From positions 1-34,788 of the forward strand of contig HF989164.1 of NCBI GenBank assembly GCA_000431275.1: a stretch of 34,788 bases of DNA. Direction: 5' to 3'. The DNA is from Prevotella sp. CAG:755 (GTDB lineage Bacteria > Bacteroidota > Bacteroidia > Bacteroidales > Bacteroidaceae). The position numbers and the translations under genes are program-made. Positions within the stretch are counted from its first letter, which is position 1; each line of letters starts with the position of its first letter. Below are positions 1 through 34,788 of this stretch, piece by piece. Under the pieces are notes generated by a model. That model searched no databases. It was not told the DNA's origin and saw nothing but the letters and a program-made list of their open reading frames with translations.

Positions 1-26
1 AGGTGAACTAAGTGCTCAATACTATT

Positions 27-90
27 TTGGCCAAAAGGGTCAATCATATTGTAGCCAAAGGGGACAGTCCTGCTTGGCCAAAAGGGTCAA
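27..90. repeat. Iterated direct repeats at island edge, possible IS end
   Basis: The 17-mer TTGGCCAAAAGGGTCAA occurs at 27-43 and again, identical, at 74-90. A degenerate copy (GCCAAAGGGGACA) lies between them near 53-65, so the three copies are about 23-24 bp apart. Several spaced direct repeats at one end are typical of IS21-family termini, and this position at the edge of a degraded island fits that. No istA or istB coding sequence is visible, so the assignment to an insertion sequence is an inference. Confidence 0.45.
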
Positions 91-134
91 AGTCGCGTGG
101 CTTTTCCAGATAACAATAACCAAAAATAAAGTGA

Positions 135-281
135 ATGGCATCGGTAAAAGTGAAATTCCGTCCTTCCGCCACAGACGGCAGGGAGGGCTGCATACACTAT
201 CAGGTGATACACAACCGCACGGTCCACCTAATTATGGATAAAACATATGATATTAAAGAAAGAAAAACTCATGTGGGATAA
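135..281 (+). pseudogene. N-terminal remnant of a Bacteroidetes tyrosine integrase
   Basis: An ATG at 135 opens a 48-codon frame beginning MASVKVKFRPSATDGREG and continuing through HYQVIHNRTV. This is the characteristic start of the arm-type DNA-binding domain of Bacteroidetes site-specific integrases. After about residue 30 the expected sequence is lost and the frame ends at 279-281. A full protein would be around 400 residues, so the core-binding and catalytic domains are gone and the fragment cannot recombine DNA. It points the same way as the operon that follows and marks an old recombination junction at about position 225. It is a different integrase from the truncated one at 6898-7689. 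Confidence 0.7.
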
Positions 282-381
282 CAGTATTTGTTATTATATT
301 CACTTACTTTGGATATTAGAATCGAGGTTGAATTCAACTAAAAATACCAATAATAACTTCTTCTGTATCAAGAAGATTTTG

Positions 382-389
382 TATATTTG
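382..389 (+). promoter_or_regulatory. Candidate -7 box for the nuclease/E1/SecA operon
   Basis: TATATTTG matches the Bacteroidetes -7 consensus TAnnTTTG. Transcription would start near 396 and give a leader of about 50 nt before the ATG at 449. No good -33 TTTG sits at the usual 19-21 bp spacing, so the assignment rests on the -7 box and its position. Confidence 0.45.
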
Positions 390-448
390 CAATCAAACTG
401 TTTATTTACGCATATTTGCAATTTACTATCCATCTCATAAATCAAAGA

Positions 449-1636
449 ATGATGAAACTAATAGAAAGAATTTGTGATTTTTTCAGTCAGCTTTTGCATT
501 CCATTCGTGCTTCCAAGAAGTGTCAGCCAACAGTAAATCCACCTGACAATGGTAATGGCGCACACGTTGGGGATGGCGGAAATAGTACTTTTTCAAATGC
601 AAATGGGCATCCGTCTGGAAACGATGGATCTACTGATCAGCATACACAAGGAATCACGCCCAACCCCATCGAAGACGGCCAGTCCGACAAAAATCCACAG
701 TCAACGATTCCAAAAACTTATACTGTACAAACTATTCCATTTTTAACTTCAAAATTAAATTTGGATTACGAGGCTACCTACAAAGTCCCGTATTCTATTC
801 TTGATTCAGTTGATACCCAATTCCCCATTATCCGTGCCCCAAAGAGTGGATGCGAAATAAAGTTACCTGTGGTTGGTCGTAGTGGCAAAAGAGGAGTTTG
901 TGAAGAACACCTATGTAAGATGATAAGAGATTTGAAGCTGCATGATTTTTACGATGACATTTCATTGTTTATAGGGAATTATTCTAAACCATACGAACCT
1001 GATATAGCTTATATAGATGTTCAAAAAGGAATATTCATCGACATAGAAATAGACGAACCTTATTCCGGTTCGGAACGACTACCTATACACTATAAAACGA
1101 AAGGTGGGACAAAAGATGACAGACGTAACGACTGTTTTACAGAACGTGGTTGGACCGTATTACGTTTTTCTGAGAAACAAGTGCATGAACAACCGAAATC
1201 TTGTTTAAAACGAGTTTATCAACTATTGAGTGAAATGGATGGGTCAATAACGATGCCTCAGTGTATTGCAACAGAGGCGGACATTTTTTCTAATGATATG
1301 TGGACTAAAGAACAAGCAGAAAGAATGGAGCAGAATAAGGAACGTGAAAAAATGCTTGGTATAGACAAGTTCATTCAAACAGTAGAAGGGGCTCATACTC
1401 CTTTAAAGGATTATTCTAAAGGAAAAGAATTAGAAGATAATATTGCCCGACGCAAAAAAGGAATAAGGTCAATAACTGATATAAATTCAACCTATGCTCC
1501 ACCGCAATTGACAAATGTTCACATTTCTAATTCAGACGAGCAAAGGCGTAGGGAAGCCGAGCGATATGAGCATCCACAACAGATAAGCACCCAAACAAAG
1601 CCCAAATCAACACCATCAAGCAGAGGATATGCCTAA
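449..1636 (+). CDS. PD-(D/E)xK-type (DUF559/Vsr-like) nuclease, first gene of candidate defence operon
   Basis: A 395-residue protein counted from the ATG at 449; an upstream in-frame TTG at 416 is less likely. Residues 1-25 are a short hydrophobic/basic helix. Residues about 25-95 are Gly/Asn/Ser-rich and look disordered. Residues about 140-262 resemble the DUF559/Vsr-like nuclease fold: a helix with E152-E153, then PDIAYID (D185), then IDIEIDEPY (E200, D202), then a helix with DDRRND leading into RGWTVLRFSEKQV. These residues fit a metal-binding E...D...ExD site. The last 120 residues are charged and Ser/Pro/Gln-rich and end in SSRGYA, a loose tail. The stop overlaps the next start by 8 bp, so translation is coupled. 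Base composition is much richer in A+T than the chromosome downstream. The family name is from motif reading; the substrate is unknown. Confidence 0.7.
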   Translation: MMKLIERICDFFSQLLHSIRASKKCQPTVNPPDNGNGAHVGDGGNSTFSNANGHPSGNDGSTDQHTQGITPNPIEDGQSDKNPQSTIPKTYTVQTIPFLTSKLNLDYEATYKVPYSILDSVDTQFPIIRAPKSGCEIKLPVVGRSGKRGVCEEHLCKMIRDLKLHDFYDDISLFIGNYSKPYEPDIAYIDVQKGIFIDIEIDEPYSGSERLPIHYKTKGGTKDDRRNDCFTERGWTVLRFSEKQVHEQPKSCLKRVYQLLSEMDGSITMPQCIATEADIFSNDMWTKEQAERMEQNKEREKMLGIDKFIQTVEGAHTPLKDYSKGKELEDNIARRKKGIRSITDINSTYAPPQLTNVHISNSDEQRRREAERYEHPQQISTQTKPKSTPSSRGYA

Positions 1637-4037
1637 ATCAATATGCAATTTCACATATGAGGACAAGGATTTCTACAACAACTATTGTTCAAACCTTGAC
1701 GATTTCACTTTGTTGGAATACTTCGAGGACAAAGACAATGAAAACGAATTTGTAGGAAAGATTGCCCCTAACAATACCAACTATAATATTGAAATAGAGG
1801 TACGCATTCCATATACTTTTCCACACAATAAGTTGTTGTTCGTAACATGGAGTCTCTCAGGTTATCCCCATCTCATTCCTTTTGACAGGAATGATTCCTT
1901 AAAAGGTAATTGGTTCTGCCTAAATTCGGCTTTTGCAGAAACGCCTAAAGCTCAACTTGATGAAGAATTTTCCAGACTTAGGGGGTGGCTTCATAAAAAT
2001 TTGAAGGAAGGTTTGCCGCGTCATATAAACGACCGAAACACTCAAGCTGCACTGCAAATTTTTAATGCCTACGAGGGATACAATCCTGATGAAATCAATG
2101 AGTTGGCAGAAAAAAGCCAACTTACGTTTGTGGGTGATTTTGCTAAGCATAGCGAGAATTTCAAGGAAACATCAGGCTATTTAAATGTTGTGAGATATCC
2201 AAACGACAAATTCACTGTTTTCCAAGATAAGGAAGGAACGAATGAAAAATTACCATACATACTTGTAACACATATACCTGAACATAGTGACTGTTTTGCC
2301 TCATGGGCAGATGAGTTTAAGTGGGATGAGAAACTTTGCAAGACTTTGCTTCCCGACTTTCGCTTTAGAGAAGTAAGTGAAGTAGCGTTAAGACCATTGC
2401 AAAAAGAGGGAGAAAATAAAAAAAGTTTTTTTATTCGCCAATTCTGTGGGGTTTCTGATGAAGAAGCTGAAGCAGACCAACGATTCCTTACTGCGAAGCT
2501 ATCTACAATGACTATGCCTAGAATGCATAAAGAAGCCTTACAAAAAGAGATAGATAGCATAGTGGAATCAAATAGAAGAATGCGTGAAGCTGCCAATAGG
2601 CCAATTGGAGATGTCGATGAAATAGAAGAGCCAGACCCACAAGAACTTTATAATAACCCTGTTTCTAAACTGCACTATTTTACAATCGGCATTGTCTGTG
2701 ATGGTGGCATAAAATGGCTTCTTGCTACTGCAAATCTTTATAATCGGAAATGCTCAGAGTTTCACTATAACATTGAAAGATACAGATGCGATCTAAAAGA
2801 GGTAATCGATATCAAGCTGTGGTTTTCGTATTCTAATACAATAGGACGAAAAGAGTATTTTGGTCGAGGCGAATTAAACAGTTCGTTAGCTGACAAGAGA
2901 ATTGCGATTATAGGGCTTGGTGCGATTGGTTCGCCTATGGCAGAAGCTTTGGCCAGAGGGGGAGTTCGGCAACTGACACTTTGGGATGGAGATATTGTAG
3001 AGGCAGGTAACATCTGCCGTTCCATATATGACAATGCAGACATCGGCAACGCCAAAGCACAGGCACTCGCTGCACATATCAAACGTATTTCTCCATTCTG
3101 CGATGTCAGACCCAAAGGTTGCTGGTATCAACCAGATTATACATGTGTTTGCCGTTATCTTTGGGGAGATTTTTATGGAAACATCAATTATGATTCTCAG
3201 AAAAAATTTCTTGAGGCGTTGCATGAGTATGACTTAATCATAGATTGCACGGCCAGTAATGAGCTTTTGCATTTCCTGAGTTATGCCGCAAATGATGTTT
3301 CACTAATGAGTTTGTGCATCACAAACAGGGCGACACATCTACTTTGCTTTTCTAATCATGACGGAAATCCATTCGAGTTAAGAAAGCATTTCCTTGCTTC
3401 CATAGAGCAGGATACGGAAAACTTCTATGTGGAGGGCACTGGTTGTTATTCTCCGACCTTTTTAGCAACAAGTTGCGACGTACAATCACTTGTCAACCTA
3501 TGCACACGTTCTATTCATAGGCAAATGCGGGAGAGGGGTTATGTGCTTTCAGCAATATGGCATTACAATGATGACAATATCATTGCGGACTCTCTGCATT
3601 GCTACCAACTTGAAGGAAGTCCAATAACAATGGTCGTATCAGAAAGTACTATTAACAAAATGAGACAACTTCCTATGGCACATAACGGTAATATGGGTTA
3701 TCTTCTTGGTGGCTATAATACGGATAGAAATGCTATCTTCATTACATCGGTTATAAGTCAAGATAGTTCAAACGAAGTAATGGAGAAAACGCGTCAGCTT
3801 TCCAACGGAATAATTGACTATGTTGGCAATGTTTGCGCAGCCTCGTATAACGACAATCAGCCATTGGAATCTTCAAAAATGCAAATTGTTGAAATTGCAA
3901 ATAATACGGACGTAGACACGAACAATCCAATTGTAGCTACAGTAAGGAGCGATGGGCAAATAGAATTTCGATTGTACATAAATGAAAAATTTTTATCGTT
4001 TAATCCGATGAATAATGGAACTAATGGAAAAAGATAA
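1629..4037 (+). CDS. E2-like / E1 (ThiF) fusion with degenerate JAB/MPN-like C-terminus
   Basis: An 802-residue protein. Residues about 10-125 look like a ubiquitin-conjugating (E2) fold of the bacterial type: a beta-rich start, FP at 64-65, YPH at 79-81, and a candidate catalytic Cys97 in NWFCL, where E2s carry the active cysteine. Residues about 130-410 form an uncharacterised middle region. Residues about 415-640 are an E1/ThiF adenylation domain: GLGAIG at 429-434, acidic D453/D455, N461 and R464, K476 and D539. C606, in GTGCYSPT, is a candidate E1 thioester cysteine. Residues about 663-735 resemble a JAB/MPN fold (SPITMVVS..., MGYLLGG, IFITSVIS) but lack the glutamate and the HxH...D metal site, so it is probably not a peptidase. 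Cap2 of type II CBASS has the same E2-then-E1 order. It overlaps both neighbours, so one operon is likely. Confidence 0.8.
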   Translation: MPKSICNFTYEDKDFYNNYCSNLDDFTLLEYFEDKDNENEFVGKIAPNNTNYNIEIEVRIPYTFPHNKLLFVTWSLSGYPHLIPFDRNDSLKGNWFCLNSAFAETPKAQLDEEFSRLRGWLHKNLKEGLPRHINDRNTQAALQIFNAYEGYNPDEINELAEKSQLTFVGDFAKHSENFKETSGYLNVVRYPNDKFTVFQDKEGTNEKLPYILVTHIPEHSDCFASWADEFKWDEKLCKTLLPDFRFREVSEVALRPLQKEGENKKSFFIRQFCGVSDEEAEADQRFLTAKLSTMTMPRMHKEALQKEIDSIVESNRRMREAANRPIGDVDEIEEPDPQELYNNPVSKLHYFTIGIVCDGGIKWLLATANLYNRKCSEFHYNIERYRCDLKEVIDIKLWFSYSNTIGRKEYFGRGELNSSLADKRIAIIGLGAIGSPMAEALARGGVRQLTLWDGDIVEAGNICRSIYDNADIGNAKAQALAAHIKRISPFCDVRPKGCWYQPDYTCVCRYLWGDFYGNINYDSQKKFLEALHEYDLIIDCTASNELLHFLSYAANDVSLMSLCITNRATHLLCFSNHDGNPFELRKHFLASIEQDTENFYVEGTGCYSPTFLATSCDVQSLVNLCTRSIHRQMRERGYVLSAIWHYNDDNIIADSLHCYQLEGSPITMVVSESTINKMRQLPMAHNGNMGYLLGGYNTDRNAIFITSVISQDSSNEVMEKTRQLSNGIIDYVGNVCAASYNDNQPLESSKMQIVEIANNTDVDTNNPIVATVRSDGQIEFRLYINEKFLSFNPMNNGTNGKR

Positions 4038-6720
4038 TATACTCGCCACCGTAAAAGCCATCAATGAAGCCTGTGACGCTCTTTCTGAACTGTCAAATGA
4101 CGAATTAAGAAATAGGTTTCAAGACATTCGCAACAGCGTAGCAGAACAAGGCGTTACCCTTGACAGCGTTTTGGTAGATGTGTTTGCCATAGTTAAAGAA
4201 ACTATGAAACGATTTGCCAAAAACAGATATTTAAGTGTTGAAGCTTCTCCTACTGAAAAGTCATGTGAAAACAGACAAGATTTCGTAAATATCTGTAATA
4301 ATGGCAAAGCTATATATGGGAATCATTGGAGTGTACTTGGTGAAAAATTCACTTGGAACATGATACCTTACGATGAGCAGTTGCAAGGAGGAATTGAAAT
4401 CCACAATGGTCGAATAATACAGATGGCGACTGGAGAAGGCAAGACTTTGGTTGTTATAGCACCAGCGGTGCTAAACGCAATAAGCGGCAAGGGAGTGCAT
4501 ATAATGACAGTCAACGAATATCTTTCTAAAAGGGATTTTGAGATTACTCGACCTATATATTCTTTTCTCGGACTTTCAGTCGGATGCATCGAGGACAAGG
4601 CGCATTGTAGTTTGCAACGTAAGGAAGCCTATGCTTGCGACATTACTTTCGGAACAACATCAGGCTTCGTTTTCGACTATCTTTATGACCACACAACCTT
4701 AGATGTTTCAAAGTGTGTACAAGATAAATTCGGCTTTGCCATTGTAGATGAAGCTGATTCAGTGATGATTGACGGGGCTGAAACACCACACATTTTGTCA
4801 GGAAATATATATTTCACTCTGAAAAATGGGAAAAGCCTATATGAAAAATTCCTGCCAAATGTAAAAAAGTTAGTGGAGCAAGCAGGTATGGGATTATACT
4901 CAATTGACAAGCTTCGGAAGAAGGCTACATTGACAGAAAAAGGAAAGTCTTGGCTCGCTAATGATTGTGGAGACCCGACAATTTTTGATGATGAGTTTTA
5001 CGACAATGAGATAAAACGTATAGAAAAAGATGCCGCGCTCACAAAAGCTCAAAGAGAAGGCTTTGTTTTAGCAGAAAAGAACTCACGGCTGGAACAACTT
5101 AAACTTCAAAACGTGTTATGCCAATTATTGACTGCCCTTATTGTGTATGAAAGGGATGTGGACTACATTGTGTCAGACAAGAGGATTATTATAGTTGACC
5201 AAAATACAGGTCGTCTAAAACCCACCCATGTATGGGAGTTTGGCTTGCATGAAGCAGTCATGGCAAAAGAGTACATCTCGCCTAACGCAAGTATAGACAA
5301 TATCAGCGGTACTATTACTGTAAAAAATTATCTGCAGCTCTACGAAAAACTTTCGGGAATGACAGGTACTGCCATTGCTGCAATAGACGAATGGCGTGAT
5401 GTGTATGGCCTTGAAGTAGCTGTTATTCCTACTCATAAACCTGCAATCCGTAAAGACTACCCACTTCGAGCATTTGCCACAAGTGACCAAGCTCTTTTTG
5501 CCATGTCGCAAGAAGTGGCAAAATTGCATGAAGAACAACGACCTGTTCTTGTTGGCATAAACTCCATTAGACAATCTGAAAAGATACAGTCCTATTTTGA
5601 AAGCAAAGGATTGAAGCCGCAATTGTTGAATGCAAAAACACTCGGACAGGAAGCCTCTATCATAGCCCATGCGGGGGAACTTGGATGCATTACCGTGGCA
5701 ACAAATGTGGTTGGACGTGGAACAGACATCAAGCCAAGCGATGAATCACTGAATGCAGGCGGTTTAGCTGTCATCGGATGGGGTATAGCGCATTCAAGAC
5801 GTATTGACGAGCAACTCATTGGACGTTCAGGACGACAAGGAAATCCTGGCTCATCACAATTTTATGTGTCGTGCGAAGATGAAATAATAGGGTTCTTATC
5901 TCCATATGATAAAAAATCATTGGAAGATTTGAAACAACATAATGCTTCAGAACGTGGGGAATTTACAGATGAGCGTGTTGTAAATTTATTCTTGTTAGCC
6001 CAACACAACAAGGAGGAAGAGGACAAAAAAGAACGTGCAGAGGCAACTAAGCGAGATGATATCATTAACCCTTTCCGTAGGCTTTTGTATGATTTACGTA
6101 TGCAGCTTCTTCGGCAAGACAATCAAGCCATTGAATCTGGTTATAAACTTTTCGACTTGTGGGAAAATGTTGATTTTAAGTCTGAATATGAAAGTCATAG
6201 AAAGAAGATAGTCGAAAAGGCTCTCCCTATAGTTAAAAGAGCATTGAACAATATATGGAGTGTTGAAGCTTTTGTCCCAATACCCTTGATGACAGATGGA
6301 AAGACATTTTCCATAACGTGCGACTTCAGAAAAGCCATAGCAACAAATGGTACATCCATCATAAACGAAATTGAAAGACAATCTTTGCTTACGGCAATAG
6401 ACAAGTTGTGGATTGGCTTCATTAACGAAATTAACAGTCCTCTGCTACCCCAAAATGAATATGAATTGATTTATCAGAAAGTGTTTGCTTCTGCAAAGGA
6501 AGACTTGAGGCACACTTTACTTACTGTTACATTACCCATCAACGATGAAGATGAAGATAATCTTACCACCTTAATGAGTCGTAGCCATTTCCATTTTCCA
6601 GACACGGCCTGTGACACGGTCGGTTTTGAAGAACTTTGTCCTTGTGGAAGCGGCAAGCCATATTGGCAATGCCATGGACGTTTTGTAGTGAAAGAATCTA
6701 ACATCTTTAGCCTATCGTAA
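4015..6720 (+). CDS. SecA-like DEAD motor ATPase with SEC-C zinc motif, encoded in the island
   Basis: A 901-residue SecA homologue (a start at 4024 is also possible). It has nearly all SecA motor motifs: an LSNDELRNRF N-terminus, Walker A MATGEGKTL (137-145), VNEYLSKRD (166-174), Walker B VDEADSVMID (244-253), LSGMTGTA (446-453), ATNVVGRGTDIK (562-573), and IDEQLIGRSGRQGNPGS (597-613). The C-terminus carries CPCGSGKPYWQCHGR (875-889), the zinc-binding SEC-C motif. The region after Walker B, where SecA has its preprotein-binding domain, is divergent: the SecA sequence around TNNEFGFDYLRDN reads TTSGFVFDYLYDH here (214-226), and the middle and C-terminal scaffold (about 670-860) is not recognisable. 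It is unlikely to be the housekeeping translocase, given its place in an AT-rich island, its overlap with the E1/E2 gene and its divergence. A specialised translocase or unfoldase is likely; its substrate is unknown. Confidence 0.85.
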   Translation: MELMEKDNILATVKAINEACDALSELSNDELRNRFQDIRNSVAEQGVTLDSVLVDVFAIVKETMKRFAKNRYLSVEASPTEKSCENRQDFVNICNNGKAIYGNHWSVLGEKFTWNMIPYDEQLQGGIEIHNGRIIQMATGEGKTLVVIAPAVLNAISGKGVHIMTVNEYLSKRDFEITRPIYSFLGLSVGCIEDKAHCSLQRKEAYACDITFGTTSGFVFDYLYDHTTLDVSKCVQDKFGFAIVDEADSVMIDGAETPHILSGNIYFTLKNGKSLYEKFLPNVKKLVEQAGMGLYSIDKLRKKATLTEKGKSWLANDCGDPTIFDDEFYDNEIKRIEKDAALTKAQREGFVLAEKNSRLEQLKLQNVLCQLLTALIVYERDVDYIVSDKRIIIVDQNTGRLKPTHVWEFGLHEAVMAKEYISPNASIDNISGTITVKNYLQLYEKLSGMTGTAIAAIDEWRDVYGLEVAVIPTHKPAIRKDYPLRAFATSDQALFAMSQEVAKLHEEQRPVLVGINSIRQSEKIQSYFESKGLKPQLLNAKTLGQEASIIAHAGELGCITVATNVVGRGTDIKPSDESLNAGGLAVIGWGIAHSRRIDEQLIGRSGRQGNPGSSQFYVSCEDEIIGFLSPYDKKSLEDLKQHNASERGEFTDERVVNLFLLAQHNKEEEDKKERAEATKRDDIINPFRRLLYDLRMQLLRQDNQAIESGYKLFDLWENVDFKSEYESHRKKIVEKALPIVKRALNNIWSVEAFVPIPLMTDGKTFSITCDFRKAIATNGTSIINEIERQSLLTAIDKLWIGFINEINSPLLPQNEYELIYQKVFASAKEDLRHTLLTVTLPINDEDEDNLTTLMSRSHFHFPDTACDTVGFEELCPCGSGKPYWQCHGRFVVKESNIFSLS

Positions 6721-6897
6721 TATTCCTCAAGAAAAAAATAGAAAATCATGAAATACATTTACTCTATCTGAAATAAAAAATTATTATCTTTGCATTAGTT
6801 GATTGAATTATTGGGAATAAGCAGAATGGTGAACTTCAAAGGTTTCTAAACCATTACCTATTCTCGTTTTGGTTGATAGTAACATTCTGATTCACAG
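6721..6897. other. Junction between operon end and truncated integrase
   Basis: This AT-rich stretch has no open frame longer than a few codons. A perfect TAnnTTTG box (TATCTTTG, 6785-6792) points rightward but is followed only by the frame MVNFKGF and a stop near 6826-6849, so it appears to have lost its gene. CAGAATG near 6825 and CATTCTG near 6884 form a short inverted repeat flanking this stub. The stretch ends where the integrase at 6898 loses its homology. It is probably a deletion or insertion scar; no transposase could be recognised. Confidence 0.4.
6785..6792 (+). promoter_or_regulatory. Orphan -7 box
   Basis: TATCTTTG fits the TAnnTTTG consensus exactly on the plus strand, but the reading frame downstream stops after seven codons and then meets an opposing integrase. 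It could be the leftover promoter of a deleted gene, or could make a short RNA. Confidence 0.35.
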
Positions 6898-7689
6898 TTA
6901 CATTTTGTCTAGTGCAACACCGGTGAAACAGGAAAATACAAAGACGTCGCGCACCCGTTGCAGGCGTTCCACTTCAATCTCCTTGTCCATAATGCTCTGG
7001 AGTTCGTCCATCGTCAGAAAGCCTTTGTCCACCTGAACGAAGGTGATGGGCTGCGTGAATGGGTTGAACTGGATAAGACCGGCGTTCCTTGCGCGGGTAA
7101 CGGCTTTCTTGAACAGTTGCATCATCTTCGAGGTGGCGTTGTGGCCGACCTTCTTGTCCACACGCAGGAAGTTGCGGAAGCCGTTGATAAATTCCTCGTT
7201 GATTTCCGTCAATGGAATGTCTTTATACTTTTCTTTCCTGAACCTGAACTGAATGTATTCTTCCATACGGCGGTATGTCAGGTCGTATTTCTTGTAGGTG
7301 TTCTGTGAGAGCGACGTGCCCACTTCCTTCCGCTTTTCCTCGTTCATTTTCTTGAACACGGTCAGCAACGTGTTGGCTTTCGTTTCAATGCCCAGATAGA
7401 TGTTCTTCAGCTTCAGCGGTGAAGGGTAGCGGTTGTTTTCGATTTCCTTTTCGTAGATGCGGGTAATGTCGGTCTTGATTTTCTCTATCTGCGTGCGCAA
7501 ATACACCGCCGTCGCACTACGACCGACTACGCCACCGTCCTTCCACATCTTCTTATCCACCATTAACTGTGAGTTGAACTGTACCTGTTCGCTGTCAATG
7601 GTGATGCGAACCATGATAGGATATTGCTTGTCCTTTCCTTGTTCCCTTTTCCTTGCGTAACAAAGTACGCTGAATGTGTTCCGTTTCAT
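6898..7689 (-). pseudogene. Truncated tyrosine integrase, catalytic domain missing
   Basis: A 263-codon frame from ATG (7689) to a stop at 6898. The start, FSVLCYARK...YPIMVRITIDSEQVQF, is the arm-type DNA-binding domain. Residues about 110-210 (VFKKMNEEKRKEVG..., MEEYIQFRF, GFRNFLRVDKKVG) are the SAM-like core-binding domain. The catalytic domain has only begun (RVRDVFVFSCFTGVAL) when the frame ends in DKM and a stop. A complete member of this family is around 400 residues; the lysine, HxxR and tyrosine of the active site are all missing. It sits about 400 bp from the 3' end of tRNA-Asp, the usual place for the integrase of a tRNA-integrated element. It may still bind att DNA, but it cannot cut. 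Confidence 0.8.
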
Positions 7690-7710
7690 GCGCTTTTAAG
7701 TTTTTTGTTG

Positions 7711-7742
7711 CAAAAATACTGTTTGACAATCACTTGACGCAA
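7711..7742 (-). promoter_or_regulatory. Promoter of the truncated integrase
   Basis: On the minus strand TATTTTTG (7711-7718) matches TAnnTTTG, and TTGCG (7738-7742) lies 19 bp upstream as a partial -33 box. The start codon at 7689 follows about 20 bp downstream. Confidence 0.5.
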
Positions 7743-7920
7743 TCCACAGGCGGACACTTGGCGGCTATGAAACAGACATTTGAGGGTCATTGTCGTGTAT
7801 CCTCATGAAATGAATCGTAAACGTGCCGGTTGTTTCCTTTTTCTGCTCAGGATTTTAGGTTACGGCGTGTCGATAAAATTGAACGTAAACAACGACAAAT
7901 CAACGACATATCTACGAAGT

Positions 7921-7964
7921 CGTAACCAAAACTCCCGTTTTTTTCTTGGTTACGATTTGGTTAC
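7921..7964. repeat. Inverted and direct TTGGTTAC repeats, candidate integrase sites
   Basis: CGTAACCAA at 7921-7929 pairs perfectly with TTGGTTACG at 7946-7954 across a 16-nt spacer that contains a T run. TTGGTTAC recurs at 7957-7964. The position, upstream of int and near the tRNA 3' end, suggests recombinase or excisionase binding. Confidence 0.4.
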
Positions 7965-8018
7965 TCGATTTGTCCAATTTTCGACTTCCAACGGGGTATT
8001 CATCTGTCGTGGTATAAC

Positions 8019-8056
8019 AAAAAAATATCCCCAAAGTTACTGACTTTGAGGATATT
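8019..8056 (-). terminator. Rho-independent terminator of tRNA-Asp
   Basis: Read on the minus strand, AATATCCTCAAAG (8044-8056), a 7-nt loop and CTTTGGGGATATT (8024-8036) form a 13-bp stem with one G-U pair. It runs straight into seven T residues (8019-8025). The tRNA 3' end is about 35 bp upstream. Confidence 0.8.
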
Positions 8057-8092
8057 GTCTTCGACTTTCTTATTTCAGTCTTTTTTCGTAAG

Positions 8093-8166
8093 CGGTGCGT
8101 ACGGGACTCGAACCCGTGACCCCATGCGTGACAGGCATGTATTCTAACCAGCTGAACTAACGCACC
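8093..8166 (-). tRNA. tRNA-Asp (GTC)
   Basis: On the minus strand the acceptor arms GGTGCGT (8160-8166) and ACGCACC (8094-8100) pair, followed by the discriminator G (8093). The anticodon stem CATGC/GCATG encloses the loop CTGTCAC with anticodon GTC. The T arm carries the usual GGTTCGAGTCC. CCA is not encoded. It has its own promoter (8214-8245) and terminator (8019-8056). Its 3' end faces the island, so the 3' part is the probable integration site of the element to the left. Confidence 0.95.
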
Positions 8167-8213
8167 TGATGATCTGTCTTTTCTTTGTGGCGCTTTCTCT
8201 CTCAAAAGCGGTG

Positions 8214-8245
8214 CAAAGATATGTACTAATTTTTAATTGTCCAAA
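8214..8245 (-). promoter_or_regulatory. Promoter of tRNA-Asp
   Basis: On the minus strand TTTG (8242-8245), a 20-bp spacer and TATCTTTG (8214-8221) match the Bacteroidetes vegetative promoter at both boxes and spacing. Transcription would begin about 40 bp before the tRNA 5' end. Confidence 0.75.
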
Positions 8246-8256
8246 TGTCTGCCCCG

Positions 8257-8781
8257 TTATTTTATCAGAAACTTGCAAAAGACGGAGATGTCCTCGAACT
8301 TGTTTCGGAAAAGATGCCATTGCGGCAGGACGGCGATTTCTTCATAACCTTGCTTGGCAAACAAGAGCTTGCTGTCGGGATTGTTGTCGTGCGAGATGTG
8401 GGCGTAGAGCATGCGGATGTGGAGCACGTGGCGGGCATAGGTTTCGATGGTTTGCAGGGCGGCTTGGGCATACCCATGTCCGCGAGCTTTTTCCAAGAGG
8501 GCAATGCCGACTTCGGCTCGCAAATTGTACGGGTCGAAATTGAACAAGTCTATCAGTCCGACAGCCTTTCCCTCCGTCGTGCAGATGACAAGGCGGAGCT
8601 CGCCGCTCTGATAAATGTCTTGCGGCTGCATGGCTATGTGTTGTTTAAGCGCGTAGCGTGAGTAGGGCGCTGTGGTTGACCCCACAGACCAGTTGTTCCG
8701 GTTGTTCTCTATTGAGTAGAGCAGGTCGAGGTCTTCTGGTTCAAGTGCCCGAAGGGATATCTGTTCGTGTTGTAGGATCAT
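8257..8781 (-). CDS. GNAT-family N-acetyltransferase (RimJ/RimL/SpeG-like)
   Basis: A 174-residue protein, normal length for the family. It opens with ISLRALEPEDLDLLYSIENN, a typical first strand and helix. Residues about 60-85 form the central beta strands (LRLVICTTEGKAVGLIDLFNF). EVGIALLEKARGHGYAQAAL (91-110) is the acetyl-CoA pyrophosphate-binding motif A with the R/QxxGxG/A-type loop (ARGHGYA). The end, NPDSKLLFAKQGYEE, matches motif B with NxxSxxLFxKxGF. It would move an acetyl group from acetyl-CoA to an amine, perhaps a protein N-terminus, a polyamine or a small molecule; the acceptor cannot be told. Its ATG overlaps the stop of the glycosyltransferase by 4 bp, so it is the last gene of the recR operon. 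Confidence 0.85.
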   Translation of the reverse strand: MILQHEQISLRALEPEDLDLLYSIENNRNNWSVGSTTAPYSRYALKQHIAMQPQDIYQSGELRLVICTTEGKAVGLIDLFNFDPYNLRAEVGIALLEKARGHGYAQAALQTIETYARHVLHIRMLYAHISHDNNPDSKLLFAKQGYEEIAVLPQWHLFRNKFEDISVFCKFLIK

Positions 8782-9980
8782 ATTGAGTAGGTCATGGATT
8801 CAGTGATAAACAGGTCGCTTTCTGGCAAGAAAAAACCCATTTTCAAGTCGGCGCGAGTGTTTTGTGCGAAGATGCGGAAAATGTCGTCGTAGCTGAATGC
8901 CGTGGTGTCATAGATGACATACTGGTAGCTTTTTTGTGCTGACGGAATTTGCAGGTAATCTAGCGGGGCACTTTGTCTGTCTGCGTGTATGTAGTCCATG
9001 TCAAACATCCATTGTTCGTTGAGTTGCCGAGCCCGCGTGATGTGTTCTGCTTTTCCCACGAAGAGGATTTTGATATCCGGCTCTTTTTTCCCGATAGTCA
9101 GCATGCCGCGTACCTTTTCGACTGACTGTTGGACGAGGGCGATGAAGGCCCGGGTATAGATGGCTGTGCGGATGGGGATGGAAAGCCAGAAACTGTAGTG
9201 CTGATAATGCTTGTTGAAGAAAATCAGCATGGCCTGATAGAATACGTGGACGTAACGGAAGGAACTTTTCAGCGTGCTTTCTCCTTTGTAGTGCAGAATG
9301 GGAGTGGGCAGGTAATAGTTCTTGCAGCCGTTTTTGAGCAGGCGATAAGAAAGGTCAATGTCTTCGCCATACATGAAAAAGTCCTCGTCGAATGCTTTCC
9401 CGCCCTGAATCTTTTTGCGTGGTATCATCATGAATGCTCCTGACACAACCTCAATTTCGTTGGGTACGCTGTCGTCGAGGTATCTCATGTAGTAACGTCC
9501 GAAGAGGCGTGATTTCGGGAAAAGGTGACAGAGACCGCACATCTTGCAGAACGCGGTCCAAGGAGAAGGGAAGCCCCGGCGCGACTCATAGGCAAAACTG
9601 CCGTCGGCTTTCAGCATCCTTACGCCGAGTGCACCCATGTCTGGGTGGGCGTCTGCAAAAGACAGACAGTCAGTGAGTGTATGTGAGGTTAGGACAGTGT
9701 CGGGATTGAGGAATAGCAGGTATCGTCCCGTAGCTACACGGACGGCTTGGTTGTTTGCGCGGCCAAAGCCCATGTTGCGCGAGTTGCAGATGAAGTGCAG
9801 GTTGGGGTAAGTATCCGGAGGGAATAGTCCTTTCAGGTATGGAACGCTGCCGTCAGTCGAATGGTTGTCGACGACAAACACTTCGACCTGTATACCTTCT
9901 GTGGCTTTCCATACGGAGCGCAAGCATTGTTCGAGGTAGGACTTGACGTTATAGTTGACTATGATGATAGACAGCGTCAT
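8778..9980 (-). CDS. Family 2 glycosyltransferase
   Basis: About 400 residues from the ATG at 9980. A longer frame reaches 10061 but its first 27 codons are unlike the family and would overlap the gene before. The N-terminus, LSIIIVNYNVKSYLEQCLRS, VFVVDNHSTDGS, NMGFGRANNQA and LLFLNPDTVL, is the GT-A nucleotide-sugar-binding fold with a D in the DxD position. VVSGAFMMIPR and GEDIDLSYR are the acceptor-side and catalytic motifs seen in rhamnosyltransferase-like GT2 enzymes. The last 130 residues, after a hydrophobic stretch near 270-300 (FYQAMLIFF, AFIALV), form an extra domain I cannot name. It probably adds a sugar to a surface glycan on the cytoplasmic face. It lies 17 bp after the membrane-protein gene. 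Confidence 0.85.
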   Translation of the reverse strand: MTLSIIIVNYNVKSYLEQCLRSVWKATEGIQVEVFVVDNHSTDGSVPYLKGLFPPDTYPNLHFICNSRNMGFGRANNQAVRVATGRYLLFLNPDTVLTSHTLTDCLSFADAHPDMGALGVRMLKADGSFAYESRRGFPSPWTAFCKMCGLCHLFPKSRLFGRYYMRYLDDSVPNEIEVVSGAFMMIPRKKIQGGKAFDEDFFMYGEDIDLSYRLLKNGCKNYYLPTPILHYKGESTLKSSFRYVHVFYQAMLIFFNKHYQHYSFWLSIPIRTAIYTRAFIALVQQSVEKVRGMLTIGKKEPDIKILFVGKAEHITRARQLNEQWMFDMDYIHADRQSAPLDYLQIPSAQKSYQYVIYDTTAFSYDDIFRIFAQNTRADLKMGFFLPESDLFITESMTYSI

Positions 9981-9997
9981 GGCTTCCGTACGGTTTA

Positions 9998-10405
9998 TTA
10001 TGGTTTGGACATTTTGCGGGGCCAGCAGAACACGAGGGCCAGTGCCGTGATGAGGGCACAAAAACCACCTTGCGTGTCAAGGGTGGCGAAGTAGACTGTC
10101 ACGTTTCCCCAGAGAAGCAGTGCCATGAGGCCGAGGCGATAAGCATGCCACTTGCTTTCACACCTTTCGGGTGAACTGGCTTTTTCAATTGCCGCTTTGA
10201 CTGTGGTAAGATGGAAAAACTTCAATGCCACGTAGACACCACTCAGTGTGCAGACGATGGCACCCAATGAAAGAAAATAACGTGTGTGCTCGTCGGTAAC
10301 GAAGCCGGTCGGCAGAATTTCGTGGTCGAAACAGCAGGCCAGTATGGCGCCGACAATCCAGACGGCAAAGTATGCGGTTTTCAGTTGAAGCCAGGTTCTT
10401 GTCAT
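9998..10405 (-). CDS. Small four-helix membrane protein of unknown function
   Basis: 135 residues with four hydrophobic stretches: about 13-26 (FAVWIVGAILACCF), 43-64 (YFLSLGAIVCTLSGVYVALKFF), 91-109 (LGLMALLLWGNVTVYFATL) and 114-128 (GFCALITALALVFCW). The ATG at 10405 lies 15 bp after the recR stop and the stop lies 17 bp before the glycosyltransferase start, so it is inside the recR operon. I recognise no family. The neighbouring glycosyltransferase suggests a role at the envelope, but this is guilt by association. Confidence 0.7.
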   Translation of the reverse strand: MTRTWLQLKTAYFAVWIVGAILACCFDHEILPTGFVTDEHTRYFLSLGAIVCTLSGVYVALKFFHLTTVKAAIEKASSPERCESKWHAYRLGLMALLLWGNVTVYFATLDTQGGFCALITALALVFCWPRKMSKP

Positions 10406-10420
10406 GGGCGGAATGAGTTC

Positions 10421-11047
10421 CTATTTCGGTGTCTGATAGCTGTTGAAGTTCACGCGGTTGACGATGGAGCGGCCCAAGGTGATCTCGTCGGTGTATTCCA
10501 GTTCGTCGCCGATGTTTACGCCTCGTGCCAAGACTGTCAGTTTGATGTCGAACGGGGCAAGGCGGCGTGAGATGTAGAAGTTTGTTGTGTCGCCCTCCAT
10601 TGTAGGGCTGAGGGCCAGGATGACTTCACTGATGCCTCCGGCCGCCACGCGGTCTACGAGTGAGGCCAGTTCGATGTCGCCCGGACCGACACCGTCCATC
10701 GGCGAGATGACGCCTCCTAAAACGTGGTAAAGGCCGTGAAACTGCCCTGTATCTTCAATCGACATGACGTTGCGGATGTTCTCAACGACGCAGATTGTCG
10801 TCCGGTCGCGATCCGGGTTGGCGCATAGGTCGCAGAGTTCCGTGTCCGAGATATTGTGGCAAACCTGGCAGTATTTCACTTCTTCTTTCAGTCGGATAAT
10901 GCTTTCGCCGAACTGCCTGACGGCTTCCGTATCTTGTTTGAGCAGATGGAGCACCAGGCGCAGGGCGGTCCGGTGACCGATACCGGGGAGTTTCGAGAAC
11001 TCGTTGACGGCTTTCTCTAAGAGTTTGGACGGGTATTGTTCGTTCAT
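10421..11047 (-). CDS. recR: Recombination mediator RecR
   Basis: 208 residues from the ATG at 11047; the in-frame start at 11068 would add seven untypical residues. [30 protein letters not shown] is the N-terminal helix-hairpin-helix. The zinc finger follows as [16 protein letters not shown]. The Toprim domain has [15 protein letters not shown]...HGLYHVLGG and ends in [17 protein letters not shown]. RecR acts with RecO/RecF to load RecA on gapped, SSB-coated DNA. It heads a four-gene operon and has its own -7 box (11066-11073) facing away from engB. Confidence 0.97.
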
Positions 11048-11065
11048 GGCCCTGATTATTGCAGG

Positions 11066-11073
11066 CAAAGTTA
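11066..11073 (-). promoter_or_regulatory. -7 box of the recR operon
   Basis: TAACTTTG on the minus strand matches TAnnTTTG and lies about 19 bp upstream of the recR ATG. No clear -33 box is seen. It stands back to back with the engB box at 11096-11103. Confidence 0.5.
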
Positions 11074-11095
11074 ATCAAATGTCCCTGAAAAAACT

Positions 11096-11103
11096 TACCT
11101 TTG
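11096..11103 (+). promoter_or_regulatory. -7 box of engB
   Basis: TACCTTTG on the plus strand matches TAnnTTTG. It would give a leader of about 75 nt before the engB ATG at 11186. Confidence 0.45.
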
Positions 11104-11185
11104 CTTCGGTTTTCTTGTTTCTCGCATGCGAATGGAGAGGCAGAAGACCGTCTGAAAACTATCTTGTTCCTGAAAATTTTTCCAG

Positions 11186-11797
11186 ATGGATATCAAATCT
11201 GCCGAATTCGTCGTGAGCAATACGCAGGTCGCTAAGTGTCCTGCCGGCGACCTGCCCGAGTATGCTTTCATCGGGCGGAGCAATGTGGGCAAGAGCAGCC
11301 TGATTAACATGCTGACCGGGCGGAACAAACTGGCCATGACGTCAGCCACACCCGGGAAGACCTTGCTTATCAACCATTTCCTGATCAATAAGTCATGGCA
11401 TCTCGTCGATTTGCCTGGCTACGGCTATGCCAAACGCAGTAAGCGCGAACAGGACCGCCTGTCGCGCATCATACGAGATTACATACTTCTTCGTCCACAA
11501 TTGACGAGCCTGTTCGTCCTGATCGATGTGCGCCATGCCCCGCAGCCGGTGGATATGCGGTTCATCGAGTGGCTGGGTGAGAACGGCGTCCCCTTTGCCT
11601 TGGTGTTTACCAAGGCAGATAAAATGCCGAAAGCTGAGGTGGGCAAGAACGTGTCGGCTTACCTCGCTCAACTGTCAGAGCAGTGGGAAGAACTGCCGCC
11701 ACATTTCGTGACGAGTAGTGCCAAGGCGCAAGGACGGGACGATATCTTGGATTACATTGACGGTGTCAACCGCTCTCTGGCCTCTGGGGAGGCTTAG
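11186..11797 (+). CDS. engB: Ribosome biogenesis GTPase EngB (YihA/YsxC)
   Basis: 203 residues, the usual length. G1 P-loop GRSNVGKSS (30-38), a G2 threonine in the TSATPGKT segment (52-59), G3 DLPGYGYA (75-82), G4 TKAD and G5 SSA near the C-terminus are all in place. EngB is a cytoplasmic GTPase needed for assembly of the 50S ribosomal subunit. The sensor kinase starts 31 bp downstream on the same strand, so the two may be co-transcribed, although they share no obvious function. Confidence 0.96.
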
Positions 11798-11828
11798 CCT
11801 GACCGTCGCTCCGAAAAGATGAACAGCC

Positions 11829-13052
11829 ATGCAATGGACTGATCGCATCCGACAGGTTAAGATCGTGTTGTTGGTGAGCGCCGTGGTCATAGCGGCGGTG
11901 TCGTTGGTTATTTCATACCTGTTGGTCCGCGACCTTTCGCATGAGGAGCGAAATCGGATGGTGGTTTGGGCCGAGGCAATGCGTTCGTTGAGCAGTGCCG
12001 ATGAAAACACAGACATCTACCTTGCGTTGAAGGTGATCAACGGTAACAACACCATTCCAGTCATCGTGCTCGACGCGCAGGGTAATGTGGAGACCTATCG
12101 CAACATCACAATCAAAGCCGAGACGGCCGCTGACACGCTCCGTTATCTTCAACAACGTGCCGAATCCATGCGGCAGGCTGGTTATGCCATCGATCTGAAC
12201 CTGACAGATGCGGGGCAGGAGGTTAGGCCGGGCGACGATTATCTGGTCATCTGCTACGAAGAATCGTCCATGCTGCGGCGTCTGGCATCTTATCCTTACG
12301 TGCAGCTTGGTGTCGTGGGACTGTTTGTCGTTGTGGCGATATTTGCCTTGTTGTCGTCCAAACGGGCGGAACAGAACCGTGTGTGGGTCGGGCTCTCGAA
12401 GGAGACGGCGCATCAGTTGGGTACACCGATTTCGTCGCTCATGGCGTGGACGGCCATCTTGCGCGAAGCCTATCCCGACGACGAGCTGATTCCTGAAATG
12501 GACAAGGATGTGAAACGCCTTGAACTCATTGCCGACCGTTTTTCGAAAATCGGTTCGCAGCCTGAAGTAGCCCGCGAAGACTTACGCCCGTTGCTTGAAC
12601 GGACTGCCGATTATATCCGGCGCCGTTCGTCGGACAAGGTGGTCGTGGCGTGCGACATGCCCGACGATCCGGTCGTCGTCGATGTATGTGCGCCGCTTTT
12701 CGAGTGGGTGGTTGAAAACCTGTGCAAGAATGCCATTGATGCGATGTCTGGTAAGGGAGTCATCACCATCAGACTACGTCGCGAGACGGCTCACATTATC
12801 ATAGAAGTGAGCGATACGGGAAAGGGCATCAGCAAACGCCATTTCAAGACCGTTTTCTCTCCGGGATATACCACAAAAAAGCGGGGGTGGGGATTGGGGC
12901 TCTCGTTGGCCAAACGCATTGTCGAGGAGTATCATAAGGGACATATTTTCGTCAAGAGCAGCGAACTCGGCGTAGGGACAACGTTTCGCATCGAACTGCA
13001 CGTCCCGTCTGATGGAGTGGGGGCGGCCTCCCGTTTTTCTTCCACAAGATGA
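11829..13052 (+). CDS. Orphan membrane sensor histidine kinase
   Basis: 407 residues. Two transmembrane helices (about 11-33 and 158-177) enclose a periplasmic domain of some 120 residues with no recognised fold. The H-box is KETAHQLGTPIS with phospho-acceptor H195. The catalytic domain has the N-box ENLCKNAIDAM (296-306), G1 DTGKGI (329-334), an F/ATP-lid segment SPGYTTKKRGWG and G2 GWGLGLS (353-359). It autophosphorylates with ATP and passes the phosphate to a response regulator. No regulator gene is adjacent: it is followed by a convergent gene after about 400 bp, so its partner lies elsewhere. The last 15 residues (GVGAASRFSSTR) are loose and may be a read-out of repeat-rich DNA. Confidence 0.9.
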   Translation: MQWTDRIRQVKIVLLVSAVVIAAVSLVISYLLVRDLSHEERNRMVVWAEAMRSLSSADENTDIYLALKVINGNNTIPVIVLDAQGNVETYRNITIKAETAADTLRYLQQRAESMRQAGYAIDLNLTDAGQEVRPGDDYLVICYEESSMLRRLASYPYVQLGVVGLFVVVAIFALLSSKRAEQNRVWVGLSKETAHQLGTPISSLMAWTAILREAYPDDELIPEMDKDVKRLELIADRFSKIGSQPEVAREDLRPLLERTADYIRRRSSDKVVVACDMPDDPVVVDVCAPLFEWVVENLCKNAIDAMSGKGVITIRLRRETAHIIIEVSDTGKGISKRHFKTVFSPGYTTKKRGWGLGLSLAKRIVEEYHKGHIFVKSSELGVGTTFRIELHVPSDGVGAASRFSSTR

Positions 13053-13450
13053 AGAGCTCCGTTTTTCGTCAGTCCGTATGCATTTCTTTTGGTTGGCGGC
13101 TTCACTTTCTGGCTGGAACTTGCTGGAATCTTTTCCCATGTCATGGTCGTAAGCCGTGACTGTCGGTCGAAAAATTCGTTACGTCTGTCTGGAAAAACAG
13201 ACGTAGTGACAGGATTTCCTGTCGCAGTGACGGGATTTTCTGTCAGCCGGATTGCATCCTTTGTCTGTCTGTTTGTGTTGGTACAAAGTGCCCTTCGAGC
13301 GTGGCTTCGGGTTGCAGATGTGGCTGGATGCGCTTGAAGGGTACAGAAATGGTGCTTGAATGATTTGCGGAAAACGTCCGGGCCTGCGGAGCTCCTGCAT
13401 TTGGCGGATGGGCAGAGAACGGGCGTTTCAGTCCGCAGTTGGATGCGTCA
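13053..13450. other. Intergenic stretch between convergent genes, carries 21-bp repeats
   Basis: No coding sequence is supported: the short frames at 13089-13337 and 13179-13400 lack start context and similarity. The stretch separates the convergent kinase and NlpC genes. Its middle (13160-13250) holds one of the five 21-bp-period repeat tracts of this window; the rest shows no strong terminator. Confidence 0.6.
13160..13250. repeat. 21-bp-period tandem repeat, locus A
   Basis: Units lie at 13181-13201, 13202-13222 and 13223-13243, with a weaker one at 13160-13180. The two best begin CGTAGTGACAGGATTT and CGCAGTGACGGGATTT and end in CTGT. The core GACAGGAttTCCTGTC is close to a palindrome. 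CTGTCGCAGTGA here is identical to a stretch inside ftsK (17289-17300), and GGGATTTTCTG is shared with locus B (20725-20735). Confidence 0.7.
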
Positions 13451-14047
13451 TTATTTGGCTTCCCATTTTTTGTAACGTCCGCCTTTGAGCCACCGTTTTC
13501 CCCAATACGGGTCGCTGAGTCGGCTTACCATGACGCCGCGCGAACTGCTTGCGTGCAGGAATTTCCCGTCTTTCAGGTAGATGCCGACGTGTCCCACGCG
13601 CCGACGCAGGCGGCGTTTCCGTCCTTGATTAAAGAAGACAAGGTCTCCCTCTTTTAGTCGGCGTTTGCGCACACGGCGGTCGCATTGATCATACTGTGCC
13701 TGGCTTTGCCGGGGGAGCTCGACGTGATAGCAGGTGCGGTAGATTTGCGTGGTCAGGCCGGAGCAGTCCACTCCGTTTTTCGTGTTTCCGCCGTAATGAT
13801 AGGGCGTGCCCACCCATTTGGCTGCCTCTACATAGAGACGGTGGTTGTCTTTGTAAGCGATGTCCATCCCCAGCACGCGGCCGGCATGGACCAGTTCGCG
13901 GAAGTCAATGTGAGCGAGGCGTCGGGAGCTTGAGCATGAGGTCAGGCTGAGCATGACGGCTGCAAGGCTCCACAAACCGATGCGCCGGAGGTTTGCGTAT
14001 GATGCTCTCCGGCGCATCGTGATGAGGCGGAGGGACGGGAATGTCAT
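13451..14047 (-). CDS. NlpC/P60 cell-wall endopeptidase lipoprotein
   Basis: 198 residues from the ATG at 14047, which overlaps the trxB stop by 4 bp; an internal ATG at 14017 gives a more usual signal peptide length. A type II signal peptide ends in the lipobox LTSC (C38), so the protein is a lipoprotein. The NlpC/P60 domain follows: YVEAAKWVGTPYHYGG, NGVDCSGLTTQIYR with nucleophile C95, VGHVGIYL with H153 and FLHASSSRGV with H165. Enzymes of this family cut gamma-D-glutamyl-diaminopimelate links in peptidoglycan peptides. It is the last gene of the ftsK operon, which suits a wall-remodelling role during division. Confidence 0.93.
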   Translation of the reverse strand: MTFPSLRLITMRRRASYANLRRIGLWSLAAVMLSLTSCSSSRRLAHIDFRELVHAGRVLGMDIAYKDNHRLYVEAAKWVGTPYHYGGNTKNGVDCSGLTTQIYRTCYHVELPRQSQAQYDQCDRRVRKRRLKEGDLVFFNQGRKRRLRRRVGHVGIYLKDGKFLHASSSRGVMVSRLSDPYWGKRWLKGGRYKKWEAK

Positions 14048-14982
14048 AGTCCGTGTTCCGAAAGGTAGCGTTCAGCCTCGACCGCAGCCTTGCATCCGCT
14101 GGCCGCAGCCGTGATGGCCTGTCGATAGAGTGGGTCGGCCACGTCTCCGGCAGCGAAGACCCCCGGCACTCCCGTGCGGGGCGTAGCGCCTTCGGTGAGG
14201 ATATAGCCCGCCTCGTCGGTCTTGATCCAAGGGATGAACAGCTCACTGTTCGGGTGATGGCCAATGGCGAGGAAGAACCCGTCAATAGCAATGTCGTAGT
14301 GGCGCTCGTCGGGAAGTCCGCGCCGGTAGACGACGTGCGCGCCTTCCACTCCATCCGTACCGAAGAGTCCTTCGGTGTTCGTTTCGAACAGGATTTCGAT
14401 TTTGGGGTTCGTCATGACCTTCTCCTGCATCGCTTTTGATGCGCGGAGGAATGGTTTGCGCACGATGAGGTAGACTTTGGCTGCCAGTCCGGCAAGGTAT
14501 GTGGCTTCTTCGCAGGCCGTGTCGCCGCCTCCCACAACGGCGACGTTCTTTTTGCGGTAGAAGAACCCGTCGCATGTTGCACAGGCACTGACGCCAAGGC
14601 CTTTGTATTTCTCTTCGTCGGGCAGGCCGAGGTATTTAGCCGTGGCGCCTGTGGCGATGATGAGTGTCTGGCATTGCACTTGGCTTCCGTCGTCGAAGGT
14701 GAGCGTGTAGGGGGCGGCCGAGAGGTCGGCTTTCACGGCGATGGCAGGACGTATCTCCGTGCCGAAGCGGATGGCTTGGGCGCGCATGTCGTCCATCATC
14801 TGGTTGCCGTCGACGCCCTCAGGGTAGCCTGGGAAGTTGTCGACCTCGGTCGTCGTTGTGAGCTGTCCGCCTGGTTGGAGGCCTTCGTAGATCACGGGAG
14901 CCAGTCCGGCGCGGGCGGCATAGATGGCGGCGGTGTAGCCGGCGGGGCCAGAGCCCAAGATGAGGCATCGTATTGTTTCCAT
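14044..14982 (-). CDS. trxB: Thioredoxin-disulfide reductase
   Basis: 312 residues, normal length. FAD-binding GSGPAG (10-15), active-site CATC (C134, C137), NADPH-binding GGGDTA (151-156) and the C-terminal FAD motif AAGDVADPLYRQAITAAASG are all present. It uses NADPH to reduce thioredoxin in the cytoplasm. It starts 36 bp after the lolA stop and its own stop overlaps the NlpC gene, so it belongs to the ftsK-lolA-trxB-nlpC transcription unit. Confidence 0.97.
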   Translation of the reverse strand: METIRCLILGSGPAGYTAAIYAARAGLAPVIYEGLQPGGQLTTTTEVDNFPGYPEGVDGNQMMDDMRAQAIRFGTEIRPAIAVKADLSAAPYTLTFDDGSQVQCQTLIIATGATAKYLGLPDEEKYKGLGVSACATCDGFFYRKKNVAVVGGGDTACEEATYLAGLAAKVYLIVRKPFLRASKAMQEKVMTNPKIEILFETNTEGLFGTDGVEGAHVVYRRGLPDERHYDIAIDGFFLAIGHHPNSELFIPWIKTDEAGYILTEGATPRTGVPGVFAAGDVADPLYRQAITAAASGCKAAVEAERYLSEHGL

Positions 14983-15018
14983 AAGTGTGAATGCGTTTAT
15001 GTGATGTAATGTGTGGGG

Positions 15019-15651
15019 TTATCGTAAGTCAATGATTTCAGCCTGGGGAAAGTCCTTGCTGTTGAAGCGGAAGAACGTGTCGTTCCAGCGGTGTCCGGCG
15101 GTGAGGTCGTAGACGCTGATGCGTGTCCATTGCCCCTGGCCTTGTGTTAGGCGGATGCACAACGGCCACCCTGTGCCTTCGTCGATGTCGAGAATCATCT
15201 TCCGGATGCCCTGTCTGGGACTTGTGGCGGTCAGGGTTACTTCGTGGCAGGCCTTGCCGCGCAGGGTCGTGTGGCTGAGGCTGTAAGTGTATCCTTGTTT
15301 GTAGAGGTTGACGAACGTGTAAGGATTTATGCTTTGCAGTTCGGCCTCGGTGGGATGGCTGACGTTGACTTCGTTGCTGCCTTCAAGGTAGCTCCATTGT
15401 GTCTTTCCGTCGAACCATGTCTTCATCTGCGGCGAGTCGATGTGGAACTTGTCGCCTTTGACGTAAATGGTGCCGCTTCCGCTGCCCGTCTCTTTGCCGT
15501 CGGTGAAGTTGCCGACTTTGAACGTGGCTTGCAGACCGCCACTCTTTTTCAGCTTGGCGGCAGTCTGGTCGAGGATTTGCTTGGCTGTCTGAGCCTGTGC
15601 GGCTGACGTGAATGTCAGGAGGGCGAAAAGGACGTAGAGTAGCTTCTTCAT
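15019..15651 (-). CDS. lolA: LolA-like outer-membrane lipoprotein carrier
   Basis: 210 residues. The first 20 (MKKLLYVLFALLTFTSAAQA) are a cleavable signal peptide with an AQA cleavage site. The mature protein has LolA features: KQILDQTAAKLKKSGGLQATF, GTIYVKGDKFHIDSPQMKTWFDGKTQW, SYLEGSNEVNVSHPTEAEL and INPYTFVNLYKQG. It carries lipoproteins from the LolCDE complex through the periplasm to the outer membrane. It sits 12 bp after ftsK. Bacteroidetes LolA proteins are distant from the E. coli one; the call is by family pattern. Confidence 0.88.
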   Translation of the reverse strand: MKKLLYVLFALLTFTSAAQAQTAKQILDQTAAKLKKSGGLQATFKVGNFTDGKETGSGSGTIYVKGDKFHIDSPQMKTWFDGKTQWSYLEGSNEVNVSHPTEAELQSINPYTFVNLYKQGYTYSLSHTTLRGKACHEVTLTATSPRQGIRKMILDIDEGTGWPLCIRLTQGQGQWTRISVYDLTAGHRWNDTFFRFNSKDFPQAEIIDLR

Positions 15652-15663
15652 AAGAACGTGTAG

Positions 15664-18141
15664 TTATCTCAGAGTAGACATTTTGTTTTCCAAATCTGTT
15701 TCATCCATGCAGAGGACGTCGCGGGGCTTGCTTCCCTGTGTCGGGCCGACGATGCCTGCTTTTTCAAGCTGGTCCATGAGGCGTCCAGCACGGTTGTAGC
15801 CGATGGCGAACTTGCGTTGGATAAGCGAGGTGGAGCCTTGCTGGTGGATGACGATGAGGCGGGCGGCCTCCTCAAAGAGCGGGTCGAGGTGGTTGGTGTC
15901 GAACGGAGTCGTCGCACCGCCTCCGAAGTCGGCGTCGCCTTCGGGAGCCACTTCGGGCAGTGCGAACGCCGATAGGTAACCCTGCTGCTGGCTGATGTGG
16001 CTGTTGATTCGTTCTACCTCCAGGGTGTCGACGAAGGCACACTGGACGCGGACAGGATCGTTGCCGCAGAGGAAGAGCATGTCGCCCTTGCCGACGAGCT
16101 GATTGGCGCCGGTGCGGTCGAGGATTGTCTTGCTGTCTATGCCCGACATCACTTTGAAAGCCATGCGGGCCGGGAAGTTGGCCTTGATGGACCCGGTGAT
16201 GATGTTCGTGGTTGGGCGTTGGGTTGCGATGACCATGTGCATCCCGACGGCTCGGGCCAGCTGTGCGATGCGGGCTATGGGTAGTTCGATTTCTTTTCCG
16301 GCTGTCATGATGAGGTCGCCGTACTCGTCGATGATAACAACGATGTAGGGCATGAACTCGTGGCCGTTCTCGGGATTGAGCAGGCGGGCCTTGAATTTGG
16401 CATTGTACTCCTTGATGTTCCTGACCTTGGCTTTCTTCAAAAGGTCGTAGCGGTGGTCCATCAGCTGACAGAGGCTTTTCAACGTCTGGATGACCTTGGT
16501 GACATCGGTGATGATGGGGTCGTCCTCGCCGGGGATTTTGGCGAGAAAGTGGTTCTCGATGGGCGCATAGATGCTGAACTCGACTTTCTTGGGGTCGACC
16601 ATGACGAATTTGAGTTCGGCAGGATGTTTCTTGTAGAGTAAGGATGTGATGATGGCATTCAGTCCGACAGATTTACCTTGGCCAGTGGCGCCGGCCACAA
16701 GCAGGTGCGGCATCTTGGCGAGGTCAACCATGAAGACCTCGTTGGTGATTGTCTTGCCAAGGGCTATGGGCAGGTCGTATGTCGTTTCCTGAAACTTTTT
16801 GCTGTTGAGGATGCTCTCCATCGAGACGATGTGCGGGTTCTTGTTGGGAACTTCAATACCAATTGTTCCCTTACCGGGTATCGGCGCGATGATGCGGATC
16901 CCGAGTGCGCTCAGGCTGAGTGCGATGTCGTCTTCGAGATTCTTGATTTTGTTGATGCGCACTCCTTGTGCCGGGGTTATCTCATAGAGCGTCACGGTGG
17001 GGCCGATGGTCGCCTTGATGCTTGATATCTCAACGCCGAAGTTGCGCAAGACGGTGATGATCCGGTCTTTGTTCGCATTCTGTTCGGCCATGTCGATTGA
17101 AGGAGCGTTGTCGGCATACTTTTTGAGCAGGTCGAGCGTCGGGTAGCGGTAGTTCTCCAAATCTTTTTTGGGATCGTAAGGTACCATCTCTGTGACTTCG
17201 CCTACGCTTTTTGTCGTGGCTTTTTCTTCCTTGCTTCCAGATGTGACGGTCAGGGTGGCTGCGTTTTCCGTCAGCCGTCCGGTCTTTTCTGTCGCAGTGA
17301 TGGCTTTGTCTGTCGCTGTGTCCGTCTTTTCAGTGGCGCCGACCGTAGTGTCGAGGATGAGGGCAGGTTGTTTCCCGTCGTCGGTCTCGTTGCTCAGATC
17401 GAGGCTGACGGTTGCCGGGTCCTCGTATGCGGCCGGCTCGTCAGCTCGCGTGAGGTTACTGCTGCTGTCCGGATCGATGTCGGTCGGGCACTGTGTGCCA
17501 GTCTTGGGAGGCCGCTTGTTTTTCAGGTAGTTTGTGGGGTTGAGAAGGCGCTGGATGACATGCATCGTTTCACGGCTGACATAGACGAGGTAGCATATTG
17601 CCAAAGCGGCAAGCAGGATAAAAAGCCCGACCTGACCGATCTGCTCACTGAGTGTGCGGCAGATGTAGTCGCCATGTCCGCCACCCGGGAGGAAAGCTAA
17701 ACCTGTTACCCAATTGTCGGGGATGAAAAACGCCAGCGTTACGGACAGCCACACCATCAGGAACGTGAAGTTCAGAAACCACTTCCACAGGCGCACCTTG
17801 TAGGCGCTCATGAGTTTCATGCTGGCGAAGAGGAAAAACAAGGGGATGAAGTAGGACGGGATGCCGAAGCATTCGTGCATGAAATAATAGGCCACGTAAG
17901 CGCCCACACGGCCGCCGTAGTTGGCAGGATCGGTGAGTTGGCCGGCCTCGACACCGCTCTGGTCTTCCGCTCCTGTGACAAAGTTGGAACTGAACGCAAG
18001 CAGCATGAACAAGGCAACAATCAGCAGGAGCAGGCCGCAGATGAAACGCAACGTCTCGCCTTGGAGAATTTCTTTCAGGCCTCCGGCTTCGGCCAAGTCT
18101 TTTATGCCGGCTCTTTTTTCTTTGGTCTTTTTCTTGGGCAT
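15664..18141 (-). CDS. ftsK: DNA translocase FtsK/SpoIIIE
   Basis: 825 residues from the ATG at 18141. An upstream frame to 18774 is an antisense shadow of the DUF5063 gene. Four membrane helices lie at about 33-51, 96-110, 121-139 and 170-187. A low-complexity linker spans about 205-320. The motor domain has the FtsK alpha/beta parts, Walker A GATGQGKS (484-491), Walker B VVIIDEYGDL and RPTTNIITGSIKANFPARMAF. The gamma winged helix closes it (QGSTSLIQRKFAIGYNRAGRLMDQLEKAGIVGP). FtsK pumps chromosome ends through the closing septum and activates XerCD. Unusually, residues about 269-303 of the linker are a seven-residue repeat (ATEKTDT, ATDKAIT, ATEKTGR, LTENAAT, LTVTSGS) encoded by the 21-bp repeat family found elsewhere in the window. 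Confidence 0.96.
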   Translation of the reverse strand: MPKKKTKEKRAGIKDLAEAGGLKEILQGETLRFICGLLLLIVALFMLLAFSSNFVTGAEDQSGVEAGQLTDPANYGGRVGAYVAYYFMHECFGIPSYFIPLFFLFASMKLMSAYKVRLWKWFLNFTFLMVWLSVTLAFFIPDNWVTGLAFLPGGGHGDYICRTLSEQIGQVGLFILLAALAICYLVYVSRETMHVIQRLLNPTNYLKNKRPPKTGTQCPTDIDPDSSSNLTRADEPAAYEDPATVSLDLSNETDDGKQPALILDTTVGATEKTDTATDKAITATEKTGRLTENAATLTVTSGSKEEKATTKSVGEVTEMVPYDPKKDLENYRYPTLDLLKKYADNAPSIDMAEQNANKDRIITVLRNFGVEISSIKATIGPTVTLYEITPAQGVRINKIKNLEDDIALSLSALGIRIIAPIPGKGTIGIEVPNKNPHIVSMESILNSKKFQETTYDLPIALGKTITNEVFMVDLAKMPHLLVAGATGQGKSVGLNAIITSLLYKKHPAELKFVMVDPKKVEFSIYAPIENHFLAKIPGEDDPIITDVTKVIQTLKSLCQLMDHRYDLLKKAKVRNIKEYNAKFKARLLNPENGHEFMPYIVVIIDEYGDLIMTAGKEIELPIARIAQLARAVGMHMVIATQRPTTNIITGSIKANFPARMAFKVMSGIDSKTILDRTGANQLVGKGDMLFLCGNDPVRVQCAFVDTLEVERINSHISQQQGYLSAFALPEVAPEGDADFGGGATTPFDTNHLDPLFEEAARLIVIHQQGSTSLIQRKFAIGYNRAGRLMDQLEKAGIVGPTQGSKPRDVLCMDETDLENKMSTLR
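17233..17337. repeat. 21-bp-period tandem repeat inside ftsK, locus E
   Basis: Five 21-bp units lie end to end at 17317-17337, 17296-17316, 17275-17295, 17254-17274 and, weaker, 17233-17253. Read on the coding strand they start GCCACTGAAAAG, GCGACAGACAAAG, GCGACAGAAAAG and CTGACGGAAAAC. Because 21 is a multiple of three the tract keeps the frame and adds seven residues per unit to the FtsK linker. GTCAGCCGTCCGG and CTGTCGCAGTGA occur here and in the intergenic loci B and A. Confidence 0.75.
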
Positions 18142-18159
18142 ATAGGGCGTATTGTCTTG

Positions 18160-18167
18160 CAAAATTA
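18160..18167 (-). promoter_or_regulatory. -7 box of the ftsK operon
   Basis: TAATTTTG on the minus strand matches TAnnTTTG and lies 18 bp upstream of the chosen ftsK ATG, which supports that start over the longer frame. Confidence 0.5.
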
Positions 18168-18209
18168 CTCGATTTATGGTAAACGCACCGGGATTTCTTC
18201 TTTTTTTCG

Positions 18210-18217
18210 TAATTTTG
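18210..18217 (+). promoter_or_regulatory. -7 box of the DUF5063 operon
   Basis: The same octamer TAATTTTG appears on the plus strand, 17 bp upstream of the ATG at 18235. With the box at 18160-18167 it makes a compact pair of divergent promoters in a 93-bp gap. Confidence 0.5.
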
Positions 18218-18234
18218 CCCCACAGTTTTGTAAT

Positions 18235-18762
18235 ATGGAGAATAGCTCTAATCCTATATATTCGCGTTGCGTTCTGGACTTTGTGACAGTGGCGGCAGAG
18301 TTTTGCAAGTACTTGGAGCAATGCCAAGGTACGGAGCAGGCTGAATTTGTCGACGTAATGCGCAAACTCCTTCTTATGCTTTACTTGAAAGCCTCGATGG
18401 TTACGGTTCCACAAGAGAGCGACGGTTTTGTCGAACATCCCGTCACGGAAGATGATTATGACTATGTACGCCAGTCTGTGGCAGACATCATGGGCACGTT
18501 CGACGACTATCTGGACGTCTTCGTGGCCGACTTCAAATACTCGGATACTCCCATACGCCGTCAGATAAGCGAGGATCTGGCGGATTCCTACCAAGCGCTG
18601 CGCAATTTCGTCGAAGTGTTCCGCCAAGGTTATGAGGAGGCCATGCAAGTCGCCCTTACCGAAGTGCTGGAACAGTTCGAGACGGCTTGGGGGCAAAACG
18701 TGCTCAACGCGCTGCGTGCCTTGCATGACGTGAAGTATGGGACGCAAACCGAAGAGGCATGA
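18235..18762 (+). CDS. DUF5063 family protein
   Basis: 175 residues from the ATG at 18235; the frame extends upstream but only as an antisense of ftsK. The sequence is wholly helical in character and acidic: FVTVAAEFCKYLEQC, FVDVMRKLLLMLYLKA, VRQSVADIMGTFDDYLDVFV, ISEDLADSYQALRNFVEVFRQGYEEAM. This matches the Bacteroidales DUF5063 family, whose function is not known. There is no signal peptide. Its stop overlaps the start of the exonuclease gene (ATGATG), so the two are translationally coupled and may work together in nucleic-acid metabolism. Confidence 0.8.
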   Translation: MENSSNPIYSRCVLDFVTVAAEFCKYLEQCQGTEQAEFVDVMRKLLLMLYLKASMVTVPQESDGFVEHPVTEDDYDYVRQSVADIMGTFDDYLDVFVADFKYSDTPIRRQISEDLADSYQALRNFVEVFRQGYEEAMQVALTEVLEQFETAWGQNVLNALRALHDVKYGTQTEEA

Positions 18763-19403
18763 TGGCGACAACAAGGATTATTCACGAAAAGATGGACAAA
18801 GCGGCTTTGCAGCAGATGCCGACTGTGGCGTTTGCCGGACGCATTGTCGTCGTTCAGTCTGCCCCTGAGGCCGAGCGGGCCGTTGCATTCCTGCGTACGC
18901 AAGCCCTTGTGGGGTTCGATACCGAAACACGCCCCTCGTTCAAGCGGGGACAGAATCATAAAGTCGCCCTGATGCAGGTGTCGACGCATGACCTCTGTTT
19001 CCTCTTTCGCCTCAATATGATTGGCTTGCCGGCGTCGGTGTGCGAATTCTTGGCTGACGGGAACACGCGCAAGGTAGGCCTTTCTTTGAAAGACGATTTC
19101 ATGATGCTTCACGAGCGTGCCTCCGTCCCACTGAACAATTTTGTCGATCTCCAACAGTATGTCAAACCATTCGGCATCAAGGATATGAGCCTGCAAAAAC
19201 TTTATGCGAACCTCTTCGGGGAGCGTATCAGCAAGGCGCAGCAGCTGACGAATTGGGAGGCCGATGTGCTGACCGACCGGCAGAAGCAATATGCAGCCAT
19301 CGATGCCTGGGCATGCCTCGTACTGTATGAAGAGCTCGAACGGCTCAAAGCGACCGGCGATTACAGCCTTGTTCCAGATGAAAACAGACCATATGACCTA
19401 TAA
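18759..19403 (+). CDS. DEDDy 3'-5' exonuclease (RNase D / WRN-like)
   Basis: 214 residues (an ATG three bases later is equally possible). The four metal ligands are visible: D and E in LVGFDTETRP (about 51-59), D in KVGLSLKDDFMML (about 107-119), and Y with D in QYAAIDAWACLVLYEEL, which makes it the DEDDy class. SLQKLYANLFGERISKAQQLTNWEAD is the conserved segment before the last motif. It has only the catalytic domain, with no HRDC domain, so it is shorter than RNase D. It would trim RNA or DNA from the 3' end. It overlaps the methyltransferase start by 11 bp. Confidence 0.9.
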   Translation: MMATTRIIHEKMDKAALQQMPTVAFAGRIVVVQSAPEAERAVAFLRTQALVGFDTETRPSFKRGQNHKVALMQVSTHDLCFLFRLNMIGLPASVCEFLADGNTRKVGLSLKDDFMMLHERASVPLNNFVDLQQYVKPFGIKDMSLQKLYANLFGERISKAQQLTNWEADVLTDRQKQYAAIDAWACLVLYEELERLKATGDYSLVPDENRPYDL

Positions 19404-20577
19404 GACAATCACCCTTCGGCGCGGAAAAGCCGACAGCTTGAAGCGCTTCCATCCTTGGATATTTTCGGGCGCCATTGCCCGGACAGATGCGGACATAGTC
19501 GAGGGCGACACCGTGCGCGTGCTTGACGAGACGGGCGCTTTTCTTGCCGTCGGACACTACCAGATCGGTTCGATAGCCGTGCGTGTACTTTCGTTCGACG
19601 ATGTGACAATCGATTCCGCGTTTTGGACGCAACGGCTGACAGAGGCGTTCCGTCTGCGTCAGGCGCTGGGCCTTGTAGGACGCGGTGACAATGATATTTA
19701 CCGCCTTGTTCACGGAGAAGGCGACCGCCTGCCTGGGCTTGTCATCGACGTGTACGGAGAGACTGCCGTCATGCAAGCACATTCGGTCGGCATGCACGTC
19801 GAGCGTCAGGCAATTGCCGACGCACTGCTTAAAGTCATGGGCGCATTGGTCACTAATGTGTATTACAAGTCGGAGACGACTCTTCCGTTCAAGGCCGGGC
19901 TGGGGCAGCACGACGGTTTCCTCCGGGGGGGGAATCCCAGTGACGTGGCGACTGAGAACGGACTGCATTTCCACATAGACTGGCTGAAAGGGCAGAAGAC
20001 CGGTTTTTTCATCGACCAGCGGGAGAACCGTAGCCTTTTGGAACGATACTCGCGTGGCCGTCACGTCCTGAATATGTTCTGTTATACCGGTGGTTTTTCC
20101 GTCTATGCCTTGCGGGGCGGCGCCAAACTCGTGCATTCGGTCGACAGCAGCAACAAGGCCGTCGACCTGACCGTGGCGAACGTGGCGCTCAACTTTCCGG
20201 TCGACCATCGTCATGAGGCTTATGCCGAGGACGCTTTCAAGTTCCTTGACCATATGGGACATGATTACGACCTCATCGTCCTTGACCCTCCGGCCTTTGC
20301 CAAGCATAAAGAGGCCTTGCGCAATGCGCTCAAAGGTTACACCCGTTTGAACGCCAAAGCTTTTGAGAAGATTCGCCCCGGTGGCATCCTTTTCACGTTC
20401 AGCTGTTCGCAAGCTGTCAGCAAGGAGCAGTTCCGCCTGGCTGTTTTCACGGCGGCAGCACAGAGCCGGCGGCATGTGCGCATCCTTCATCAGTTGCACC
20501 AGCCAGCCGACCATCCTGTCAACATCTATCATCCGGAAGGCGAATACCTGAAAGGACTCGTCCTTCAAGTGGAGTAA
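19393..20577 (+). CDS. Class I SAM-dependent 23S rRNA methyltransferase, RlmI-like
   Basis: 394 residues from the ATG at 19393, just inside the end of the exonuclease gene. The N-terminus (TITLRRGKADSLKRFHPWIFSGAI, VLDETGAFLAVGHY) is a PUA RNA-binding domain. A middle domain follows (DNDIYRLVHGEGDRLPGLVIDVYG). The catalytic domain has GFFIDQRENRSLL, VLNMFCYTGGFSVYAL (SAM-binding motif I), YDLIVLDPPAFAKHK (motif IV) and LFTFSCSQAVS with the cysteine. This is the pattern of RlmI, which makes m5C1962 in 23S rRNA. Bacteroidetes homologues are mostly untested, so the exact site is by analogy. A strong hairpin follows at 20610-20642. Confidence 0.9.
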   Translation: MTYKTITLRRGKADSLKRFHPWIFSGAIARTDADIVEGDTVRVLDETGAFLAVGHYQIGSIAVRVLSFDDVTIDSAFWTQRLTEAFRLRQALGLVGRGDNDIYRLVHGEGDRLPGLVIDVYGETAVMQAHSVGMHVERQAIADALLKVMGALVTNVYYKSETTLPFKAGLGQHDGFLRGGNPSDVATENGLHFHIDWLKGQKTGFFIDQRENRSLLERYSRGRHVLNMFCYTGGFSVYALRGGAKLVHSVDSSNKAVDLTVANVALNFPVDHRHEAYAEDAFKFLDHMGHDYDLIVLDPPAFAKHKEALRNALKGYTRLNAKAFEKIRPGGILFTFSCSQAVSKEQFRLAVFTAAAQSRRHVRILHQLHQPADHPVNIYHPEGEYLKGLVLQVE

Positions 20578-20609
20578 AAACACGTCATATCCCGTTTTGG
20601 AACGAGAAT

Positions 20610-20642
20610 AAGCCCGGTCTGCCGCTTCGCAGACCGGGCTTT
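20610..20642 (+). terminator. Terminator hairpin after rlmI-like gene
   Basis: AAGCCCGGTCTGC (20610-20622) and GCAGACCGGGCTT (20629-20641) form a perfect 13-bp GC-rich stem with a 6-nt loop. The T run after it is short (TTTG), so it may need help or serve both convergent genes. Confidence 0.7.
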
Positions 20643-20669
20643 GTGCGTAACTGAGTCGTGCTGTTATGC

Positions 20670-20753
20670 TGGATGCCCTGGGTTTTAATTCTGTTAGCCG
20701 TCCAGAAAATCCTGTCAGCCGTCCGGGATTTTCTGCCTGCCGACTTGTTGTGG
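20670..20753. repeat. 21-bp-period tandem repeat, locus B
   Basis: Units at 20691-20711 (CTGTTAGCCGTCCAGAAAAT...) and 20712-20732 (CTGTCAGCCGTCCGGGATTT...) are clear; those at 20670-20690 and 20733-20753 are degenerate. GTCAGCCGTCCGG is identical to part of the ftsK tract. It lies between the convergent rlmI-like and DNA-glycosylase genes, after the terminator. Confidence 0.7.
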
Positions 20754-20818
20754 CGGATGCTGACGGTTGTGTGCTGTGACTTGATGCCCGTTTTGAGAAC
20801 AGTGTGTCTGGCACGGCA

Positions 20819-21421
20819 TCATGGTCGTGTGGGCAGCATCCCGATTTCTTCGAACATTTTGCGGTAGTATTCGGCCTTTCTTTCTACCTTCATGGGATAG
20901 GCACGGCTGCTGCTTGGCATACGGTAAAAGCGGAGCGTGCGCCCGTCGATGCTGAGGGCGACGCTCTGTCCTACGGCTGGCGGTGTGGTGCCGTAGCGCT
21001 CGCAGAGCGTGTCGGTCGCCTTTTGCCCGGTGGTGGCCACTGCGCGGCAGTTGGGCAACTGGCGCAACAGGGCAGCGATGTCGGTCGGTTCGACGATGTC
21101 GAGAAACTTGTCCGAAGCGTTGCCTTGCAGGCGGCGTACGATGCTCGCCGTATCATAAAGGGCCAAGCCGGTGCTTTGGGCAAAGGCGATGATTTCATCC
21201 CGGCGGAAGCGTTTGGCCGCCTCGTCGACAAAGCAGTTCTTGTCGCCACGGAAGATGTAGCCCAATATGCGCCACATGTCGTTTTGCAGGTTGGGGTAGA
21301 AGAAGTCGATCGACCAGCGCTTGCGTGGTGGTGGGAAGCTGCCCAGCATGAGCAGGCGTGCTTCCGCGGGGAGGAAAGGGGAGAGGGGATGGGTTTCGGT
21401 AGACGGCAGGGTGTCGGTCAT
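20819..21421 (-). CDS. Uracil-DNA glycosylase superfamily protein (Mug/TDG-like)
   Basis: 200 residues. LLMLGSFPPPRKRWSIDFFYPNLQNDMWRILG (24-54) is the motif 1 region of the Mug/TDG branch of uracil-DNA glycosylases (GSFP-S/P, FFYPNxQNxxW). The middle, FAQSTGLALYDTASIVRRLQGNASD, and CRAVATTGQKATDTL follow the family layout. RFYRMPSSSRAY (around 164-175) fits motif 2 (LPS-SP). These enzymes remove mispaired uracil or thymine-type lesions from DNA in the cytoplasm. It is the last gene of the oxidoreductase operon, 12 bp after the DUF4421 gene; no functional link with those two is apparent. Confidence 0.85.
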   Translation of the reverse strand: MTDTLPSTETHPLSPFLPAEARLLMLGSFPPPRKRWSIDFFYPNLQNDMWRILGYIFRGDKNCFVDEAAKRFRRDEIIAFAQSTGLALYDTASIVRRLQGNASDKFLDIVEPTDIAALLRQLPNCRAVATTGQKATDTLCERYGTTPPAVGQSVALSIDGRTLRFYRMPSSSRAYPMKVERKAEYYRKMFEEIGMLPTRP

Positions 21422-21433
21422 GGTTAATGGGAA

Positions 21434-22501
21434 TCAGTGTCGTTTTTTCTTGTGGAAGTAAAAGCCTGCATAGATGTTGCCATACATGAGGGTGTTGGTG
21501 AGTGAGAAAGTGCGCTTGCGGTAGGCATAGATGTGGCTGACGAGCGAGGAGCCTGCGAACCACTTGCCGTTGTTCCATACGAGCCCGGCGCGCGTGATGA
21601 CGTCGAAGTTGATGTTCTGAAAGCGGAACAGGCGTTCGCGCGGCCCCTCGCCGATCGACTGTTTGAAGCCGATGGCAGGCGCGGCTGAGACGGCAAGCAG
21701 GAAATCGGGTGCAAAGACCCAGTTGTAGGCGTATCCGACGTTGAGGCTGTAATCATTGTAGCGCACCTCGCTGATGCGTAGCTGGTCGATCAGTCCTGAC
21801 TGCAAGGGTTGTGGGAGCATCTCGGGCGAAAAACGTAACGTGTGGCGGCAGTACTGGATGCCCACTTTCCACGAACCGGCACTTCGGCGTTGCACAGTGC
21901 TTTGGCTGAACGCGGCGGGATAGGAGAAACGCCGGTGGTTGAAGATGTAGTAGGCGTTGACGCCCAGCGTCGTGGTTTCGAGACCGTCGAAATCGCGTTT
22001 TGCGTAGGCTTTCTCATCAATGCCGTCGAATCCGGTGACACGTTTCAGGCGGTAGCCGCCGTTGTTGCGCACATAGATAAAATCGCAGCCCAGCATGGCA
22101 CTGTAAAGGCTGAGGTTGAACTCGCGGCGAGTCTGGTTCGAGCCGACACGGCCCACATCGAAAGTATAGCCGAAGAAGAGCCAGCGCCAGCCGAAGTAGG
22201 GACCCAGTTTGACGCTTGATCTCGGCGACATTGACAGGCTTTGTGAATGGCCGTCGGGAGGGTATCCGGCTAAGCGGCAGCTTTGCGTGGACGTTGAGAC
22301 TTGCGCCATGGCCGTGAAGTTGTAACGGTTGGGCGCGACGTAAGTGGTGTCGTAGTTGTCGAACTCGCGGAAGAAACGCTTGATGAGGCTGGCACGCCGA
22401 GGCTTACCTGCTGCGGTGTCGGGGGCAATGTCCGCTGAGACCGGAGAGGCGGCAAGGGCAATGACGAGGGGACAAATGAGGCGGAGCGGCAGTTTCGGCA
22501 T
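21434..22501 (-). CDS. DUF4421 outer-membrane-associated protein
   Basis: 355 residues. A signal peptide (LRLICPLVIALAASPVSA) precedes a mature protein beginning near residue 24. KRFFREFDNYDTTYVAPNRYNFTAMAQ is the hallmark of DUF4421, a Bacteroidales family. The rest alternates aromatic and polar residues in strands (GPYFGWRWLFFGYTFDVG, FNLSLYSAMLGCDFIYVRNNGGYRLK, FAGSSLVSHIYAYRK), the pattern of an outer-membrane beta barrel. Its function is unknown. The gene lies 14 bp after the oxidoreductase and 12 bp before the glycosylase gene. Confidence 0.85.
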   Translation of the reverse strand: MPKLPLRLICPLVIALAASPVSADIAPDTAAGKPRRASLIKRFFREFDNYDTTYVAPNRYNFTAMAQVSTSTQSCRLAGYPPDGHSQSLSMSPRSSVKLGPYFGWRWLFFGYTFDVGRVGSNQTRREFNLSLYSAMLGCDFIYVRNNGGYRLKRVTGFDGIDEKAYAKRDFDGLETTTLGVNAYYIFNHRRFSYPAAFSQSTVQRRSAGSWKVGIQYCRHTLRFSPEMLPQPLQSGLIDQLRISEVRYNDYSLNVGYAYNWVFAPDFLLAVSAAPAIGFKQSIGEGPRERLFRFQNINFDVITRAGLVWNNGKWFAGSSLVSHIYAYRKRTFSLTNTLMYGNIYAGFYFHKKKRH

Positions 22502-22515
22502 TGGGCTGCGGTGGG

Positions 22516-23505
22516 TCAGAGTTTTCCGAGGATGCGGTCGACGACCCAGTTGACGGGCGTGGCGCTCACGCTGTCACATGTGCAGACGGACAGGCCCTGC
22601 AAGTGTTCCACCACAAGGCGGATTAGGGGAAGTTGGACGTGTTCCGGGTTGGGTACGGTGATTTCCTCGCGGCCGCGTTCGGTTTGCAAAAGGATGGGGT
22701 CGTAGTTGAAAACAGAGAAACAGAGCATCCCACGGTCTCCAATAATTTCGATGCGGTCTTCCTTGGCCGACTCGTGCGCCACGAAACACCACGAACCGGA
22801 TCCGGGCAGGCCCGAGTCGAAGCGGAAGCAGGCACTCACGGTGTCTTCCGTCTCATAGAGGCCGCCTCGGTTGTCTTTGTATCCTTTGGCCTCTATGATC
22901 GGGCCGAAGAACTGTTGGAGCATGTCTATCTGATGGGGCGCGAGATCATAGAAATAGCCTCCTCCGGCAATGTCGGGTTGCACGCGCCAAGGCAGGTTCG
23001 TACGGTTGTAGTCCAAGTCGCGTGGCGGGACGGCGAATCGTATCTGAACGTTGATGACGTGGCCGATGGCATTGTTTTGAAGCAACTCTTTGACTTTCAG
23101 GAAATAAGGAAGGTAGCGACGGTAGTAGGCCACGAAGCACGGGACGCCCGTTTTTTCCGCAATGCGGTTGACGCGGGCACAGTCCTCGTAGTTTGAAGCC
23201 AATGGCTTTTCGACGTAGACGGGCTTGTCCGCTTTCATGGCCATGATGGCAAAGGTGGCGTGGGTTGATGGTGGCGTGGCGATGTAGATGGCATTGACAT
23301 CTGGGTCGTCCACCAGTTCCTGCGGGTCGGTGTACCATTTGGGAATGCCATGGCGTTCGGCATATGAGCGCGCTTTTTCCTTGTTGCGGCTCATGACGGC
23401 AACAACCCGTGAACCCGGCACTAGGCTGAATGCCGGTCCGCTCTTCTTTTCGGTGACTTCGCCGCAGCCGATGAATCCCCATTTTATCTGTCTGATTTCT
23501 GCCAT
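22516..23505 (-). CDS. Gfo/Idh/MocA-family NAD(P)-dependent oxidoreductase
   Basis: 329 residues. The N-terminal Rossmann fold has WGFIGCGEVTEKKSGPAF and later AIYIATPPSTHATFAIMAMKADKPVYVEKPLA, the classic EKP motif carrying the catalytic lysine. The C-terminal domain has FYDLAPHQIDMLQQFFGP, matching the GxHxxD/HxID active-site motif. Family members oxidise or reduce sugars and related alcohols; which sugar this one uses cannot be read from the sequence. A -7 box lies 30 bp upstream, so it is the first gene of a three-gene operon. Confidence 0.92.
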   Translation of the reverse strand: MAEIRQIKWGFIGCGEVTEKKSGPAFSLVPGSRVVAVMSRNKEKARSYAERHGIPKWYTDPQELVDDPDVNAIYIATPPSTHATFAIMAMKADKPVYVEKPLASNYEDCARVNRIAEKTGVPCFVAYYRRYLPYFLKVKELLQNNAIGHVINVQIRFAVPPRDLDYNRTNLPWRVQPDIAGGGYFYDLAPHQIDMLQQFFGPIIEAKGYKDNRGGLYETEDTVSACFRFDSGLPGSGSWCFVAHESAKEDRIEIIGDRGMLCFSVFNYDPILLQTERGREEITVPNPEHVQLPLIRLVVEHLQGLSVCTCDSVSATPVNWVVDRILGKL

Positions 23506-23534
23506 AGCGTGTTTCTGTTGTTTTATCGTATATG

Positions 23535-23542
23535 CAAAGATA
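23535..23542 (-). promoter_or_regulatory. -7 box of the oxidoreductase operon
   Basis: TATCTTTG on the minus strand matches TAnnTTTG, 30 bp before the start codon at 23505. No -33 TTTG is found at standard spacing. Confidence 0.5.
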
Positions 23543-23560
23543 GTGCAAACGAGCGTTAAT

Positions 23561-23591
23561 CCCGCTGAAAATCCCGTGGTTTTTCAGCGGG
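23561..23591. other. Inverted repeat upstream of the oxidoreductase promoter
   Basis: CCCGCTGAAAA (23561-23571) pairs with TTTTCAGCGGG (23581-23591) across a 9-nt loop. It sits about 20 bp upstream of the -7 box at 23535-23542, in the place of the -33 element, which otherwise has no match. It could be an operator. Confidence 0.45.
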
Positions 23592-23750
23592 GGCTTGCTT
23601 GGAACGTTTGTCGTACCACTTCTATAATTACGTACTAGGTGAGGATATGCAGGGATGCCACTCATGGCGCTTTTGCCTGACAGGGAGTGAAGGTGCGGGC
23701 GGCATATTCGTGCAGCAGCGTATGTAATGATCGGAAAACAACCGTACGTT

Positions 23751-23834
23751 CTGCCTGTCTTTATGTTTCTCCCGTCAGCCGTTGCGATAGAAAACCCCAG
23801 CGCTGCGATACAAGCGACTGTCGCACCAGCAATA
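23751..23834. repeat. 21-bp-period tandem repeat, locus D (degenerate)
   Basis: Four units can be laid out at 23751, 23772, 23793 and 23814. CGTTGCGATAGAAAACC and CGCTGCGATACAAGC stand 21 bp apart, and CGTCAGCCG and GACTGTCGCA recall the units of loci A, B and E. Identity is lower than at the other loci. Confidence 0.5.
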
Positions 23835-23849
23835 ACTCTTCTTTCTGCA

Positions 23850-23880
23850 AAAGTCCATTTCGCAACATGAAATGGACTTT
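23850..23880 (-). terminator. 12-bp hairpin, possible pfkB operon terminator
   Basis: AAAGTCCATTTC (23850-23861) and GAAATGGACTTT (23869-23880) are perfectly complementary with a 7-nt loop. On the minus strand the stem ends in four T residues. It is about 180 bp after the pfkB stop, so it could end that operon or be a separate structured RNA. Confidence 0.4.
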
Positions 23881-24059
23881 CGGGTGGCCGTTCGCGAAAT
23901 TCAGTCAATTGACCGGCTATGTTTGGTTGGACTGCGGTTCGTTTTCTCGCTAAATGAGCTGTTCCTGCCGATACGAAAAAAGCGCGCGTCCCGTAGGGCG
24001 TACGCTTGCGAGGGTTTGTTCCATGAGGTAATGTAAGCTGGTGATTGCCTGTCACCAGG

Positions 24060-24941
24060 TCAGCACACGATTGCTTGCTGGACGACTTGTTCTACATCAG
24101 ACTCGGTTTGTGAGAACGGTCCGGTCGATTGCAGCTTCAGCGTCGACATGGCTGCCGCAAATCGTCCGGCTTCTTCGTAGCTGGCGCCTTGGATGCGTTT
24201 GTAGAGGTATCCGGTGGAATAAGTGTCGCCACAACCTGTGACGTCGACGACGCGGGTGGGCATGTAGGCCGGGATTTCGTAGAACTCGCCCCCAGCGAAA
24301 ATCAGCGAACCATAGCTGCCATCAGTGATGCAGACTTCGTTGCAACCCCATTCGGCCAAGCGACGGGCAGCTTCGTGTGACTCGTTGCAGCCGGTGAGCA
24401 CTTCCATTTCGTATTCGTTGACTTTCAAAATGTCCACGTATGGCAGAAGTTCGCGCTTGGCTTTCCAGTCAATGGGGAAGACGTCTTCCCCCCGCACCTC
24501 GCGCAAGAGACCTTGTACGTCGAGCGAGACTTTCCCCTTGCCGTGCAGGTAGGGGATGAGGTCAGGCGCGAAGTCGTCGGCCAAGAGACTGCCTAAATGG
24601 TAGATCCGGGCATCGATGTCTTCTAAGTCTTTGATGGTGAACGGGGCGGCTTTGGAGCGGACGCGTTGCGTCCTGTTGTTTTGGTCTTCGCCGTAGATGT
24701 TTTCGAAGAATACACTGTTTTGGCTGCGTACCAGTTTGATGGAAATGCCTGCTTCTCGCATCTTGCGGATGACGGGGAGTTCGCTCTCGCCTACTGCTGT
24801 GACGAGCTGAAAGTTGCGGGCTCCGAGATTGTGGATGCCTTCGGCGAAATAGTAGGCGGTGCCCCCCGGCATGAACTTGGTCAGTGTCGGCGTCGTGATT
24901 TTATCGAGGGTGATATGCCCGACACAGCAGATATCAATCAT
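24060..24941 (-). CDS. PfkB-family carbohydrate kinase
   Basis: 293 residues from the ATG at 24941, inside the last codons of folC; the longer frame to 25085 adds residues unlike the family. [14 protein letters not shown] is the first strand, and FMPGGTAYYFAEGIHNLGARN the GG-containing sugar-binding loop. VDVTGCGDTYSTGYLYKRI is the PfkB signature 2, with the catalytic base D in GCGD. It phosphorylates a sugar or nucleoside using ATP; the substrate cannot be told. The signature reads GCGD where GAGD is usual. It is the last gene of grpE-dnaJ-folC-pfkB. Confidence 0.85.
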   Translation of the reverse strand: MIDICCVGHITLDKITTPTLTKFMPGGTAYYFAEGIHNLGARNFQLVTAVGESELPVIRKMREAGISIKLVRSQNSVFFENIYGEDQNNRTQRVRSKAAPFTIKDLEDIDARIYHLGSLLADDFAPDLIPYLHGKGKVSLDVQGLLREVRGEDVFPIDWKAKRELLPYVDILKVNEYEMEVLTGCNESHEAARRLAEWGCNEVCITDGSYGSLIFAGGEFYEIPAYMPTRVVDVTGCGDTYSTGYLYKRIQGASYEEAGRFAAAMSTLKLQSTGPFSQTESDVEQVVQQAIVC

Positions 24942-26241
24942 GAGGGTGGTCTTCAAGGAGGGAGAACAAGTCGGCAACAATGAAGCTGCTGCCTCCAACA
25001 AATATGAAATCGTCGGCTGAAGCCTCGGCGAGCGCTTTCCGGTAGGCAGTGGCAACGTCGGGAAATACTCGCCCGTTGAGGCCATGTGCTACGGCCTTAT
25101 GGCGTAGATCGTCCTCGTTCATTGCCCTGCGTACAGAGGCTTTTGTGAAATAATAGACGGCGTTTGTGGGCAAGAGCGAGAGGACGGCGTCGATGTCCTT
25201 GTCTGCTGCCATTCCGAACACGATACGGAGTTCCTGGCAATGTACATGGCGGAGTTGTTCTGCGAGGTAAGTCCACGCGCCGACGTTATGACCGGTGTCG
25301 CAGACAACGGTTGGAGAAGTTTGCAGCATTTGCCATCGGCCACGGAGACCGGTAAGTGCGGCCACGTCGGCCAGTCCTGTGCGAACGTGGTCTGTCGTGA
25401 AGTTGAATGCTCGTGTTTGGCTGAGTGTGCGTATAGCCGTGAGCAACGTGTTCATGTTCTTATGTTGGTAGACACCGGTCAGGTGGCTGAGAATAGTGCC
25501 GTAGTTGCGTGTCTCAAAGCGAATAGTGAAATCGTCGCAAAGCGTGACGGACATAACTTCCGCCTCGTCTTCTGCATAGGTGATGGGAGCATGCAGCTCG
25601 CGAGCTTTATTCATGAACACAGGACGTGTCTCTGGGGTAGTTTCGCCGACGACAACAGGTATGCCAGTTTTGATGATACCAGCTTTCTCGCCGGCAATTT
25701 CGGCCAACGTTGTACCGAGAAACTGAGTATGGTCGAGGCTGATGTTAGTGATGACGGAAAGTTCCGGCGTAATAATGTTCGTGCAGTCTATCCGGCCGCC
25801 AAGTCCCACTTCGACGACAGCCACATCAACGTGTTGGTCGGCGAAATACTTGAACGCCATGGCCGTGGTAAGTTCGAAAAAAGAAGGATGAAGTGGTTCA
25901 AAAAATGCACGCTCATTCGCTACGAAGTCAACGACGTAGTTCTTGGGCATCATTTCGCCGTTGATGCGGATGCGTTCACGAAAGTCTGTCAGGTGGGGCG
26001 AGGTGTAGAGGCCGACGCGGTAACCCGCCGTTTGAAGCACGGCAGCGATGGAATGGGAGCAGGTACCCTTACCGTTGGTTCCGGCGATGTGTATGGTACG
26101 GAACTTTCGGTGTGGATGCCCAAAGTGAGCGTCAAGCGTTTGCGTGGTTTCCAGTCCGGCTTTGTATGCTCCGCCGCCAATCTGTTGGAACAGGGGCGCA
26201 CTTTCGTAAAGGTAGGCCAGCGTCTCTTCGTAGGTCATCAT
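24934..26241 (-). CDS. folC: Bifunctional folylpolyglutamate synthase / dihydrofolate synthase
   Basis: 435 residues (start at 26241 or the next ATG at 26238). [19 protein letters not shown] is the P-loop (GTNGKGT, 54-60), followed by [18 protein letters not shown] and [16 protein letters not shown], the two FolC signatures, then [23 protein letters not shown]. The C-terminal ligase domain has LRGRWQML...CDTGHNVGA. FolC adds L-glutamate to dihydropteroate and folates in the cytoplasm. The start overlaps the dnaJ stop (ATGATG) and its end overlaps pfkB by 8 bp. Confidence 0.95.
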
Positions 26242-27404
26242 TCGAAGTATGAACGGAACTTGCGGAATATGGTGTCCTTGATGCTTGAACTCGGACGGAG
26301 GTTGTCACTGTCCTTCATCTTTTCGAAAGCGTTTTTTTCGTCGCGGCTTAGGGCTTCGGGGATGTAGACGCTGATGTTTACAACGATGTCTCCGACGCCT
26401 TGTCCGTAACCTTGTACGGCCGGAAGGCCTTTTCCGCGGAGACGGAGTACCTTCCCGGGTTGTGTGCCTGGCTCAATTTTGACGCGGGCTTTGCCATCGA
26501 TTGTCGGGATTTCGACCGTGTCGCCGAGTGTGGCTTGGGAGACAGTGAGGAGCAGGTTGTAGATCAAATCGTTCTCGTCGCGGACAAATTCGGGATGGGC
26601 TTCTTCCTCAATGAGAACTTGAATGTCGCCGGCTATTCCGTTGTGCTTGGCTGCGTTGCCTTTTCCGGGCACGTTGACTACCATGCCTTCGGCCACGCCT
26701 GCGGGGATGCTGATTTCTACGATTTCTTCACCGCTGACCACCCCGTCGCCATGACATTTTTTGCACTTGTTCTTGATGACTGTTCCTTCCCCATGGCATG
26801 TGGGACAAGGCGATTGGGTTTGAACCATGCCGAACACGCTCCGCTGGGTGCGCATTACATAGCCGGAACCGTGGCATGTGGGGCAAGTCTCCGGGCGGCT
26901 TCCGTTCTCGCATCCTGTGCCGTGGCATTCAGGACAGTTCACGTCTTTATGGACCTTGAATTTCTTGGTGACGCCTTTGGCGATTTCTTCGAGCGAGAGT
27001 TTGACTTTCAGGCGCAGGTCGCTACCTTTGTATTGCCGTTGTTGGGGGCGTCCTCCTCCGAAGCCGCCAAAACCTCCGAAACCGGCATGGCCTCCGAAAA
27101 TGTCGCCGAACATGGAGAAGATATCTTCCATGTTCATGCCTTGGCCGCCGCCGAACCCTCCGAAACCGCCTGCACCGTTCACTCCGGCAGCTCCGAATTG
27201 GTCGTAGCGGGCACGCTTGTCTGGATCGCGGAGCACGTCGTAGGCCTCCGCAGCCTGTTTGAATTTTTCTTCGGCCTCTTTATCCCCCGGATTGCGGTCC
27301 GGGTGATACTTAATAGCCATCTTCTTATATGCCCGCTTGATCTCGTCTGCACTCGCGGTGCGGGCGACGCCGAGCACTTCGTAGTAATCTATTTCAGTCG
27401 CCAT
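26238..27404 (-). CDS. dnaJ: Chaperone DnaJ
   Basis: 388 residues with all classic parts: a J domain with HPD at 34-36; a Gly/Phe-rich stretch (about 75-118); four CxxCxGxG zinc repeats ([32 protein letters not shown]); and the substrate-binding C-terminal domains. It delivers unfolded proteins to DnaK and stimulates its ATPase. It starts 31 bp after grpE; dnaK is not in the window. Confidence 0.98.
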
Positions 27405-27435
27405 ACAATAATTAATGTGCGCTCTGGTTCCTTTT

Positions 27436-28005
27436 TTATTGTCCTACGGCTACTTTTGCGTGGCGGATCACTTTTTCGTTCAGCAAGTAGCCTGCCTGTA
27501 CGCAGTCTATGATTTTTCCTTTCTTGCTGTCATCTTCCACAGGAACAAGGGCTATAGCTTCGTGAAAGTCCGTGTTGAAATCCTCTCCGTCGGTTTCCAT
27601 CTTTTTCAGACCTTGTGTTGACAGCGTTTTCACGAGTTTGGAAATGATGAGGTCGACACCTTCGCGTAGTGTTTCGACGTTATCGCTTTTTGCCATGTTT
27701 GTCTGGGCACGTTCCAAATCGTCAAGGATGGGTAGGAGTGCTTGCATGACCTTTTCACCGCCATTGAGGATGAGTTCGGTCTTTTCCTTCATTGTGCGTT
27801 TACGGTAGTTGTCGAACTCGGCTACCTGTCGCAAGTATTTGTCTTTGAGTGATGCAATCTGCTCTTCTGCTTCAGCCAGTTTTTCGGCATCTGTCTTTTC
27901 TACCGGTTGCTCCTCAGCATTTTGTGTTTCTTCCTGCTCGCTTTCAGGGGTAGCGTCTTTTACTTCTTCCTCTTCGGGGCTGTTTATCTTATCGTTGTTG
28001 CTCAT
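27436..28005 (-). CDS. grpE: Nucleotide exchange factor GrpE
   Basis: 189 residues. The first 55 are very acidic and Glu/Gln-rich. A coiled coil follows ([29 protein letters not shown]), then the four-helix part ([15 protein letters not shown]) and the beta domain ([46 protein letters not shown]), which carries the family signature. It releases ADP from DnaK. It is transcribed with dnaJ. A partial promoter lies in the 60-bp gap behind the ABC-F gene. Confidence 0.97.
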
Positions 28006-28019
28006 GATATTTAATGGTT

Positions 28020-28049
28020 TAAGAATAGGACAGCAAGAAATGTACCAAA
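28020..28049 (-). promoter_or_regulatory. Weak promoter of grpE-dnaJ-folC-pfkB
   Basis: On the minus strand TTTG (28046-28049), an 18-bp spacer and TATTCTTA (28020-28027, six of eight to TAnnTTTG including TA) precede the grpE ATG by 15 bp. The ABC-F stop is at 28066, so read-through from that gene is also possible. No CIRCE element is seen. Confidence 0.35.
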
Positions 28050-28065
28050 AACGGAAACCTGACGT

Positions 28066-29697
<1,632 letters not shown>

Positions 29698-29712
29698 TTA
29701 TTTTCCGGGGCG

Positions 29713-29720
29713 CAAAGTTA
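29713..29720 (-). promoter_or_regulatory. -7 box of the ABC-F gene
   Basis: TAACTTTG on the minus strand matches TAnnTTTG, 28 bp upstream of the ATG at 29685. No clear -33 is present. Confidence 0.5.
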
Positions 29721-30024
29721 GCTAAAAAACTGTGAATAAGGAAACTCCGCGTGGCAAAAAACGTAGCGCCCGGCCGGAGTCGGGGCATTTCTTCCGAGGG
29801 CATGTCGTAATTGCGTGTGGCTTCCATGGCGTTCGCATAACCATGTTCACGGTTGGTGAGAAATTCAATTCACCCCGGGTGAGGTACGTGGGTGAACCCA
29901 TGGCAGGGCGAGCAGCAGGAGCGCCATGAGTGTAAAGGCAATCCATCGAACAATTGAGCGGGAAGAGAGCAGAGGTAAAGTCATTATGGAAAAGAACGAG
30001 CTTGTTTCTTGCTTTTTTAGAGAC

Positions 30025-30060
30025 ATTTGCGCAGACGGCTGGAAAGCCGTCTGCGCAAAT
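30025..30060. terminator. Perfect 15-bp hairpin after the putative immunity gene
   Basis: ATTTGCGCAGACGGC (30025-30039) and GCCGTCTGCGCAAAT (30046-30060) are perfectly complementary with loop TGGAAA. It begins 8 bp after the stop at 30069 on the minus strand. No T run follows in either direction, so it may stabilise the mRNA 3' end or act with Rho. Confidence 0.5.
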
Positions 30061-30068
30061 GGGGATGT

Positions 30069-30731
30069 TCATTGTGTCTGCGTAAAGCGGAGGTACTGTC
30101 CCTCCTGCCAGATGCGGAACTTTCGAAGCTCGCTATCAGGTGGCGTCGGATTATCGTTCTCGTCTACACCTTGGATTTTATCCGCATACACCATATTGAG
30201 ACCATAAGGCGTGTCCGTAGTGCATTGGCGGATGTCTCCCCGCCGGTGGAACACCACCGTAGCCATGTCCCTGTTCAGGATAATGATGGTGATCCATGGG
30301 ACGTCTGTGTTGTAGCACCAGCCCAGCAGGACCAGCGCTGTAACATGCACGTCCAGATGCTTCACCGTGAAGTATCCAGCGGCCACACCGTCGCTGAGCG
30401 GATAATCACAAGCCCACGCTTCTTGGCTGTTCAAATTCAGGATAGTTTTACCAGCACACTTAATCTCCATGGCCTCAAAGAGCTTCATCCCCTCAGCCTC
30501 GGCCTGCTTGTGCAGCCGGATGTCGTAACGATATGTTTTGTCGGATGAGTAGACAGTCTGCGTAGCCTCATCAACCCATGTCGTTGGCCAAGTGACAGGC
30601 TCGATGGGGTCAATGAACTTAGCATTGGGCACGACATCTCCTGTTGAGCTATTATAAGTAAATAATTTCGTCTGGGCGCGAACTGTGAATGTTACGAGTA
30701 ACATCATTGAAATGAGCAATACTTTTTTCAT
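30069..30731 (-). CDS. Small exported protein, candidate immunity protein
   Basis: 220 residues. A signal peptide (MKKVLLISMMLLVTFTVRA, cleavage near AQ at 19-20) sends it to the periplasm. The mature part is not a family I recognise: ACDYPLSDGVAAGYFTVKHLDVHV, WCYNTDVPWITIIILNRDMATVVFHRRGDI and YGLNMVYADKIQGVDENDN. Three cysteines remain. It starts 11 bp after the stop of the toxin-like lipoprotein and ends at a strong hairpin. Size, export and placement fit a periplasmic immunity protein against a cell-wall enzyme; no motif proves it. Confidence 0.55.
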   Translation of the reverse strand: MKKVLLISMMLLVTFTVRAQTKLFTYNSSTGDVVPNAKFIDPIEPVTWPTTWVDEATQTVYSSDKTYRYDIRLHKQAEAEGMKLFEAMEIKCAGKTILNLNSQEAWACDYPLSDGVAAGYFTVKHLDVHVTALVLLGWCYNTDVPWITIIILNRDMATVVFHRRGDIRQCTTDTPYGLNMVYADKIQGVDENDNPTPPDSELRKFRIWQEGQYLRFTQTQ

Positions 30732-30742
30732 TTTTTATGGAT

Positions 30743-32242
30743 TTATTGTTTATAATAGAAAAACACAACATCGGCAATTTTATCCGACCCGAAACTATAA
30801 TTTAAGCCATATTTAGGTTCGCGGATTCCCCTATCCATTTCGAGCACAAAAGGAATTTTCCCTCCCCACTTTGCACTGACAATACCTTTTCCGGGAACGG
30901 CAACGACGACATGCCCATGTTCCATTGGATTAGGATTTATCCAGCCTCCTACTACAAAATATCCTTTATTAGCGTAATCTTGGGTGTCATGAACGCTTAT
31001 AGGAATCCAATGGTCAGGTGTTTTTTTCCAGTATGTAACCATTTCGTTTGCTACTATATTCATTCCCTTTGGTACAGTTTTGTATATCCGCTTAAACATT
31101 TCAATGACACCTTTGTTACAAATCGATAGTCCTTTATATTTTCCTATGTTTTTGAAGTGAAGTACTACATTTTCGGCAGTAGACGTCAAGACAGAAGGAG
31201 CGACTATGTAACTGGGTGAATTGCTTCCGCCGCCGGTCTGTTCGCCACCCGACGGTTTCCCTCCGTCGCCGCGCCCGCCGGCGGGGCCGCCATCACCTGT
31301 CTGGCCGCCGGTTCCGCCATTGGGATTGTAGTCAGGGTCGGTCGTGGGGTCGTAGCCCGGGTCGGTCGGACATTCACACGGATAGCGCTTGCACTCCGAG
31401 CATATCTCGCAATAGTCGCGCCATGGGTGTGCTTTTCCGCAACGCTCGCAGCGCTCGGCCTCGACGATGACCGTCTTCCCGCATGGGCACATTGTTCCAT
31501 ACACCGGAAGGCCGCAAAAGATGCACATGGAATTCGGCGTCTCGCCCACATTGCGGCTCAAGCCCGTGCGCGTCATCTTGCCGCCCACGAACATGGACAT
31601 TGAGAAAGGAGCGGCCGCATAGTCGGCTGCCGCCGTGTCGAGGCGCAGGTAGTTGTCCACATTGACGAAGGCCTGTGCCTCGCCGTCCTTGTAGAGGGTG
31701 CCGTGGAGCATTCGGCCGTCTAGACGCGAGACGAAGTAGAAACCGCTGTAACCCGTGCCCCCGAACGTGACGCCCATCGAATCGACGCCTTCTGGATGAC
31801 GGCGGCTGTATGCGGGCGAGGGGAGGTAGCTCACCACGAAGCCAGCCAACTCGCCGCCCGCGCAGCGCTTGACGAGGAACTTGCTCCGCAGCGGGGCGGC
31901 CACCTTGCGGGGGCGGCCTTCGTCGAAGTATTCCACCATGGCGGTGGCCGCTCCGTGCTTCAAGGGAAAGGGATGAGTGTTTCCCCGTTTTTCTCGATTA
32001 GCTGGAAGGTTTCCCAGTCCATTTCCGCCCCCTACGGGGACGTTCACAGACTGTCTGGTGCGTTTCTTCCCGCTTTCTGTGTTTTTCACGGTTTTAGCCC
32101 CATGAAGAGGGGCCACTTTTCCGCCTCGCTCGCTGAGGTAGAGCTTGGCCATGTCCACCATCGGGGGCGGCGGGCCGCTGTCTTCATGCAACGGGTCGGT
32201 TTCGTCGAACGCCATGCACGAGGTCAAAAGGGTGGGTAACAA
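30743..32242 (-). CDS. Cys-rich lipoprotein with C-terminal amidase/NlpC-like toxin domain, signal peptide frameshifted
   Basis: 499 codons from a TTG at 32242; the first residues (LPTLLTSC) are only the end of a lipoprotein signal. Residues 10-235 are uncharacterised. Residues 240-291 form a Cys-rich, zinc-ribbon-like block: CIFCG, CPCG, CERCG, CEICSECKRYPCEC. A Gly/Asp/Pro linker runs from 292 to 345. Residues about 346-499 look like a papain-fold cell-wall peptidase or amidase: candidate Cys375 in LSICNKGV, DYANKGYFVVGGWINPN, EHGHVVVAVPG with His442/444, then a WGGKIP strand and GLNYSFG. This is a typical polymorphic toxin layout (lipoprotein, linker, variable enzymatic tip). A strong promoter (32313-32343) leads to an ATG at 32282 that is in frame only if one A of the run at 32275-32279 is dropped. 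Confidence 0.6.
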   Translation of the reverse strand: MLPTLLTSCMAFDETDPLHEDSGPPPPMVDMAKLYLSERGGKVAPLHGAKTVKNTESGKKRTRQSVNVPVGGGNGLGNLPANREKRGNTHPFPLKHGAATAMVEYFDEGRPRKVAAPLRSKFLVKRCAGGELAGFVVSYLPSPAYSRRHPEGVDSMGVTFGGTGYSGFYFVSRLDGRMLHGTLYKDGEAQAFVNVDNYLRLDTAAADYAAAPFSMSMFVGGKMTRTGLSRNVGETPNSMCIFCGLPVYGTMCPCGKTVIVEAERCERCGKAHPWRDYCEICSECKRYPCECPTDPGYDPTTDPDYNPNGGTGGQTGDGGPAGGRGDGGKPSGGEQTGGGSNSPSYIVAPSVLTSTAENVVLHFKNIGKYKGLSICNKGVIEMFKRIYKTVPKGMNIVANEMVTYWKKTPDHWIPISVHDTQDYANKGYFVVGGWINPNPMEHGHVVVAVPGKGIVSAKWGGKIPFVLEMDRGIREPKYGLNYSFGSDKIADVVFFYYKQ

Positions 32243-32274
32243 GGCGAGGGCGCACAGGCACCGCCAAACGCTTA

Positions 32275-32282
32275 TTTTTCAT
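32275..32282 (-). other. Frame break in an A5 run after the lipoprotein ATG
   Basis: On the minus strand the gene begins ATG AAAAA T (ATG at 32280-32282, A run 32275-32279). In the frame of that ATG the signal peptide is lost. With four A residues it would read MKISVWRCLCALALLPTLLTSC, cut here at the lipobox cysteine, a perfect lipoprotein signal. The break is a mutation, an assembly error, or a slippage switch. Confidence 0.6.
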
Positions 32283-32312
32283 AGGCACACGATTTTGGTT
32301 AAGCATCGTGGG

Positions 32313-32343
32313 CAAATTTAAGCCATTGTTTGAAAGCTCCAAA
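32313..32343 (-). promoter_or_regulatory. Promoter of the toxin-like module
   Basis: TTTG (32340-32343), a 19-bp spacer and TAAATTTG (32313-32320) on the minus strand match the Bacteroidetes promoter in both boxes. Transcription would start near 32306, about 24 bp before the ATG at 32282. Confidence 0.7.
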
Positions 32344-32409
32344 GCTTTTTCAGCGAAAATAGCATATACATTGGACGGGAATAGTATATTCATTTCACGA
32401 ACGGAAGCC

Positions 32410-32493
32410 CTGACAGAAAATCCTAAGTCCTTGACAGAAATTCCTGAGTGGCTAATAGGATTTCCTGAGAGGCTGACCGTTTCTCCGTCTCCA
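32410..32493. repeat. 21-bp-period tandem repeat, locus C
   Basis: Four units end to end at 32410-32430, 32431-32451, 32452-32472 and 32473-32493. They start CTGACAGAAAATCCT, TTGACAGAAATTCCT, CTAATAGGATTTCCT and CTGACCGTTTCTCC. The first three are alike at most positions. CTGAC-GAAAA is shared with the ftsK tract read on its coding strand. Confidence 0.75.
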
Positions 32494-32606
32494 AACAAAA
32501 GAAAGGCCGCCTGTGGCCGTGTGAGCCATCTGGGCGACCTTGTGGAGACCTTTGCGCGAAAAGGATGGGCAGCGCCTTGCCCGCGCTCCCGTGACGGGGC
32601 GATGTG

Positions 32607-34598
32607 TCAGCTTTTCTCCTTGATGAAACCGCGGCGGTAGGCGAGGAGCAGGTTGTTCAGGTCGGCAATTTGCACGCGCAGTTCGGCACCGATGTCGGTG
32701 TCGTTGACCATGGCGCGCTGACCGGTCATCTCGACGATTTGCGTGGTACTCTTGATATCCGTCCCGTTGCGGATGGCTTCTTCCGTGGAGGTGAAGGGCT
32801 CATGCTGCACCAGTTGGAATCCGCGGCTGTGGTAGACGAGGGTGTAGCCGGCGATGCCAGTCGTGTTGTGGTATGCTTTGGCGAAACCGCCGTCGATGAC
32901 CATCAGCCGCCCGTCGGCCTTGATGGGGTTTTCGCCCTTGCCCACGCGCACGGGCACGTGGCCGTTGATGATGTGGCGGTGTTGGCCTTGCACGCCGAAC
33001 TCGTCGAGGATGCGGTCGCACACGGCGGCGTTGTCCCGCAGTTTGTAGTACCACCCTTTCTCTTCGGCATGCGTTTCCCGTTCGGCTATGAAGTATCGTT
33101 CGAACGTGGCCATCTTCGATTTGTCGAAAAGTGGAGAGTCAGGGCCGCACCAAAGATACCAGAAAAAGTCGAGTGCTTCTTCTTTGTCTGTCGTTTCTGC
33201 GCTGTGATCGAATGCTGTGCGGATCATTTCCTCAACTTTTTTGAGAAGTTCCTTGCCTTTTACTCGTTCTTGTCCGACGCAGACTTCGCGAAGGCTGCCA
33301 TCCTCGTTCAGGGGGATGGATGCGTGGAAGAGCAAGTTTGAGTTATAGACTCCGAACATAGCCCCGTGTGTCAGCAGGCAGGCCATGTGGCGTTGTAGCC
33401 GGTCGCATATACGGAAAGAATGAACTAGTTTCTTCATCAGTTCTCTCTCTTCCGCCGTGAGCGCAAACGGGTCTTCGGGATCGATGGTTGGGAAAGAGTG
33501 GTCGAGCAGGGGGTAGGCTTTTCCGTCTATCGTAATAGTGTGGTTGTCGTAGTCGATGGCACGGAGTAGTGCGCGGTCTTTCATTCCCCATTCCGGGTGT
33601 CGCTCGTAAAGTTGACCTTCGAGCTTGAATTGGATGATGGCGATAGCCTTATGCATCTCGGTGATGAGACGCAGGGTTTTGTCGCTCAGGTCCTGTCCTT
33701 CATCCGTTTTGGGCAGGAAAGGCCGGCATTCGTCGCCTGCATACGTCTCCATGGCAAAGGTGGCGAGGGGCACCATGTTGATGCCATAGCCTTCTTCGAG
33801 CGTCTGCGTGTTGGCGTATCGCAGCGAAAGGCGCAACAATCCTGCCACACAGACAGGACTTCCTGCTGCTGCGCCCATCCACAGCACGTCGTGGTTGCCC
33901 CATTCGATATCCAGGTTGTGGTAGTGGCTGAGCGTGTCCATGATGAGGTGGGCACCGGGTCCCCGGTCGTATATGTCGCCGAGTATGTGGAGTTGGTCGA
34001 TGGCCAGACGTTGGATCAGGTAACACAGGGCGACGATGAAGTCGTCTGCACGGCCAGTCGAGATGATTGTGTGGATGATGACGTTGAAATAGGCCTGCTT
34101 GTTGTGGTCCTCAATGGATTCGTGGAGCAATTCCTCGATTATATATGAGAACTCTTCCGGCAGGCTTTTGCGAACCTTGGAGCGCGTGTATTTTGACGAG
34201 ACGTTGCGGCAGACTGTCACGAGCTGGTTCAGCGTAGTCTGGTAATAGTCGTCAAGATGGTCGTCGCTGGCCTTCACAAGCTCGAGCTTCTGTTCGGGGT
34301 AGTAGATGAGCGTGCAGAGGTCTTTTTTTTCCTGCTCGCGCAGCGTGTTGCCGAAGAGTTCGTTCACCTTACGTTTGATGTTTCCCGAAGCATTGCGCAG
34401 AATGTGCTGGAATGCCTCGTTCTCGCCGTGCAGGTCAGCCATGAAGTGTTCCGTGGCTTTGGGCAGGTGAAGAATGGCTTCGAGATTGATGATTTCCGTA
34501 GTGACGCTTGAAATTGTCGGGAAGTCACGGGCCAGCAGGCGCAGGTAGCGCAGGTCCTTGATGACATTGTCTGTTTGTTGGTTACTAATGGAGGGCAT
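32607..34598 (-). CDS. fbp: Class III fructose-1,6-bisphosphatase
   Basis: 663 residues, matching the long Firmicutes/Bacteroidetes-type enzyme rather than the 330-residue class I form. Metal-binding motifs of the calcineurin-like fold are present: FMADLHGENEAF (D55, H57), GDIYDRGPG (207-215), WGNHDVLWMGAAAG (GNHD 234-237), and later HRHIINGHVPV. It removes the 1-phosphate of fructose 1,6-bisphosphate in gluconeogenesis. A -7 box (34627-34634) lies 29 bp upstream of the ATG. It is transcribed alone and divergently from the gene at the right edge. Confidence 0.96.
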   Translation of the reverse strand: MPSISNQQTDNVIKDLRYLRLLARDFPTISSVTTEIINLEAILHLPKATEHFMADLHGENEAFQHILRNASGNIKRKVNELFGNTLREQEKKDLCTLIYYPEQKLELVKASDDHLDDYYQTTLNQLVTVCRNVSSKYTRSKVRKSLPEEFSYIIEELLHESIEDHNKQAYFNVIIHTIISTGRADDFIVALCYLIQRLAIDQLHILGDIYDRGPGAHLIMDTLSHYHNLDIEWGNHDVLWMGAAAGSPVCVAGLLRLSLRYANTQTLEEGYGINMVPLATFAMETYAGDECRPFLPKTDEGQDLSDKTLRLITEMHKAIAIIQFKLEGQLYERHPEWGMKDRALLRAIDYDNHTITIDGKAYPLLDHSFPTIDPEDPFALTAEERELMKKLVHSFRICDRLQRHMACLLTHGAMFGVYNSNLLFHASIPLNEDGSLREVCVGQERVKGKELLKKVEEMIRTAFDHSAETTDKEEALDFFWYLWCGPDSPLFDKSKMATFERYFIAERETHAEEKGWYYKLRDNAAVCDRILDEFGVQGQHRHIINGHVPVRVGKGENPIKADGRLMVIDGGFAKAYHNTTGIAGYTLVYHSRGFQLVQHEPFTSTEEAIRNGTDIKSTTQIVEMTGQRAMVNDTDIGAELRVQIADLNNLLLAYRRGFIKEKS

Positions 34599-34626
34599 AT
34601 GCCAAGGGAATTCGGTTTGACAGGTG

Positions 34627-34634
34627 CAAATTTA
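34627..34634 (-). promoter_or_regulatory. -7 box of fbp
   Basis: TAAATTTG on the minus strand matches TAnnTTTG, with a near -33 box (TTTCG, about 34652-34656) at roughly the right spacing. Confidence 0.5.
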
Positions 34635-34698
34635 GTTTTTTGTGACAAGGTTGCGAAATTTTTATTTGTCGATAAAGTTTTTTGTCTGCATTATTTGC

Positions 34699-34706
34699 TA
34701 CTTTTG
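34699..34706 (+). promoter_or_regulatory. -7 box of the right-edge gene
   Basis: TACTTTTG on the plus strand matches TAnnTTTG. The predicted leader (about 34713-34746) contains a 7-bp hairpin, GTATGCC (34721-34727) with GGCATAC (34732-34738), close to the start codon. Confidence 0.45.
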
Positions 34707-34746
34707 CTGTCGATACGTGTGTATGCCGGAGGGCATACCCGTAAGT

Positions 34747-34788
34747 ATGGCAGATATTGCTGAATTCAACTTGCAAATGCAACAGAAT
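34747..34788 (+). CDS. Start of an unidentified gene, cut by the window edge
   Basis: An ATG at 34747 opens 14 codons to the end of the window (MADIAEFNLQMQQN). It is placed correctly behind the -7 box at 34699-34706 and has no stop. It is too short to assign a family. Confidence 0.4.
   Translation, partial: MADIAEFNLQMQQN

What the first reader, a model, noticed from the sequence alone, without database searches (positions are those of the whole stretch)
449..6720. Undescribed three-gene system: nuclease, E2-E1 fusion and SecA-like motor
Three overlapping genes (8 bp and 23 bp overlaps) sit in an AT-rich island by tRNA-Asp between two broken integrases. They encode a PD-(D/E)xK-type nuclease, a fused ubiquitin-like conjugation enzyme and a SecA-family ATPase. 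Seen: the motifs and overlaps. Known: bacterial E2-E1 proteins occur in anti-phage systems such as type II CBASS (Cap2) and the Bil operons. Inferred: this is a defence system in which conjugation marks or activates the nuclease or a phage target and the motor moves or unfolds it. I know of no named system that pairs a SecA homologue with E1/E2 and a nuclease.
Basis: partly seen in the sequence, partly recalled or inferred. Interest (0 to 1): 0.93.

Follow-up and report, generated by a model that had tools for sequence, protein, structure and literature searches.

The report
Nuclease that doubles as ubiquitin-like tag
A rare gut-bacterial gene trio seems to work like a stripped-down ubiquitin system: a DNA-cutting enzyme carries the attachment tail itself (in relatives the tail is a free 45-residue peptide), a fused ubiquitin-type enzyme would attach it to targets, and a motor descended from the protein-export ATPase SecA assists, probably as a defence against viruses.

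Summary
The trio is real and where stated: DUF559-like nuclease, E2-E1 fusion and SecA-like ATPase, overlapping by 8 and 23 bp. In six of the seven Bacteroidales loci returned by the genome scan, a free ~45-residue peptide with the same kind of tail (TPSPRGHA) precedes the E2-E1 instead; 170 such database peptides reached E<=1. The E2-E1's closest solved relative is CBASS Cap2, which conjugates proteins through a C-terminal Gly/Ala. I infer that the nuclease (or peptide) is the modifier. The E2-E1's C-terminal domain looks like a catalytically dead JAB protease; the two relatives read with an intact JAB have modifiers with residues beyond the tail. The SecA-like protein, found in the window and those seven loci but not in two more distant ones, keeps the ATPase motifs and lacks the two-helix-finger tip, so is probably no exporter. 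Defence is inferred; nothing was tested experimentally. I file it as a new, Cap2-related conjugation system whose cyclase is replaced by a nuclease or an unfolded micro-tag.

The parts
449..1636 (+). Nuclease with conjugation tail (395 aa): N-terminal amphipathic helix, disordered linker, PD-(D/E)xK-like core, disordered linker, tail
   Evidence: Pfam DUF559 E=6e-5; D198, E200, D202, E203 invariant in 28 aligned sequences; AF2 model: core about residues 91-340 with blocks of pLDDT 77-99, 20-85 and 341-361 below 50
455..511 (+). N-terminal helix (residues 3-21), amphipathic here, strongly hydrophobic in many relatives
   Evidence: Hydrophobic moment 0.71 here; best 19-residue hydropathy above 1.6 in 28 of the 75 closest homologues
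1583..1633 (+). Tail ISTQTKPKSTPSSRGYA (residues 379-395), proposed site of conjugation through the C-terminal alanine
   Evidence: 62 of the 66 closest nuclease homologues end R[GSA]YA; in these 62 the last 8 residues are 95% identical pairwise versus 16% for residues -60 to -30; 11 of 17 identical to the tag peptide of L002
1629..4037 (+). E2-E1 fusion (802 aa), Cap2-like
   Evidence: nearest solved structures Cap2 7tsx, 7tsq, 7to3 by sequence and fold
1917..1919 (+). E2 cysteine C97 (WFCLN motif)
   Evidence: invariant in 30 aligned sequences; catalytic role by analogy
3444..3446 (+). E1 cysteine C606 (GTGCYSPTF)
   Evidence: invariant in 30 aligned sequences; in the alignment with Cap2 7tsq the place is an Ala, as I recall a deliberate cysteine change in that crystal construct
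3627..4007 (+). Degenerate JAB/MPN domain (residues about 667-793)
   Evidence: aligned over the intact JAB of L010/L039 (HSHP...SSSD), metal ligands and catalytic Glu lost; L039 has a Prok-JAB Pfam match, the window protein has none; 0 of 120 listed homologues have H[ST]H in the last 160 residues, two of them truncated
4015..6720 (+). SecA-like ATPase (901 aa)
   Evidence: Walker A GEGKT at residue 140, DEAD at 245, GRSGRQG at 603; clade with seven other system SecA-likes, apart from the housekeeping SecAs included
6424..6474 (+). Place in the SecA-like protein where the two-helix-finger tip (YEQKDP...) is deleted
   Evidence: absent in 8 of 8 SecA-likes, present in 7 of 7 housekeeping SecAs that cover the region
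135..281 (+). Integrase-like fragment, left border
   Evidence: MASVKVKFRPS..., resembles by eye the start of an ORF of L001
6898..7689 (-). Integrase fragment without catalytic domain, right border
   Evidence: Arm-DNA-bind_5 and Phage_int_SAM matches only
8092..8166 (-). tRNA-Asp, possible attachment site of the island
   Evidence: the attachment role is inferred

Best explanation
A Cap2-type protein-conjugation system, most likely antiphage, whose modifier is a nuclease. The E1 domain adenylates the C-terminal alanine of the nuclease tail (TPSSRGYA), passes it through C606 to C97 of the E2 domain, and the E2 attaches the nuclease by an isopeptide bond to lysines of nearby proteins, probably at the inner membrane because the nuclease carries an amphipathic or transmembrane N-terminus. 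Covalent anchoring, or release from E2-E1, concentrates or activates the nuclease on invading DNA or starts abortive killing. In sister systems the same kind of tail sits on a free ~45-residue peptide, and a PLD-type protein is encoded beside the SecA-like ATPase; there the tag marks the target and the PLD-motor pair probably acts on it. The SecA-like ATPase is probably a cytosolic motor, no longer an exporter, that engages the conjugate and extracts or threads it. The JAB-derived domain seems to have lost protease activity, so modifiers are encoded ready-made and conjugation is probably not reversed by this protein. SHOWN (sequence or computation): gene content, tail conservation, free tag family, Cap2-like fold, invariant cysteines, loss of the JAB motif, motor motifs, missing finger tip. 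INFERRED: adenylation and transfer of the tail, targets, membrane site, nuclease activity, the motor's role, defence.
Against: No experiment. The window's E2-E1 gives no Pfam JAB match; the dead-JAB reading rests on alignment to relatives. The nuclease model has no significant PDB fold match (best E=0.33), and its activity is unproven. Nothing directly links the SecA-like protein to the tail; it is absent from L039's 9.8 kb contig and from L008's 4.3 kb contig. Eight of 12 neighbour proteins tested had no PADLOC match, and no enrichment was measured. Prevalence is low: 1-3 genomes of 9-395 per search, seed genomes included. Ten relatives (among P0188-P0198) have a different tail, PYA, nine of them with 1-2 extra residues; P0191 ends exactly at PYA and its JAB is unknown.
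Confidence: 0.62

Rival explanations
1. The SecA-like protein works on nucleic acid, not polypeptide: with the nuclease it forms a restriction-like motor-nuclease complex, and conjugation only tethers or regulates the nuclease.
For: In L039 a relative of the E2-E1 stands beside a tailed PLD protein and a UvrD-like helicase, with no SecA-like ORF seen on the 9.8 kb contig, so a helicase may fill the motor slot. The window SecA-like has weak matches to DEAD, Helicase_C, Cas3g and DinG and a phage DNA-helicase family (E=1e-6). PLD and SecA-like ORFs overlap in 6 of 6 loci L002-L007 by ORF bounds.
Against: The SecA preprotein cross-linking domain is still recognisable (E=3e-18), though shortened. 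The UvrD case is one locus.
Confidence: 0.25
2. The free tag is a precursor of a modified peptide (as MccB, an E1-like enzyme, adenylates a peptide C-terminus; recalled) and the system makes a peptide toxin or signal.
For: Short peptide with conserved C-terminus next to an E1-like enzyme; MccB is among the structural matches.
Against: An E2 domain with invariant cysteine is fused to the E1; the same kind of tail is fused to a 395-aa nuclease in the window clade; nearest relatives are Cap2.
Confidence: 0.08
3. The SecA-like protein is an accessory exporter (SecA2-type) and the neighbours are incidental.
For: The two PDB sequence matches with the lowest E-values are chains called SecA 2. SecA2 sequences were not in my tree.
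Against: Two-helix-finger tip deleted in 8 of 8; domains outside the motor core poorly conserved; the genes overlap in the window and the SecA-like stays with E2-E1 across two gene arrangements.
Confidence: 0.05
4. It maintains its mobile element or answers stress and is not an antiphage system.
For: Integrase fragments flank it here; two integrase genes lie near it in L001 and a relaxase gene in L003. Related Bub operons have not been shown to defend against phage (PMC13373217, passage).
Against: Closest biochemical relative, Cap2, serves defence; nuclease partner; defence-candidate neighbours in L007.
Confidence: 0.2

Closest known systems
Type II CBASS Cap2 (E2-E1) with its CD-NTase
   Same: E2-E1 fusion with nearest sequence and fold; modifier without ubiquitin fold, ending in a conserved Gly/Ala; a JAB protease is beside the E2-E1 in the CBASS locus L040 and fused to it in L039 and L008
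   Different: No CD-NTase; the modifier is a nuclease or a ~45-residue free peptide; JAB-like domain fused and apparently dead; SecA-like ATPase added
Bil and Bub operons
   Same: Bacterial E1, E2 and JAB enzymes (BilABCD: PMC11354881 passage; Bub enzymes recalled)
   Different: BilA has ubiquitin-like domains (same passage); no such domain found here
6A-MBL systems
   Same: Cap2-like protein (NCBIfam 6A-MBL cap2_3 matches at 104.6 bits)
   Different: Far below its cut-off of 320; no metallo-beta-lactamase domain in the trio
Pup (recalled)
   Same: Short disordered modifier ending in a fixed motif, with an ATPase that could engage it
   Different: Pup uses the PafA ligase and a C-terminal Glu/Gln; here E1/E2 chemistry and a C-terminal Ala are expected
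SecA / SecA2
   Same: ATPase core, shortened preprotein cross-linking domain, SEC-C zinc motif
   Different: Finger tip that enters SecY (recalled role) is deleted; clade apart from the housekeeping SecAs compared; encoded with conjugation genes

Membership tests
Type II CBASS | CD-NTase (cyclase) gene | tested here: not met
   No nucleotidyltransferase domain in the three proteins; the other ORFs of 100 aa or more between 1 and 8090 overlap these genes or the integrase fragment
Type II CBASS | Cap2-type E2-E1 fusion with both cysteines | tested here: met
Type II CBASS | Modifier with conserved C-terminal Gly or Ala | tested here: met
   nuclease and tag end in Ala; rule from PMC10097602 passages
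Type II CBASS | Active Cap3 JAB protease | tested here: not met
   JAB motif absent from the fused domain; no other JAB domain in the trio. Some CBASS lack Cap3 (recalled)
Type II CBASS | Thioester and isopeptide formation through the tail | not testable with these tools
   needs protein biochemistry
Bil / Bub | Ubiquitin-like beta-grasp modifier | tested here: not met
   no such Pfam domain in the three proteins
6A-MBL | NCBIfam cap2_3 above cut-off and MBL partner | tested here: not met
   104.6 of 320 bits; no MBL domain in the trio
Pup system | PafA-type ligase and C-terminal Glu/Gln (recalled) | tested here: not met
   no such domain in the trio; C-terminal Ala
SecA preprotein translocase | Walker A, DE.D-type and arginine-finger motifs | tested here: met
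SecA preprotein translocase | Two-helix finger tip that inserts into SecY | tested here: not met
   absent in 8 of 8 SecA-likes, present in 7 of 7 housekeeping SecAs covering it; role of the tip recalled
PD-(D/E)xK nuclease superfamily | Core fold | tested here: inconclusive
   DUF559 match above cut-off; weak PDB sequence match to an endonuclease-like protein, E=0.17; no fold match at E<=0.001

The most novel reading that the evidence does not exclude
Probability: 0.35. Interest if true: 0.95.

Novelty: new variant of a known kind. Interest (0 to 1): 0.82.

Why it matters
It would show that ubiquitin-type E1/E2 chemistry needs neither a ubiquitin fold nor a cyclase: a short unfolded tail is enough, and effectors can carry it. 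That makes two open questions directly testable: what C-terminal conjugation is for in Cap2-type immunity (signal, anchor or degradation mark), and whether a SecA-family motor can act outside protein export. The free tag peptides are small enough to be overlooked: none of the 120 listed has a precomputed Pfam domain, and the few names given by sources are 'hypothetical protein' or plainly off.

Tried and rejected
E2-E1 in viral contigs: ten pattern matches, no relative; phage records: none; plasmids: 31 records with partial matches, 0 covering 80%, 26-33% of the query in the 20 listed; likewise 28 records, 0 covering 80%, for the L008 relative. Nuclease relatives in viral contigs: six, at E 3e-4 to 5e-31; in the two I read, L042 and L043, the matching ORF has no such tail and I recognised no E2-E1 beside it by eye. 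SecA-like as a plain exporter: thought unlikely because of the deleted finger. Tag as a misread part of E2-E1: rejected, it is a separate ORF ending 11-14 bp before the start codon. Repeats: no pair that clearly marks attachment sites. Fold search of the nuclease: nothing significant. E2-E1 C-terminal domain: no JAB row in the 50 rows shown by each fold list, which E1 matches filled, so it is untested by fold. Wider sampling for intact-JAB relatives gave no new locus of this kind, so the JAB/extension co-variation rests on 2 plus 8 loci. Papers: ten searches; in the listings (titles, abstract starts) I saw no SecA plus E1/E2 plus nuclease system and no tailed nuclease as modifier. Beyond listings I saw passages of PMC10097602, PMC1779556 (the words SecA and nuclease do not occur), PMC11354881, PMC13373217 and PMC11153139. 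Most subscription papers are not held, and two relevant ones (Gong 2025, Ye 2026) could not be read. PHROGs gave no named match but a weak DNA helicase; one unnamed phage family, phrog_32805, matches the SecA-like at E=1.5e-129, not followed.
Full report
OBSERVATION. Left of them are 48 codons that look like the start of an integrase (135-281), right of them an integrase without catalytic domain (6898-7689, minus) next to tRNA-Asp. Domain calls support nuclease (DUF559), E2-E1 fusion (ThiF; PADLOC E1-E2) and SecA-like ATPase.

CONSERVATION. The one genome scan with the E2-E1 alignment returned eight loci. L001 (Barnesiella sp. An22) repeats the trio in the same order. L002-L007 (Bacteroidales by record title) have E2-E1 at 37-38% identity, then, converging, a SecA-like gene (38-41%) and a further gene overlapping it. 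That gene is PLD-type by Pfam in L002 (PLDc_2 E=4e-28); in L003-L007 I recognised it by eye, and in L005 it is cut by the contig end. L008 (Clostridia, 4.3 kb) has E2-E1 and a PLD-type gene and no SecA-like gene on the short contig. Genome searches found the family rare: 2 of 393, 2 of 395, 1 of 9, 3 of 349, 1 of 341 and 2 of 326 genomes, these counts including seed genomes and, in some, CBASS relatives. In the protein database 506 E2-E1 homologues reached E<=1e-10 (120 listed).

THE TAIL. The nuclease homologues (260 at E<=0.001, 120 listed) fall into three sets by rank. Of the closest 66, 62 end R[GSA]YA, 58 exactly SRGYA; the other four (P0129, P0150, P0164, P0176) end otherwise, perhaps through contig ends or frame changes. 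Of the next 11, ten end [KRQ]PYA with 0-2 further residues. Of the last 43, none has either ending. In the 62, the last 8 residues are 95% identical pairwise, residues -20 to -8 39% and residues -60 to -30 16%. The structure model puts the nuclease core at about 91-340 with flexible stretches on both sides. Upstream of E2-E1 in L002-L007 lies a 44-50 codon ORF ending TPSPRGHA (five) or IPSPRGHA (L003), 11-14 bp before the E2-E1 start. A search with these six peptides found 170 database proteins at E<=1 among 235 candidates; the 120 listed all have E<=4e-14, 119 of them end PRG[HYD]A, and a second conserved block, PSYNGIG...VLRTT, lies at the N-terminus. The end of the window nuclease is identical to the L002 tag at 11 of 17 positions; 200,000 shuffles of the tag reached 8 at most (one pair, chosen by me). 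Exact contig-length coincidences: E2-E1 with nuclease 17 (shift control mean 0.66, maximum 4), E2-E1 with tag 6 (0.42, maximum 2), nuclease with tag 0 (hand-typed lists, most contigs under about 4 kb and a few others left out). So a locus seems to have either a tailed nuclease or a free tag.

THE ENZYME. By sequence profile and by fold of the model (mean pLDDT 83), the nearest solved structures are Cap2 of Enterobacter cloacae, including the form bound to the CD-NTase C-terminus. One paper reports that in Cap2 operons the CD-NTase ends in Gly or Ala, that this residue matters for a thioester with Cap2, and that lysines are the predominant targets; the E. cloacae one ends in Ala (PMC10097602, passages). 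Another reports a B. cereus cyclase ending in Ala that is conjugated to PspA (PMC11153139, passages). This is the ground for calling the nuclease or tag the modifier. In related loci short tails with similar endings appear on other proteins: the CD-NTase of L040 (SMODS by Pfam; a CBASS with NucC and JAB) ends PPSNQFG; the partial upstream ORF of L038, cyclase-like by eye, ends SAKRFG; the PLD protein of L039 ends VPPTSYGK; the nuclease homologue P0203 ends VPPTTFG. That these tails are homologous to TPSSRGYA is not shown.

THE DEAD JAB. The E2-E1 of L039 carries an intact JAB domain (Prok-JAB E=4e-11; HSHP...SSSD); aligned with it, the window protein lacks the metal ligands and the catalytic Glu. 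L008 also has an intact motif (EWHTHP...SGTD). Both modifiers of the intact type run past the tail (L008 PYA then YKY; L039 SYG then K), while the eight without the motif end exactly at Ala. This suggests that JAB trims precursors and that its loss went with ready-made tails. It rests on ten loci, and the cut point in L008 and L039 is my inference.

THE MOTOR. The eight SecA-likes (window, L001-L007) form one clade (support 1.0) apart from the housekeeping SecAs included; SecA2 sequences were not included. Six of the seven genomes G001-G007 yielded a separate SecA of about 1,100 aa, which I take as housekeeping; G005 did not. Walker A, DE.D-type and GRxGRQG motifs are kept. Conservation of residues invariant in six housekeeping SecAs is 0.63-0.78 over window residues 51-250, 0.21-0.24 over 251-350, 0.42-0.60 over 351-700, 0.09 over 701-750, 0.55 over 751-800, 0.10 over 801-850 and 0.61 over 851-900. 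The stretch YEQKDP... at the two-helix finger tip is missing in 8 of 8 and present in 7 of 7 housekeeping sequences covering it. From recalled SecA biology that tip enters the SecY channel, so export through SecY is unlikely. What the motor acts on is open; the UvrD-like helicase beside L039's genes, and weak helicase matches, are the best arguments for a nucleic-acid role.

PLACE IN THE CELL. The window nuclease starts with an amphipathic helix (hydrophobic moment 0.71), and 28 of the 75 closest homologues start with a strongly hydrophobic segment. I infer membrane association.

CONTEXT. Of 12 neighbour proteins that I picked and ran against PADLOC, four matched: PDC-S06 and PDC-S01 strongly, a few kb upstream of the system in L007, and mad8 weakly in L003 and L006. 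A restriction-endonuclease-like gene (REase-ARP) lies downstream in L006. Two integrase genes lie near L001's system and a relaxase gene near L003's. The system looks mobile and sometimes among defence genes; no enrichment was measured.

VERDICT. Gene content confirmed, interpretation refined: a Cap2-type conjugation system in which the CD-NTase is replaced by a tailed nuclease or a free micro-tag, with an apparently dead JAB and a SecA-derived motor. It fails defining features of CBASS, Bil/Bub, 6A-MBL and Pup, yet probably works like Cap2. No catalogued system with this content was met in Pfam, PADLOC or NCBIfam or in the listings of ten paper searches; unpublished or subscription papers could hold it.

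Noticed in passing
L039:419-5020 (G314): Adjacent same-strand genes: a UvrD-like (GajB-like) helicase, a PLD protein ending VPPTSYGK and an E2-E1-JAB fusion with intact JAB motif: perhaps a helicase version of the tailed-nuclease system.
   Followed up: partly
L008 about 320-480: Clostridial tag-like ORF whose PAPRPYA tail is followed by YKY, overlapping the start of an E2-E1 with intact JAB.
   Followed up: partly
P0188-P0198: Nuclease homologues with a different tail, PYA plus usually 1-2 residues; predicted to have partners with active JAB.
   Followed up: no
L002-L007 SecA-like C-termini: The SecA-likes of the tag-type loci end in or near runs of arginine (three or four) after the zinc motif; those of the window and L001 do not.
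   Followed up: no
A3 and P0242-P0361, tag N-terminus: Second conserved block PSYNGIG..VLRTT at the start of the free tag, not seen in the tailed nucleases; perhaps a docking site for the motor or the PLD protein.
   Followed up: no
L040:5601-9337 and L038: Two Bacteroidota operons of CBASS type (L040 by Pfam and PADLOC, L038 by eye) whose E2-E1 is related; the cyclase-position ORFs end SNQFG and KRFG.
   Followed up: partly
window 4015-6720: The unnamed phage protein family phrog_32805 matches the SecA-like protein at E=1.5e-129, so SecA homologues occur in some viral genomes.
   Followed up: no
window 27-43 and 74-90: Exact 17-bp direct repeat TTGGCCAAAAGGGTCAA left of the integrase fragment, with a similar stretch between by eye.
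   Followed up: no
L003:3589-6423 and L006:4900-7842: Large ATPases with weak mad8/HerA matches near the system, possibly conjugation genes of mobile elements.
   Followed up: no
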